From Bacteroidota bacterium (lineage in GTDB: Bacteria > Bacteroidota > Bacteroidia > Chitinophagales > Chitinophagaceae): a stretch of 56,180 nucleotides of DNA. The stretch is from positions 1 to 56,180 of the forward strand of contig RDXK01000098.1 in the NCBI GenBank assembly GCA_004292605.1, in the 5' to 3' direction. The notes under the pieces were generated by a model. That model saw only the letters and a list, made by a program, of their open reading frames with translations. It was not told the DNA's origin and made no database searches. This document shows positions 1-56,180 of this stretch, piece after piece. Position 1 is the stretch's first letter. The number at the start of each line of letters is the position of its first letter. Position numbers and translations under genes: made by a program.

Positions 1-2377
1 CAAAAAAGGTGTAAGCGGTGCTCCTAAAGTACTGTTCTCTACCTCTATTATGAGCAGTGAGCTTCGCAAAAAATTACCTGTAAACAATGCTGCTACTAAG
101 TTTGGCGGCCCTACCGACGGTCCGTTGGCTCAAACCCAGGATATTTTAACACCTACGCTTACTAACAGAACCAATGTAACTAGGTACGATTACCAAGATG
201 TGATTTTTAGAAACGGATTAGGTACCGATAATAATGTTAGTGTAAGCGGCGGTACAGCCACTACCAAATACTTTGTAAGTGGTTCTTATTTCTATAACCA
301 AGGTATTATTAGAAATACCGATTTTCAGCGTTATAGCTTTAGAAGCAATATAGAGCAGGTAATAAATAAATGGGCTACGGTAAACGTAGGTTTAAACTAT
401 GTAAATAGTGCCGCCAACGAAAAGCCAGATGGTAATAGCTTTTACTCGCCCATGAACAGTGTTACCATTATTGGAAACTTTCATAATATATGGGAGCGTA
501 ATGCGTTAGGAAATTTGCAAGCAGTAGGTAACTTTGGTAGGGTAAACCCCATCAGCGTTATTGAAGATATTAAGCAACGCCAAAGCACTAACCGTATTTT
601 AGCCAATGCTGGTATTAAATTAAAGCCTATTAAGAATTTAACCATTGATTACACAATGGGTATAGATAATTATGCTCAAGTAGGAACTACTTTTATTCCG
701 CCTTTTGCGTACAACGTAAGCACTGGTTTTTTTGGTGGTGGTGTTACTTTAGACCCTACACAAAATGGGTATGCTAGTACAGCCGCAAATAACTTCTTTG
801 CCATCAACCACGATTTGAATGCTACCTACACAGCCAATATCAATAAAAACTGGACAAGCGTAACCCAATTAGGGTATTCTGTGCAGTATGAAAGAAACAA
901 TTACCAATTGCTACATGGCCGTGGTTTAGCACCGTTTGTGCAAACCTTTAATGCTGCTTCTACTATTTTACCAAACGTGGATGATAGAAGCGAATTGAGC
1001 ATTAGTGGTGGCTTTGTACAGCAGAATTTTAAGTACAGAAATCAATTGTTTATCACGGGTGCATTACGCCAAGATGGTTCTAGTGTTTTTGCACAAGATC
1101 AGCGTACCCAATTGTATTCAAAAGCTAGTGGTAGCTACGTGCTAAGCAGCACAGATTATTTCAAAAATTCGAAATTAAGTAAGTGGGTAGATTTATTGAA
1201 AGTACGTGTAGCATACGGTGAAAGTGGAAACCTTACAGGCATTGGTGCATTTGAGCGTTTTAACAACTATAGTTCCAATAGCTTTTTGGGTAGAACCAAT
1301 TTGAATTCAAGCACCGTTTTAGCCAACCCCAATATGCGTCCGGAACGCCAGAAGGAATTGGAGTTTGGTGTGGATATAGCCGCTTTAAACAATCGTTTAG
1401 GTTTAACAGTGAACGTATACAATAAGCGAGTAGACGATTTGTTAATCAACCGTTTTATTGCCCCTACCACTGGCTTCAGTAGTTTAAGAGATAATTTTGG
1501 ATCGCTTGAAAACAAAGGATTTGAAATAGTACTTCGTGGCGAACCAATAGTGAATAAAAATTTCCGCTGGGAAGTAACAGGTATTTTTAACCGCAACAGA
1601 AACAAAGCCATCAATATTGGCCAGTCGCTAAACTTATTGGCTACCAATGCTGGTGCACCCGTGGCTATTATTCAAGGTCAGCCAATTGGTGTTTTTTACG
1701 GAACATTTTTTGCTACCAATGGCGGTCCAGTACAGTTTGATAATTTAGGCTTGCCTTTAAATACCAATGGTTTGGTTACTAACAGTTTGGGTATACCTCA
1801 AATAGAGCGTGGTACCCAAAATACCAGCTTGAATCCTTTGCAGTACAGCACTGCCAGAGACCCAAATGGTTTACCTACAGGCGGTATTTTACGTAAAGTA
1901 ATTGGCGACCCTAACCCAGATTATACCACCACTTTAGTAAATGAGTTTAGCTACAAAAAATGGAGTGCACGTGTACAGCTAGATGCGGTACATGGTGTAG
2001 ATGTGTTTAATGCCGATTACAGAACTCGCCAAGGTGTGGGTAATGGTAAAGTAGCAGAATTGGAGCATAACGGCTTTTTGCCAAGAGGGTATATTAGTGC
2101 TACACAAGGTATTTATGCGATAGAAGAGTGGAGAATAGATAATGGTAGCTTTGTAAAATTGCGTGAATTGGCTATCAGTTATAATGTAGGTAAAGTAAAA
2201 GGTTTTGGAAGCATAAATATTACCGCTGCGGGTAGAAACTTAATTAGTTTTGATAACTACAAAGGTTACGACCCAGAGGTGAATGCCGGTGGCCAAAGTA
2301 CCTTGCTACGTGGGATAGATTTTGGTGCCGTACCTATTCCAAGAACATATCAGTTTACCGTTCAATGTAATTTTTAA
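1..2377 (+). CDS. SusC/RagA-family TonB-dependent outer-membrane transporter (5' partial)
   Basis: The reading frame is already open at base 2 and runs 791 codons to TAA, so the signal peptide, carboxypeptidase-like domain and most of the plug lie before the window. The first visible residues (KKGVSGAPKV) match the end of the plug region of SusC proteins. The rest is a beta-barrel with alternating aromatic and polar residues, the SusC-typical stretch NMRPERQKELEFGVD, and a C-terminal strand ending in Phe. SusC proteins import oligosaccharides or peptides using TonB energy, with a SusD lipoprotein as lid. The SusD gene follows 23 bases later, presumably in the same transcript. The substrate cannot be told because no degradative enzyme lies next to the pair. 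Confidence 0.93.
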   Translation, partial: KKGVSGAPKVLFSTSIMSSELRKKLPVNNAATKFGGPTDGPLAQTQDILTPTLTNRTNVTRYDYQDVIFRNGLGTDNNVSVSGGTATTKYFVSGSYFYNQGIIRNTDFQRYSFRSNIEQVINKWATVNVGLNYVNSAANEKPDGNSFYSPMNSVTIIGNFHNIWERNALGNLQAVGNFGRVNPISVIEDIKQRQSTNRILANAGIKLKPIKNLTIDYTMGIDNYAQVGTTFIPPFAYNVSTGFFGGGVTLDPTQNGYASTAANNFFAINHDLNATYTANINKNWTSVTQLGYSVQYERNNYQLLHGRGLAPFVQTFNAASTILPNVDDRSELSISGGFVQQNFKYRNQLFITGALRQDGSSVFAQDQRTQLYSKASGSYVLSSTDYFKNSKLSKWVDLLKVRVAYGESGNLTGIGAFERFNNYSSNSFLGRTNLNSSTVLANPNMRPERQKELEFGVDIAALNNRLGLTVNVYNKRVDDLLINRFIAPTTGFSSLRDNFGSLENKGFEIVLRGEPIVNKNFRWEVTGIFNRNRNKAINIGQSLNLLATNAGAPVAIIQGQPIGVFYGTFFATNGGPVQFDNLGLPLNTNGLVTNSLGIPQIERGTQNTSLNPLQYSTARDPNGLPTGGILRKVIGDPNPDYTTTLVNEFSYKKWSARVQLDAVHGVDVFNADYRTRQGVGNGKVAELEHNGFLPRGYISATQGIYAIEEWRIDNGSFVKLRELAISYNVGKVKGFGSINITAAGRNLISFDNYKGYDPEVNAGGQSTLLRGIDFGAVPIPRTYQFTVQCNF

Positions 2378-2400
2378 TTCACTCCCAAAAACAAGTTTAT

Positions 2401-3705
2401 ATGTTAACTACAATAAAATCGAAATTGTACAGTTTTACAGCCGCAGCCTGTTTATTAGGAGCTGTTAGTTGTAAAAAAGATTATCAAAATCCAGGTGCCG
2501 CCACATCCGACCAAGTGTTTAATTCACCGAAAGGGATGATGGGCGCCGCCGTAGGTATTCAGCGAACCTTTACATTAAACGTAACGTATGGCGTAAGCAA
2601 CTGTACGGGTTTAATTACGGGTGAAACCTTTTTATTAAACCCCGGAAACCTTTCGGAGGCTCAATTTTTTCAAGGCGGTGTAGCAGTAGATAATACTAAT
2701 GCATTGCTAGGAAATATTTGGAGTGCCGCCTCCAAAGCTATTTGGGATGCAGATAATGTAATTAGGGCGTCCGCACAATTGGCCGATAGAGGCTATGCAG
2801 CGGGTTTGGTAGCCTATGCCAGCATTATTAAAGCCAATGCCATAGGTGTACAAAGTATGTATTGGCAGCAAGTACCCGATACCATTGGTATTTCCAATGC
2901 ACCTTTTATTGATAGAGTAGCGGGTTTCAACAAGGCCGTAGCTGTGGCCGATAGAGCGTTAGCAGGTGTGGCCGCCAACCCATTGACAGCAAGCTTTTTA
3001 GCCGATATGCCAGCTGGTTTAAATATTGTAAATACTTTACAAGCATTGAGAGCTAGATATGCCTTATTTGCCGGCAACTACACCGTAGCATTAGCTGCCG
3101 CCTCTGCAGTAGATTTGAGTGTGCGTTCTACCTTTAATTTTGATGCAGCCAACGCCAATCCTACGTTTACAGCAGTAACATCCACTAACAACGTATACCA
3201 GCCTATTGATTCTACATTAGGTTTACCAATGGCCGTTCGCCCAGCTTTGAATGATGCTCGGGTAAATTTCTATACATCCATAAATACAGCTGTAGCTCCT
3301 CGCTTCCGTTTATCAGGTTTCTGGGTAGCAGCTACTACGGCTATACCAGTGTATGTAAACGATGAAATGCGTTTAATACGTGCGGAGTGTTTGCTACGCC
3401 AAAGTACACCGGATGTAAATGGAGCCAAAGCCATCATTGATGCTATTTTACAACAAACTCCTGCTCAAGATATGAATGGGGTGGGTGCCAATATTGCTGC
3501 TGGTTATACAGGTACCCTAGATGTACCTAGCTTACTAACCGAAGTTTATCGGAACCGTTGTATAGAGTTGTACCATAGTGGTTTAAAATTGGAAGATATG
3601 CGTAGGTTTGGCCGCCCTTTAACGGAGCGTAAGAGGAACTTTTTCCCTTACCCCTTCCGCGAAAGAGATACGAATACAAACACACCTGCCGATCCTGCTT
3701 TCTAA
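2401..3705 (+). CDS. RagB/SusD-family outer-membrane lipoprotein
   Basis: The 434-residue protein starts with a lipoprotein signal (lipobox LGAVSC, Cys24) followed by KKDYQNP. The helical body and the closing segment RNRCIELYHSGLKLEDMRRF are typical of SusD/RagB proteins, where this tetratricopeptide-like region packs against SusC. It is shorter than many SusD proteins (about 500 residues). It acts at the cell surface as the substrate-binding lid of the transporter encoded just upstream. A strong bidirectional terminator closes the operon, so the visible unit is only the SusC/SusD pair. Substrate is unknown. Confidence 0.9.
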   Translation: MLTTIKSKLYSFTAAACLLGAVSCKKDYQNPGAATSDQVFNSPKGMMGAAVGIQRTFTLNVTYGVSNCTGLITGETFLLNPGNLSEAQFFQGGVAVDNTNALLGNIWSAASKAIWDADNVIRASAQLADRGYAAGLVAYASIIKANAIGVQSMYWQQVPDTIGISNAPFIDRVAGFNKAVAVADRALAGVAANPLTASFLADMPAGLNIVNTLQALRARYALFAGNYTVALAAASAVDLSVRSTFNFDAANANPTFTAVTSTNNVYQPIDSTLGLPMAVRPALNDARVNFYTSINTAVAPRFRLSGFWVAATTAIPVYVNDEMRLIRAECLLRQSTPDVNGAKAIIDAILQQTPAQDMNGVGANIAAGYTGTLDVPSLLTEVYRNRCIELYHSGLKLEDMRRFGRPLTERKRNFFPYPFRERDTNTNTPADPAF

Positions 3706-3730
3706 GCGGTAGGTATACCACATCACATAA

Positions 3731-3761
3731 AAAATCCTCACTCGTTTCGGGTGAGGATTTT
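3731..3761. terminator. bidirectional terminator between SusD gene and gdhA
   Basis: Perfect 11-bp arms AAAATCCTCAC (3731-3741) and GTGAGGATTTT (3751-3761) enclose a 9-base loop. The T run on either strand lets it end both the SusCD transcript and the convergent gdhA transcript. Confidence 0.85.
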
Positions 3762-3782
3762 TTATTATACATCCATTGTTTA

Positions 3783-5201
3783 CTATGGGAAAATACCAAG
3801 CTCTGTATAGCTTACACCCACTTTGTTAATAGCACATACATACGCAGCGGTACGCATATCCGGGATGCTTGGGTTGGCTTCCCAAATGCTCATAATTTCT
3901 CGGGTAGCCGTAATCATGGTTTCTTCCAAACCACTATGTACTAAGTCTACTTCATCGGGGCCATGCATAATTACATTACGTTCTGCCTGACTTACTTTTT
4001 TACCCGTTAAATCTTCTATTTGTCCTAAAATATGGGTGTTCATGTTTTCCGTGAAACGCTTTTCCATTCTACCATACCGTACGTGGCTTAGGTTTTTTAA
4101 CCACTCAAAATAACTTACGGTTACACCGCCTGCGTTCAGGTACATATCGGGTACCACCAATGTACCCTTCTTTACAAAAATTTCATCAGCATCGGGCGTT
4201 AACGGTCCGTTTGCGGCTTCTCCAATGATTTTGGCTTGCACACGGTCGGCATTGCTTGCATTGATAACATTTTCTAAAGCAGCGGGTATCAAAATATCGC
4301 AAGGTAATTCCAAGGCTTCCATGCTTTTGGCTATGTTGGTAGCACCCGGGAAATTTAAGATGCTTCCGGTAGCTTTTCTGTGTTGAAATACTTCATCTTC
4401 ATGTAAGCCTGCTTCATTGTAAATAGCTCCTTCGTATTCAGCAATGGCTATTACTTTAGCACCTGCTTCTCTAAAAAACTTGGCACTGTGGTAGCCCACA
4501 TTTCCTAAACCTTGTACTACTACGGTTTTTCCTTCTACGCCTACGGCAAGCCCTAGTTTTTGCATTACGCTAGGCATATTACATACTTCACGTATGCCAA
4601 AAAATACACCTAAACCAGTAGCTTCTTTACGGCCACGTACACCGCCTTGGGTAATGGGTTTTCCAGTAACACAGCCTGCGCTGTCTATTTCACCCGGTTT
4701 TAAACTTTGGTAGGTATCCACTATCCAGGCCATTTCACGTTCGCCTGTTCCATAGTCAGGGGCGGGTACATCTATACCGGGGCCAATGAAGTTTTTCTTT
4801 ACCAATTCTGCTGTGTATCTACGGGTGATTTTTTCTAACTCGTAAGCAGAATATTTTTTAGGGTTTATCTTCAAACCACCTTTACCACCACCAAATGGTA
4901 CGTTTACTATGGCACACTTGTAGGTCATTAAACTGGCCAAAGCCATTACTTCATCTTGGTTTACTTCATCGCTAAAGCGTATACCACCTTTACACGGGGT
5001 TTTATGCTGGCTATGCTGTACACGGTAGGCTTCTATTACTTCAATACGGCCATCATCCATCTTTACAGGAAAACGCATGCTGTAAACGCTATTACAAGCT
5101 TTTATTTGCTCTAAAAGTCCTTTGTCCCAAGTGGTAAATTCGGCTGCTTTATCAAAACTTCTTTCTACACTTTGAAAGAAGCTGTACGTTGAATTTGACA
5201 T
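3783..5201 (-). CDS. gdhA: Glu/Leu/Phe/Val-family (glutamate) dehydrogenase
   Basis: The 472-residue protein matches hexameric glutamate dehydrogenases, which interconvert 2-oxoglutarate plus ammonia and glutamate. Visible are the substrate-binding motif [11 protein letters not shown], the glycine-rich PFGGGKGG motif with the active-site lysine region, the [12 protein letters not shown] segment, and a Rossmann domain with the dinucleotide motif [13 protein letters not shown]. Length is that of the longer, roughly 470-residue subgroup. It begins 22 bases after the ccmD-like stop codon and may be co-transcribed with the tdk-ccm genes, although a gdhA-specific promoter inside them cannot be excluded. 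Cofactor preference (NAD or NADP) cannot be read from the sequence alone. Confidence 0.95.
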
Positions 5202-5223
5202 ATTGTTGGTTTAAAAAATTGAA

Positions 5224-5418
5224 TTATTCTTTTTCTAATTTGTTGAGTTTTTTATCAATGCTGTATACATAGCCAAACAGTGCTAACACTATGGTTACCA
5301 CTACCGCCATTACTACATAAATTTTTCCGTTACTTTCCATCACACTTTCGGTGGGCTGGCCGTACACAATCGTGAGGGCAAATGTGCAACACATTGCCAA
5401 GATTAGTTTATTAAACAT
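5224..5418 (-). CDS. CcmD-like small membrane protein
   Basis: This 64-residue protein has an N-terminal hydrophobic segment (a possible signal peptide ending near YGQ), one transmembrane helix (about residues 33-52) and a short charged tail (DKKLNKLEKE). That is the layout of Bacteroidota CcmD-family proteins, which in the cytochrome c maturation system hold the haem-loaded CcmC/CcmE complex. Its ATG overlaps the ccmC stop region by eight bases, which implies translational coupling. Assignment rests mainly on position and topology because such small proteins have little sequence signal. Confidence 0.75.
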   Translation of the reverse strand: MFNKLILAMCCTFALTIVYGQPTESVMESNGKIYVVMAVVVTIVLALFGYVYSIDKKLNKLEKE

Positions 5419-6094
5419 TTGATAATTTTTTTTCTTGCAAAATTTTCACTCGAATAAAAAGAGTAGATATCCATGTGCCAAGCAGTGTCCAGCCTATTAC
5501 CGCTGGGTAAAAAACCATGCGTAGGGTTGGTGTCATATCAGCCCCGTTTAGGGCTGGGTTGCCTTCGCTGCCTTGTCCGCCGGGGTGTAGGCTAGTGGTT
5601 AGTCTTGGTAAAATCCATAAGGTAGGAAACAGCATAAAAAAAGCAAATATGTTATACACTGCCGCTACCTTACCGCGTTTATCTATATCGGTAATTGCAC
5701 CACGTAAAACAAAATAAGCTAAGTAAATTAGTATGGCTATGGCGGCTCCATTTTGCTTCGGGTCGCCACTCCAAGGGCTGCCCCATTGGTAATTGGCCCA
5801 AATAGCCCCGGTAGCTATACCGGCACAGCCAAACAGTACACCTGTTTGTGCATATACATGGGCGTAAAAATCGGCATAAGGGTGTTTTTTATTTAAGGCG
5901 AGAATGCTATACCAAAAACTTACACCCAATAAAATCATCATGCTAAACCACATGGGTACATGAAAGAAAAAGTTTCGAATACTTTCTTTAAGCGGCACTC
6001 CCGGCGGCTCAGGCACTTTTACTAAAAAGCCCGCTATGCATGTGTACATTAAAAAAATAAACGCAAGCCATTTCCACCAGCTTTGTTTCATCAT
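5411..6094 (-). CDS. ccmC: CcmC/CcsA-type cytochrome c maturation haem-handling protein
   Basis: A multi-spanning membrane protein of about 228 residues. It carries the tryptophan-rich haem-binding motif of CcmC/CcsA proteins (WANYQWGSPWSGDPKQ) and flanking His residues (HVPMW near the N-terminus, SLHPGG near the C-terminus) suited to axial haem ligation. It presents haem to the CcmE chaperone on the outer face of the inner membrane. I place the start at the adjacent ATG codons at 6094/6091 (MMKQSWWKW), because the upstream extension (MLACTIFNIQ...) is not family-like. It is followed directly by the ccmD-like gene and lies 130 bases after ccmB. Confidence 0.88.
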   Translation of the reverse strand: MMKQSWWKWLAFIFLMYTCIAGFLVKVPEPPGVPLKESIRNFFFHVPMWFSMMILLGVSFWYSILALNKKHPYADFYAHVYAQTGVLFGCAGIATGAIWANYQWGSPWSGDPKQNGAAIAILIYLAYFVLRGAITDIDKRGKVAAVYNIFAFFMLFPTLWILPRLTTSLHPGGQGSEGNPALNGADMTPTLRMVFYPAVIGWTLLGTWISTLFIRVKILQEKKLSNV

Positions 6095-6224
6095 ATAAAA
6101 GCATTGAATGTTAAAGATTGTACAAGCAAGCAATACAAGTAAACCACTAACAGGTGAACAAAAATAGGGAAGCCAACTTATCGAAACGGTAATTGCCCTA
6201 AAATTTGCGTATTTAATAACTCAA

Positions 6225-6893
6225 TTAGTCTTTCCACAAAAAGGGGAACAATATTACCGCCAGCGCTACCACCAAAAATTGAAAGCCCAAAAGTGTGCCC
6301 CACAGTTGCCAAAACCCTTGCTGCACCACGCTAGAAAAGGCTACTAAACTCAGTTTTTGGAGCAATAATAACTGCGGAATAAGCAACGGAAAACCCATGA
6401 TGGCCATAATAGCGGCCTGCTGCTGGGCTTTGGCGGCTATAGCGGCTAAAAAAGTAAATAATATAGCCAAACCCATAGCACCTGCACTGCTAAGTAGTAG
6501 AAAATACGGAAGGTACAATACAGGATTACCCAAAAACAAAGCGAAAAGCAGGATGCTAATAAGGTTCATGCATAGCATGAGCCCCACATGAAAAATAATT
6601 TTACTAGTAATTAAAGGCACCGCACCCGATATGGTGTAGTAATACAGCAATTTACCCTTCGATTCCTGCAGAAAGCTTTTGGCTATGGCATTGGTGGCAG
6701 CAAATAATTGCGATATCCAAAACAAACTATTCCACATAGTGGCTTCTGGCCGGCCATGTAGCAAATAAATTACAAAAATGGTACTAGCCATGTACAGTAT
6801 AACGCCGTACAAGGCATACTGCTGCCGAAGCTCCAACTGAGCATCTTTTTTTACCAAGGCAATCACCGTTTGTAAAAAGCTAACTTTTTTCAT
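6225..6893 (-). CDS. ccmB: CcmB-type haem exporter / ABC-2 permease
   Basis: The 222-residue protein starts with a short basic cytoplasmic segment ([12 protein letters not shown], conserved in CcmB) followed by about six hydrophobic helices. CcmB is the permease of the CcmAB ABC transporter, which drives release of holo-CcmE in cytochrome c maturation. Its start overlaps the 3' end of tdk by 14 bases, so the two are probably translationally coupled. No CcmA ATPase gene is in the window. The 130-base gap to ccmC contains no gene. Confidence 0.88.
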
Positions 6894-7458
6894 GATGGCA
6901 TTTTCGGCAAAGGGGCTCGTAAATATCTTTTTCTCCTAACAGTACTTGCTGCTGTGCTTGCGAATGAGCGGTTTTACGGTGACTGATATTCGCAATATTT
7001 CCGCATTGCATACAAATGGCGTGAAGCTTGGTTATATAATCGGCTATGGCCAATAATTGCGGCATGGGGCCAAATGGTACTCCTTTAAAATCCATATCTA
7101 GGCCAGCCACTATCACTCGTATGCCCCGTAGCGCCAAGGTTTCGCATACCGAAACTATTTGCGGGTCAAAAAATTGGGCTTCATCTATGGCTACTATATG
7201 CACATTGCCCACCATCAATAAAATACTTTCGGAATGTTCTACAGGTACACCTTCTACGGCAGTGGCGTTATGACTAACCACTTTGGTATCATCGTATCGT
7301 TTATCTACGCTGGGTTTATAAATTTCTACTTTTTGGTTGGCAAATTCGGCTCGCTTTATTCGGCGTATTAATTCCTCGGTTTTTCCGCTAAACATGCTTC
7401 CGCAAATAACCTCTATCCATCCTATTTTGTCGCCCGTAATTCTTGGTTCTATAAACAT
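6880..7458 (-). CDS. tdk: thymidine kinase (type II)
   Basis: The 192-residue enzyme phosphorylates thymidine to dTMP in the salvage pathway. The P-loop GSMFSGKT is at residues 20-27, DEAQFF forms the Walker B region, and two CxxC pairs (CMQCG and CRKCH) near the C-terminus form the structural zinc site of type II enzymes. It is the first gene of a minus-strand run with ccmB, ccmC, the ccmD-like gene and gdhA, and diverges from the hypothetical gene at 7531 across 72 bases. Confidence 0.95.
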
Positions 7459-7530
7459 GTTAGTAATTAGATTTTATTACTTAGCCAAGGTTTTTACCTT
7501 TACGGCCACACGTCAAAAGTAAAGTGAAAC

Positions 7531-8253
7531 ATGGAGAGAGTGGCAACTATTCTAGAAAAGTTACAAGCACAAGTAAAAGAAAACGCACCCATAAGTAGTT
7601 TGCTAGTACAGGCAAAAATGTTAACTGCAGAACTGGAGTTTTTACTAGCTGCCAACAATGAAGTTCCCAGTTTTGGTACCGGTAAAGTGTCGGTAATACC
7701 TAATGTAAGTAACACTATTGTACAAATAGAAGTTTGGGAAGAAGAGGTGCCACCACCACCGCCGCCAACCGCAGCAGCGGAAGCACCCATAGTATTGGCT
7801 ACAGAAACAGTACCTGAACAGCAGGAATCTACAGTAATTACTGAAAGCACCGTGGAACCGCCTGAACACGTACCCGCCGAGCCCGCTGCTACTTTAGCCG
7901 AGGAAAAATTAGTGTTTGAGTTAAACGCAAGTTTTGCAGGCGATGAGCCCGTGGCGGAAATAAACCAGCAACTGAAGCAGTTTAAACAAGAATTGGCCGA
8001 CAAACTTCAAAATACACCTATTAAAGATTTAAAAAAAGCCATTTCCATTAACGATCGCTTTGTGTTTATTCAAGAGCTTTTTAGAGGCGATGAAGCTATG
8101 TATGAACGCAGCATGAAAACCATCAACGGCTTTAGTATTTTGCCAGAAGCCACTTATTGGATTCAGCGAGAGCTAAAAGTAAAACTGGGTTGGGATAATA
8201 ACAATGAAGTAGTTCGCTATTTTGACGATTTGGTTAACAGGCGTTTTTCGTAG
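7531..8253 (+). CDS. conserved hypothetical protein with Pro-rich linker
   Basis: A 240-residue soluble protein of unknown function. Residues 1-60 look helical. Residues about 70-80 hold an acidic-proline run (EEEVPPPPPP), followed by a low-complexity Ala/Glu/Thr/Pro linker to about 140. The C-terminal 90 residues (IKDLKKAISINDRF, FIQELFRGDEAMY, and a Trp-Asp pair before the end) form a compact domain that I recognise as recurring in Bacteroidota proteins of unknown role. There is no signal peptide or membrane segment, so it is probably cytoplasmic. Its 3' end overlaps waaA on the other strand by 37 bases. Confidence 0.8.
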   Translation: MERVATILEKLQAQVKENAPISSLLVQAKMLTAELEFLLAANNEVPSFGTGKVSVIPNVSNTIVQIEVWEEEVPPPPPPTAAAEAPIVLATETVPEQQESTVITESTVEPPEHVPAEPAATLAEEKLVFELNASFAGDEPVAEINQQLKQFKQELADKLQNTPIKDLKKAISINDRFVFIQELFRGDEAMYERSMKTINGFSILPEATYWIQRELKVKLGWDNNNEVVRYFDDLVNRRFS

Positions 8254-9488
8254 ATAAATTTTACAATAGCATCTGTAGCGCCGCTATGCTGGCGTACAAA
8301 TACTGCAGAAGCTTGGCAAGCCGCTTGGTAGCTGATTTGGGAGTTTTGTAGCAAATTTATCTGCTGCTGTAGTTCCTGTGTGGTGGCAACGGTAAACAAT
8401 CCACCTTGTTCTACAAGGGCTTTTGCTTCCCAGTATTTTTTAATATTTGGTCCGCACAATACCGGTTTCCCATACACCGCTGCTTCCAATACATTGTGCA
8501 CACCATCGTTACTAAAACCGCCACCCACATAGGTTAAGGTAGCATATTGGTATAAGCTACTTAGCAAGCCTATACAGTCGATTATTAATACATTACTGTC
8601 GGCGTTTGGCTGGTATTGTGAAAGTAACTGGCTACTCGGAAACATTTTTTTACAAGCCAGAATAGAAGCTTCATCTACATTGTGCGGAGCAATAATACAA
8701 GCCCAAGAATGGGTGTTGGCAAAGGGCGCTAAAACTGCATCATCGGCCGGCCAAGTACTTCCGGCTACCAAAACGGGTTTGCCCGAATGAGCTTGCATAA
8801 AATGTTCTACATGCTCGTTCACCTTAGGTTGGGTCGCTACCTGTAAAACCCTATCGAACCGTGGGTCGCCACAGGTAGTAATGTTTTGTACATCTATGCT
8901 GTGTAGCAGTTGCTCCATGGCCTGCGTTTGCACAAATACATGCGTAAAACAACCCAACATTTTTTTGTGCAAAAGTCCGTACCACTTAAAAAAAGGCTGC
9001 TCTGGTCTAAAACTGCCGGCTACAAGCAATGTGGGAATTTGTTGTTGCTGTAGCTGCCGCAGATAAAACCACCAGTATTCATATTTTACAAAAATGGCTA
9101 GGCTGGGCCTTACCTGTTGTAAAAATAACTGGGCATTGTGGGCACTATCCAAGGGTAAATAGCCTACCCACTGGGCATCGTAAGTTTTTTTGGCTTCGTA
9201 CCCTGATGGCGAAAAAAAGCTAACGCAAAAAGCATGTTGTGGATATTGCTGTTTCAATGCTTCCAATACTGGCTTGCCTTGCTCAAATTCTCCCACACTG
9301 GCACTGTGTAGCCAGACAACAGGCTTTTGATTCGTGCTAGCAAATTGCACTAAGGATTTCCAAGTTCGTTGCCTGCCTGCAAAAAATTCTAGGGCTTTGG
9401 CATGCCCAAAAAGGGCCGCTAACTGTAGCAAGCCTTTGTAGAATAAAAGGGTTAATTGGTATAAAAAAATTGCAGCCTTTAGCACCAT
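8217..9488 (-). CDS. waaA: 3-deoxy-D-manno-octulosonic acid (Kdo) transferase
   Basis: A GT30-family enzyme that transfers Kdo from CMP-Kdo to the lipid A precursor at the cytoplasmic face of the inner membrane. An N-terminal hydrophobic anchor is followed by the family signature WLHSASVGEFEQGKP with the catalytic Glu. Later come VAGSTWPADD, the IIAPHNVDE segment, and YVGGGFSNDGVHNVLEA in the C-terminal Rossmann domain that binds the nucleotide sugar. I choose the ATG at 9488 (MVLKAAIF) over a GTG six codons upstream. It converges with the hypothetical gene at 7531 and diverges from the nucleotide-sugar operon. Confidence 0.93.
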   Translation of the reverse strand: MVLKAAIFLYQLTLLFYKGLLQLAALFGHAKALEFFAGRQRTWKSLVQFASTNQKPVVWLHSASVGEFEQGKPVLEALKQQYPQHAFCVSFFSPSGYEAKKTYDAQWVGYLPLDSAHNAQLFLQQVRPSLAIFVKYEYWWFYLRQLQQQQIPTLLVAGSFRPEQPFFKWYGLLHKKMLGCFTHVFVQTQAMEQLLHSIDVQNITTCGDPRFDRVLQVATQPKVNEHVEHFMQAHSGKPVLVAGSTWPADDAVLAPFANTHSWACIIAPHNVDEASILACKKMFPSSQLLSQYQPNADSNVLIIDCIGLLSSLYQYATLTYVGGGFSNDGVHNVLEAAVYGKPVLCGPNIKKYWEAKALVEQGGLFTVATTQELQQQINLLQNSQISYQAACQASAVFVRQHSGATDAIVKFIYEKRLLTKSSK

Positions 9489-9535
9489 ATGTAAACAAAT
9501 AAACACAATTTACTTAGCTATTTACCAACGAACCA

Positions 9536-9564
9536 TTGCTAGGAATATTTTTCTACTAGTTTTG
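9536..9564 (+). promoter_or_regulatory. candidate Bacteroidota promoter for the nucleotide-sugar genes
   Basis: A TAGTTTTG box (9557-9564) matches the Bacteroidota -7 consensus TAnnTTTG. It is preceded by TTG at 9536-9538 with an 18-base spacer. The first ATG of the aminotransferase gene follows 18 bases after the box. Confidence 0.5.
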
Positions 9565-9582
9565 TTGCAAAAGGTTCAAAGT

Positions 9583-10716
9583 ATGCGACCCATACAAATG
9601 GTAGATTTACAAGCCCAGTTTGCAAAAATTAAGACGGAAGTAATGCAGCAAATTGAAGGTGTTTTAGATAGTGCTGCTTTTATAAACGGGGCTGCTGTAC
9701 AGCAGTTTGCCCAAGAAATGCAAACTTACTTAGGGGTAAAACACGTAATTCCGTGTGCTAACGGAACCGATGCTTTGCAAATAGCCATGATGGCCTTGGG
9801 TTTAGAACCCGGCGATGAAGTAATTACGCCCTCATTTACTTATATAGCCACCACCGAAGTGGTAGCCCTATTGCGTTTAAAACCGGTTTTTGTAGAGGTA
9901 GATAAGGATACTTTCTGTATGAATCCAGAAAGTTTTCGGAAAGCCATAACGCCAAAAACAAAGGCCGTGGTTCCCGTTCATTTGTACGGCCACGCTGCCG
10001 CTATGGAACAAATTTTGGCCATTGCCAAGGAACATAATTTATGTGTAATAGAAGATAATGCACAGGCCATTGGCGGTACGTATATTTTTAGTGATGGTAC
10101 CCAAGCCAAAACAGGTACCCTTGGTGATATTGGTTGTACATCGTTTTTCCCTTCGAAAAATTTGGGTGGATATGGTGATGGTGGCGCCATGTTTACCAAC
10201 GACGATGCCTTGGCACAAAAATTAAAGATGATTGCCAATCATGGTCAGCAAAAACGCTATTACCATGAGTTGGTAGGTTGTAACTCACGGCTCGATACCC
10301 TACAAGCCGCTATTTTAAGAATTAAGTTGAGAGATTTAGATAATTATATTGCCGCACGTACAGCAGCAGCCGATTATTACGATGCAGCATTTGCCAACCA
10401 CCCAAAAATCACCACGCCATTTAGGGCAGCTTACTCCAAACATGTTTTTCACCAGTACACGCTTACTTTACACGATGTAAATAGAGACGCCCTGAATGCT
10501 TATCTAGCGGAAAAAGCGGTACCTTCTATGATTTATTATCCCGTGCCCGGGCACAAGCAACAAATGTTTGCCAACCAAGCGTTGGGAGAATTAGATTTGC
10601 CAATAACAGATTGGCTGACGGAACGAGTAATAAGCTTACCCATGCACACGGAATTACTGCCAGAACAGCTAGAATACATTACAAAAACCGTATTAGACTT
10701 TGTAAACAATAATTAA
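9583..10716 (+). CDS. DegT/DnrJ/EryC1/StrS-family sugar aminotransferase
   Basis: A 377-residue PLP-dependent enzyme that transaminates nucleotide-linked keto-sugars. Visible are ANGTDALQIA (phosphate binding), the IEDNAQA aspartate, and the Schiff-base lysine in FFPSKNLGG (K192). The sequence resembles WbpE/WlbC-type UDP-3-oxo-glucuronate aminotransferases, but the exact substrate is not certain. I choose the ATG at 9583 (MRPIQMVDLQAQF, a typical family N-terminus) over an upstream TTG. It heads the cluster of nucleotide-sugar genes; 62 bases separate it from ugd. Confidence 0.92.
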   Translation: MRPIQMVDLQAQFAKIKTEVMQQIEGVLDSAAFINGAAVQQFAQEMQTYLGVKHVIPCANGTDALQIAMMALGLEPGDEVITPSFTYIATTEVVALLRLKPVFVEVDKDTFCMNPESFRKAITPKTKAVVPVHLYGHAAAMEQILAIAKEHNLCVIEDNAQAIGGTYIFSDGTQAKTGTLGDIGCTSFFPSKNLGGYGDGGAMFTNDDALAQKLKMIANHGQQKRYYHELVGCNSRLDTLQAAILRIKLRDLDNYIAARTAAADYYDAAFANHPKITTPFRAAYSKHVFHQYTLTLHDVNRDALNAYLAEKAVPSMIYYPVPGHKQQMFANQALGELDLPITDWLTERVISLPMHTELLPEQLEYITKTVLDFVNNN

Positions 10717-10778
10717 ATTACAATTCATTTTTTTACGAGATATAAAAATCAATAAACCAAGATTAAAAACAAAATAGT

Positions 10779-12080
10779 ATGAAAATTGCCGTAATTGGTA
10801 CAGGGTACGTAGGGTTAGTTTCGGGAACATGTTTTGCCGAAACAGGAAACTATGTTACTTGTGTAGATATTGACCAAACCAAAATTGACAAGCTAAGTAG
10901 CGGAACTATTACCATTTATGAGCCTGGCTTGGAGAAATTGTTTGCTAAAAACTTAAAGGAAGGTCGGTTATCCTTCACCACAAGTTTGGCAGAAGGTATT
11001 AAAGATGCAAAAGTGGTTTTTTTAGCCTTGCCTACGCCTCCGGGGGAAGATGGTAGCGCCGATTTGAAATATGTACTAGGTGTGGCCGACGATTTAGGAA
11101 AATTGTTAACCGATTATAAAGTAATAGTAGATAAAAGTACTGTGCCAGTAGGCACGGCCGATAAGGTGTACGCCGCTATTGCAAAAAACTACGAAGGCGA
11201 GTTTGATGTAGTAAGCAACCCGGAATTTTTACGAGAAGGTGTAGCAGTAGATGATTTTATGAAGCCAGATAGAGTAGTGGTAGGTACCAATAGTGATAAG
11301 GCTAAACTAATTATGAGTGAATTGTATGGTCCGTATGTACGTCAAGGTAATCCTGTAATTTATATGGATGTTCGTTCTGCGGAACTTACCAAGTATGCAG
11401 CCAACGCATTTTTAGCCACCAAAATCACTTTCATGAATGAGATAGCTCAAATGTGTGAACGTTTGGGTGCCAATGTAGATCAAGTTCGGAAGGGTATAGG
11501 AACCGATGACCGTATTGGAAAACGCTTTTTGTTTGCCGGTATTGGTTACGGTGGAAGCTGTTTCCCTAAAGATGTAAAGGCTTTGTACAAATCGGCTAAA
11601 GATGTGGAGTATAATTTCCAAATATTAGATGCCGTGATGGAGGTAAACGAACTTCAGAAAAAGCACTTGGTGAAGCATATTTTCGAATATTTTAAAGGCG
11701 ATGTTGCTGGTAAAACTTTTGGTTTGTGGGGGCTTGCTTTTAAACCCAATACCGATGATATAAGAGAGGCTCCAGCCTTAGAAATTATTGATGCTTTAGT
11801 AGCAGCGGGTGCATCGGTTAAAACTTTTGATCCGGAAGCTATGCCCAACGTTCAAAAAACGATTGGCGATAAGGTGACCTACGAGGAAAACCAGTACGAC
11901 GCTGTAAAAGATGCCGATGCATTAATTATAGCCACGGAGTGGAATGAATTTAGAACACCCGACTTTGACAAGTTAGATTCATTGCTAAAAAATAAGGCCA
12001 TATTTGATGGTAGAAACTTGTTCGATACCGATCAAATGCGTCATCGTCATTATCACTACATTAGTATCGGTCGCCCTTAA
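10779..12080 (+). CDS. ugd: UDP-glucose 6-dehydrogenase
   Basis: The 433-residue enzyme oxidises UDP-glucose to UDP-glucuronate with two NAD+. The Rossmann motif [10 protein letters not shown] is at residues 7-16, [11 protein letters not shown] follows, and the catalytic cysteine is C261 in [15 protein letters not shown] and the C-terminal [12 protein letters not shown] segment are also standard. It is followed after 11 bases by the decarboxylase gene, which uses its product. The two dehydrogenases, the decarboxylase and rmlD appear to form one transcription unit. Confidence 0.96.
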
Positions 12081-12091
12081 ACCCACGTATT

Positions 12092-13072
12092 ATGAGTAAG
12101 AAAAGAGTATTAATTACAGGTGCAGCGGGCTTTTTAGGCTCCCACCTTTCTGATAGATTTTTGAAAGAAGGTTACCATGTTATAGGCATGGATAACTTGA
12201 TTACAGGCGATTTAAAAAATATAGAACACCTATTTAAACGGGAAGATTTTGAGTTTTACCACCACGATGTTTCCAAGTTTATTCATGTGCCCGGCGATTT
12301 GCATTATATATTACATTTTGCATCGCCAGCAAGCCCAATTGATTACCTGAAGATACCCATTCAAACATTAAAAGTAGGCTCGCTTGGTACGCATAATTGC
12401 CTAGGTTTAGCCAAGGCCAAAGGTGCTAGAATGTTGATAGCTAGTACAAGTGAGATTTATGGCGACCCCGATGTACACCCACAGCCAGAGGAGTATTGGG
12501 GAAATGTGAATCCTATCGGTCCACGTGGCGTATACGATGAGGCTAAGCGTTTTCAAGAGGCTATGACCATGGCTTACCATACTTTTCATGGCTTAGAAAC
12601 ACGTATAGTGAGAATATTCAATACGTACGGACCGAGAATGCGTCTGAACGATGGTCGTGCACTACCTGCATTTATCGGGCAAGCCTTACGTGGGGAAGAT
12701 TTAACTGTTTTTGGTGATGGTTCCCAAACACGTTCGTTTTGCTATGTAGATGATTTGGTGGAAGGTATTTATCGCCTGTTATTAAGCGATTATGCCCAGC
12801 CTGTAAATATTGGCAACCCAGCAGAAATTAGTTTGAAAGATTTTGCGGAAGAAGTGCTGAAATTAACTGGTAGTTCGGTGAAAATTAGTTACAAGCCTTT
12901 GCCCAAAGATGACCCTAAGCAGCGCCGGCCAGATATTACCAAAGCCAAAGAAATATTGGGTTGGGAGCCAAAAGTAAATAGAGCTGAAGGTTTGAAAATT
13001 ACCTACGAGTACTTCAAATCGTTACCCCAAGAAGAGTGGATGAAGCAACCCAAGGAGTTTTACGCAAAATAA
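12092..13072 (+). CDS. UDP-glucuronate decarboxylase (UDP-xylose synthase)
   Basis: An extended short-chain dehydrogenase of 326 residues. The NAD-binding motif is [10 protein letters not shown] near the N-terminus, and the [13 protein letters not shown] and [14 protein letters not shown] segments are diagnostic of UDP-glucuronate decarboxylases. The catalytic Tyr-x3-Lys lies in [11 protein letters not shown]. It converts UDP-glucuronate to UDP-xylose through a 4-keto intermediate. Its place directly after ugd gives a complete UDP-glucose to UDP-xylose route. Confidence 0.93.
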
Positions 13073-13076
13073 AAAA

Positions 13077-14366
13077 GTGTTACAAGCCTTATTAAATAAA
13101 CAAGAAAAGCTAGCGGTAATAGGGTTAGGCTATGTAGGCCTGCCCATAGCCTTAGAATTTGCCAAGCATGTAAGTGTAATTGGGTTCGATATTAATGCAG
13201 AAAGGGTAACCATGATGCAGAACCGGATGGACCCAAGCAATGAGTTACCGCCAGAAGCTTTTGATGGCTGCGATATTCAATTTACTTGTTCGCTAAATGA
13301 GCTGCGGGAAGCAAAGTTTTTTATTGTGGCAGTACCCACACCAGTGGATGAGCATAATGTGCCCGATTTAAAACCCGTTTTAAGAGCATCAGAAACTGTA
13401 GGCAAGGTAATTAAGCAAGGCGATTATGTGGTTTTTGAAAGCACCGTTTATCCAGGCTGTACCGAGGAAGATTGTTTGCCCATTATTGAACAGTTAAGTG
13501 GTCTTAAACTCGGAAGCGATTTTAAACTTGGCTACTCTCCAGAGAGAATTAATCCAGGCGATAAACTGCACACTTTGGCCAGTATTGTGAAAGTTACTAG
13601 CGGTAGCGATGCCGATGCTAGCAATGTAATAGCTAGTGTGTACGAATTAGTGGTGAAAGCAGGGATACACAAAGCCTCCAGCATTAAAGTGGCAGAGGCG
13701 GCAAAAATTATCGAAAATACCCAACGCGATTTGAATATTGCTCTCATGAATGAGCTATCGATCATTTTTGATAAAATGGGTATCAATACCTACGAAGTTT
13801 TGGAAGCGGCTGGCACCAAGTGGAATTTTTTGAAATTTCAGCCAGGTCTTGTGGGTGGACATTGCATAGGCGTAGACCCTTATTATCTCACTTACAAAGC
13901 TGCAGAGCTAGGCTACAGTAGTAAAGTTATTTTGGCTGGAAGGCAAATTAACGATGGTATGGGTGCTTATGTAGCAAAAAAGGTACTTCAACATATTATA
14001 CAAAACAGCGGAAACGTAAAGCAGGCAAAGGTTTTGATACTAGGTGCCACTTTTAAGGAAAACGTTACCGATGTGCGAAATAGCAAAGTGGCCGATGTGG
14101 TGAAACAATTGCAAGAATATTACTTGAATGTAGAAGTGGCCGATCCCTTGGCGGATAGTACGGAACTGCAGCATGAATATGATTTTGGATTAGTGAAGGA
14201 TATTGGCACCGAGTACGATGCGGTGATTGTAACGGTACCCCACGATGCCTATAAAAAATTGGGCAACGAATACTTTGCTAGCATTACAAAACCGCATGCA
14301 TTAATTGCCGATTTAAAAGGTATTTATAGAGGTGCAATTACCGATAGAACCTATTGGAGTTTTTAA
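13077..14366 (+). CDS. UDP-N-acetylhexosamine 6-dehydrogenase (TviB/WbpO type)
   Basis: A second nucleotide-sugar dehydrogenase of 429 residues, distinct from Ugd. It has the GLGYVGLPIALEF Rossmann motif, the GYSPERINPGD segment, and the nucleophile C263 in GLVGGHCIGVDPYYL. These features match TviB/VipA/WbpO enzymes, which make UDP-GalNAc or UDP-GlcNAc uronates for capsule or O-antigen. The start is the GTG at 13077, four bases after the preceding stop. No ATG lies between it and the conserved Rossmann motif, and no good ribosome-binding site is visible, so translational coupling is likely. Confidence 0.9.
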   Translation: MLQALLNKQEKLAVIGLGYVGLPIALEFAKHVSVIGFDINAERVTMMQNRMDPSNELPPEAFDGCDIQFTCSLNELREAKFFIVAVPTPVDEHNVPDLKPVLRASETVGKVIKQGDYVVFESTVYPGCTEEDCLPIIEQLSGLKLGSDFKLGYSPERINPGDKLHTLASIVKVTSGSDADASNVIASVYELVVKAGIHKASSIKVAEAAKIIENTQRDLNIALMNELSIIFDKMGINTYEVLEAAGTKWNFLKFQPGLVGGHCIGVDPYYLTYKAAELGYSSKVILAGRQINDGMGAYVAKKVLQHIIQNSGNVKQAKVLILGATFKENVTDVRNSKVADVVKQLQEYYLNVEVADPLADSTELQHEYDFGLVKDIGTEYDAVIVTVPHDAYKKLGNEYFASITKPHALIADLKGIYRGAITDRTYWSF

Positions 14367-14375
14367 TATATTTTC

Positions 14376-15230
14376 ATGAAAATTATAGTTACAGGTGGCC
14401 ACGGCCAGCTAGGAAGTGAAACAAAGGATTTAGCAAAGCAACACCCTGAACACGATTTTGTATTTACTGATAGAGACGATTTAGATATAACCGATAGCGA
14501 CGCAGTAAAGGATTTTTTTGCTAAGCATCAACCGCATGCGGTTATTCACGGAGCAGCCTACACCGCGGTGGATAAAGCGGAACTTGAAAAGGAAGTAGCT
14601 TACGCGGTAAATGCCACAGCTACGGAGTATATTACCCAAGCCTGTAAGGCCCATAATGCCCGACTGGTAATGATTTCCACAGATTATGTTTTTGATGGAA
14701 ATGGCACCGAGCCTTATTTGCCCAACCATACCACCAACCCTGTAAATTATTACGGGTATACCAAGCTTCATGGCGAGCAGGCTGCTTTAAGCTACGCTAA
14801 TGCCGTGGTGATAAGAACTAGCTGGGTGTACAGTGTTTATGGGGCCAACTTTGTAAAAACCATGCTACGCTTAATGAAGGAAAAACCACAACTGAATGTA
14901 GTAAACGATCAGGTTGGGTGCCCTACATACGCAAAGGACTTAGCGTTGGCAGCTTTCACAGTAATTACACATCCTAATTTTGTAGGCGGTGTTCATCATT
15001 TTAGCAATAGTGGCATCATTAATTGGTTCCAGTTTGCTCAGCAAATTCAAGCCAATGCCAATCTTACCAACTGTGTGGTGGGCGGCATTCCAAGTACACA
15101 GTATCCTACACCTGCTAAAAGGCCCAGTTATAGTGCTATGAATACCGAAAGTATCCAGCAAACTTATCAAGTGGCCGTACGTAGTTGGCAGGATGCTTTG
15201 CAGGAGTGCATGCAAGCATTAGCAGTATAG
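14376..15230 (+). CDS. rfbD: dTDP-4-dehydrorhamnose reductase
   Basis: A 284-residue SDR-fold reductase (also called RmlD) with the nucleotide-binding GGHGQLGSE motif, STDYVFDG, and the catalytic YGYTKLHGE. RmlD reduces dTDP-4-keto-L-rhamnose to dTDP-L-rhamnose with NADPH. The partner genes rmlA, rmlB and rmlC are not in the window, so the pathway must be completed elsewhere. A related reductase specificity cannot be excluded. It follows the HexNAc dehydrogenase by nine bases. Confidence 0.88.
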   Translation: MKIIVTGGHGQLGSETKDLAKQHPEHDFVFTDRDDLDITDSDAVKDFFAKHQPHAVIHGAAYTAVDKAELEKEVAYAVNATATEYITQACKAHNARLVMISTDYVFDGNGTEPYLPNHTTNPVNYYGYTKLHGEQAALSYANAVVIRTSWVYSVYGANFVKTMLRLMKEKPQLNVVNDQVGCPTYAKDLALAAFTVITHPNFVGGVHHFSNSGIINWFQFAQQIQANANLTNCVVGGIPSTQYPTPAKRPSYSAMNTESIQQTYQVAVRSWQDALQECMQALAV

Positions 15231-15255
15231 TTGATGTGTTTGTAATTATTATTAA

Positions 15256-15660
15256 ATGGCACGACCAATACTTAAACTCCCTTTAAAACCTTTAGATAAG
15301 GCATTAGAAATTATAGGTGTTTTTCTATTAATAATTCTGTGGGGTTGGGTGGTGTATGTATATCCATTGTTGCCGGCAACCATTGTTACTCATTTTAATT
15401 TGAGTGGTGAAGCGGACGGATGGGGAAATAAAATAACCTTGTTTTCATTACCAGCGGTAGGTTCGGTGTTATATATGGGGTTGACTATTTTAAATCGCTA
15501 TCCACATATTTTTAATTATACCGTTATTATTACCGATGAAAATGCCCTGACCCAGTACAGTTTTGCCACTCGATTTATACGAGTAGTGAAGCTAGTAGTA
15601 TTGGCGATATTTTTAGCAATTGCTATACAAGCGAGTGTTATTTCGGGGGGTGATTTGTAG
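15256..15660 (+). CDS. DUF1648-domain membrane protein
   Basis: A 134-residue membrane protein with about three hydrophobic helices. The conserved DUF1648 segment is visible between helices one and two: PATIVTHFNLSGEADGWGNK. Members of this family occur in SdpI-like immunity proteins and in many small membrane proteins of unknown role. It starts 25 bases after rfbD and is probably at the tail of that operon, but no link to sugar synthesis can be shown. Confidence 0.8.
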   Translation: MARPILKLPLKPLDKALEIIGVFLLIILWGWVVYVYPLLPATIVTHFNLSGEADGWGNKITLFSLPAVGSVLYMGLTILNRYPHIFNYTVIITDENALTQYSFATRFIRVVKLVVLAIFLAIAIQASVISGGDL

Positions 15661-15815
15661 AAGTTTTTCTATTAGCATCCTCTCATTTATTTACTCAGCA
15701 AATTTGACACGACTATTATCGCTATGTTTTGATAAAGCAAATGCATTTGTTCCGTAAGTTTTTATCTAAATTCCATACACAATGGTAAAACCTGCCGTAA
15801 TTCCCTTATTTTGGC

Positions 15816-15832
15816 TGTGTAATTTTTACACA
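15816..15832. promoter_or_regulatory. 17-bp inverted repeat 15 bases before the MFS transporter gene
   Basis: TGTGTAA and TTACACA (perfect 7-bp arms, 3-base centre) end 15 bases before the ATG. The position suits an operator that would block the ribosome or the polymerase. Within the 187-base intergenic stretch (15661-15847) I see no gene. Confidence 0.45.
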
Positions 15833-15847
15833 TACTAAACGATTGCT

Positions 15848-17227
15848 ATGGCTGGTAACGCTTCCATTGCTGCTGCAGGCGGCACAGTGCCAAAACCTAA
15901 ACTAAGTTTTTGGCAAATTTTTAATATGAGTTTTGGGTTTTTAGGTATTCAGTTCGGTTTTGCCTTGCAAAATGGAAATGCCAGTAGAATATTGCGAACC
16001 TTTGGTGCCGATGTAGAACATCTAAGTTGGTTTTGGCTGGCAGCTCCGTTAGTGGGTATGATTGTGCAGCCTATTGTTGGCCATTATAGCGATAGAACTT
16101 GGAACCGGTTTGGTAGGCGTAAACCGTATTTCTTAAGTGGAGCCATACTTTCTAGTATTGCTTTGTGTTTAATGCCCAATGCTAGTATGTTTACAGCTAT
16201 TGCTCCGTCGCTAGTAATTGGCGCTAGTATGTTGATGATAATGGATGCTTGTTTTAATTTGGCAATGGAGCCGTTTAGGGCATTGGTGGCCGATAATTTG
16301 CCCGATAGTCAGCGTACCGCAGGGTTTTCTATACAAACCTGCTTAATAGGTATTGGTGCGGTAGTGGGTTCCGCTTTTCCGTGGATGCTCAATCATTGGT
16401 TTGGTATAAGTAATGAAGCCGCGGAAGGTGTAGTGGCAGAAAATGTAAAATGGGCTTTTTATATAGGTGCTGCGGTATTTATTGGTGCTATTTTAATAAC
16501 GGTTTTATTTACGAAGGAATATGCTCCTGCCGAGTATGCACAGTACCACGGTAAGGCCGATAATGAGCATGAAAGTTTCTGGGCCATTTTTAAAGATTTT
16601 GCACGTATGCCTAAAACCATGCGTCAGCTAGGTTTGGTACAATTTTTTAGTTGGTTTGCATTGTTTGGTATGTGGGTTTTTACCAACGATGCCGTAGCTA
16701 CACACACTTATGGATTAAGTATTACCGATAAAAGTTCTGCTACCTACCGGGAAGCTGGCGATTGGGTAGGGATATTATTTAGTGTGTACAATGGTGTATC
16801 TGCCGTGTGGGCACTTTTTCTACCGTTTGTGGCGTTAAAATTAGGTCGTAAAGGTACCCATGCTTTAAGTTTATTGTGTGGCGGTGCTGGTTTGTTAAGT
16901 ATGTATTTTTTTAAAGATCCTCAGCTGCTGATTATTTCTATGGTAGGTGTAGGAATTGCTTGGGCTAGTATTTTGGCCATGCCGTATGTAATTTTATCGG
17001 GCAGTATTCCTGCTGGTAAAATGGGTGTGTATATGGGTATTTTTAATGTATTTATCACGCTACCACAGTTGCTAAATGGAGTTATTGGTGGGCCTATTGT
17101 AAAGAATATTTATAACAATGAGCCCATATACGCTATAGTGATGGCAGGATTTTTTATGTTGTGTGCTGCGGTGAGTGTAATTTATGTGTACGATCCCGGG
17201 GCAATTAAAATGAATAAGGAAAGCTAG
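15848..17227 (+). CDS. SLC45-type MFS sugar transporter
   Basis: A 459-residue protein with about 12 hydrophobic helices. The GPH/SLC45 family signatures are visible: FGFLGIQFGFALQNGNASRI in helix 1 and PIVGHYSDRTWNRFGRRKPY in loop 2-3. Bacterial members are annotated as sucrose or maltose symporters in the inner membrane. The GH13 amylase gene downstream makes a maltodextrin-type substrate the best guess. A 17-bp inverted repeat just before the start may be its operator. Confidence 0.85.
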   Translation: MAGNASIAAAGGTVPKPKLSFWQIFNMSFGFLGIQFGFALQNGNASRILRTFGADVEHLSWFWLAAPLVGMIVQPIVGHYSDRTWNRFGRRKPYFLSGAILSSIALCLMPNASMFTAIAPSLVIGASMLMIMDACFNLAMEPFRALVADNLPDSQRTAGFSIQTCLIGIGAVVGSAFPWMLNHWFGISNEAAEGVVAENVKWAFYIGAAVFIGAILITVLFTKEYAPAEYAQYHGKADNEHESFWAIFKDFARMPKTMRQLGLVQFFSWFALFGMWVFTNDAVATHTYGLSITDKSSATYREAGDWVGILFSVYNGVSAVWALFLPFVALKLGRKGTHALSLLCGGAGLLSMYFFKDPQLLIISMVGVGIAWASILAMPYVILSGSIPAGKMGVYMGIFNVFITLPQLLNGVIGGPIVKNIYNNEPIYAIVMAGFFMLCAAVSVIYVYDPGAIKMNKES

Positions 17228-17270
17228 TGAATGGAGGAGTTAAAAGACTTCTAGGAAACTACTAATTGAT

Positions 17271-17398
17271 AAAATAATACTTTTTTATAGAGTATACTTC
17301 ATAAAATAATACTTTTTCTTCGATTATACTTTAAAAAATAATGCTTTTTTGTGAAGTACAGTTGAAATTATAGTACTTTTGGTGGAGATAGACCAGTA
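17271..17398 (+). repeat. four imperfect 32-bp tandem repeats before the DUF4143 ATPase gene
   Basis: Units begin at 17271, 17303, 17335 and 17367, exactly 32 bases apart. The first two share AAAATAATACTTTTT; the third has one change (AATGC); the fourth is weaker (ATTATAGTACTTTT). Each of the first three units also holds a second, weaker copy of the core (TATACTT or a variant) 17 bases after the first, so the core recurs at 17/15-base steps. The last core, TACTTTTG (17374-17381), fits the -7 promoter consensus, with TTTG at 17348-17351. The ATG follows 16 bases later. An operator or iteron array is the likely role. Confidence 0.75.
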
Positions 17399-18525
17399 TG
17401 TACCATCGACTACTCAAGCAAAAAATACAGCAGCATTTCTACAAGGGATTTGCCATAGTGCTTATTGGCCCTAGGCAAATTGGTAAAACCACCTTGGTGC
17501 AAGATTTGCTTTTGGAGGCAGGTAACAGAGGTTTGTTTCTTAATTGCGACGAATTAGATGTAAAGCGAAGCTTAGAGCTAGGTACATTAGCTGCACTAAA
17601 ATCCATCATAGGTACCTATTCCTTAATAGTAATAGACGAAGCCCAGCGAGTAGAAAACATTGGCATAATAGCGAAATTATTAGTAGACAATTTTAAGGAA
17701 AAGCAGTTTATTATCACCGGTTCCTCCGCCTTAGAAATTGCCGATAAAATATTTGAACCCCTTACCGGCAGGCAACTACAATACCAAATGTATCCGCTAA
17801 GTATGCAAGAAATGTATACTGGAAAATCGGTTTTGGAAATTGATAGAAATATTGGATGGCATTTGGTGTATGGTTGTTACCCCAATGTGGTAAACCATAG
17901 AAGCGATGCCGAGATGATTATTAAAAATTTGGCTGGCGATTATTTATACAAGGATGTATTGGCTTGGAAAGACATCCGTAAGCCCGATTTATTGGATAAA
18001 ATTTTGCACTTACTAGCGCTACAAATGTGCAGTGAAGTATCGCTAAATGAGCTAGCTGTACAGCTAAAAATAAGCGTTGCCACGGTAGACAATTATATAG
18101 ATGTTTTGGAGAAAGCCGGCGTACTACTTAGGCTGCAAAGTTACAGTACTAACGAGCGTAAAGAAGTAACCAAAATGCGTAAAGTGTACTTTTGGGATAA
18201 CGGCATTAGAAACGCCATTCTTGGTAGATTTGATGACGTTACCAACCGAACAGATGCAGGTGCACTTTGGGAGAATTTTTTAGTAGCTGAACGGCTGAAA
18301 AACAATAGTTATCACCAAAGCACTGCAAAGGCATTCTTCTGGCGAAGTAAACAACAGCAAGAGATAGATTTTGTAGAGGTAACGCAAAACAGCATAGCGG
18401 GCTATGAATTCAAGCTTAACGTGTTAGCCAAAGGCAAACCCACCAAAGCATTTACCAATTTATACCCGCATGCCACCGCGGAAATAATACATAACGAAAA
18501 CTATACGCAGTTTTTAAATCTGTAA
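17398..18525 (+). CDS. AAA+ ATPase with DUF4143 domain
   Basis: A 375-residue protein. Walker A GPRQIGKTT is near residue 24, Walker B is LIVIDEAQ, and the sensor region is FIITGSSA. A winged-helix-like segment (about residues 205-245, with LAVQLKISVATVDNYIDVL) and the C-terminal DUF4143 region with EIDFVEV and YEFKLN follow; the latter resembles a PD-(D/E)xK nuclease core. Such ATPases are scattered in bacteria and archaea and their role is unsettled. The gene stands alone between a sugar transporter and an amylase, with a striking repeat array in front, which suggests independent acquisition and its own control. Confidence 0.88.
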   Translation: MYHRLLKQKIQQHFYKGFAIVLIGPRQIGKTTLVQDLLLEAGNRGLFLNCDELDVKRSLELGTLAALKSIIGTYSLIVIDEAQRVENIGIIAKLLVDNFKEKQFIITGSSALEIADKIFEPLTGRQLQYQMYPLSMQEMYTGKSVLEIDRNIGWHLVYGCYPNVVNHRSDAEMIIKNLAGDYLYKDVLAWKDIRKPDLLDKILHLLALQMCSEVSLNELAVQLKISVATVDNYIDVLEKAGVLLRLQSYSTNERKEVTKMRKVYFWDNGIRNAILGRFDDVTNRTDAGALWENFLVAERLKNNSYHQSTAKAFFWRSKQQQEIDFVEVTQNSIAGYEFKLNVLAKGKPTKAFTNLYPHATAEIIHNENYTQFLNL

Positions 18526-18636
18526 CTATAGTCACCACCAACTGCTCCACAAAATGCTTCCACAGTGGCCTTGGTTTCTTATAGAGAAAATATCAATTTT
18601 TTGTTGCATTATTGTACTACTATAAACGAGTGCCAC

Positions 18637-20493
18637 ATGTTAAAAAATACGATTGCCGTACTACTTGCTATTTGTAGTATCCAGATATTAGCAGCCCAAA
18701 CAGTAGAGGTATATCCCACCAATTGGTATACAGGTATGAAGTGGAATAAGGTGCAAATTCTACTTCGCAGTACCGATGCAAATTTTTCGAAGGCTAAATT
18801 TCGTACCAATTATCCCGGTGTTACACTTACCAAGCAACATAGTTTTGAAAATGGTAAATATGTAGCTTTAGATGTGGCAATAGCATCTAACGCTAAGCCC
18901 GGAAACGTTGTTTTCACGTATTCCGTTACTAATTCCAAACAGAAAGATCTAGTGTGGCCATTATTATCTCGTAGAAAAGGGAATGGTACACAGTTTGCCC
19001 AAGGTGTTACCAATAAAGATTTGATGTATTTAATAATGCCTGATCGATTTGCCAATGGCGATTATACCAATGATAAACTTCCAGGCTTCTTGGATCAATC
19101 GCTGGATAGAGATTCCATCTACCACCGCCACGGAGGTGATTTGTTAGGTATTCAACAGCGACTGGATTACTTGACCGACCTTGGTGTTACCGCCCTTTGG
19201 TTAAATCCTGTGTTGGAAAACAATATGCCTAACCGTACCGAACATGGTTATGCCTTTACCAATCATTATAAAATTGATGCTCGCCTAGGGGGCGATAAAG
19301 CCTACGAAAATTTGGTAAACGCTGCTCACACCAAGGGGTTAAAAGTAATTCAGGATGCAGTGTACAATCATATTGGTAGCGAGCATTTTATAGCCACAGA
19401 TGCCCCTTCAAAAGATTGGTTGCACCAATGGCCTACTTACACCAATACACATTACAAAGATCAAACCCTGTTCGACCCATACGCAAGTAAAAGGGATAGG
19501 GAAGTGATGAGTAATGGTTGGTTTGTACCTTCCATGCCGGATGTAAACCAAAACAATCCTTTTGTAGCTAATTTCCTTATACAGCATGCGTTGTGGACAG
19601 TAGAGCGTTTTGGCATTGATGGTTGGAGAATTGATACCTATGCCTACAACGATTTGCCATTTATGAACGCTTGCAACGCCGCCTTATACGCTGATTTTCC
19701 AAAGATTACATTGTTTGGCGAAACATGGGTGCATGGCGTAATTAACCAAGCCTATTTCTGCGATAACAATTTGAACATTGCGTACAAGAGTAACTTGCAA
19801 GCAACTACTGATTTTCAAACACTTTTCTACGGTATTCAAGATGCGTTAACCAAGCCTTTTGGCTGGACGGATGGTGTAAACAAACTATACACTACACTTG
19901 CTCAAGATGTGATATATAAAGACCCAACCCGACAGGTGATATTTTTGGATAACCATGATATTGCACGCTTTTACAGCGTAATAGGAGAGGACACGGCTAA
20001 ATATAAAATGGCTTTAGCATGGTTACTTACTTGCCGCGGTATTCCACAATTGTACTACGGAAATGAGATTTTGATGACGGGCTTCACAAACCCCGATGGA
20101 AATGTACGCCTTGATTTTAAAGGCGGGTGGAAGGAGGATACACAAGACAAATTCACCGCACAAGGGCGTACAGCTAAAGAAAACAGTATCTGGAATTATT
20201 TAAGGACCTTGGCCCAATACCGCAAAAATTCAAGTGCACTAACCACCGGTAAGTTTATGCAATATTTGCCGGATGATGGCTTGTACGTGTACTTTAGATA
20301 CAGCGGCACACAAACCGTAGCCTGCATTATGAACACATCTGGAAAGGTTAAAAAGTTTAATCTTCGGAATTATGAGGAACGTACCAACGGTTTTACCACA
20401 GGCGTAAACATTGTTACAAAACAAACCGTAGCGGTAGGTAGCGAGGTGGAAATAGGTGTAAATGAAATGATGGTGTTAGAGTTAAAAAAATAA
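18637..20493 (+). CDS. secreted GH13 alpha-amylase (neopullulanase/SusA-like)
   Basis: From the ATG at 18637 the protein has a signal peptide (MLKNTIAVLLAICSIQ, then LAAQ), an N-terminal beta-sandwich like that of cyclomaltodextrinases (about residues 20-105), the catalytic (beta/alpha)8 barrel, and a C-terminal beta domain. The GH13 catalytic residues are in place: D333 in GWRIDTYAY, E362 in GETW, and D441 in LDNHD. It should hydrolyse alpha-1,4 glucans or cyclodextrins in the periplasm. A GTG 24 codons upstream would bury the signal peptide and is rejected. The SLC45 transporter two genes upstream may take up the products. Confidence 0.92.
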   Translation: MLKNTIAVLLAICSIQILAAQTVEVYPTNWYTGMKWNKVQILLRSTDANFSKAKFRTNYPGVTLTKQHSFENGKYVALDVAIASNAKPGNVVFTYSVTNSKQKDLVWPLLSRRKGNGTQFAQGVTNKDLMYLIMPDRFANGDYTNDKLPGFLDQSLDRDSIYHRHGGDLLGIQQRLDYLTDLGVTALWLNPVLENNMPNRTEHGYAFTNHYKIDARLGGDKAYENLVNAAHTKGLKVIQDAVYNHIGSEHFIATDAPSKDWLHQWPTYTNTHYKDQTLFDPYASKRDREVMSNGWFVPSMPDVNQNNPFVANFLIQHALWTVERFGIDGWRIDTYAYNDLPFMNACNAALYADFPKITLFGETWVHGVINQAYFCDNNLNIAYKSNLQATTDFQTLFYGIQDALTKPFGWTDGVNKLYTTLAQDVIYKDPTRQVIFLDNHDIARFYSVIGEDTAKYKMALAWLLTCRGIPQLYYGNEILMTGFTNPDGNVRLDFKGGWKEDTQDKFTAQGRTAKENSIWNYLRTLAQYRKNSSALTTGKFMQYLPDDGLYVYFRYSGTQTVACIMNTSGKVKKFNLRNYEERTNGFTTGVNIVTKQTVAVGSEVEIGVNEMMVLELKK

Positions 20494-20540
20494 AACTAGC
20501 TATAGCTTATTGGTTATATTGCTAGTATTAATTGCTTATT

Positions 20541-21965
20541 ATGGCTTTGAGTAGATTTTGGTTGGTTATTATTATAGGTTCTATCACCTACTTGCTAGTA
20601 CAGTTATTTGCTGGAAACTACTACAACGTAGAATTTGCCATTAATGGTAAAAAAGATGATCCTATTATACAGTCGGAAGTATACTTAAAAACGCTTCCGT
20701 TGGCCTTGCAGGATAGTTTGAAAGCCTCACCTAACAAGCGATTGAGTTTTGGAAAAGATAGTTTGTATATACTGGATAATGCAGTAGTAAAAATTGCCAT
20801 AGGAAAGCAGGCTACCGATGGTATTTTGCCTACGTGTAAAAACACTATTTTCGATTTGTTGCTACCATTAATTGCCTATCTCTCGTTTTTTTGCGGTATT
20901 CTCCAACTGTTGATAGATAGTGGTGCTAGCGAACGATTGGCCAAATTATTAAGTCCTGTTTTTGTAAAAGTATTTCCCGAAATACCGGCTAATCATCCTT
21001 CCATTTCTTACATGATGTTGAATTTTGCGGCGAACTTTTTGGGGCTCGATAGTGCTGCTACACCCTTTGGTTTAAAAGCCATGGAAAGCTTGCAAACCTT
21101 AAATCCTGACAAGGATAAGGCAAGCAATAGCCAGATTATGTTCATGTGTTTACACGCTGCTGGTTTAACCCTTATTCCTACTTCCATTATTGGTTATAGG
21201 GCTGCACAAAATGCTGCTAACCCAGCCGATGTAATGCTTCCATGCATTATCACCTCGTTTATTGGTACCATTGCCGCACTAATTATTGTAGGTATTCGGC
21301 AGCGTATTAACTTGTTAAATGTTACCTTGATTGGTGCCGTAGGTTCTGTAGTGGCCATAATCGTTTTGTTATTGGTGTATATTACTAAACTCGATTTAAT
21401 TAGCAAAGGTCATTTTACCAATAACTTGTCCAACGTTTTATTGCTAGCCATTATTTTCATCATACTAGCCTACAGCTTTTTACGAGAAAAGCGTTTTACG
21501 GCGGCAGGTAAAAACGTATTCAATTCCTTTGTGGAAGGGGCGTATGACGGTTTAAAAACCGGTCGCACTATTTTCCCCTACATCTTAGGAATGTTAGTAG
21601 CCATTTCGCTATTAAGAAACAGTGGTGTTTTTGAAATTTTAGCTGGGTTAATGGCCAAAGGCTTTTTAGCTATAGGCATTAGCAAAGAGATTGTGGATGC
21701 CTTACCTATTGCCATACTTCGGCCGTTTAATGCAGCTGGTAGCCGAGGTTTTTTAATTGATGCTATGCGTACCTATGGTGCCGATAGTTTTACGGGCCGT
21801 TTGGCTTGCGTATTTCAGTGTGCTGCGGAAACTACTTTTTACGTAATAGCGGTGTACTTTGGAAGCATTCAGGTAAAAAATACACGTTACACTTTGGGTA
21901 CCATGTTGCTGGTAGATTTAATTTGTGTGTTTGCTGCTATTTTCTTGTGCTTGTTGTTTTTCTAA
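20541..21965 (+). CDS. SpmA/SpmB-like fused nucleoside-recognition (Gate) membrane protein
   Basis: A membrane protein of about 474 residues with an N-terminal helix, a soluble insert (residues 25-95), then two homologous hydrophobic halves. Each half carries the Gate/nucleoside-recognition domain, with ANFLGLDSAATPFGLKAM in the first and RPFNAAGSRGFLIDAM in the second. The arrangement corresponds to a fusion of the spore maturation proteins SpmA and SpmB, which are widespread in non-sporulating Bacteroidota. The transported substrate is not known. I choose the ATG at 20541 over a TTG three codons upstream. Confidence 0.88.
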   Translation: MALSRFWLVIIIGSITYLLVQLFAGNYYNVEFAINGKKDDPIIQSEVYLKTLPLALQDSLKASPNKRLSFGKDSLYILDNAVVKIAIGKQATDGILPTCKNTIFDLLLPLIAYLSFFCGILQLLIDSGASERLAKLLSPVFVKVFPEIPANHPSISYMMLNFAANFLGLDSAATPFGLKAMESLQTLNPDKDKASNSQIMFMCLHAAGLTLIPTSIIGYRAAQNAANPADVMLPCIITSFIGTIAALIIVGIRQRINLLNVTLIGAVGSVVAIIVLLLVYITKLDLISKGHFTNNLSNVLLLAIIFIILAYSFLREKRFTAAGKNVFNSFVEGAYDGLKTGRTIFPYILGMLVAISLLRNSGVFEILAGLMAKGFLAIGISKEIVDALPIAILRPFNAAGSRGFLIDAMRTYGADSFTGRLACVFQCAAETTFYVIAVYFGSIQVKNTRYTLGTMLLVDLICVFAAIFLCLLFF

Positions 21966-22008
21966 ATCAGCAGCTGCTTTCCTAACCGTCGATAACATTT
22001 ACAGTTCG

Positions 22009-22043
22009 AGCCTCTATTACCGCTTGGGTGTAGAGGCTTTTTT
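22009..22043 (+). terminator. terminator after the SpmAB-like gene
   Basis: AGCCTCTA (22009-22016) and TAGAGGCT (22031-22038) form an 8-bp stem followed by a T run. The second arm lies inside the 3' coding end of the convergent DUF1801 gene, so that sequence serves both purposes. Confidence 0.65.
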
Positions 22044-22421
22044 CTTGGTTTTTTGCTGTTTACTTAAGTGCCGTTCTGCATGAATTTCTACCGCCGAAAG
22101 CAAAACCAATTCTAATTCCTGCGTTACTATATCACTTTTTTTTTGAAATAATAACGATACAAATAACTTTCTATTTCGTCTATACAATTGCGGGAACACC
22201 TCTAACAAATCGGTACAGTAAGCCAAACTTATTTCATAGCCTTCTTTGGTATTACCGCAGTAAGCAAACATGCCATGTAGGTGGTAAAAGGGAATATTAA
22301 AGGACAATCGCTCTTGTATATTGGGTACACAAGCGTGTAGACACTGTCGTACTTTTTCCGCTATCGGCTGTATATGGTCGGGCAAGCCCTCAATGTAAGC
22401 ATCTACCTGCGGATGATACAT
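22017..22421 (-). CDS. DUF1801-family protein
   Basis: A 134-residue soluble protein. The DUF1801 fold (YdhG/frataxin-like) is suggested by its opening VDAYIEGLPDHIQPIAEKVRQ-like segment, by FNIPFYHLHGMFAYCGN in the middle, and by a Lys-rich tail. Relatives have been linked loosely to iron handling, but the function is not established. It follows dcd by nine bases on the same strand and is probably co-transcribed. Confidence 0.82.
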   Translation of the reverse strand: MYHPQVDAYIEGLPDHIQPIAEKVRQCLHACVPNIQERLSFNIPFYHLHGMFAYCGNTKEGYEISLAYCTDLLEVFPQLYRRNRKLFVSLLFQKKSDIVTQELELVLLSAVEIHAERHLSKQQKTKKKASTPKR

Positions 22422-22430
22422 GGGCAGCTA

Positions 22431-22967
22431 TTAAAATTGATTTTTCCACATCATGCTTTCAATGGGCTTATTGGGCTGTCCACTATACTTCGCATTCTTT
22501 TTCTGGTTGTAAGGTTCTAAGATTTGACCTTCCACCGGGAAATAAATTAACTGGCCGATAGGCATACCCTTATAAATTTTTACTGGTTGCTTCACACTTA
22601 TTTCAAGGGTCCAATTACCACAAAAACCCACATCGCCTTTACCAGCCGTGGCATGTATATCTATCCCCAATCGGCCCGTGCTACTTTTGCCTTCTAAAAA
22701 AGGTACATGAGCATGGGTTTCTGTATATTCAAGCGTTACACCTAAATAAAATATATGCGGGTAAAGTACATACCCATCTTCAGGTATTTCAAAACAGTCT
22801 ATTTGATTGTGTTTTTTAGCATCTATCATATGGTCTCTGTAAACCGCTAGCGTACTGCCCAAATGCACATCGTAACTGTTGCTACCTAAACAACTTCTAT
22901 CGTACGGGGCAATTACAATGCTGCCTTTATCAATCTCCTCTAAAATTCTGCTGTCCGTTAAAATCAT
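22431..22967 (-). CDS. dcd: dCTP deaminase
   Basis: The 178-residue trimeric enzyme deaminates dCTP to dUTP for thymidylate synthesis. Visible are the N-terminal MILTDSRI, the SYDVHLG strand, and the conserved FLEGKSSTGRLGIDIHATAGKGD active-site region, with the catalytic Glu later in LEISV. It diverges from the phosphopantetheinyl transferase gene across 68 bases. Confidence 0.95.
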   Translation of the reverse strand: MILTDSRILEEIDKGSIVIAPYDRSCLGSNSYDVHLGSTLAVYRDHMIDAKKHNQIDCFEIPEDGYVLYPHIFYLGVTLEYTETHAHVPFLEGKSSTGRLGIDIHATAGKGDVGFCGNWTLEISVKQPVKIYKGMPIGQLIYFPVEGQILEPYNQKKNAKYSGQPNKPIESMMWKNQF

Positions 22968-23035
22968 ATCGAGTTTTTGAAGCGTTTAGTAGTCTATTTT
23001 TGGCAAAATAAGTAAAAAGAATTTTTTCCCGTCAT

Positions 23036-23692
23036 ATGCCAGCATATTTACGTTCTTCCACTCCGTCTGGCACTCGCTTTCTGCTGTGGGAAATAGCCGA
23101 GGATAGGTCTTTTTTCGAGCAAACTAGTACGCCGCCAGCCGGTGTTAGCAATAGCAAAAAAATAATACAACATTTGGCAGGTAGGTATAGTTTATTGGCA
23201 TTGGAGCCTAGTTTTCCGTTACAGGATATACAAATTTCGGCGGCCAACAAACCTTATTTGGCAAACCATTTATGGCAATTTTCTATATCGCACTGTAAAA
23301 ATTTTGCGGCGGTGGCCATTTCTTCCCATGAAACCGTGGGGATAGATGTGGAATATATTACACCCAAAGTGGCATTGATTCAGCATAAGTTTTGTAGTGC
23401 TTCAGAAACCAGATGGTTGAATAGTTTATTGCCCAGCCAAAAATTAACGGCTCTTACACTTATTTGGAGTGCTAAAGAGGCTCTGTTTAAATGGTGGGGT
23501 TATGGTGGGGTAGATTTTTCCGATCATTTACTTACGCAGCCCTTTGAACTGAAGGAAACAGGCGAAATTCATGCTGCATTCTTACACCCTTTGTACCAAA
23601 CCAACCTTTTACTACGTTATTACTGTTGGGAGCAAATGGTGTTAGTAATTGCGAGCCAATTTTTACCAAAAATAGAACATGAAAAAAATTAA
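23036..23692 (+). CDS. 4'-phosphopantetheinyl transferase superfamily protein
   Basis: A 218-residue Sfp/AcpT-like protein that moves the phosphopantetheine arm of coenzyme A onto carrier proteins. Key residues are present: FSISHCKNFAAVA, the metal-binding GIDVE motif (D104, E106), and WSAKEALFKW. It overlaps cmk by 14 bases, so the two genes are translationally coupled. The carrier protein served (fatty-acid ACP or a specialised one) cannot be told from this window. Confidence 0.9.
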   Translation: MPAYLRSSTPSGTRFLLWEIAEDRSFFEQTSTPPAGVSNSKKIIQHLAGRYSLLALEPSFPLQDIQISAANKPYLANHLWQFSISHCKNFAAVAISSHETVGIDVEYITPKVALIQHKFCSASETRWLNSLLPSQKLTALTLIWSAKEALFKWWGYGGVDFSDHLLTQPFELKETGEIHAAFLHPLYQTNLLLRYYCWEQMVLVIASQFLPKIEHEKN

Positions 23693-24356
23693 TATAGCCG
23701 TAGATGGCTTCTCCAGTTGCGGAAAAAGCACCTTGGCCAAACAGTTAGCCAAGCAGCTAGGGTATGTGTTTATAGATAGTGGTGCCATGTACCGTGGTAT
23801 TACCTTGTATTTTTTGAATAATGCCGTAGATATTCAAAACTCCGAACAAGTAGCCAATGCTTTAAAAAATATTACCCTGCGTTTTGAGGTAAATGATGCC
23901 TTGGGAAAAAGTGATTTACTGCTCAATGGCAACAATGTAGAGGCGGCCATACGCACTATGGAAATTAGCAATAAGGTGAGCCCTGTAGCTGCTATAGAAG
24001 CGGTACGAACGTTTGCTGTAGCACAGCAGCAGGAAATGGGAAAAGAAAAAGGTGTGGTGATGGATGGACGAGATATTGGAACCACCGTTTTTCCATCGGC
24101 AGAGCTGAAAATATTTGTAACCGCTAGTGTGGAAGAAAGGGTAAACCGCCGTTACCTGGAACTTACTGCTGCGGGCACACAAGTAACCAAGGAAGAGGTG
24201 CAAAAAAATTTGTTAGAAAGAGACGCTATCGACAGTACACGTGCTGTGAGTCCGTTACGGCAGGCTACCGATGCTATAGTGCTAGATAATACTTTTTTAA
24301 CTCGTGAGCAGCAGCTAGCTACCGCCCTAAATTGGGCTCAGGAAAGAACTAAGTAG
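23679..24356 (+). CDS. cmk: cytidylate kinase
   Basis: The 225-residue kinase phosphorylates CMP and dCMP. The P-loop GFSSCGKSTLA is at the N-terminus, DSGAMYRGITL is the nucleotide-binding segment, and VMDGRDIGTTVFP and the RR-containing lid follow. It overlaps the phosphopantetheinyl transferase gene and lies three bases before the VWA-like gene, so the three are likely one operon. Confidence 0.96.
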   Translation: MKKINIAVDGFSSCGKSTLAKQLAKQLGYVFIDSGAMYRGITLYFLNNAVDIQNSEQVANALKNITLRFEVNDALGKSDLLLNGNNVEAAIRTMEISNKVSPVAAIEAVRTFAVAQQQEMGKEKGVVMDGRDIGTTVFPSAELKIFVTASVEERVNRRYLELTAAGTQVTKEEVQKNLLERDAIDSTRAVSPLRQATDAIVLDNTFLTREQQLATALNWAQERTK

Positions 24357-24359
24357 CCC

Positions 24360-25796
24360 ATGAAATTTGTACTATTCATAGCGTGTTTGGTAAGAGTGTT
24401 TACGTACCAACAGGCAAATGCACAAATGCCTAATGCGGAGGTTTTGGGTGCTTTAACTGTAACAAAAATTAGTGCCTACCAGCACGATTCGTTGGGCGCT
24501 AACGTGCTGCTACTACCCGTGAATTATGCTAACTTTTTGTTGGCCGATACTAATGGCATTCATCAGTTACAAATTGCCCAAATACTGAGTATACATTTGG
24601 TGTTTACCGATTACCCCAAAACGGCCAGTTTACAAAATTTAAATACCAAACGCTGGCAACAGCTATGTGCGTTGCTACCACCCACCATACAGTGGAATAC
24701 CTTGCAGGTAGGGGTTTTCAGGCAAACAGATGGCTACGATAAAGCTACCGCCGAGAAATTATTTCATGGTTTTGTAATTCAATATCGGCCGGCGAGTGAT
24801 AAGCTAAAAAAAGCATCGGAGATTCGATTGATTCGGGAGGCTACAGATAGTTTTTTAGCCAGTATACCAGTGCCCATTAATGCCAAAGTAAATAATTGGG
24901 ATTATGTGCGTGGTGGAAGCGGTCAACGATCGATTACTTACAAAGGTGTGCCAGTAAGTTTAGTGTACAAGGATAGATCTACCGCCGAAAAAATAGCCCG
25001 GAAAAATGCTCAGCCAATTTGGCCCGTACCCTCGAAGGAGCTCATTGAAAAGGAAATTATTTTTGTAAAAATGGAAGACCGGAATCGATTTCCTGATACG
25101 CTGTATTTAATACCAAGGGTTCGGTATACCGATAAACCGCTACTAACAAACCTTACTGCCGATACTAAGCAATTAAAGGATACTGCACTGTTTACTTTGC
25201 TAGCAAAGAAGCCCGCTACTAATATTGGCCTTGTGGTAGATGTGACCGGTAGCATGAGCCCATACACCGCACAGGTATTAATTTGGCTACAAGCACTGCA
25301 ATACACCAAAGCCATTAAGGCAGTTACCTGTTTTAATGATGGAAACGATAAAGCTACCGCCCAGAAAGAAATAGGTAGAACTGGTGGTATTTACACTCAG
25401 TTTTACACATCGTATGAGGCCTTGGTGAATATGATTATAAAAGCGATGGATGCAGGCGATGGCGGCGACTTACCCGAAAATGCCGTAGAAGCCATTTTGA
25501 TAGCACAGCAAAAAACACCCGATGTGGAAGAGCTGTGGTTGGTAGCTGATGGATGGGCGCCTGTACGAGATATAGTTTTGGCTAATCAAATTCAAAAACC
25601 ATTGGTAATATTTGTGAATGGCCCAAGGAGTTTTGTGCATGAACACTACATAGAGTTGGCCTTAAAAACTAAAGGACAGTTACTACTGCCCGATGGTAAA
25701 AGGGTAAAGCTACAAGCATTGCTCGATAATGGTTTTACAGAAATTTTGGGGCAACAATACCAGTGGAAAAATAACCGAGTTTCTCGAGTAAAATAG
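24360..25796 (+). CDS. secreted protein with von Willebrand factor A-like domain
   Basis: A 478-residue protein with an N-terminal signal peptide (cleavage near ANAQ). Residues about 25-280 are not recognised. From about 285 a VWA-like fold appears: a MIDAS-type metal site (DVTGSMS) in NIGLVVDVTGSM, a central GDGGDLPENAVEA segment, and ELWLVADGW. Such domains bind ligands through a divalent metal ion. It follows cmk by three bases, but no functional link is evident. It is probably periplasmic or surface-exposed. Confidence 0.8.
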   Translation: MKFVLFIACLVRVFTYQQANAQMPNAEVLGALTVTKISAYQHDSLGANVLLLPVNYANFLLADTNGIHQLQIAQILSIHLVFTDYPKTASLQNLNTKRWQQLCALLPPTIQWNTLQVGVFRQTDGYDKATAEKLFHGFVIQYRPASDKLKKASEIRLIREATDSFLASIPVPINAKVNNWDYVRGGSGQRSITYKGVPVSLVYKDRSTAEKIARKNAQPIWPVPSKELIEKEIIFVKMEDRNRFPDTLYLIPRVRYTDKPLLTNLTADTKQLKDTALFTLLAKKPATNIGLVVDVTGSMSPYTAQVLIWLQALQYTKAIKAVTCFNDGNDKATAQKEIGRTGGIYTQFYTSYEALVNMIIKAMDAGDGGDLPENAVEAILIAQQKTPDVEELWLVADGWAPVRDIVLANQIQKPLVIFVNGPRSFVHEHYIELALKTKGQLLLPDGKRVKLQALLDNGFTEILGQQYQWKNNRVSRVK

Positions 25797-25822
25797 TTCG
25801 GAAAAAATATTGTTAGAAAGGC

Positions 25823-26221
25823 TTAACGTTCGTAAAATTCAATGGGTAATCCATCAGGATCCTGAATAAAAAAGAACAGTTTCCGGGTGTATTCATCCGT
25901 TCGTATAGGTTCTATATACGCCACTAAACCGGTTAAGTAGGCATGCCATTCCTGCACATTCGCTACTGCAAAAGCTAAGTGCCTTAGCCCCAATGCTTCT
26001 GGCCTTGACGGGCGTGATGCCCATGCTGGAAAAGAGAATAGTTCAATTTGATAAACACCATTTACTGCTAAATCGGCCTTGAAACTTTGGCGCTCTTCTC
26101 TAAATACTTCTTGCAATAGCGTACAGCCTAAAACCTTTGTATAAAAATGTTTGCTAGCGGGGTAATTGCTTGCAATAATGGCTACATGGTGTACACCTAG
26201 TAAATTAGGCTTCTGGAGCAT
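25823..26221 (-). CDS. VOC-family (glyoxalase-like, YaeR/GloA2 type) protein
   Basis: A 132-residue protein with two beta-alpha-beta-beta-beta modules. Candidate metal ligands are His in GVHHVAI, Glu in IELFSF, His in LRHLAF and Glu in PIEFYE, the usual pattern of VOC metalloenzymes. YaeR/GloA2-like members are related to glyoxalase I, but their substrate is usually unproven. Its start overlaps the end of the DUF1835 gene by 17 bases. Confidence 0.85.
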   Translation of the reverse strand: MLQKPNLLGVHHVAIIASNYPASKHFYTKVLGCTLLQEVFREERQSFKADLAVNGVYQIELFSFPAWASRPSRPEALGLRHLAFAVANVQEWHAYLTGLVAYIEPIRTDEYTRKLFFFIQDPDGLPIEFYER

Positions 26222-27050
26222 GTGGAGGAATATCGGCGGTTAACTGAAACGGCAAGGAAAAAAGTACATCTTTCCAGCCTTTTTCTAAGGAGCCATGTAA
26301 GGCGATGGTACCGTTCTTGGCCATTTCCTTTAGCCTGCTTACCAGCATTACATCGCTTAAAGCAGTTTGCTTTTGTTTTTGTAAAACTTGCTGCAAAATT
26401 TTGGACAGTTTCTGCGGTTCATCGGTTAATTGATAATATAAAATGGCATCAAAATGGTGTACGGGTTTGGTACCAATTTTTTTTCCACCTTCTAATACTC
26501 GAATATCGGTAGGAGTATGTGTACACATTTTTTTGTACTCATCTATATCTACCTCAAACTCACTAGGCGTAATGGCTCGGGTAAGTTTTACGGCTTTTCT
26601 AAATTCCGAGGGTTGAATTTCAAATAAGTATTGCGGATAAAAAATTCCGCCCTTTTCATTGATAAAAGGTAGATTATTTAAAAATACGATATGTACATTG
26701 CCTTGGTAGGGTTGTAACTGACTCACTAGCCAATAATAACCGCAAACATCATGTGCATTTTGTGCCGCCCAAATACATACTTGTTCGCCATTTTGCAAGG
26801 CTTGTACTAGCTTGTGTACAGTAACAGCATCATTCACTATATCCAATCTATCTACGTAAGGCGAGTGTTCTAAAATTTCCGCCCACCATTGTTTGCGATC
26901 CGCAAAGCCTTCTGAGTTTCCTATTTCAAATAATGGACCCACCGCAAAATCATCTTCTATCACCACAATATCGCCAGCTAAATCGGTACTGATGGCTTGT
27001 GCCTTTTCCAAAACTTCTTTATCGGCCGGCTGAAAAACTATATGCATCAT
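26205..27050 (-). CDS. DUF1835/DUF3658-domain protein
   Basis: A 281-residue cytoplasmic protein. The N-terminal half (MHIVFQPADKEVLEKA, then DDFAVGPLF and the WWAEIL segment) matches DUF1835. The C-terminal half, with ALSDVMLVSRLKEMAKNGTI, matches the DUF3658 domain usually found with it. Function is unknown. It follows parE by nine bases and overlaps the VOC gene, so the three form one minus-strand operon led by parE. Confidence 0.82.
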   Translation of the reverse strand: MMHIVFQPADKEVLEKAQAISTDLAGDIVVIEDDFAVGPLFEIGNSEGFADRKQWWAEILEHSPYVDRLDIVNDAVTVHKLVQALQNGEQVCIWAAQNAHDVCGYYWLVSQLQPYQGNVHIVFLNNLPFINEKGGIFYPQYLFEIQPSEFRKAVKLTRAITPSEFEVDIDEYKKMCTHTPTDIRVLEGGKKIGTKPVHHFDAILYYQLTDEPQKLSKILQQVLQKQKQTALSDVMLVSRLKEMAKNGTIALHGSLEKGWKDVLFSLPFQLTADIPPHAPEA

Positions 27051-27059
27051 ACGCTAAAC

Positions 27060-28958
27060 TTATGCGGCGGTTTCTTCCACCGTATCTAATTCTATTCTAA
27101 GATTGTTGATAATAAACTCCTGGCGTTCCTGTGTGTTTTTGCCCATAAAATATTCTAGCAAATGCTGAATATGTTCGCCTTGCTCCAAGATTACGGGTTG
27201 TAAACGCATGCCCGGTTCGGTAATAAAACGTTCAAATTCGTTCGGTGAAATTTCGCCCAAACCCTTGAAACGAGTGATTTCTGGCTTGCTGCCCAATTTT
27301 TTTACCGCTGCTTGTTTTTCGGTTTCATCGTAGCAATAAATAGTTTCTTGTTTGTTACGCACCCTAAACAACGGCGTTTCTAATATAAACACATGACCAC
27401 GCTTTATTAAATCGGGGAAAAACTGAAGAAAAAACGTCATGATAAGTAGCCTTATGTGCATGCCATCCACATCGGCATCGGTAGCTATTACTATTTTATT
27501 GTAGCGTAAGCCTTCTATGCCTTCTTCAATATTTAGGGCGTGTTGTAGTAGGTTAAATTCTTCGTTTTCGTATACTATTTTTTTGGTAAGTCCAAAACAG
27601 TTCAATGGCTTTCCACGCAAGCTAAACACAGCTTGTGTTTCCACGCTTCGGGCCTTGGTGATACTTCCGCTTGCACTATCGCCCTCGGTAATAAATATGG
27701 TAGATCCTTCTTTTTTCTCTAACCAGCCCTCTTTATCTTTTCCGGTGGGTTCATCGTTAAAATGAAAGCGACAGTCTCTTAATTTCTTATTGTGTAGATT
27801 GGCTTTTTTGGCCCTTTCATTGGCCAATTTTTTAATACCAGCCAAATCTTTCCGCTCTCGTTCGCTTTGTTCTATCCGTTTTTTAATAGCGTCGGCTACG
27901 GATGGGTTTCGATGTAAAAAATTGTCTAATTCTTTGCTCAAAAATTCCTGTACAAAGCTCTTTACACTTGGGCCGTTTTCATATACTATGAGTGAGCCTA
28001 GCTTGGTTTTGGTTTGGCTTTCAAATACAGGTTCTTGTACCCGTACACTGATGGCTGCACAAATACTAGCCCGTATATCGGCCGCTTCATAATCTTTCTT
28101 AAAAAAATCTCGAATGGTTTTTACATAGGCTTCTCTAAAAGCCTGCTGGTGAGTACCGCCTTGGGTGGTGTATTGGCCGTTTACAAAGCTGTATAAATCT
28201 TCCCCATAATCGTTGTTATGCGTAAAGGCAAGTTCTACATCGTTGCCTTTTAGGTGCACTATTGGGTACCTAATTTCTTCCTCATTGGTTTTGCGTTGCA
28301 ATAAATCGAGCAAGCCATTTCTACTTACATAGCGTTTGCCATTAAAGTAAATAAGCAAACCAGCATTTAGGTAGCAATAGTTCCAAATTTGGCTATCTAA
28401 ATACTCGTGTATAAAATGAAAGTTTTTGAAAATCGATTCGTCTGGCGTAAAAATTACTTCCGTTCCGTTGGCATCGGTGGTGGCTATTTCTTTATGCTCT
28501 TTTATTAGGTTACCCTTTTCAAATTCGGCCATTTTGCTTTTACCATCTCTAATGCTTCGAACACTAAAGTAGCTGCTAAGGGCGTTTACGGCTTTGGTAC
28601 CCACACCGTTTAAGCCTACCGATTTCTGAAAAGCCTTGCTATCGTACTTAGCACCGGTATTTATTTTACTCACCACATCTACCAGTTTGCCTAAGGGTAT
28701 TCCTCTACCAAAATCCCTCACGGTTACTTGCTTATCTTTTATGGTAAGTTCCACTTGCTTACCGTGGCCCATGGTGTGCTCATCTATACAGTTATCCATC
28801 ACTTCTTTCACCAGCACATAAATACCATCATCTGGCGTACTGCCATCGCCCAATTTACCTATGTACATACCTGGCCTTAGCCTTATATGTTCCTTCCAGT
28901 CTAGGCTGCGTATACTACTTTCATCGTACTGAGCGGGTATTTGAATTTGATCTGCCAT
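27060..28958 (-). CDS. parE: DNA topoisomerase IV subunit B
   Basis: The 632-residue ATPase subunit of type IIA topoisomerase. In order: the QK-like N-terminus with RPGMYIG, the GHKL ATP site ([32 protein letters not shown]), the transducer domain, and the TOPRIM metal site (TEGDSASG and [12 protein letters not shown]). Its length fits ParE rather than the longer GyrB of many species. It decatenates daughter chromosomes with ParC, whose gene is not in the window. A good promoter lies just upstream. Confidence 0.93.
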
Positions 28959-28983
28959 GAAAATAACTTGCTTTTAAGCCCTG

Positions 28984-29013
28984 CAAAATTACAGGTTCCC
29001 CTAAAAAGGCAAA
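28984..29013 (-). promoter_or_regulatory. promoter of parE
   Basis: On the minus strand TTTG (29013-29010) is followed after 18 bases by TAATTTTG (28991-28984), a perfect match to the Bacteroidota -33/-7 consensus. The ATG at 28958 is 25 bases further on. Confidence 0.7.
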
Positions 29014-29040
29014 GTAACTAATCTGTCGGGCTTGCTGGTT

Positions 29041-29070
29041 TTTGTGGATAAATAGAAACCAATACCTTCG
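29041..29070 (+). promoter_or_regulatory. candidate promoter of the YkgJ-type gene
   Basis: TTTG (29041-29044), an 18-base spacer and TACCTTCG (29063-29070, one mismatch to TAnnTTTG) precede a GTG by four bases. It overlaps an in-frame TTG at 29042, which therefore cannot be the start if this promoter is used. Confidence 0.5.
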
Positions 29071-29074
29071 TACG

Positions 29075-29578
29075 GTGCTGCTGCAAACCCAACTAACAAT
29101 TATTGATGAGCTGTCGGTTACTAACCAGCAGGAGAATGATGCTTTTGTAGCTAAAGCCAAAACATGGAATTCGGCGGAGCTAGATGCATTGATGTTTACA
29201 CTAGAAGCCGAGATTACGCCGCAGATAGATTGTTTGGCCTGCGGCAACTGTTGTAAAAGTTTATTGATTAATGTGGAACCCGATGAAACACTGGAACCTG
29301 CGAAGCAATTGGGTATTTCTACGGCAGTATTTGAAGAACAGTTTGTGGAAAAGGGTAGTAGTGGTCAAATGCTGTTAAATACTATTCCTTGTCATTTTTT
29401 GCAGGCGGAAACCAATGCCTGTAAAATTTATGAAACTCGATTTAGCGGCTGTAGGCAATTTCCGGCGTTAGATGTACCCAATTTACAACAGCGTTTTTTT
29501 ACCGTTTTCATGCATTACGGTAGGTGCCCGATTATTTTCAATGTAATGGAAGCCATGAAAAAAGTAGTGTTGACCTAG
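29075..29578 (+). CDS. YkgJ-family cysteine-cluster protein
   Basis: A protein of about 167 residues with the Cys pattern of the YkgJ/UPF0153 family: CLACGNCCKSLL, then single cysteines in IPCHFL, ACKIYE, SGCRQFP and GRCPII. The cysteines probably hold zinc or an iron-sulphur cluster. Function is unproven. The GTG at 29075 is preferred over a TTG at 29042 because a promoter overlaps the latter. It diverges from parE. Confidence 0.82.
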   Translation: MLLQTQLTIIDELSVTNQQENDAFVAKAKTWNSAELDALMFTLEAEITPQIDCLACGNCCKSLLINVEPDETLEPAKQLGISTAVFEEQFVEKGSSGQMLLNTIPCHFLQAETNACKIYETRFSGCRQFPALDVPNLQQRFFTVFMHYGRCPIIFNVMEAMKKVVLT

Positions 29579-29909
29579 GTATGCGATTTCATTCTGCGGG
29601 TAAGGTTCTGAAAGTCAATTTACTCTTCCTAAAAGGTGTTTGAAAATTTCTTGCCAGTCAATTGTCCGCGTAGATGCTACTCAAAAGTGTTCATGTTCAG
29701 AAATTTGATGGATGCACTTACTCTCGAATTCTCATTGATGTAGTAAAATACCAAAGTTAAATACGACGGCTCTAGTGCAATTAGAAAACGCCAGTTAATC
29801 TAAAAGCATTGCTTCCAGCTAGATTGGCGGTAAAATAGTAGTTCAAATGTGGAGGAGTATACGTTCAGTGAAACTTACAAAAAATTCTCTGCTGAGTTTA
29901 CCGAATACG
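29579..29909. other. 331-base gap without an intact gene
   Basis: I see no intact gene, RNA or clear terminator. On the minus strand, 29914 down to 29781 gives protein-like fragments in two frames (NNVFGKLSREFFVSFTER, then YYFTANLAGSNAFRLTGVF before a stop), which could be the eroded 3' end of a former gene. This is weak evidence. Confidence 0.35.
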
Positions 29910-30734
29910 TTATTTGAGTAGTTTAATTGATGAGTTGTTTATTAAGGATTTCATTTGAATGATAGCAACTTTATTTAGTTCCAAAAGTCGTTGAGATTGT
30001 GTTAGACCTTTCTCGATCAATAAGGCATTGATACTTTCTAAATTGCTGAGAACTACTAACTGCTCTAAACTTGCATAGTCGCAAATGTTACCATTCCTTC
30101 CTTTATTTTGTTCTCGCCAGTCTTTAGCAGTAATTCCAAAAAGTGCAACATTTAATAAATCGGCTTCGTTTGCATAAACACTACTTGCTTGTAGCTTTGA
30201 AATTTGATGGGGAATTAAATTTTCTTTGATAGCATCTGTGTGGATTCGATAGTTGATTTTTGAAATTGTTCGTTGCAAATTCCATTCTAAATTGAGTTTA
30301 CTATTTTCTTCTTCTTTTAGTCTTTGAAATTCTTTGATTACGTACAACTTAAATTCAATTGAAATCCAAGATGCAAATTCTAAGGCAATGTCTTTATGAG
30401 CAAACGTACCTCCATATCTGCCAGGTTTTGACACAATTCCGATGGCGCTCGTAGTATCAATCCATTTTTTGGGTGTCATTACAAAGCTATTTAGTCCGGC
30501 TTGTTTTCTAAACCCCTCGAATTCGAGGGGTTTAAAATCGGCGTTATAAATTGTTTCCCAAAATCCCAATAGTTCAATCGTATTTCTGTTCCTCATCCAG
30601 TTTTGAATGATTGAGTCGGTATGTTCAGTGTCTTTATAACGAGCAATGTCTGTTAATGATAGAAAGTCGGAATTGTTCTTCTCCAATAAAGCTATTTCAA
30701 GGCCGCTTACCGTAAAGGATTTACTTTTTGCCAT
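29910..30734 (-). CDS. KilA-N domain protein
   Basis: A protein of about 274 residues starting MAKSKSFTVSGLEIALL. The N-terminal KilA-N domain (about residues 10-130) shows SLTDIARYKD, a WMRNRNTIELLGFWE helix and FASWISIEFKLYVIKEF. A charged helical segment (RLKEEENSKLN) and a C-terminal region of unknown fold (ALFGITAKDWREQN) follow. KilA-N is a DNA-binding domain common in phages and large DNA viruses and scattered in bacterial accessory regions. The gene is alone. I choose the ATG at 30734 because a TTG nine codons upstream lies beyond a perfect palindrome that is probably the operator. Confidence 0.85.
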   Translation of the reverse strand: MAKSKSFTVSGLEIALLEKNNSDFLSLTDIARYKDTEHTDSIIQNWMRNRNTIELLGFWETIYNADFKPLEFEGFRKQAGLNSFVMTPKKWIDTTSAIGIVSKPGRYGGTFAHKDIALEFASWISIEFKLYVIKEFQRLKEEENSKLNLEWNLQRTISKINYRIHTDAIKENLIPHQISKLQASSVYANEADLLNVALFGITAKDWREQNKGRNGNICDYASLEQLVVLSNLESINALLIEKGLTQSQRLLELNKVAIIQMKSLINNSSIKLLK

Positions 30735-30740
30735 TAGTTT

Positions 30741-30758
30741 TTGTATAAATTTATACAA
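30741..30758. promoter_or_regulatory. perfect 18-bp palindrome before the KilA-N gene
   Basis: TTGTATAAATTTATACAA is its own reverse complement and ends six bases before the KilA-N ATG on the minus strand. Autoregulation by the KilA-N protein, or control by another dimeric regulator, is inferred. Confidence 0.6.
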
Positions 30759-30808
30759 CAATTTTAAAAATTACCATCACTAAAATTTCAAACCAAAGAC
30801 TGTCAGAC

Positions 30809-30823
30809 ATACTATCTTAGTAT
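30809..30823. promoter_or_regulatory. short inverted repeat between KilA-N and VOC genes
   Basis: ATACTA and TAGTAT surround a 3-base centre, 69 bases before the VOC gene start. It is a possible regulatory site; the match is short and could be chance. Confidence 0.25.
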
Positions 30824-30891
30824 AGAGGAATAACATCTATTTTTCCTTTTCTTTGAGCAACCCATTTTAACGATTCAATACAGTAAAAACG

Positions 30892-31317
30892 ATGGCACAA
30901 ATCAACCCCTACATCCATTTCAATGGCAATGCCGAAGAAGCATTTTTGTTTTATCAATCGGTTTTTGGCGGCGAGTTTTTAGCGGTAAAGCGGTTTAAAG
31001 AAATGCAGTTTCCAGAAGAAATGATACAGCCCGAAGAGGCAGAGAAAATAATGCATATTGCCTTACCCATAGGTACCCATAGTTTGCTGATGGGTAGCGA
31101 TACGCCAGCGGTTTTGGGTAAGCACAACGAACAAGAGAATCGCAGTAAAATTTGTATCACCGCTCACTCAATAGAATAGGCCAATCAGTTATTTAATGCA
31201 TTGGCCGTGGGCGGAACCGTGGAAATGCCCATGACCGATAGCGGCTGGAATTCTTATTTTGGTATGCTAAGAGATAAGTTTGGGTTTGAATGGATGATTG
31301 ATTTTTCTACAAAGTAA
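30892..31317 (+). pseudogene. VOC-family (PhnB-like) protein interrupted by an amber codon
   Basis: Codons 1-95 encode the first part of a PhnB-like VOC protein (MAQINPYIHFNGNAEEAF, FYQSVFGGEF). Codon 96 is TAG (31177-31179). The same frame then continues for 45 codons with the expected second part (ANQLFNALAVGGTVEMPM, WNSYFGMLRDKFGFEWMIDF) to TAA at 31315. Only one base need differ from an intact gene (for example AAG or GAG to TAG). It is therefore a recent pseudogene, a sequencing error, or a case of stop readthrough. It is followed by a strong terminator. Confidence 0.85.
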
Positions 31318-31373
31318 AAAGGCTTGATTCAGTACGCTGAAAGTAGCATTGAAGCTATATTTTCTATCCATAA

Positions 31374-31409
31374 AAAAAGCCATTACACCCTGGGGTATAA
31401 TGGCTTTTT
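31374..31409. terminator. bidirectional terminator between VOC pseudogene and M1 peptidase gene
   Basis: AAAAAGCCATTA (31374-31385) and TAATGGCTTTTT (31398-31409) form a perfect 12-bp stem around a 12-base loop, with T runs on both strands. Confidence 0.85.
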
Positions 31410-31430
31410 GGTAACGGAGATAACTAGTTC

Positions 31431-33896
31431 TTATTTCAATTTTTCCGTTAAGTAAGCAGCTTGTTCAAGCAAGGCATCCTTGTTAGCACTGTTTTGAGCA
31501 GCGGCTTCTTTTTTACCTATTATTTTACGCATTTCCTTTTTCATAGCATCGGCATATTCTGGTGAAAAATTGCCGGCCATTTTATTAAAGGCTGTAGCAG
31601 CATCCACCGCTTTTTTAAAGTTAGCCGTGGTAGTAATATTGTTTAAATAGCTAATAAACACGGGTGCATTCTGAAACTTATCCTGCAAACTGGCTTTCGT
31701 AAAACCATTGAAAACCTCGTCAAAATCGGCATCGGTTTTTGTTAGAATATCCAAACGCTGTGTGGCTTGGTTAAGTGCACCTTTAGCATCTTTTTTCAAT
31801 GTAGGTAAAAGTTCTAGGGCTTTCTTTTCATCTACCTCAGCTAAGGCTAGCAAGGCTGCACCAGCTACGGCATAACTACTATCCAACACCGCTTTTTCGT
31901 ACAAAGCTTGGTATTGTTTTTTACCCGTTTCCTTTAATACTTTAATAGCACTAGCACGTACACGGCGGTCGACATCTGTATTGGCTATTTTTACCACAGT
32001 ATTTTCTACTGCTTCCGTTAACGGTGAACCCGCAAGTGTTTGCAAGGCAGTTCTGCGGATGGTATTATTTTTATCTGTAATGGCAGCAGCTAAAATTTCA
32101 GCACCATTTTCTAATTCCGCGGCGGCTTCTACAGCATTTAGACGAGCTAATGCATTACCGTTTTTGTACATAAATGCTTGCTGTGCTGGAGTAAGATTTT
32201 CTACTATTTCTGCCAGTAAAATTCTATCAGCATCTGCGTAAATGGCATTGGGCTCTGTGGCCGCAGGAAAGCTGAAACTATCGGTTTTGCTAGTAACCCA
32301 TACATTATGACGGGTTTTGGTTCCGTTCACATACACATCTACCGCTAGCGGTAATTGAAATACTTTGTCGCCTGTTTGTGTTTGCTTTACACTTATCGTT
32401 GCCATTTTTGCCGCAGCATTGTAGCCATAGGTAAAGTTCAATTTAGGATTGCCAGCACCAAAGTACCATTGGTTAAAAAACCAGTTTAAATCTTTACCGG
32501 TTACCTCTTCAAAGGCTAAGCGTACATGGTGTGCTTCGCCTGCTTTGAATTTGTTGGTGGTTAGGTAATTATTGATGGATGCAAAAAATGCAGAGTCGCC
32601 TACATAGTTTCTTAACATGTGTAGAATTCTACCGCCCTTATTATAGCTAACGGCATCGAACATATCTTCTTTATCCTTATAATAAAAACGCACTAAATCT
32701 TTGGCTTCGCTACGGCTACCTAAATAGCCTTGCATATCCTCATGATTTTTTAAATGAGCATTTTCTTTGCCATACTTAAATTCTCTCCACAGTAATTCGC
32801 TGTAATTGGCAAAGCTTTCATTTACGGTTAGGTTGCTCCAGCTTTCTGCAGTAACTAAATCGCCAAACCAGTGGTGAAAAAGTTCATGAGAAACTACATC
32901 TTCCCAATCATTCGCATCTACTAATTGGCGGGCATTTTGCTGTGCAGCATCGCTGTGTAAGGTAGCCGTGGTATTTTCCATGGCACCACTTACATAATCT
33001 CTGGCAGTCATTTGGCTGTATTTGCTCCAAGGGTATTCTACACCTGTAAGCTTGCTGAAATAAGCCATCATGGCTGGCGTTTCACCAAATATTTTACGGG
33101 CTACGTTAGCGTAGTCTTTCTCTACATAATAACTAACTTCTTTGCCTTTGTAACTGTCTTTTATCACAGCATAGTCGCCTACACCCATAAAAAATAAATA
33201 GGGTGCATGGGGTAAATCCATTTTCCATGTGTCGGTACGGCTACCGTCCTTGTTGGGTTTGCTGCTTACCAATACCCCGTTCGATAAGGTTACATATTTT
33301 GCAGGGACTGTTAATATAGTTTCTTGTGTAGTTTTTTGATTGGGTCGGTCAATAGTAGGGCACCAAACACTTGTGGCTTCAGTCTCACCCTGTGTCCACA
33401 CTTGTGTAGGTTTGTCCTTTTCTTCGCCTTTAGGATTAATAAAGTACAATCCTTTAGCATCGGTAATGGCGGAACTGCCTTGAACCTTTAACTCGTTTGG
33501 TTTGGCGGTATACGCTACATACACTGTATACTTTTCTGTACGGGTGTAGGTTTTGTTGAGTTTTATTCTAATCACACTACTATCGTAGCTGTAGTTAAGT
33601 GGCTTTGTTACTGTGCCTGCTACCAAATTTACTTGGTGAATATTCATTCCTTTGGCATCTAAAAGCAAGCTATCTACTGCATCAAATTGTGGGGTGATAG
33701 TAAGCCATACTTTACCATTCAAGTATTGTTTGTCGTAATCAAACGAAGCTTCAATTTTGGTATGAACCAAATTGTTTATTTTTTCTGGTGTGGCACGGTA
33801 ATGTTTTTTCCACGAGTCGTCTCTCAACTTCGTGTTGTGCTGGGCAAGTAAGGTAGCGGAACTTGCCAAGGCTGCTACTAAAAGCAATTGTTTCAT
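31431..33896 (-). CDS. M1-family metallo-aminopeptidase, secreted
   Basis: An 821-residue protein with a signal peptide (cleavage after LLAQ). The N-terminal beta-sandwich leads to the catalytic domain with the substrate motif GAMEN and the zinc site HELFHH: H337, E338, H341, with the third ligand E360 in NLTVNESFANY. The last 230 residues form HEAT-like helical repeats typical of M1 enzymes. It should cut N-terminal residues from peptides in the periplasm. It stands alone between a terminator and a divergent gene. Confidence 0.93.
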   Translation of the reverse strand: MKQLLLVAALASSATLLAQHNTKLRDDSWKKHYRATPEKINNLVHTKIEASFDYDKQYLNGKVWLTITPQFDAVDSLLLDAKGMNIHQVNLVAGTVTKPLNYSYDSSVIRIKLNKTYTRTEKYTVYVAYTAKPNELKVQGSSAITDAKGLYFINPKGEEKDKPTQVWTQGETEATSVWCPTIDRPNQKTTQETILTVPAKYVTLSNGVLVSSKPNKDGSRTDTWKMDLPHAPYLFFMGVGDYAVIKDSYKGKEVSYYVEKDYANVARKIFGETPAMMAYFSKLTGVEYPWSKYSQMTARDYVSGAMENTTATLHSDAAQQNARQLVDANDWEDVVSHELFHHWFGDLVTAESWSNLTVNESFANYSELLWREFKYGKENAHLKNHEDMQGYLGSRSEAKDLVRFYYKDKEDMFDAVSYNKGGRILHMLRNYVGDSAFFASINNYLTTNKFKAGEAHHVRLAFEEVTGKDLNWFFNQWYFGAGNPKLNFTYGYNAAAKMATISVKQTQTGDKVFQLPLAVDVYVNGTKTRHNVWVTSKTDSFSFPAATEPNAIYADADRILLAEIVENLTPAQQAFMYKNGNALARLNAVEAAAELENGAEILAAAITDKNNTIRRTALQTLAGSPLTEAVENTVVKIANTDVDRRVRASAIKVLKETGKKQYQALYEKAVLDSSYAVAGAALLALAEVDEKKALELLPTLKKDAKGALNQATQRLDILTKTDADFDEVFNGFTKASLQDKFQNAPVFISYLNNITTTANFKKAVDAATAFNKMAGNFSPEYADAMKKEMRKIIGKKEAAAQNSANKDALLEQAAYLTEKLK

Positions 33897-33991
33897 GAAA
33901 TTTATTTTGTGGTAAATATAATCATAGCTGGCAAGTTGGGGTAGGCCCTTGTATTAGCGGTAGTAACTATGTACCATTGGTAGGCACTGTA

Positions 33992-34023
33992 TTTGCATGG
34001 TTTCACTACAAAAATTACCTTTG
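33992..34023 (+). promoter_or_regulatory. promoter of the DUF4476 gene and truA
   Basis: TTTG (33992-33995), a 20-base spacer and TACCTTTG (34016-34023) match the Bacteroidota consensus exactly. The ATG lies 19 bases further on, after an AGGAG (34031-34035). Confidence 0.75.
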
Positions 34024-34042
34024 GTAAAATAGGAGCGTATTT

Positions 34043-35248
34043 ATGAGTAAGTTGGCGTTGGTTTTTTTAAGTTGTTTTTGTTGGGTGAGTCAAGGTTTAT
34101 TTTCGCAAGAGCTAGCATATATCTATATAGAAACGCAGCCAAAACAGCCGTTTACTATTGAAATGAACGGTAAAAAATATCCAAGTAATGCAAAAAGTGA
34201 AGTTTGGTTAACCAATTTAAAGCCGGGCACTTACACACTGTTTTCCACCATTTCAAATGTGACGGGGGTACAAAAATTTGCCATTCCTATACAGCAAAAA
34301 CCGGTGGGTTTACAATTAAAAAAAGAAGCCAATAATACCTGGCGTTTGTATGCTATTGCCGCTCCAGCAAAGCCTACGGTTGCCCCAGCTGCCAAGCCTG
34401 TAGTGGAAGAAACTACCAATGAATTTGCTGATATGTTGGCAGAAGTAGTAGGTAAGGATGCCGTGGCAAAGCCCGTGGCTAAAGCACCCACAAAGCCTGA
34501 GCCTAGCACAGCTGCCGCCAATGCTAAAGCGGCCGAGAAAGTGGTGGAGCCAGCTACGAATTCAAAGGATACTACAGACACCGACGAACAAGAACCTGCA
34601 ACCCAAGGCGTAGTATTGGCGAACGATGTGTACAATGGAAACGACCGCCAGTTAACGTTTGTAGCATTTAATGGTGCTTTGAAGGATACCGTGCAAGTGC
34701 AGCTAAGCACACCTGTAAAAACTCATAGTAGTACTGCTAAAAAATATACAGCGGCACCCGTGGTAGAAACACCTACACTTACGGCCACCACCGTGGCTAC
34801 ACAGGCACCGTTGGTAGATACGCTAGCCCAGCCAAAAGTTAAAGCTGTAGTTCCCGTGGCCGATACAACTAAAGCTGCTGTGGCTAATCCATTTTTCAAT
34901 GCACAAAAAGTAGCCGAAACACCTACCGCCATTACCGTTCAGCGGGTAAATAATTGTGCTGAAAAGGCTAGTGATGCCGATTTTCAACGGTTAAGAAAAC
35001 GAATTGTGGCCAACGGAATTGAAAAAGAAATGACCGAAATTGCTCGCAAGCAAATGGTGCAAAAATGCTACACTACTGCACAAATTGGCCTATTGGGAAA
35101 TATGTTTTTAAGCGATGATGGTAGGTATCAATTTTTTGCCATGGCTATCTCTTTTGTACAAGATGTAGAAAATTATAACGTACTAAAAACACAATTGCTA
35201 GACGATACTTACAAATCAAAGTTCGATAGCTTATTACGCGGTAAATAA
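34043..35248 (+). CDS. secreted DUF4476-domain protein
   Basis: A 401-residue protein with a signal peptide (cleavage near LFSQ), a small beta-rich N-terminal domain (to about residue 110), a long Ala/Pro/Thr/Lys-rich linker (about 110-300), and a C-terminal DUF4476 domain of about 90 helical residues starting at the NCAEKASDADF segment. The DUF4476 domain is typical of Bacteroidota and has no known function. The protein is probably periplasmic. Its stop codon shares one base with the truA start (TAATG), so the two are translationally coupled. Confidence 0.85.
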   Translation: MSKLALVFLSCFCWVSQGLFSQELAYIYIETQPKQPFTIEMNGKKYPSNAKSEVWLTNLKPGTYTLFSTISNVTGVQKFAIPIQQKPVGLQLKKEANNTWRLYAIAAPAKPTVAPAAKPVVEETTNEFADMLAEVVGKDAVAKPVAKAPTKPEPSTAAANAKAAEKVVEPATNSKDTTDTDEQEPATQGVVLANDVYNGNDRQLTFVAFNGALKDTVQVQLSTPVKTHSSTAKKYTAAPVVETPTLTATTVATQAPLVDTLAQPKVKAVVPVADTTKAAVANPFFNAQKVAETPTAITVQRVNNCAEKASDADFQRLRKRIVANGIEKEMTEIARKQMVQKCYTTAQIGLLGNMFLSDDGRYQFFAMAISFVQDVENYNVLKTQLLDDTYKSKFDSLLRGK

Positions 35249-36003
35249 TGGAAACCAATTATTTTATTGAAGTAGCTTACAAGGGCAGCAAATACAGCGG
35301 TTTTCAAAAGCAATTGAACGCTGCTACCGTACAAGGCGAGATAGAAAAGGCACTGGAAATGGTGTGTAGAACAAGTTTTAACTTTACCGGTTCGTCTCGT
35401 ACCGATGCCGGCGTACATGCCAAGCAAAATTATTTTCATGTTGTCACTCCGTTTACTATTACGGAAAAGCATATTTATCAAGCCAATGCAGTATTACCGA
35501 ATGATATAGTAATAAAATCAGTGACACCAGTAACAGCCGAAAAGCATAGCCGATTTGATGCTGTGAATAGACGATACGAATACACCATTACCCAGTTAAA
35601 AAATCCATTTTTAACCGATAGTGCTTTTTTTATTCCGGTGGGAATTGATTGGACTTTAATGCAAACTGCAGCGGCCTTTGTGCAAACACAAACCAACTTT
35701 GAAAGTTTTTGCAAACGCAACGTACAAGTATTTACCTACGAGTGCACACTGTACCGAAGCGAATGGATACAGCGAGAACCCCATGTTTGGGTGTACCATG
35801 TGCAAGGCAATCGTTTTTTACGTGGTATGGTAAGGGCTTTAGTAGCCACGATGTTAAGGGTGGGGAAACAGCAAATGACACTCACGGAATTTGCCCAAGT
35901 TTTTGAAGCGAAAAATTGTGCGTTGGCCGATTTTTCGGCACCTCCACAGGGATTGTGTTTATGTGAAGTAAACTACCCGTCTGGGTATTTTACCTCGGTG
36001 TAA
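35248..36003 (+). CDS. truA: tRNA pseudouridine(38-40) synthase
   Basis: A 251-residue enzyme that isomerises uridines 38-40 in the tRNA anticodon arm. The catalytic Asp lies in SSRTDAGVHA. The opening VAYKGSKYSGFQKQ and the later FLRGMVRALVATMLRVG segment are family signatures. It overlaps the DUF4476 gene by one base and is followed by a terminator. Confidence 0.95.
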   Translation: METNYFIEVAYKGSKYSGFQKQLNAATVQGEIEKALEMVCRTSFNFTGSSRTDAGVHAKQNYFHVVTPFTITEKHIYQANAVLPNDIVIKSVTPVTAEKHSRFDAVNRRYEYTITQLKNPFLTDSAFFIPVGIDWTLMQTAAAFVQTQTNFESFCKRNVQVFTYECTLYRSEWIQREPHVWVYHVQGNRFLRGMVRALVATMLRVGKQQMTLTEFAQVFEAKNCALADFSAPPQGLCLCEVNYPSGYFTSV

Positions 36004-36043
36004 TAGCCACTTATGAGTTCTTCTTTTTGGCCTGTCACTATAA

Positions 36044-36077
36044 AAAAACGGCAGCTACGGATGTGGCTGCCGTTTTT
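36044..36077. terminator. terminator between truA and the first fused E1 gene
   Basis: AAAAACGGCAGC (36044-36055) and GCTGCCGTTTTT (36066-36077) form a perfect 12-bp stem with a 10-base loop. It can act on both converging transcripts. Confidence 0.85.
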
Positions 36078-36099
36078 ACATTCTAATTACATAAATCTA

Positions 36100-38493
36100 T
36101 TATTCTGCCATTAGCTGTTGTAAGGTACTGATTATTTCCTCCACATTCGGCTTGCTAAAGTAGTCGCCATCAGTACCATAGGCCGGTCTGTGTGCCTTTG
36201 CCGTCAAGGTTTTTGGGGCAGCATCTAACCAGCGGTAAGCACCTTGTTTTTCAATAATTTCATTAAACATATAAGCCGCTGCACCACCGGGAACATCTTC
36301 ATCCACAATTAATAAATTATTTGTTTTTTTAATGGATGTTACTATGCTGTGATTTACATCAAAAGGTAACAAGGTTTGTACATCTATCACTTCACAACTA
36401 ATACCTAACTGCTCCGCTAGTTCGGCAGCTTCCTGCACTATTCGTAAAGTGCTACCATAACTTACTATGGTTACATCATTACCCGTTTTTAGTATTTCTG
36501 GCACGCCTAATGGCACGGTAAACTCGGCCAAATTGGTAGGCATGGCTTCTTTCAATCGGTAGCCATTTAAGCATTCTATCACTATAGCTGGGTCTATTCC
36601 CTTTAGTAGTGTGTTGTACATTCCCGCTGCCTGTGTCATATTACGCGGTACACATACATGCATGCCACGTACGGAATGTAAAATCATGCCCATCGGGCTT
36701 CCGCTATGCCAGACACCCTCTAAGCGATGGCCACGGGTACGGATAATGAGTGGACAAGCCTGCTGCCCTTTGGTGCGGTATTGCAAAGTAGCCACATCAT
36801 CGCTCAATGGCTGTAGTGCATATAGCAAATAATCTAAATATTGAATCTCAGCTATTGGGCGTAAACCTCGTAGGGCTAAACCAATGCCTTGCCCGGCGAT
36901 GGTAAGTTCCCGTATACCGGTGTCAAATATTCTGTCCTTTCCGTATTTTTCTTGCAAGCCGCTAAATCCTTGGTTTACATCACCTATATGGCCTACATCT
37001 TCACCAAAGGCCAAAACGTTATCGTTGTTGGCAAACAGTTGATCAAAATAGGCATTCAATACTTCATAGCCATTTACGGTAGCGGCATCGTTGTTATAAC
37101 TCGCCTTCACCTCGGCTACTTGTAGGGCCGATTTTGCTCCCTGAAAGTATAAATGACTGTTATACTTTTCGGCACCCTCAGCTAGTAACTCCTTTTGTAG
37201 TTGAGCTATGGTTTCGGCGGAAGGCGATTTGCCTAATAAATAACTGGCTTTGGCTAAAGCCTTGGCTATATCTTTTAAAATTGGTTCCTTAATGGCAGCT
37301 AAATCTGTTGTAATTTTTTGTAAAGCTGCATAGTCATCCATATTCGAAACCGTCACCCCGCTTAGTTCGTTGCATACTCGTGTTACCCATTGCTGTATAG
37401 GTACTATATAGTTTTGCCATGCCTGCTGGCGTACTGTTTTTACCGCAGTTTTTTCCTCTATTTCTATCTGTACCAATTCCTCTGCGGTGGCTATTCCGTT
37501 TTCTATAATCCATTCCCGCATTTTTTTAATACAATCCCAATTTTTCTCCCATTCTAATCGGTCTTGTGTTTTATAGCGTTCATGACTGCCAGAAGTAGAG
37601 TGCCCTTGCGGTTGCGTTACTTCCTCAATATGAAAAACAGCTGGAATATGGGTGGTGCGTATTTTTTGAATAGCTGTTTCAAATAGCTCACACATACCGG
37701 CGTAATCCCAACCTTTTACTTTGTAAATATCTAGTCCGTTGCTGTGGCCATGCTGCTGAAAGCCTTTTAACAGTGTGCTTATGGAGCCTTTGGTGGTTTG
37801 GTATTCCTTAGGTACACTAATGCCATAGCCATCGTCGTACACAAAAACGGCCATCGGTACTTGTAGTACACCGGCGGCATTAATTGTTTCCCAAAAATGG
37901 CCTTCACTAGTACTAGCATCGCCGATGGTTACAAAACAAACTTCGTTTCCATTGTTCGATAAATGCGATAGGTTTTTTAACGCAGGAATATTTCTAAAAG
38001 CCTTGCTGGCAAAGGCTAAACCTAAACCTCTGGGCATTTGGCCTGCTGTGGGTGAAATATCGGATGATATATTTTTTAGCTGTGCCAATGGTAGCCAGTT
38101 TCCGTCCTCATCTATCAGTTTACTACTATAATGCCCATTCATTAATCGGCCGGCGCTAAATGGCTCGTTTTGTACATTGGCATCGGCGTATAATTGAGCA
38201 AAAAATTGCTGCGGTGTAGCGGTGCCAGTGGCAAACATAAACGTTTGGTCGCGGTAATAGCCACTTCTAAAATCGCCGGGTTCAAAAAATTTGGCCATGG
38301 CTATCTGAGCCACTTCCTTTCCATCGCCAAAAATCCCAAATTTGGCCTTGCCAGTTAATACTTCCCTTCGGCCGGTTAAACTTATTTCACGGCTACGTAC
38401 AGCCAAAGCATAATCGGCTAAAACCGTATTTTTAAAACCATCGAAGCTAAGCATAGCAGCTTCTGTGGCTTGCTCAAAATTTTCTGTGCTCAT
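36100..38493 (-). CDS. fused E1 alpha/beta subunit, 2-oxoacid dehydrogenase family
   Basis: A protein of about 797 residues that joins the E1 alpha (roughly 1-430) and E1 beta (about 480-797) halves of a thiamine-diphosphate 2-oxoacid dehydrogenase, probably of the branched-chain or acetoin type. The ThDP motif begins GDASTSEG and ends YDDGYGIS; the usual metal-binding Asn position carries Asp. The beta half shows FGEDVGHIGDVNQGF, RTRGHRLEGVWHSGSPMG and VDVQTLLPFD. I choose the ATG at 38493 (MSTENF), with a -7 box four bases upstream. No E2 or E3 gene is nearby. A paralogue lies at 44462. Confidence 0.88.
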   Translation of the reverse strand: MSTENFEQATEAAMLSFDGFKNTVLADYALAVRSREISLTGRREVLTGKAKFGIFGDGKEVAQIAMAKFFEPGDFRSGYYRDQTFMFATGTATPQQFFAQLYADANVQNEPFSAGRLMNGHYSSKLIDEDGNWLPLAQLKNISSDISPTAGQMPRGLGLAFASKAFRNIPALKNLSHLSNNGNEVCFVTIGDASTSEGHFWETINAAGVLQVPMAVFVYDDGYGISVPKEYQTTKGSISTLLKGFQQHGHSNGLDIYKVKGWDYAGMCELFETAIQKIRTTHIPAVFHIEEVTQPQGHSTSGSHERYKTQDRLEWEKNWDCIKKMREWIIENGIATAEELVQIEIEEKTAVKTVRQQAWQNYIVPIQQWVTRVCNELSGVTVSNMDDYAALQKITTDLAAIKEPILKDIAKALAKASYLLGKSPSAETIAQLQKELLAEGAEKYNSHLYFQGAKSALQVAEVKASYNNDAATVNGYEVLNAYFDQLFANNDNVLAFGEDVGHIGDVNQGFSGLQEKYGKDRIFDTGIRELTIAGQGIGLALRGLRPIAEIQYLDYLLYALQPLSDDVATLQYRTKGQQACPLIIRTRGHRLEGVWHSGSPMGMILHSVRGMHVCVPRNMTQAAGMYNTLLKGIDPAIVIECLNGYRLKEAMPTNLAEFTVPLGVPEILKTGNDVTIVSYGSTLRIVQEAAELAEQLGISCEVIDVQTLLPFDVNHSIVTSIKKTNNLLIVDEDVPGGAAAYMFNEIIEKQGAYRWLDAAPKTLTAKAHRPAYGTDGDYFSKPNVEEIISTLQQLMAE

Positions 38494-38497
38494 GCCA

Positions 38498-38505
38498 CAA
38501 AAATA
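38498..38505 (-). promoter_or_regulatory. -7 box four bases before the fused E1 start
   Basis: TATTTTTG fits TAnnTTTG exactly on the minus strand, and is followed by TGGC and the ATG. A matching -33 element is not clear. Confidence 0.45.
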
Positions 38506-38632
38506 CAAGTATTGGGTTTTGAAGCGTACTAATTACTAACAGCCGTTTGTTTTTTTATTTTCACTCAAATTGGCATGGTTGTGGTACAGAATGAAAAAAC
38601 GTATTATTTTCACCTTTCAAAATTAGTTCATT

Positions 38633-39055
38633 ATGAAAAAGCTGTTATTTACCATTATTACAGTGTTGGGTTTAGTAGGTTTTGCCCAGGCACAAGAAAC
38701 GGATATTGATAAGTTAATCGAGTTTAAAAACGACAATTACAATTTTGGCAAAATTGAGTACAATAAAGCCGTAAGTTTTGAGGTACAATTGAAAAATATA
38801 GGTAAGGATAGCGTTAGGATAGAGCGTGTGCAAGTAGGTTGTGGCTGTACCACGCCTAAATACGAATTAGGGCCTTATGCTCCAGGCCAAACCTTTAAGG
38901 TAGAATTGGGTTTTAACGGTGCTACTAAAGGTGTTTTTGAAAAAAATGCCACTATTTATTTTAGCAATGGATTAACCAAATTGATTCGTTTTTTTGGTGA
39001 AACCTTCGAAGTACCAGCGAATGCTGCACCTGCTGGAGCAGCCTCTAAATTTTAA
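38633..39055 (+). CDS. secreted DUF1573 protein (first of a tandem)
   Basis: A 140-residue protein with a signal peptide (FAQAQ) and one DUF1573 domain, an immunoglobulin-like beta-sandwich of the ASH/MSP type. The signature is VQVGCGCTTPKYELGPYAPGQ, followed by VELGFNGATKGVFEKNATI. Such proteins are abundant in Bacteroidota; their role is unknown, though a periplasmic location is likely. A paralogue follows after nine bases. Confidence 0.88.
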   Translation: MKKLLFTIITVLGLVGFAQAQETDIDKLIEFKNDNYNFGKIEYNKAVSFEVQLKNIGKDSVRIERVQVGCGCTTPKYELGPYAPGQTFKVELGFNGATKGVFEKNATIYFSNGLTKLIRFFGETFEVPANAAPAGAASKF

Positions 39056-39064
39056 AATAATAAC

Positions 39065-39430
39065 ATGAAGATTTTTGTAACAGTTTTAGCACTTTTTGTA
39101 GGCACACAATTGTTTAGCCAAGCCAACATTAAGTTTGATAAGGAAAAGCACAGTTTTGGTAAAATAAAACAAGGTGTTCCTGCCTCTGTAGTGTTTACCT
39201 ACACCAACACCGGCGCTAAGCCACTAATAGTAGAAACAGCCACCGCAGAGTGCGGATGCACATCGCCCGAGTGGACCAAAGCTGCCGTAGGCAAAGGCAA
39301 AACCGGAACTATTAAAGCCACTTTTAACGCCGCCGCCGCGGGTGCTTTTACCAAAAGAGTAACAGTAAAATTTGCCAATAACCCCGTACCAGTGGTATTG
39401 ACCATTGAAGGTGAGGTAGTAGGGAAGTAG
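39065..39430 (+). CDS. secreted DUF1573 protein (second of a tandem)
   Basis: A 121-residue protein with a signal peptide (ending LFSQ) and a DUF1573 domain: ETATAECGCTSPEW, GKGKTGTIKATFNAAAAGAF, and KFANNPVPV. It is a diverged duplicate of the upstream protein and shares its operon. A strong terminator ends the pair. Confidence 0.88.
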   Translation: MKIFVTVLALFVGTQLFSQANIKFDKEKHSFGKIKQGVPASVVFTYTNTGAKPLIVETATAECGCTSPEWTKAAVGKGKTGTIKATFNAAAAGAFTKRVTVKFANNPVPVVLTIEGEVVGK

Positions 39431-39454
39431 AAGTACATTTTTGCATAGCAAAGG

Positions 39455-39487
39455 AAAGTCTGCCAGTACATTTTGGCAGACTTTTTT
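39455..39487 (+). terminator. terminator after the DUF1573 pair
   Basis: AAAGTCTGCCA (39455-39465) and TGGCAGACTTT (39474-39484) form a perfect 11-bp stem with an 8-base loop and a T run. Confidence 0.85.
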
Positions 39488-39498
39488 TATGCTTTGTT

Positions 39499-39530
39499 TT
39501 TGCCCTTACCTAGTAATACATTTACTTTTG
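39499..39530 (+). promoter_or_regulatory. promoter directly before the aminotransferase start
   Basis: TTTG (39499-39502), a 20-base spacer and TACTTTTG (39523-39530) match the consensus exactly. Only TGCC separates the box from the ATG at 39535, so the mRNA may start at or next to the start codon. Confidence 0.65.
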
Positions 39531-39534
39531 TGCC

Positions 39535-40737
39535 ATGAGTACTTTAACCATTAGTAAGCGGGGTACGCAAATGCCCGCATCGCCCATACGTAAATTAGTT
39601 CCTTATGCGGAGGCCGCTAAGAAAAACGGTGTACATGTATACCATTTAAACATTGGCCAGCCCGATATAGAAACACCCAAACCTATGATGGATGCAGTAC
39701 GCAACGCCGATATTAAAGTGCTGGAATATAGCCATAGTGCGGGTAACGAAAGCTACCGTAAAAAACTGGTGGGCTATTACCAAAAGTTGGATATTCATGT
39801 TACCGCCAACGAAATAATCGTTACTACCGGTGGTTCAGAAGCTATACAGTTTGGCTTTATGGCTTGTTTAGATGCTGGCGATGAGGTGATAATACCGGAG
39901 CCTTTTTATGCCAACTACAATGGTTTTGCGGTGGCGGCGGGGGTAACGGTGGTTCCCATTACTTCTACCATCGAAAATGGTTTTGCCTTACCATCCATTG
40001 AAGCTTTTGAACAAAAAATTACTGCAAAAACCAAAGCTATTGTTATCTGCAATCCTAACAATCCCACGGGGTATTTGTACAGTAAGGAGGAATTATTGCT
40101 ACTACAAGCCTTGGTGAAAAAATATAATTTGTATCTGTTTTCCGATGAGGCTTACCGGGAATTTTGCTACACAGGAAACCACTTTAGTGCTTTGCAATTA
40201 ACCGATATAGAGGAGCATGTAATAGTGATGGATACTGTGAGCAAACGCTACAGTGCTTGCGGTGCAAGGCTTGGGGCTTTTGTAACCAAAAACAAAGAGG
40301 TTTACAATGCTGCCACGAAATTTGCACAGGCTAGGTTAAGTCCGCCCAGTTTTGCCCAAATAGCGGCAGAGGCTGCGGTAGATTTAGATGAACATTATTT
40401 TGAGGGTCCCAAAGCCGAATATTTAGCTCGTAGAAATGCCTTGGTGGCTAGGTTAAATGCTATGGCAGGCGTTTTTTGTCCTAACCCGGGCGGTGCTTTT
40501 TATGCCATTGCAAAATTGCCTATCGATAATTCCGATGATTTTTGTCAGTGGTTACTAGAGAAGTTTTCTTATCAAGATCAAACCGTTATGTTGGCGCCCG
40601 CCACTGGTTTTTATGGTACTGCTGGCTTAGGCAAACAGGAAGTGAGGTTGGCCTATGTTCTGAATATTAGCGATTTAGAAAAAGCCATGGATTGCTTAGA
40701 AGAAGCTTTAAAAGTATATCCTGGTAGGGTGTATTAG
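39535..40737 (+). CDS. class I/II PLP-dependent aminotransferase (aspartate aminotransferase-like)
   Basis: A 400-residue enzyme with the N-terminal MPASPIRKLVPYA segment, the NIGQPDIETP motif, NPNNPTG (substrate carboxylate site), and the Schiff-base lysine K237 in VSKRYSACGARLG. It is close to the aspartate aminotransferase subfamily, but amino-acid preference cannot be fixed by eye. The gene lies alone between a terminator and the convergent radC, nine bases away. Confidence 0.92.
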   Translation: MSTLTISKRGTQMPASPIRKLVPYAEAAKKNGVHVYHLNIGQPDIETPKPMMDAVRNADIKVLEYSHSAGNESYRKKLVGYYQKLDIHVTANEIIVTTGGSEAIQFGFMACLDAGDEVIIPEPFYANYNGFAVAAGVTVVPITSTIENGFALPSIEAFEQKITAKTKAIVICNPNNPTGYLYSKEELLLLQALVKKYNLYLFSDEAYREFCYTGNHFSALQLTDIEEHVIVMDTVSKRYSACGARLGAFVTKNKEVYNAATKFAQARLSPPSFAQIAAEAAVDLDEHYFEGPKAEYLARRNALVARLNAMAGVFCPNPGGAFYAIAKLPIDNSDDFCQWLLEKFSYQDQTVMLAPATGFYGTAGLGKQEVRLAYVLNISDLEKAMDCLEEALKVYPGRVY

Positions 40738-40746
40738 ATGAGTATT

Positions 40747-41430
40747 TTATAGAATACCCTCATCGGCAAAGCTGAAAAAGCCGGTGGGGCTAACTATGAT
40801 ATGATCTAGTAGTGTAATCTCCATCAGCTTTGCGGCGCTTTTAAGTTTACTGGTAAGTTGTTTATCGGCGTCGCTAGGGCGTAAACTTCCACTGGGGTGG
40901 TTATGGCATACTACCAGTGCCACTGCATTGAATTGCAAAGCAAGTTTTAGAATAATTCTTACATCCGCTACGGTGCTATTGATGCCGCCTTGAGTTACCA
41001 CTTCTTCATGTAAAATTTTATGGGCATTGTTCATGTACAATACCACAAATTGTTCTGTGGCGTGGTGAGCATATTTGTTTTGTAGGTAAGCACCCAATTC
41101 GTTGGCGGTTTTAAAACTCGTCAGGTTTAGTTTTTCTGCTTCGTAGCGGCGGCCAAGTTCTAACGCAGCCACAATACTTACCGCTTTGGCCGGACCGATG
41201 CCTTTTATTTTTAATCCTAAAATATCCAATACCGTTTTGCTGGCTAGCAATCGTACGCTGTGGTTATTTAATTTCATTAATTGTTGCGAGAGTTCTACCA
41301 CACTAGTATTTACCGTACCGGTACCCATTAAAATAGCTATTAACTCTGGTGTAGAAAGGGTTTTGGCGCCATGCTGCATTAATTTTTCCCTAGGTTTATC
41401 GCTTTCCTGCCATTCATTTAGTATTCCCAT
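40747..41430 (-). CDS. radC: RadC-family JAB-domain protein
   Basis: A 227-residue protein with an N-terminal helix-hairpin-helix region (LGLKIKGIGPAKAVSI) and a JAB/MPN metalloprotease-like domain with its metal site HNHPSGSLRPSDAD. RadC was named for DNA repair, but a repair function has not been upheld; its true role is unclear. It diverges from prs across 93 bases. Confidence 0.92.
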   Translation of the reverse strand: MGILNEWQESDKPREKLMQHGAKTLSTPELIAILMGTGTVNTSVVELSQQLMKLNNHSVRLLASKTVLDILGLKIKGIGPAKAVSIVAALELGRRYEAEKLNLTSFKTANELGAYLQNKYAHHATEQFVVLYMNNAHKILHEEVVTQGGINSTVADVRIILKLALQFNAVALVVCHNHPSGSLRPSDADKQLTSKLKSAAKLMEITLLDHIIVSPTGFFSFADEGIL

Positions 41431-41523
41431 AGCTGCGTTTTGTGGGAGAAAGATACGTGTAACACCATAATTTTTTCACATGAATAACGCAGGTTTTTAT
41501 CTTCGCAACTCATTTCACCGTTT

Positions 41524-42480
41524 ATGAGTCCTTCAATCAAAATTTTCTCAGGTACCGGAAGCAAGCATTTAGCCGAAAAAATAGCCCAGAAATATGGCGT
41601 AACCTTGGGTAAGGTAACCATACAAAAGTTTAGCGACGGAGAGATACAACCCATTTTTATGGAGAGTATTCGGGGCGATTATGTTTTTTTAATACAGAGC
41701 ACTTTTGCTCCCATGGAAAACCTAATGGAATTACTGCTAATGATAGATGCTGCCAAAAGGGCCAGTGCCTATAAAATAATTGCAGTAGTGCCGTACTACG
41801 GTTTTGCTAGGCAGGATAGAAAAGATAAGCCTAGGGTGGCAGTAGGTTCTAAATTAGTAGCCACTTTATTAGAAGCAGCAGGCGCCAACCGCGTAATTAC
41901 GATGGATTTACATGCTCCGCAGATACAAGCATTTTTTGATATACCCGTAGATCACCTCGACAGTTCAGCCATTTTTATACCATATATACAGCAACTTAAG
42001 CTCAAAAACCTTACTTTTGCGGCCCCCGACGTGGGAAGTACCAACCGTGTAAGGGAAGTAGCCAGCTATTTTGGAGCCGATATGGTTATATGTGATAAGC
42101 ATAGAAAGCGTGCCAATGAGATAGCCAGCATGGTGGTGATAGGTGATGTAGTAGGGAAGGATATAGTGCTGATAGATGATATATGCGATACCGGTGGAAC
42201 CTTGGCGAAAGCCGCAGGTTTACTAAAGGAAAAGGGGGCTACCAGCGTAAGAGCGTTGTGTACACACCCTGTACTGAGTGGTAAAGCAGTAGAGAACATT
42301 GAAAATAGTGTACTAGAGGAATTGGTGGTTTGCGATACAATACCACTAGGCGATAAAGCTAGTTGCACTAAAATAAAGGTGTTAAGCGTGGCGGATTTAT
42401 TTTCGATAGCCATTCGAAACGCGGCCGAAAACAAGAGTATCACAAGTTTATTTGTACACTCACAGTTAAGAGGCAGATAA
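41524..42480 (+). CDS. prs: ribose-phosphate pyrophosphokinase
   Basis: A 318-residue enzyme that makes PRPP from ribose 5-phosphate and ATP. Visible are KFSDGE, the ATP-site YGFARQDRK region, the DLHAPQIQAFF metal-binding segment and the PRPP loop LIDDICDTGGTL. A TATCTTCG box (41498-41505) upstream resembles a -7 element. The L25 gene follows after 27 bases and is probably in the same operon, a common arrangement (prs-L25-pth) in bacteria. Confidence 0.95.
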   Translation: MSPSIKIFSGTGSKHLAEKIAQKYGVTLGKVTIQKFSDGEIQPIFMESIRGDYVFLIQSTFAPMENLMELLLMIDAAKRASAYKIIAVVPYYGFARQDRKDKPRVAVGSKLVATLLEAAGANRVITMDLHAPQIQAFFDIPVDHLDSSAIFIPYIQQLKLKNLTFAAPDVGSTNRVREVASYFGADMVICDKHRKRANEIASMVVIGDVVGKDIVLIDDICDTGGTLAKAAGLLKEKGATSVRALCTHPVLSGKAVENIENSVLEELVVCDTIPLGDKASCTKIKVLSVADLFSIAIRNAAENKSITSLFVHSQLRGR

Positions 42481-42507
42481 GGAGTTTTTTAATTTTAAAT
42501 ATAAACA

Positions 42508-43098
42508 ATGAAAACAGTTACAATCGAGGGTCACTTGAGGACCGAATTTGGCAAAAAAGCCACCCGCCAAATACGCTCTCAGGAAAACGTGCCTGCTGTA
42601 ATTTATGGTGGTGCAGGAGAGGTAAACTTTTACGCATCGGCTAAGCAATTCAAACCATTGGTATACACTAGCGAGTTTCAGCTAGCAGAAGTTACCGTGG
42701 GCGGAAACAAGCACACTTGCATTTTGAAAGATTTGCAGTTCAACAAAGTAAGCGATGAGTTAAGCCACGTAGATTTACTAGAACTAGTAGAAGGTAAAAA
42801 AGTAGTAGCCGATTTGCCAATTAAATTTGTAGGTACATCAGTAGGTGTTAAAGCTGGTGGTAAATTGGTAATTAAAATGAAAGCGGTAAAAGTAAAATGC
42901 GTACCCGCTGAATTGAAAGAGTTTATTGAGGTAGATATTACCAATTTAGAGCTTAACGGAAACTTACGTGTGGAAGATATCAAAGCTCCTAATATGGAAA
43001 TTATGAACTCTCCACGTATTCCAATTGCATCAGTAGTAATGACTCGTCAGTTAAAACAAGCCGAGGCTGAGCAAGCAAAAGACGCTAAGAAAAAATAG
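42508..43098 (+). CDS. rplY: 50S ribosomal protein L25 (general stress protein Ctc form)
   Basis: A 196-residue protein of the longer TL5/Ctc type. The N-terminal L25 domain (about 1-95, with EFGKKATRQIRSQENVPAVIYGG) binds 5S rRNA, and a C-terminal beta domain follows, ending in a Lys/Ala-rich tail. It lies between prs and pth, a conserved order. A terminator follows. Confidence 0.93.
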   Translation: MKTVTIEGHLRTEFGKKATRQIRSQENVPAVIYGGAGEVNFYASAKQFKPLVYTSEFQLAEVTVGGNKHTCILKDLQFNKVSDELSHVDLLELVEGKKVVADLPIKFVGTSVGVKAGGKLVIKMKAVKVKCVPAELKEFIEVDITNLELNGNLRVEDIKAPNMEIMNSPRIPIASVVMTRQLKQAEAEQAKDAKKK

Positions 43099-43123
43099 TA
43101 ATAGCAAATTTTGATACTGTTAG

Positions 43124-43146
43124 AGCCCTGCATTGCGGGGCTTTTT
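43124..43146 (+). terminator. terminator after the L25 gene
   Basis: AGCCCTGC (43124-43131) and GCGGGGCT (43135-43142) pair with one G-U, loop of three, followed by T5. It may only partly block read-through to pth. Confidence 0.65.
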
Positions 43147-43163
43147 CATAAATAAACATTGAT

Positions 43164-43733
43164 ATGGCAAAGTTTATGTTTGTAGGGTTGGGCAATATTG
43201 GGGCGGAGTATGCACATACCCGGCATAATATTGGGTTCGATGTGGTTACCGCTTTTGCCCATAAGCACGGCGGAATTTTTAGGGTAGATAGGTTGGCCGA
43301 CGTAGCACAAGTGTCGGTAAAAGGCAAACAAGTTTTGCTGGTAAAACCTACCACTTATATGAACCTGAGCGGAAAGGCCTATAAATATTGGTTAGATAAA
43401 GAAAAGATTGCCATTGAAAACACCGTAACCGTGGTAGATGATTTGGCTTTACCCATTGAAACCCTTCGCTTGCGAGGTACTGGAAGCGATGCAGGCCATA
43501 ATGGCTTGAAGGATATTCAGTTAACCATTGGTACGCAAGCATACCCTAAATTACGTTTTGGCATTGGAAGTAATTTTCCCAAAGGTCAGCAAGTTCCTTT
43601 TGTTTTGGGAAAATTTACAGCTGCGGAGCAACCAGTTGTAGACCAAAAAATAAACACCAGCATTGAAATTTTAGAAAGTTTTCTACATATAGGCTTGGAA
43701 AAAACCATGAATTTGTTCAATCAGAAAAAATAA
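43164..43733 (+). CDS. pth: peptidyl-tRNA hydrolase
   Basis: A 189-residue enzyme that releases tRNA from stalled peptidyl-tRNA. Visible are GLGNIGAEYAHTRHNIGF with the catalytic His and the family Asn, KPTTYMNLSGKA, and the DDLALP and GSDAGHNGLKDI motifs. It lies 65 bases after the L25 gene with a terminator between. Confidence 0.95.
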   Translation: MAKFMFVGLGNIGAEYAHTRHNIGFDVVTAFAHKHGGIFRVDRLADVAQVSVKGKQVLLVKPTTYMNLSGKAYKYWLDKEKIAIENTVTVVDDLALPIETLRLRGTGSDAGHNGLKDIQLTIGTQAYPKLRFGIGSNFPKGQQVPFVLGKFTAAEQPVVDQKINTSIEILESFLHIGLEKTMNLFNQKK

Positions 43734-43809
43734 ATTCCCGTTTTGGGTAAATTTCCTATATTGAACCGTTGACAAGCGAATTACCCCCTGAAATGTAAAA
43801 ACCAACGCT

Positions 43810-44421
43810 ATGAAAATCTTCTGTATAGGTCGAAATTATGTTGACCACGCAAAAGAGTTAAACAACGAAGTGCCTACCGAGCCCGTGGTGTTTTTAAAAC
43901 CCAAAAGTGCATTATTGCAAGCCGGGGTACCTTTTTATTACCCCGAGTTTACCAACGAACTACATTACGAAGCTGAACTGGTATTGCGAGTAGCCAAAAA
44001 TGGCCGCTATGTGCCGCAGCGGCATGCTCATAAATATTACAACGCCATTACTGTAGGACTAGATTTTACGGCCAGAGATATTCAAAATGAATTGAAGAAG
44101 AAGGGCTTACCCTGGGAAAAAGCAAAAGCTTGGGATAGCTCCGCCGTGATAGGTTCTTGGTTCGATTTTACGCCAGATATGGCGAAGAATGGTATCGATT
44201 TTCAATTAGATGTAAATGGCGAGACCCGGCAGGCCGGTCATTCATCTGATATGATATTTCATTTTAATGAACTAGTAGAAAATATTACCCAGTATTTCTC
44301 TATCAATATAGGCGATTTAATTTTTACAGGCACACCAGCTGGTGTGGGTGAAGTAGTGGTAGGCGATGTTTTAGAAGGCTATTTGGAGCAAGAAAAAGCT
44401 TTTCGATTGGAAATTAAATAA
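43810..44421 (+). CDS. fumarylacetoacetate hydrolase (FAH)-family protein
   Basis: A 203-residue single-domain FAH protein. The opening KIFCIGRNYVDHAKEL, FLKPKSALL, the metal-binding HYEAELV (two Glu), a later Asp in GLDFTARDIQ, and FTGTPAGVGEV are all present. Members act as hydratases, decarboxylases or acylpyruvases, so the substrate is open. It lies 40 bases before the second fused E1 gene. Confidence 0.9.
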   Translation: MKIFCIGRNYVDHAKELNNEVPTEPVVFLKPKSALLQAGVPFYYPEFTNELHYEAELVLRVAKNGRYVPQRHAHKYYNAITVGLDFTARDIQNELKKKGLPWEKAKAWDSSAVIGSWFDFTPDMAKNGIDFQLDVNGETRQAGHSSDMIFHFNELVENITQYFSINIGDLIFTGTPAGVGEVVVGDVLEGYLEQEKAFRLEIK

Positions 44422-44427
44422 CAAGCG

Positions 44428-44457
44428 TTAGTATTTAGCAGCCAGCACCGATATTTG
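44428..44457 (+). promoter_or_regulatory. candidate promoter before the second fused E1 gene
   Basis: TTAG (44428-44431), an 18-base spacer and GATATTTG (44450-44457) each differ by one base from the consensus. Only CGGC separates the box from the ATG at 44462. Confidence 0.4.
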
Positions 44458-44461
44458 CGGC

Positions 44462-46528
44462 ATGGAACAGCAGCAGCAGGTTTTAAAGGCCTACAAGCTT
44501 ATGTGCACAGCCCGTGCCATGGCGGATATATATGAGGCCAACCGCAATATTTGCACCTATGTACACAGTACTAGCAAAGGGCATGAAGCGATTCAATTAG
44601 CCACCGCATTTCAATTACAGCATTTCGATTATGTTAGTCCATATTACCGCGACGAAAGTTTGTTGTTAGGCCTTGGTTTTACGCCGTTTCAATTGATGTG
44701 TCAATTATTGGCCAAAGGTACCGATGAGTTTAGCGGTGGCCGCACGTATTACAGTCACCCAAGTTTTAAAACCGATGGCGTAAAGCCTACCATTATACAC
44801 CAAAGTAGTGCCACTGGTATGCAGGCCATACCTACTACGGGCGTGGCACAAGCGGTGGAATATATTGCTAATAATAATGATGTAAAAAATCCTTGGCCGC
44901 ATGCTGCAAACCCTGTGGTGGTGTGCAGTTTAGGCGATAATAGTGTTACGGAAGGTGAGGTGGCTGAGGCTTGGCAATTTGCCGTATTGAAGCAATTACC
45001 TATTATTTATTTGGTGCAGGATAATGATTGGGGCATAAGTGTTACCGCAGCGGAAGCCCGTGCCATGAATGCCGCGGAATATGCCGCAGGTTTTAAAGGT
45101 ATGGCGGTGATGGAAGTAGACGGTAGCGATTTTTTAGCCAGTACGCAAGTTATGCAGCAAGCTTTTAGCTATGTGCGTACCCAGCGTAAGCCTTTGGTAG
45201 TAAGGGCTACAGTACCATTGCTTGGTCACCATACCAGCGGTGTGAGAAAAGAATTTTATCGTACGGAAGATGATTTACGTACGCATGCCCACCGCGACCC
45301 GTTTGTTTTTTTACACAGCTATTTATTACAAAATGGTTACTCGGAAACATTGCTACAAGGTTTTATAACCGAAGCTAAAGCGGCGGTGGCCAACGATTTT
45401 GAGCTGGCACAGCAACAACCGAATCCACTGCCCAATACGGTAGAACATCATGTTTTTGCACCTACTGCAGTAACGCAAGAAACGGGTACAAGAGTGCCTG
45501 CCAATGGCGAAAAAACGTTGATGGTAGATGCTGCTTTATTAGCCATAGAACAAATTATGCAGCAGCACCCTGAAGCCTTGCTGTACGGGCAAGATGTAGG
45601 GAAACGCTTAGGCGGTGTTTTTAGAGAAGCGGCCACCTTAGGCGATAAATTTGGTGATGCCCGAGTGTTTAACACGGCCATACAAGAAGCCTATATTGTA
45701 GGAAGTACAGTGGGAATGAGTGCCCTAGGTTTAAGGCCCATAGTGGAGGTGCAATTTGCCGATTATATTTATCCAGGATTTAACCAGTTGGTTACTGAAA
45801 TTAGTAAAAGCTGTTACCTAAGTAATGGCAAATTTCCAGTAAGTATGGTTTTACGGGTACCTACGGGTGCGTATGGCGGTGGCGGTCCCTACCACAGCGG
45901 AAGTGTAGAAACTACTTTACTAAGCATCAAGGGTATTAAAGTAGTATATCCTAGCAATGCGGCAGACATGTTCGGTTTAATGAAGGCCGCTTATTACGAC
46001 CCAAACCCTGTGGTAATGCTGGAGCATAAAGGCTTGTATTGGAGTAAAGTGCCCGGTACCGATGAGGCAAAAGCAGTGTTGCCAGCGGCCGATTATATGC
46101 TGCCACTAGGTAAAGCTAATTTGGTACAAAAGGCCGACGAAACTGCATTTGCCACCGGTCAAACAGTTTGTGTAATTACCTATGGAATGGGTGTATATTG
46201 GGCAAAGGCAGCAGCTAAACAATTGCAAAATACAATCGAAATTATCGACCTACGTACACTATACCCGCTAGACGAAGAATTTATTTTTGAAAGAGCAAAA
46301 CTACACGGCAAAGTGTTGGTACTTACCGAGGAGGCAGTCAATAACTCCTTTGCACAAGCACTGGCATTTAGAATTCAGGAGCAATGTTTTAGCTTTTTAG
46401 ATGCTCCGGTACAAGCTATGGGAGCATTGAACTTACCCGCCATACCCATACACGTTCACTTGGAAGCTGCCATGCTGCCAACGCCGGAGAAGCTGGTAGA
46501 AAAAATTAAAAACCTGTTGGCGTATTAG
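44462..46528 (+). CDS. fused E1 alpha/beta subunit, 2-oxoacid dehydrogenase family (second copy)
   Basis: A 688-residue protein with E1 alpha (about 1-310) and E1 beta (about 350-688) in one chain. The ThDP motif runs from GDNSVTEGE to QDNDWGIS, keeping the metal-binding Asn. The beta half contains YGQDVGKRLGGVF, RVPTGAYGGGGPYHSGS and IDLRTLYPLDEE. It is shorter than the paralogue at 36100 and only moderately similar, so the two probably serve different oxoacids (branched-chain, acetoin or pyruvate-like). No E2 or E3 gene is adjacent. Confidence 0.88.
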   Translation: MEQQQQVLKAYKLMCTARAMADIYEANRNICTYVHSTSKGHEAIQLATAFQLQHFDYVSPYYRDESLLLGLGFTPFQLMCQLLAKGTDEFSGGRTYYSHPSFKTDGVKPTIIHQSSATGMQAIPTTGVAQAVEYIANNNDVKNPWPHAANPVVVCSLGDNSVTEGEVAEAWQFAVLKQLPIIYLVQDNDWGISVTAAEARAMNAAEYAAGFKGMAVMEVDGSDFLASTQVMQQAFSYVRTQRKPLVVRATVPLLGHHTSGVRKEFYRTEDDLRTHAHRDPFVFLHSYLLQNGYSETLLQGFITEAKAAVANDFELAQQQPNPLPNTVEHHVFAPTAVTQETGTRVPANGEKTLMVDAALLAIEQIMQQHPEALLYGQDVGKRLGGVFREAATLGDKFGDARVFNTAIQEAYIVGSTVGMSALGLRPIVEVQFADYIYPGFNQLVTEISKSCYLSNGKFPVSMVLRVPTGAYGGGGPYHSGSVETTLLSIKGIKVVYPSNAADMFGLMKAAYYDPNPVVMLEHKGLYWSKVPGTDEAKAVLPAADYMLPLGKANLVQKADETAFATGQTVCVITYGMGVYWAKAAAKQLQNTIEIIDLRTLYPLDEEFIFERAKLHGKVLVLTEEAVNNSFAQALAFRIQEQCFSFLDAPVQAMGALNLPAIPIHVHLEAAMLPTPEKLVEKIKNLLAY

Positions 46529-46575
46529 GCTGGTAGCTGTATATTTGCCACCCGTTTGTAAACAAAACAAATGCT

Positions 46576-46649
46576 GGCGAGGTAGCTCAGCTGGTTAGAG
46601 CATCGGATTCATAACCCGAAGGTCGGCAGTTCAAGTCTGCTCCTCGCTA
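46576..46649 (+). tRNA. tRNA-Met (CAT)
   Basis: A 74-base cloverleaf: acceptor GGCGAGG with CCTCGCT (G1-U72 pair), D-arm AGCTCAGCTGGTTAGAGC, anticodon loop TTCATAA, T-loop TTCAAGT. CCA is not encoded. The CAT anticodon fits elongator tRNA-Met. Initiator is unlikely because G1-U72 replaces the C-A mismatch; a lysidine-modified tRNA-Ile cannot be ruled out fully. Confidence 0.95.
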
Positions 46650-46650
46650 C

Positions 46651-46676
46651 AAAAGCCCCTTTATTGGGGCTTTTTT
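46651..46676 (+). terminator. terminator after tRNA-Met
   Basis: AAAAGCCCC (46651-46659) and GGGGCTTTT (46666-46674) form a 9-bp stem with a 6-base loop and T6, two bases after the tRNA. Confidence 0.85.
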
Positions 46677-46707
46677 CATGTACTTTTACCATCAAAAAAT
46701 TTTTCAT

Positions 46708-47127
46708 ATGCAGTTTTGGTTAATGAAAAGCGAGCCTTTCAAATATAGCTGGAGCCAATTTGAGAAAGACAAGAAAACCTTTTGGGATGGGGTAAGAAAT
46801 TACCAAGCCCGAAACAACCTAAAAGCCATGAAAAAAGGCGATTTAGCGTTTTGGTACCATAGCAATGAAGGTTTAGAAATAGTGGGTTTAGCTGAGATTG
46901 TAAAAGAGGCTTATCAAGACCCAACCACCGATGAAACAGCGTGGGTAGTGGTAGATGTAAAACCTGTAGAGAAATTTAAAAAAACCATTACGCTAGCCGA
47001 AATTAAAGCACATCCTATATTAAGTGGAATGGCATTGGTAAAACAAGGGCGATTAAGTGTTTGCCCCGTTACCGATGAGGAAGCAAGGATTATACTAGCA
47101 TGGGTAGGTAGTAAATTTGGCCAATAA
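46708..47127 (+). CDS. EVE-domain protein
   Basis: A protein of about 139 residues that opens MQFWLMKSEPFKYSW, the usual start of EVE (thymocyte nuclear protein 1-like) proteins. WDGVRNYQARNNLKAMKKGD and FWYHSNEGLEIVG are also family motifs. EVE domains are PUA-like and bind modified bases in DNA or RNA. I choose the ATG at 46708 over one ten codons earlier, which lies just after the tRNA terminator. It is followed after three bases by a YjbR-family gene. Confidence 0.9.
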   Translation: MQFWLMKSEPFKYSWSQFEKDKKTFWDGVRNYQARNNLKAMKKGDLAFWYHSNEGLEIVGLAEIVKEAYQDPTTDETAWVVVDVKPVEKFKKTITLAEIKAHPILSGMALVKQGRLSVCPVTDEEARIILAWVGSKFGQ

Positions 47128-47130
47128 CCC

Positions 47131-47487
47131 ATGTACGCTACCGATAAAATAGCCGCCATCATTCAGCAATTGCCTAGTGTAACACAGGAGGTGAAATGGG
47201 AGGTAAACGAGTGTTTCTTAATAGGTGGAAAAATATTTGCGGTACGTAGTTTGGTAGAAGATTTTGCTTTTTCCATGAAGGTAACCGAAGAAGATTTTTA
47301 TGAACTCACCGAACGAGATGGGGTATTCCAAGCACCGTATTTCAAACGAAATCAGTGGGTAAAAATTTCCTTACCAAATGCACTCACTGCGGCAGAGTGG
47401 CGGCAATATTTGGGTCGGGCCTATCAATTGGTTTTCGAAAAACTTACCAAAAAGGTGAGGGAGGAAATTTTGGGTGGTTTTGAATAG
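47131..47487 (+). CDS. MmcQ/YjbR-family protein
   Basis: A 118-residue protein of the MmcQ/YjbR (CyaY-like, DUF419) family, with the opening VTQEVKWEVNECFLIGGKIFA and the later DFAFSMKV and YFKRNQWVKI strands. The fold suggests DNA binding, but the function is not established. It is in one transcript with the EVE gene. Confidence 0.85.
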   Translation: MYATDKIAAIIQQLPSVTQEVKWEVNECFLIGGKIFAVRSLVEDFAFSMKVTEEDFYELTERDGVFQAPYFKRNQWVKISLPNALTAAEWRQYLGRAYQLVFEKLTKKVREEILGGFE

Positions 47488-47554
47488 CAATAAGTTTATG
47501 AAAGTAGTTGATGTTTTGTGTTATGGCAATTCCCTTTTTTTCATCCAAAATAAC

Positions 47555-47605
47555 CTAGTACAGTAGAAAGCTAATCCAGAGGTTGGTGTCGATAATTAGT
47601 TTATG
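47555..47605 (-). pseudogene. PIN-domain toxin stub
   Basis: Immediately after the antitoxin gene, the minus strand encodes KLIIDTNLWISFLLY and then a TAG stop. IDTNLWISF is the characteristic N-terminus of PIN-family toxins of this Bacteroidota class, including the first catalytic Asp. The codon where a start is expected is CAT, and no PIN-like sequence continues in any frame. The toxin is therefore a remnant. Confidence 0.7.
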
Positions 47606-47828
47606 TTCTAACCTCATTTTTAAACCGTTTTGTTCTCACTTTTTCTACCTCCGCCGTAATTTCTTCCATTGTAGGAACCTTTGCCGATGCTTTTTTCCGA
47701 AGTTGCTTCACCACCTTCAGAAATTCATCTTCATCGGACTGTTGTGAGATTGAGATAAGATTCAAGTAAGCCAAGGTGTGCAATAGCTTATCAGCCTTCG
47801 GGTTCAATTTATTTACTTGATATGTCAT
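47601..47828 (-). CDS. antitoxin of a PIN-type toxin-antitoxin pair (toxin lost)
   Basis: A 75-residue protein. The C-terminal half (KVPTMEEITAEVEKVRTKRF) is typical of small Bacteroidota antitoxins encoded just ahead of PIN-domain toxins, and presumably wraps around the toxin. The N-terminal half (KADKLLHTLAYLNLISI) is less distinctive. The antitoxin frame is intact while only a 15-codon stub of the toxin remains. A TAAATTTG box (47836-47843) fits the -7 consensus, seven bases before the ATG. Confidence 0.75.
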   Translation of the reverse strand: MTYQVNKLNPKADKLLHTLAYLNLISISQQSDEDEFLKVVKQLRKKASAKVPTMEEITAEVEKVRTKRFKNEVRT

Positions 47829-47835
47829 AACCCGC

Positions 47836-47843
47836 CAAATTTA
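47836..47843 (-). promoter_or_regulatory. -7 box before the antitoxin gene
   Basis: TAAATTTG on the minus strand matches TAnnTTTG exactly and lies seven bases before the ATG. A -33 TTTG at the usual distance is not seen. Confidence 0.35.
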
Positions 47844-47971
47844 CTCATTATTATTAGATATAAAATAAGGTTCAATTAGCTATTCTAAACCCATTTCGGC
47901 GAAAGTAAGTGTACAAAAAAAGGAGAAAACTGTATCCGGCTTACTCCTTTAATGAAATCTAATAATCTGCC

Positions 47972-48391
47972 TTAGAAATTTCTATTTTCTTTCACCCAAT
48001 TTTTAATGTAATCTGCAATGGTTTGGGTAGTAGTGCCCGGAGGAAATAAATTGCCTACGCCTAAATTTCTTAGGGTTTGCATATCTTCTTCTGGTATTAT
48101 TCCACCGCCGGTAAGTAACACATCCGTCATATCTTTTTCCTTCATTAAAGCCATTATTTTAGGAAAAACCGTCATGTGTGCACCGCTTAAAATACTTACT
48201 CCTATGGCATCCACATCTTCCTGCAGGGCAGCGTTTACCACCATTTCAGGTGTTTGCCGTAAGCCAGTATAAATTACTTCCATACCAGCATCTCGCAGGG
48301 CGGTAGCAATTACTTTGGCACCACGGTCGTGCCCATCTAGTCCTACCTTAGCCACTAAAACCCTTACTGGGCGTGTATTTTTTTGTTCCAT
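47972..48391 (-). CDS. stand-alone cobalamin (B12)-binding domain, methylmalonyl-CoA mutase small-subunit type
   Basis: A 139-residue protein equal to the C-terminal B12-binding domain of methylmalonyl-CoA mutases. The base-off signature is [15 protein letters not shown] (DxHxxG with the cobalt-ligand His), followed by VSILSGAH and LLTGGGIIP. In two-part mutases this subunit pairs with a separate catalytic TIM barrel, which is not in this window. It starts two bases after the gltX stop, so it is in that operon although the link is unexplained. Confidence 0.9.
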
Positions 48392-48393
48392 AA

Positions 48394-49911
48394 TTACGCA
48401 AGCTGTTGTAAAGTAAACCGAATTCTAGCAATTGTTTCTTCCACTCCTATAAAAGATGCAATATCAAATACGGCAATGCCAAATTTACCACCTACCAGCA
48501 TAATACGAAAAGGCAACATTACTTCACCAATTTTCAAGTTGTTTTCTGCCGCTAAAGTTTTAAAAGCCGTTTCCAAATTGGCTGCATCTATAGCATTGGT
48601 ACTAGCTAAAAAATCTGTCCATTGTTCAAAAAAAGTATTCTTCTCCGTTGTCCACTTTTCTTGAATGGTTGCTATTTCTATTTTTTTGGGTGCCGCAAAT
48701 AAGTAAGCGGTTTGTTCTATAAATTCAGGTAATAGGGCACACCTATCTTTCACTAAATTAATTGCTTTCAAAAAGTCGCTATACGTTGCATTGGGGTAGG
48801 CTGCAGCTACAGCATCTGCTATGGGTATGGTCAATATCTCGGCGGGAGTTTTTTGTATGTAGGCGGCGTTAAACCACTTTGCTTTTTCGTAATCAAATTT
48901 TGCTCCGCTTTTGGTTACTCGTTCTATGCTAAATTTTTCGCACAGTTCTGGTAGTGAAAAAATCTCGGTTCCCGTACCATCGTTCCAGCCTAAAAGTGCT
49001 AGCATGTTTACAAATGCTTGTGGTAAAAAGCCACGTTCCTTAAAACCCGTAATGGTTTCATTAGTTTTAGGGTCGGTCCAGTCCATAGCAAACACAGGAA
49101 AACCTAGTCTTTCACCATCTCGTTTACTTAGTTTGCCATTTCCATCGGGTTTTAAAATTAGGGGTAAGTGGGCCCACTGTGGCATGGCTTCTAAGCCAAA
49201 AAGGTATTTCCACAATAGTATGTGTACAGGGGCACTTGGTAGCCATTCCTCGCCACGAAAAGCATGGGAAATTTGCATAGCAAAATCATCTACCACCACG
49301 GCTAAATGATAGGTAGGCATACCATCGGCTTTTAGTAATACCTTATCATCTAGGGTAGATGTATTAAAGTGTACTTCGCCACGTATTAAATCGGTAAACT
49401 GTATATCCTCATTAGGTTCTAGTAATATTCTAATTACATAAGGTGTGCCGTTTGCCAGCAATTTTTGCACTTCATCCGCAGGAAGTGTCAGTGAATTTTT
49501 TAGCTGTAAACGGGTGGCACTGCTATATTGAAAATTCGGAATCTGTTTGCGTTTTTCTTCTAGCTCTTCCGCCGTATCAAAAGCGTAATAGGCCTTACCC
49601 ATGGCTATTAATTTTTCCGCATATTGAGCATAGCTTGCCTTGCGTTCACTTTGCCTATACGGGGCAAAGTCGCCTCCGTGTTGCACACTCTCATCTGGCT
49701 GTATGCCACACCAAGCCAGCGTTTTGAAAATATACTCTTCGGCTCCTGGTACAAACCTTGTTTGGTCGGTATCTTCTATTCTTAGTATAAATTTTCCACC
49801 GTGTTTTTTGGCAAACAAATAATTGAATAACGCGGTACGTACACCCCCTAAATGAAGTCCGCCAGTAGGCGATGGTGCAAAACGTACTCTCACATTTTTT
49901 TGTTCCGGCAT
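48394..49911 (-). CDS. gltX: glutamyl-tRNA synthetase
   Basis: A 505-residue class I synthetase that charges tRNA-Glu. The HIGH-type motif is [19 protein letters not shown] near the N-terminus and the KMSKS-type motif is [10 protein letters not shown] around residue 260. The C-terminal anticodon-binding helical region is complete. It sits two bases after the FAD oxidoreductase gene and two before the B12-domain gene, suggesting one transcript. Confidence 0.96.
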
Positions 49912-49913
49912 AG

Positions 49914-51527
49914 TTATATGATTTGTAATTTTTCTGCAATTGCTTTTATCACTCGTTCTCCATCCATACCTGCACTTACTATACCACCAGCGTATCCGGC
50001 ACCTTCGCCGCAGGGGTATAGCCCTTTCAGTTGTGTGTGTTCCAGCGTGTCCGCATTTCTAGGAATACGTACCGGAGAGGATGTTCTACTTTCCGTGGCT
50101 ACTAGTACAGCTTCATTGGTGTAGTAGCCTGTATGTAATTTTCTGTTATATAATTTTTTACCAAATAGCTGAAAACCTTGCTGTAGTGTTTTTGCTACAA
50201 ACGCTGGTAATATTTCCTGTACAGGCTGGCTGGCTAACCCTGGGTTATAGCTACAATCGGGCAGCGTACTGCTGGTTTTATTGCTACAAAAGTCGACCAA
50301 GCGTTGTGCAGGCGCTACGCTATTACCGCCACCCGCTGTATAGCATCGCTGCTCCACCCACTGCTGAAATCGCAACAGATTTAATGGATGATTTTCCTGT
50401 AAAGGTTCAGTGGTTTGTTTCTTTAAAAATTGGTAGGCTTCGTGCTGGTTTACGGTTACCACCATACCACTATTGCTAAAGGCATTATTGCGTTTGCTAG
50501 GGCTCCAGCCATTTACCACTACCTCGCCGGGCTGTGTACTAGCGGGGGCAATAATTCCACCCGGGCACATACAAAAACTAAACACACCATGCCCATTGGC
50601 TTGCTCTACTAGGCTATAGCTGGCGGGTGGTAAATACGGCCCACGGTCTACCGCGTTGTATTGAATAGCATCTATTACACTCTGCTGGTGCTCTATGCGT
50701 ACACCAAGGGCAAAGTCTTTTGCCTCAATGGCTATATTTTTCGTATATAACAATTCAAAAATATCTCTGGCGCTGTGGCCAGTAGCTAATACTAAATGTT
50801 GGCAGCTATATTGCCCTTTGCTGGTTGTAATTTCTTGTACGCCTGTGGCGGAAAATTTGATGTCTATTAACTTTTCTTCAAACTTAATTTCACCACCGCA
50901 AGCGAGTATACATTCCCGCATAGCCACAATTATGTGCGGTAATTTGTTGGTGCCTATGTGTGGGTGACTTTGGTACAAAATGGTTTCTTGGGCGCCAAAC
51001 TGTACAAAGAGTTCTAAAATTCGTTGTAGGTTGCCACGTTTATTGCTTCGGGTGTACAATTTCCCGTCGCTGTAAGTGCCGGCTCCGCCTTCGCCAAAAC
51101 AGTAGTTACTTTCAGCGTTTACTACACCTTCCTTACTTAGTAGGGCCAAATCGCGTCGCCTACTACGTACATCTTTTCCACGCTCTATTACAATGGGTTT
51201 TATACCTAGTTCCAAACATTGCAAAGCAGCAAATAAGCCTGCTGGGCCCGCACCAATAATGTGCACGGTATGTTTGGCATTATGTACTTGCTTAAACGTG
51301 TAGGTTTGCCTAGGAAGTGGTGTGGCAGGTTCATTAAAAAAAGCTAGCGCTGTAAGGTTTATCCATACTTGTGCTTTGCTACGGGCATCAATACTTTGTT
51401 TAGTAATATGGTATCCCGTTAAGTTTTGCACAGGTTCATTGGCTTCCGCGGCCAATAAAGCTTCCAGCAGCGGCGGTGTGGCGGCCTCCTGTGGCGTGCA
51501 TTTTATGTGAATGGTGCAAATAGCCAT
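49914..51527 (-). CDS. FAD-dependent dehydrogenase, uncharacterised family (COG2509-like)
   Basis: A 537-residue flavoprotein. An N-terminal extension (1-85) is followed by the FAD-binding motif HIIGAGPAGLFAALQCLELG and the ERGKDVRSRRRD segment. The long insert YCFGEGGAGTYSDGKLYTR and the C-terminal YPCGEGAGYAGGIVSAG are characteristic of this family. Its substrate is unknown. It heads the operon with gltX. Confidence 0.88.
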   Translation of the reverse strand: MAICTIHIKCTPQEAATPPLLEALLAAEANEPVQNLTGYHITKQSIDARSKAQVWINLTALAFFNEPATPLPRQTYTFKQVHNAKHTVHIIGAGPAGLFAALQCLELGIKPIVIERGKDVRSRRRDLALLSKEGVVNAESNYCFGEGGAGTYSDGKLYTRSNKRGNLQRILELFVQFGAQETILYQSHPHIGTNKLPHIIVAMRECILACGGEIKFEEKLIDIKFSATGVQEITTSKGQYSCQHLVLATGHSARDIFELLYTKNIAIEAKDFALGVRIEHQQSVIDAIQYNAVDRGPYLPPASYSLVEQANGHGVFSFCMCPGGIIAPASTQPGEVVVNGWSPSKRNNAFSNSGMVVTVNQHEAYQFLKKQTTEPLQENHPLNLLRFQQWVEQRCYTAGGGNSVAPAQRLVDFCSNKTSSTLPDCSYNPGLASQPVQEILPAFVAKTLQQGFQLFGKKLYNRKLHTGYYTNEAVLVATESRTSSPVRIPRNADTLEHTQLKGLYPCGEGAGYAGGIVSAGMDGERVIKAIAEKLQII

Positions 51528-51567
51528 AATGGGTAAGTATTTATCTTACAAAAAAGGCAGTGGTAGA

Positions 51568-51954
51568 TTAAAATGGTAATCCGTCGTCCTCAAAGTCTAC
51601 GGGTGGTGGCGGAAAATTAGCAGGTTCTGGCATAGCAGCGGGTGTACCGTTTTGTGTGCTCATACTTACTAGTTCTAAACGCCAAGCATCTAAATTAGTA
51701 ATGTAGTTATCCATCCCGTTTTTATTGTACTTAGTTCCGCGAATATTGAAACTTACTTTTACAGTATCGCCTAATTTAGCTTTGGTTACTATGGCTGTTC
51801 TATCGTTGGAGCATTGAAACTTTACGTAGTTCAATAACAGCCTACCATTCAAATCTTTCGATTCTTCAATCACAAATTCCCTTACCTTAAAAGTGGGTGT
51901 TTTTTGGGCTTCATCGCCTACAAAAATGAGTTTACCTTCTATTTCAAATGACAT
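51568..51954 (-). CDS. DUF3127-domain protein (SSB-like)
   Basis: A 128-residue protein. DUF3127 is an OB-fold-like domain of Bacteroidota (EGKLIFVGDEAQKTPTF, FVIEE, then VSFNIRGTKYNKNGMDNYIT). The tail after about residue 100 is Pro-rich and ends DFEDDGLPF, closely resembling the acidic SSB C-terminal tip (DDDIPF) that recruits DNA-repair proteins. Single-stranded DNA binding is an inference from these features. Confidence 0.85.
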   Translation of the reverse strand: MSFEIEGKLIFVGDEAQKTPTFKVREFVIEESKDLNGRLLLNYVKFQCSNDRTAIVTKAKLGDTVKVSFNIRGTKYNKNGMDNYITNLDAWRLELVSMSTQNGTPAAMPEPANFPPPPVDFEDDGLPF

Positions 51955-52057
51955 ATCACATTGATTTACTGCGAATGTAAAATTTAATTACTCATTAATC
52001 GAATTGTAATGCAGTAAACAAAACACAAACCTTAATTTCACCCTCTTTTTTACGATT

Positions 52058-52804
52058 ATGAGGTATTTCACTACACGGCTGGTTTTGGCAGGTTTTATTG
52101 GGTTATTAGGTTGTAAAACACAAGCCCCACAGCCCACAACGGTAGCTTACGAAGGAGTAAAAATTACTACCGAAGCTCCGAAGGATTCCAACGTTTTAAA
52201 AATGCTAAAGCCCTTTAGCGATAGCATTAACAAAACCATGAACAAGGTAATAGGTTTTGCAGTAAATAACTTAGCTAAAAAGCAACCAGAAAGTAATTTG
52301 GGTAACTTAATGACCGACTGTATGCTGGTACAAGCTAGTGCCACTTTTGGTATACAGGCCGATGCTGCTTTTGTAAACTATGGCGGTATCAGAAGTTATA
52401 TACCTAAAGGCGAAGTAACGGTGGGCAAAGTATATGAGTTAATGCCGTTTGATAATTTAATCGTGGTTCAAAAACTATCGGGTAAAGTATTGCTTCAATT
52501 TTTACAGCATATTACACAACGGGGCACTTGGCCTTGCAGTGGCATAAAATACACCGTAGTAAACAAGCAGCCTACCAATATTTTCATTGGTGGCAAGCCG
52601 CTAGATGAAGCTAAAGATTATTATATAGTAAATACTGATTATATAACCAGCGGTGGTGATGATTGTGATATGCTACGACCGTTTCCTGTTATGAATAAGG
52701 GTTACTTGTTTAGAGATGCATTGATAAGCTATTTTCAATTATTAACGCAGCAAGGTAAACCCATAGATGCACCCATAGAAAACAGAATTACCATAAATAA
52801 TTAA
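52058..52804 (+). CDS. 5'-nucleotidase C-terminal domain lipoprotein
   Basis: A 248-residue protein with a lipoprotein signal (lipobox near LLGCKT). It consists of the C-terminal domain of UshA/5'-nucleotidases, which binds the nucleotide base: ESNLGNLMTDCMLVQAS, the FVNYGGIRSYIPKGEVT segment, LMPFDNLIVV, and TDYITSGGDDCDM. The catalytic metal-binding domain is encoded by the next gene, three bases away, so the enzyme is split and probably reassembles in the periplasm. Confidence 0.9.
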   Translation: MRYFTTRLVLAGFIGLLGCKTQAPQPTTVAYEGVKITTEAPKDSNVLKMLKPFSDSINKTMNKVIGFAVNNLAKKQPESNLGNLMTDCMLVQASATFGIQADAAFVNYGGIRSYIPKGEVTVGKVYELMPFDNLIVVQKLSGKVLLQFLQHITQRGTWPCSGIKYTVVNKQPTNIFIGGKPLDEAKDYYIVNTDYITSGGDDCDMLRPFPVMNKGYLFRDALISYFQLLTQQGKPIDAPIENRITINN

Positions 52805-52807
52805 TAT

Positions 52808-53731
52808 ATGAATAGAAGGAAATTTGTAGCCGATACTTTGAAGACGGGACTTCTATTGGCAGCGCCCAACCTTATTACCAATAGCTTGCAAGCGGCCCCT
52901 AAGGGCAAGCAGCTAACTATTTTGCATACCAACGACGTACATAGCAGGCTAGAGGCTTTCCCGAACGATGGTAGTCGTAATGCTGGTATGGGTGGTGTGG
53001 CTGCCCGTGCTGCTGCCATAAGCGGTATACGTACACAGGCAGATAATATATTGGTAGTAGATGCCGGGGATATTTTTCAAGGAACTCCGTATTTTAATTT
53101 GTATAAAGGTGAGCCAGAAATAAAGGCCATGAGCCTAATGGGCTACGATGCTGCCACTATGGGAAACCACGATTTTGATGCAGGACTAGAAAACTTTGCA
53201 ACGCAACTACAGCATGCCAATTTCCCGATTGTAGTGTGTAATTATAACTTTACCAATACACCCATGGAAGGCAAAGCAAAGCCCTACACCATAGTGCAAA
53301 AAGGCAATGTAAAAATTGGTATTGTAGGTGTGGGTATTGAGCTGAAGGGTTTGGTGCCTGAAAATTTGTATGGCAATACAGTTTATATGGAACCCATTAG
53401 CAATGCTAACCGTAGCGCTGCCTATTTAAAAAGTCAAGGCTGCGATATTGTGGTATGTTTATCGCACTTGGGCGACAAGTACAACGATGATAAAGTAAGC
53501 GATGAAATATTAGCCAAAGAAAGCTATGATATAGATGTAATCATTGGTGGGCACACCCATCGTTTTTTTGAGCAGCCACGGAAATACAAAAACAAAAAAG
53601 GCAACGAAGTTTTGGTAAATCAAATGGGCTGGGCTGGCATACAATTGGGCCGTTTAGACTATAATTTGTTCAACGAAAAAGCACGAAACAATACACAAGC
53701 GAGCACAATTATTTTGAACAAAAAAATCTGA
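52808..53731 (+). CDS. metallophosphatase domain of 5'-nucleotidase
   Basis: A 307-residue protein with a twin-arginine-like signal (MNRRKFVADTLKTG). The metallophosphatase motifs follow in order: ILHTNDVHSRLE, VDAGDIFQGTPY, MGNHDFD, and IIGGHTH. It is the N-terminal catalytic half of UshA-type enzymes, which dephosphorylate nucleotides in the periplasm. It lacks the substrate-binding C-terminal domain, which the preceding lipoprotein supplies. Confidence 0.9.
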   Translation: MNRRKFVADTLKTGLLLAAPNLITNSLQAAPKGKQLTILHTNDVHSRLEAFPNDGSRNAGMGGVAARAAAISGIRTQADNILVVDAGDIFQGTPYFNLYKGEPEIKAMSLMGYDAATMGNHDFDAGLENFATQLQHANFPIVVCNYNFTNTPMEGKAKPYTIVQKGNVKIGIVGVGIELKGLVPENLYGNTVYMEPISNANRSAAYLKSQGCDIVVCLSHLGDKYNDDKVSDEILAKESYDIDVIIGGHTHRFFEQPRKYKNKKGNEVLVNQMGWAGIQLGRLDYNLFNEKARNNTQASTIILNKKI

Positions 53732-53807
53732 GATTAAAAAATTTTTTTTTCAACATTTTAGCTTCATATTCGCAATCCTCTGTTATTTTTTAAATGCTAC
53801 TCGCAAA

Positions 53808-53816
53808 TATGGATAA
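53808..53816 (-). other. possible single DnaA box
   Basis: TTATCCATA on the minus strand differs by one base from TTATCCACA and lies 53 bases before dnaA. It could serve dnaA autoregulation. No cluster of boxes is seen in 53732-53869, which otherwise is AT-rich sequence without a gene. Confidence 0.25.
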
Positions 53817-53869
53817 CGGAAAAAAATCAACCATTTTTTTAATAAGCCATCGGAACTGTATTATAGTTT

Positions 53870-55300
53870 ATGACCCCAAATGCTGAGTTAATATGGAACA
53901 ACTGCTTGAAAGTAATTCGAGATATTGTGGAATGGCAGCATTTTAAAACTTGGTTCGAACCTATTAAGCCTATTTCCATTGATAACAATGTGTTGCTTAT
54001 TCAAGTTCCTAGCCAGTTTTTTTATGAATATCTAGAAGAAAACTATGTAAACCTTTTAGCCAAAACCTTGAAAAGGGTGGTAGGTAAAGATGCTAGATTA
54101 GAATACCGAATTTTGGTAGATAGTGGAATTAGTGGCAAGGGTGGAACCATGGATGTGTCGGGTGTTGGGTACAAAAATGTTTCTAACAATGAGGTAGATT
54201 TACCCATGGTTATTAATAACCCCATAAAAAATCCATTTGTAATTCCGGGATTAAAGAAAATAAATATTGATCCTCAGTTAAACGACAAGTTTACGTTTAG
54301 TAGTTTAATAGAAGGCGATTGTAATAGAGTAGCCCGCAGGGCAGGTTTAACTATTGCGGAAAAGCCAGGTACTACATCGTTCAATCCATTGGTGGTGTAC
54401 GGTGGTGGTGGTATGGGTAAAACCCATTTGGCACAAGCCATAGGTAATGAGGTAAAGCGTTTGCACCCTGGTAAAGTGGTATTGTATGTAAGCTGCGAAA
54501 AGTTTATTACGCAGTTTCAGGAGCATAGTCGCAACCACACCATTAACGATTTTATTCACTTCTATCAAATGATAGATGTATTAATAGTGGATGATGTACA
54601 GTTTTTTGCCAATGCCGAAAAATCGCAAGATGCTTTCTTTGGTATCTTTAATCATTTACAGCAAAATGGTAAGCAGCTAGTACTTACTACAGATAAGTCG
54701 CCGAAAGATTTATCGGGCTTGCAAGATAGATTACTTAGCAGGTTTAAATGGGGTTTAAGTGCCGATATGCAGTTCCCCGATTATGAAACAAGGTACGAAA
54801 TAGTAAGGGCCAAGATGAAACACGACGGCGTGGAAATGCCAGACGAAGTGGTTAAGTTTTTGGTGTATAATATTAGTACCAATGTACGTGAGTTAGAAGG
54901 TGCGTTTATTAGTTTAGTGGCACACTCATCGCTCAACAGAAGAGAGATAGATTTAGACTTGGCTCGTAAAGTGTTGAAGAACTTTGTAAAAACATCTAGC
55001 AAGGAAATAACTATTGAAGCTATTCAAAAATTGGTGTGTGAATACTTTGATGTTAGCTACGAAAAATTGCAGAATAAAACACGTAAAAGAGAGATAGTTC
55101 AAGCAAGGCAGATTACCATGTATTTGGCGAAAAAATTCACCAAAAATTCTTTGAAAACCATTGGAGAGCATTTTGGTGGAAGAGACCATACTACGGTAAT
55201 TCATAGCTGCCAAACGGTGAAAGATTTAATGGATACCGACACACTTTTTAAAGATAATGTGATGGAACTTACGCAAAAGGTGCAATTAGCATCTATGTAA
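53870..55300 (+). CDS. dnaA: chromosomal replication initiator protein DnaA
   Basis: A 476-residue protein with the four DnaA parts in order: N-terminal domain I (WNNCLKVIRDIVEWQHFKTWF), a linker, the AAA+ domain with Walker A GGGGMGKTHLAQA and Walker B LIVDDVQFF, and the C-terminal DNA-binding domain with its signature GGRDHTTVIHS. It initiates replication at oriC. Neither rpmH nor dnaN is in the window, so the gene order differs from the classic dnaA region. A terminator follows. Confidence 0.97.
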   Translation: MTPNAELIWNNCLKVIRDIVEWQHFKTWFEPIKPISIDNNVLLIQVPSQFFYEYLEENYVNLLAKTLKRVVGKDARLEYRILVDSGISGKGGTMDVSGVGYKNVSNNEVDLPMVINNPIKNPFVIPGLKKINIDPQLNDKFTFSSLIEGDCNRVARRAGLTIAEKPGTTSFNPLVVYGGGGMGKTHLAQAIGNEVKRLHPGKVVLYVSCEKFITQFQEHSRNHTINDFIHFYQMIDVLIVDDVQFFANAEKSQDAFFGIFNHLQQNGKQLVLTTDKSPKDLSGLQDRLLSRFKWGLSADMQFPDYETRYEIVRAKMKHDGVEMPDEVVKFLVYNISTNVRELEGAFISLVAHSSLNRREIDLDLARKVLKNFVKTSSKEITIEAIQKLVCEYFDVSYEKLQNKTRKREIVQARQITMYLAKKFTKNSLKTIGEHFGGRDHTTVIHSCQTVKDLMDTDTLFKDNVMELTQKVQLASM

Positions 55301-55302
55301 AG

Positions 55303-55333
55303 AAAAAGCGGTTGAATTTCAGCCGCTTTTTTT
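55303..55333 (+). terminator. terminator after dnaA
   Basis: AAAAAGCGGTTG (55303-55314) and CAGCCGCTTTTT (55320-55331) form a 12-bp stem with one G-U pair and a 5-base loop, followed by Ts. Confidence 0.85.
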
Positions 55334-55418
55334 ATGCGATGTAAAAAAAATAGCTCAGAAATTTCGTAATGTGAAATACAATCCTATTTTTGCAGCCCCT
55401 AACAAATAGTGTGGGGTT

Positions 55419-55507
55419 GGTGAGATGGATGAGTGGCTGAAATCAGCAGTTTGCTAAACTGCCGTACGGGTCAAACTGTACCGAGGGTTCGAATCCCTCT
55501 CTCACCG
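55419..55507 (+). tRNA. tRNA-Ser (GCT)
   Basis: An 89-base tRNA with a long variable arm, as expected for serine. Acceptor GGTGAGA pairs with TCTCACC, the anticodon loop is TTGCTAA (anticodon GCT, reading AGC/AGU), and the T-loop is TTCGAAT. CCA is not encoded. Confidence 0.96.
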
Positions 55508-55521
55508 CACCGAAAGGTAGC

Positions 55522-55595
<74 letters not shown>

Positions 55596-55600
55596 CGAAA

Positions 55601-55628
55601 AAAAAGGTTGCAGAAATGCAGCCTTTTT
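55601..55628 (+). terminator. terminator after the tRNA pair
   Basis: AAAAAGGTTGCA (55601-55612) and TGCAGCCTTTTT (55617-55628) form a 12-bp stem with one G-U pair and a 4-base GAAA loop. Confidence 0.8.
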
Positions 55629-55631
55629 TAT

Positions 55632-55669
55632 TTCAACTATTCATCGTAATATTGCGATAAATAGTTGAA
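55632..55669. promoter_or_regulatory. 38-bp near-palindrome before arsM
   Basis: Perfect 10-bp outer arms TTCAACTATT (55632-55641) and AATAGTTGAA (55660-55669) enclose an almost palindromic core ATCGTAATATTGCGAT (55643-55658). In all, 17 of 19 pairs match. It ends 34 bases before the arsM ATG. An ArsR-type operator is the natural guess given the gene; a hairpin in the leader RNA is the alternative. Confidence 0.6.
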
Positions 55670-55703
55670 GTAGAAATCATTAATACCATTCATTGTACAC
55701 ATT

Positions 55704-56180
55704 ATGCAAAGCGAACAACAATTAAAGGAATTAGTACAACAGAAATATGCCACCATAGCCTTACAAAGCAAAGAAGATAATATGGCTTCCTGCTGTGGAG
55801 CCGGCGGCTGTAGTACCGAAGTTTATAGCATTATGAGCGACGACTATTCGAACCTAACGGGCTATAATGCCGATGCTGATTTAGGTTTGGGTTGTGGATT
55901 GCCCACCAAGTTTGCCCAAATTGCTGCGGGTAATACCGTGATAGATTTAGGAAGTGGGGCCGGGAACGACTGTTTTGTGGCTCGAGCGGAAGTGGGTGCT
56001 ACGGGTAAAGTAATAGGCATAGATTTTACCGAGCCGATGATACAAAAAGCCCGCTTAAATGCCGATAAATTGGGTTATAATAATGTAGAATTTCGTTTGG
56101 GTGATATTGAAAAAATGCCGGTAGCTGCACAAGTGGCCGATGTGGTGATAAGTAACTGCGTACTAAACTTGGTGCCCAAT
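55704..56180 (+). CDS. arsM: arsenite methyltransferase (3' partial)
   Basis: The first 159 codons of an S-adenosylmethionine-dependent methyltransferase; the rest is beyond the window. Visible are the Cys-rich MASCCGAGGC segment, GLGCGLPTKFA, the AdoMet motif DLGSGAGNDCF, GIDFTEPMI, and SNCVLNL. The cysteines in GLGCG and SNCVLN fit those that bind As(III) in ArsM enzymes, which methylate arsenite to less toxic or volatile forms. It lies behind a 38-bp near-palindrome and the tRNA terminator. Confidence 0.9.
   Translation, partial: MQSEQQLKELVQQKYATIALQSKEDNMASCCGAGGCSTEVYSIMSDDYSNLTGYNADADLGLGCGLPTKFAQIAAGNTVIDLGSGAGNDCFVARAEVGATGKVIGIDFTEPMIQKARLNADKLGYNNVEFRLGDIEKMPVAAQVADVVISNCVLNLVPN

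Follow-up and report, generated by a model that had tools for sequence, protein, structure and literature searches.

A 32-bp dyad array in front of a PDC-S01-type AAA_14-wHTH-DUF4143 gene: a probable self-addressed operator whose geometry is conserved among homologues

What does a row of AT-rich, near-identical repeats do directly in front of an ATPase gene, and which protein reads it? The question is raised by a 56,180-nt stretch of DNA from a Bacteroidota bacterium of the family Chitinophagaceae (GCA_004292605.1, contig RDXK01000098.1; hereafter the window), in which such repeats lie between an MFS transporter gene and a gene for a AAA_14-wHTH-DUF4143 protein (Table 1). The original prediction, made from the letters of the window, described four 32-nt units and proposed an autoregulatory operator or iteron set read by the ATPase. 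That interpretation as a whole is partly supported by the analysis reported here, and we give a probability of about 80% to the reading that the array is the ATPase gene's own operator, bound and repressed by its own protein via alternating 16-bp sites.

Table 1. Features of the window around the array (window coordinates; dyad range includes the 8-bp arms).
Feature	Coordinates	Strand	Basis or remark
MFS transporter gene	15848..17227	+	Pfam; directly followed by GH13 gene in 9/11 relatives' loci
Array of four 32-nt units	17269..17396	+	Unit starts 17269, 17301, 17333, 17365; fourth unit degenerate
Lattice of seven dyads, 16 bp apart	17271..17382	.	Shuffle test
TTTG in unit 3	17348..17351	+	22 nt 5' of the -7 box; taken by us as a possible -33 element
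Predicted -7 box, TACTTTTG	17374..17381	+	Matches Bacteroidetes TAnnTTTG; in register with the seventh dyad (17374.5)
AAA_14-wHTH-DUF4143 ATPase-nuclease gene, 375 aa	17398..18525	+	Pfam; PADLOC PDC-S01
Residues 24-31, GPRQIGKT, presumed Walker A	17467..17490	+	K30 in 183/183 proteins
Predicted winged helix, residues 196-265	17983..18192	+	AlphaFold2 model, pLDDT 87, pTM 0.88
Predicted recognition helix with N-cap, residues 226-239	18073..18114	+	228 and 226 are the top two array-tracking columns
PD-(D/E)xK-like residues E322, D324, E337, K339 (motif presumed)	18361..18414	+	In 183, 183, 181 and 183 of 183 proteins
Cyclomaltodextrinase-like GH13 gene	18637..20493	+	ORF opens at 18565; ATG at 18637 is the likelier start

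The array is where the original prediction had placed it and stands far above chance, and two details of its internal structure had to be amended. Its units start exactly 32 nt apart, with identities of 27/32 (units 1 and 2), 24/32 (1 and 3) and 22/32 (2 and 3), and 16-18/32 for the degenerate unit 4. It is the highest-scoring tandem repeat of the window in TRF (score 115; 2.6 copies, 17269-17350), and in a lag-matched score over the intergenic region the best value is 42/50, compared with a maximum of 33 among 1000 dinucleotide shuffles. An inner copy of the core had been placed 17 nt after the first in units 1 to 3; units 1 and 2 show it clearly, with 9/14 matches apiece, and units 3 (4/14) and 4 (3/14) do not. 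The 17/15 sub-periodicity is better replaced by 16/16. Seven dyads centred at 17278.5, 17294.5, 17310.5, 17326.5, 17342.5, 17358.5 and 17374.5 pair 35 of 56 positions (shuffle mean 24.5, sd 1.8; none of 1000 shuffles reaches 35), versus just 24-27 positions at dyad spacings of 15, 17, 18, 20 and 21. The lattice z-score of the window is 6.3 at period 32 and at most 3.0 at six other periods. Dyads every 16 bp fit the earlier picture of copies about 1.5 helical turns apart, which would put bound proteins on alternating faces of the DNA.

Within its own genome the array stands nearly alone. A paired-core pattern (AATAATACTTTTT, 4-9 nt, TATACTT) has two matches, both inside the array, and its control pattern has none; with three mismatches allowed, a looser two-core pattern has 54+78 matches versus 46+35 for the control, and the sole match with one mismatch lies in the array. 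A BLAST search with the array region returned no match besides the region itself, and Rfam models over the window found three tRNAs and nothing else. Two familiar repeat classes were considered and rejected: the 32-nt units run head-to-tail without spacers, unlike a CRISPR array, and the neighbouring proteins match the AAA_14-DUF4143, MFS and GH13 families, none of them Rep, so the iteron part of the original prediction, in the sense of replication, was dropped.

To look for similar arrays in front of homologues was a check that the original prediction itself had proposed, with their absence as a refuting outcome; that outcome did not occur. Homologues were gathered from relatives, from the order and from named genomes, and the 200 nt 5' of each homologue start were compared with the upstream regions of other ORFs of the same loci. 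The first set, which includes the window itself, comprised 139 loci, of which 128 had a protein match and 119 were usable; 114 were left when identical or short upstream regions were dropped. Self-similarity at z≥4 was found in 51 of these 114 regions, 44 of them at a lag of exactly 32 and two at 33, compared with 4 of 157 control regions, at lags of 18, 20, 22 and 28. In the arrays at lag 32 (44 regions), the best dyad tends to have a partner 16 bp away (mean 4.24/8 versus about 2.5 elsewhere), and the second-best dyad centre falls at exactly 16.0 in 20 of them. A lattice score was then computed from the dyads at each half period together with the direct repeat, with z≥3 as a pass. At period 32 it was passed by 70 of the 114 homologue regions and by 0 of the 157 control genes, which may often be without a promoter of their own; at periods 26, 28, 30, 34, 36 and 38 the homologue regions gave 9, 5, 11, 7, 3 and 15 passes. 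A held-out set of 80 loci from among the matches listed, belonging to the same taxonomic order as the first set and in part to its genomes, gave 55 passes among the 79 scored (one had masked bases), and 6, 14, 12 and 6 passes at periods 28, 30, 34 and 36.

To remove redundancy, proteins below 33% identity to that of the window, or at least 80% identical to one already kept, were dropped. The 32-bp lattice then stands before 49 of 61 genes in the first set and 96 of 128 overall, the latter number being the 129 covariation loci described below minus one without a lattice score. Among the 32 of 128 loci that failed the test, many resemble by eye a single half-A/B/half-A unit, in which half dyads flank a central one. 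First-set loci below 33% identity passed in 3 of 10 cases. The letters of the arrays vary from homologue to homologue (TTCCAGTATAGTGGAA, GGTCATTA..TAATGACC, GGTGAATA..TTCACC, TTCGGTTTAAACCGAA, CGGATTGTAATCCG and others): the period is conserved and the sequence drifts from gene to gene. The original prediction had proposed a hunt for TATACTTT-like motifs upstream of homologues; the geometry is common to them and the letters mostly are not, so a search by that motif alone would have missed the homologues. Many arrays span just a few dyads. The longest ones lie upstream in L082 (about 5-6 near-identical 32-nt units) and L097 (about 6-7). In seven Bacteroidales loci (L085, L087, L092, L096, L098, L099 and L103) a common CCGTTGTGCACAAGC-like stretch was noticed 5' of the array, about 50-110 nt before the start; this stretch may mark the edge of an insertion, of attC type or another.

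The array also keeps a register with the promoter, all promoters in this work being predictions from sequence. The final core had been proposed as a -7 element, and it does fit the Bacteroidetes consensus TAnnTTTG given in the available portion of PMC6414381, while bearing the seventh dyad. Of 125 lattice loci, 85 have a TAnnTTTG box no more than 75 nt from the start and 40 have none there. In 71 of the 85 loci the box falls within 6 of the 16 lattice phases, around a dyad centre, compared with 32 loci expected, the six phases having been chosen after the counts were seen. The window array and its predicted promoter thus appear to be one structure in one register. Since the last dyad lies on the -7 box, an occupied last site should hide this box, which argues for repression over activation.

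Which protein reads the array was approached by covariation. Pairwise array similarity was compared with residue identity at each protein column after identity of the rest of the protein had been regressed out, this regression being the whole of the phylogeny control, in sets of 61 (first), 71 (held-out) and 129 (all) proteins. In the first set (323 columns), column 226 ranked first with r 0.184, compared with 0.163 for the maximum of 500 permutations over all columns, and column 228 ranked second with r 0.136 (95% point 0.137). In the held-out set (324 columns), column 228 came first: its 0.221 exceeds the largest permutation value, 0.185. Column 108, which lies outside the wHTH, and column 253 took second and third place with 0.143 and 0.142, short of the 95% point (0.154), and column 226 was outside the top ten. 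With all 129 proteins (323 columns), columns 228 (0.164), 226 (0.129) and 253 (0.109) took ranks 1 to 3 (95% point 0.103, permutation maximum 0.141), the latter two falling between the 95% point and the maximum. The covariation is modest overall (r 0.13-0.22), and when the first set was scanned in windows of eight columns the helix window came first (0.130), with one that starts at 119 in the AAA part close behind (0.124). The AlphaFold2 model, which was made without any array information, puts residues 226-228 where the recognition helix begins and residue 253 in the wing loop.

Single residues at position 228 go with particular array words. Lysine goes with AATCC/GGATT (22 of 26 loci versus 24 of 103, p 1.2e-8) and asparagine with GTGAA/TTCAC (15 of 20 versus 19 of 109, p 8e-7); both p-values pass a Bonferroni correction for 517 5-mers and 11 residue classes in tests that ignore relatedness. 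Glutamate (31 loci) has a weak 5-mer link and alanine (14 loci) no clear 5-mer. Taken together, these data support the finding that array specificity tracks the predicted DNA-contact residues of the ATPase. The lattice counts before non-redundant homologues and control genes (96/128 versus 0/157), with the wHTH positions that track the motif, lend support to the original prediction that the ATPase reads this array as its autoregulatory operator.

The protein itself has three recognizable parts. Pfam gives DUF4143 (5.5e-37), AAA_14 (3.8e-26) and HTH_11 (4.3e-06), with AAA_14 and DUF4143 over the cut-off, and PADLOC model PDLC04789 (PDC-S01) matches residues 1-373 of 375 at 5e-143. The middle part had been suspected of being a winged helix, and the AlphaFold2 model has one, built of h1 (196-208), h2 (216-223), h3 (227-239) and strands 243-248 and 261-265 that flank the wing loop. 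A PD-(D/E)xK motif is stated for PDC-S01 in the part of PMC12988326 that was available. Among 183 homologues at 33% identity or more, K30, E81, E322, D324 and K339 are present in all 183, and D80 and E337 in 181. As the Walker A/B and ExD...ExK residues are nearly invariant, both the ATPase and the nuclease-like activities are probably kept. Sequence searches of the PDB gave nothing at E≤0.1, and NCBIfam gave no match near the cut-offs. A structure search with residues 1-286, which by that range says little on the C-terminal part, returned archaeal ATPases first, then STAND proteins (NLRs, CED-4), and lower down Orc1/Cdc6, TnsC, an AVAST5 filament and MuB, as well as IstB. The closest matches in fold are the archaeal AAA+ proteins PABY2304 (2qen; Z 16.2 over 250 residues, rmsd 3.1) and SSO1545 (2fna; Z 15.9 over 256 residues, rmsd 3.2), both compared by VIA, with the aligned part stopping near residue 276 of the window protein. 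Orc1/Cdc6 (2qby) scores below the archaeal ATPases and STAND proteins, with Z 12.6 and an rmsd of 9.0 over 255 residues.

Through its profile match the ATPase gene is a candidate phage-defence gene. According to the sections of PMC12988326 at hand, PDC-S01 is the fourth most common prokaryotic defence (29,494 in Bacteria, 9,986 in Archaea), and most PDCs are candidates whose validation is pending; in rumen genomes it is the most frequent individual locus, as reported in the accessible text of PMC13356809. In Thermus thermophilus, TT_P0211 (AAA_14 + DUF4143) was 6.6-fold up with plasmid in an Argonaute-bearing strain and was one of the few genes to rise in the joint presence of plasmid DNA and Argonaute; in the strain that lacked Argonaute, no gene shifted by more than 4-fold with plasmid (PMC4406477, seen in excerpt). 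We take the Thermus gene as a lead for the window system, not as evidence.

The gene is spread in a patchy way. In the window the array and the ATPase gene lie within 17228-18636 and interrupt an MFS-GH13 (maltodextrin-type) pair. The ATPase gene was absent in all 11 relatives' loci fetched, and the MFS and GH13 genes are neighbours in 9 of them; judged from this arrangement, the array and gene appear to sit in the MFS-GH13 joint as one module. In the order, at least 113 of 396 genomes have a match at E≤1e-40. A phage collection gave 15 records with a match, mostly unannotated faecal contigs among the matches listed. Plasmid records with a match numbered 135, and 15 of these loci were fetched. 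Arrays of 32-33 bp were found in Treponema saccharophilum (L237, z 13.6), Bacteroides uniformis (L239, z 19.1) and B. finegoldii (L240, z 4.4). The eight alphaproteobacterial plasmid loci, at about 27-30% identity, include six with upstream direct-repeat arrays of shorter spacing: L250, L251, L252, L255 and L257 at 22-23 bp, about two helical turns (z 8.7 to 19.1), and L241 at a lag of 46, twice 23 (z 10.0). L253 is weak (z 2.8), and by the self-similarity score no array was found in L256 or in the Desulfosarcina, Thiothrix, Allochromatium and Spirosoma plasmid loci. The L250 gene lies after the plasmid repC. L233, a distant paralogue in the window's own genome, again has lag 32 (z 11.0). By eye, one palindrome of about 34 bp was seen in the last 60 nt before the start in L232 (own genome), L016 and the Spirosoma locus L243, and a shorter one in L236; for L235, another own-genome paralogue, the ORF chosen may not be the ATPase. 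In this small sample array spacing seems to go with the subfamily.

We propose that the AAA_14-wHTH-DUF4143 protein binds its own array through the winged helix. Within each 16-bp site, the variable half would be read by the start of the recognition helix (226-228), with added specificity from the wing loop near residue 253. Protomers placed head-to-head and tail-to-tail would give dyads every 16 bp, about 1.5 turns, on alternating faces, so that a 32-bp unit would correspond to two protomers and the array to a row of them. With the last site on the -7 box, RNA polymerase should be shut out once the array is filled, so that the gene would be repressed, and the repression would be relieved perhaps by invading DNA. 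What we infer here is that the protein binds the array directly, with one protomer for every 16 bp, that it represses the gene in a way that depends on ATP, and what relieves the repression. Because the helix and the array specificity drift together, each copy would be a self-addressed module, movable with its gene.

A different reader can be imagined. The array may be the operator of a separate host regulator with many targets, the ATPase gene being one of them, and palindrome arrays read by a separate small repressor do exist at defence loci, as with RptR and its three direct repeats (PMC12255303, in the portion available). A host regulon would have sites elsewhere, however, and the dyads are nearly confined to arrays. 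Pattern searches of nine genomes, by exact match to one dyad type each, so that weaker sites would escape, found 13 of 14 sites inside arrays and one elsewhere. TCGGTTNNAACCGA has two sites in each of three genomes, and all 6 of 6 are array positions 32 bp apart (its backwards control has 2, 1 and 1 sites in the same genomes). TTCCNNTATANNGGAA has eight sites in six other genomes, 7 of 8 of them in arrays, at four loci confirmed by sequence and in G418 by distance to the gene start (backwards control 0, 0, 0, 0, 1 and 3 sites); G413, the genome of L050 and one of these six, has zero exact matches to the dyad. This near-confinement makes a host regulator with a regulon unlikely, and the letters vary between homologues and track the ATPase's own helix, while the genes that flank the window gene encode a transporter and an amylase-family enzyme. 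We consider a host regulator quite improbable. A one-gene mobile element, with the repeats as its transposition or homing site, is an equally improbable reading in our judgement. It would fit the module's place between two genes that adjoin without it in most relatives' loci, the patchy spread in the order, and the structural matches to TnsC, IstB and MuB. It is also favoured by a slight likeness between the array and the 300 nt after the gene, which is higher within a locus than between loci (mean 12.4 versus 10.9; 0 of 2000 permutations; base composition left in). Yet a locus's own downstream stretch is the best match in just 5 of 64 loci (expected 1), and much of the mean is driven by L031, where the upstream motif recurs 3' of the gene in a strong copy (score 39) that nearly all of the 64 loci lack; a general paired end thus seems unlikely, and the array is in register with the promoter. 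That the repeats are a functionless, slippage-born tandem duplication of an AT-rich promoter is hardly credible. The units are AT-rich and near-identical, which is in its favour, but the exact 32-bp period and the dyad symmetry are kept across unlike sequences before dozens of homologues and are absent in the controls, and the conserved period tells against slippage as the sole explanation.

The self-operator reading can itself be extended. The array might also store a row of inactive nuclease that is released when the array is disturbed, an addition that we regard as speculative and rather unlikely; replication, degradation or competing DNA are tentative candidates for the trigger. In the same doubtful but possible vein, the array may serve as a DNA antidote and sensor, with the protein held in an ordered row as an idle nuclease, and loss, unwinding or titration of the array, for example in a phage takeover, would free both expression and nuclease. 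Some arrays, such as those of L082 and L097, seem longer than repression requires; the ATPase and nuclease-like residues are almost invariant in the 183 homologues; STAND proteins, Orc1/Cdc6, TnsC and MuB are among the structural matches for residues 1-286; and the Thermus AAA_14/DUF4143 gene responded to plasmid in the Argonaute-bearing strain (PMC4406477, in the part seen). On the other side, many arrays are just a few dyads long, and the Thermus gene is one distant member and plasmid without Argonaute changed nothing there.

If each copy of the self-operator carries its own address, many copies could coexist in one cell. The helix segment 226-233 was never common to two copies of one genome among 24 genomes with two or more fetched copies, which were picked by hand with some, e.g., G054 and the window's own, left out. 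The arrays themselves are slightly more alike within a genome than between genomes (13.0 versus 12.3 over 37 pairs, with the residual raised by about 3.6 standard errors), an excess that may come from base composition. Since within-genome similarity is not lowered, selection for orthogonality is unsupported.

Operator arrays and autoregulated AAA+ proteins are already known, so the finding is no wholly separate category. Type II toxin-antitoxin systems also autoregulate through a self-addressed, diversifying operator over their own promoter; the window system differs in being a single gene, whose product combines the DNA-binding, ATPase and nuclease-like parts in a single polypeptide. Orc1/Cdc6 with origin recognition boxes and DnaA with DnaA boxes are AAA+ proteins with a DNA-binding domain and repeated sites near their own gene. 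Compared with them, the window system has PD-(D/E)xK-like residues and gene-specific letters, and no replication role is indicated. The RptR operator, three direct repeats with a TAGCTA palindrome, is alike in that palindromes recur across the promoter of a defence locus; there the reading is done by a separate small repressor, RptR, whereas covariation here points to the ATPase-nuclease itself (PMC12255303, as far as available). In the open-licence PMC literature searched we found no description of the 16/32-bp geometry with its recognition code. The available portions of PMC12255303, PMC12988326, PMC13356809, PMC6414381, PMC5760070 and PMC4406477 do not describe such arrays, and those of PMC12988326 and PMC13356809, which treat PDC-S01, do not mention an upstream array or autoregulation.

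The finding is of interest because the gene family is large and because it lends itself to direct tests. The array gives each PDC-S01 protein a specific candidate DNA ligand, and at position 228 a legible recognition code begins to emerge, in which K goes with GGATT and N with GTGAA. The array could be used as a reporter for what lifts the predicted repression, and the regulatory geometry can be detected even where distant members differ in their letters and motif searches would miss them. If the proposal is true, a family of tens of thousands would share one self-addressed control principle in several geometries: 32 bp, 22-23 bp and a single long palindrome.
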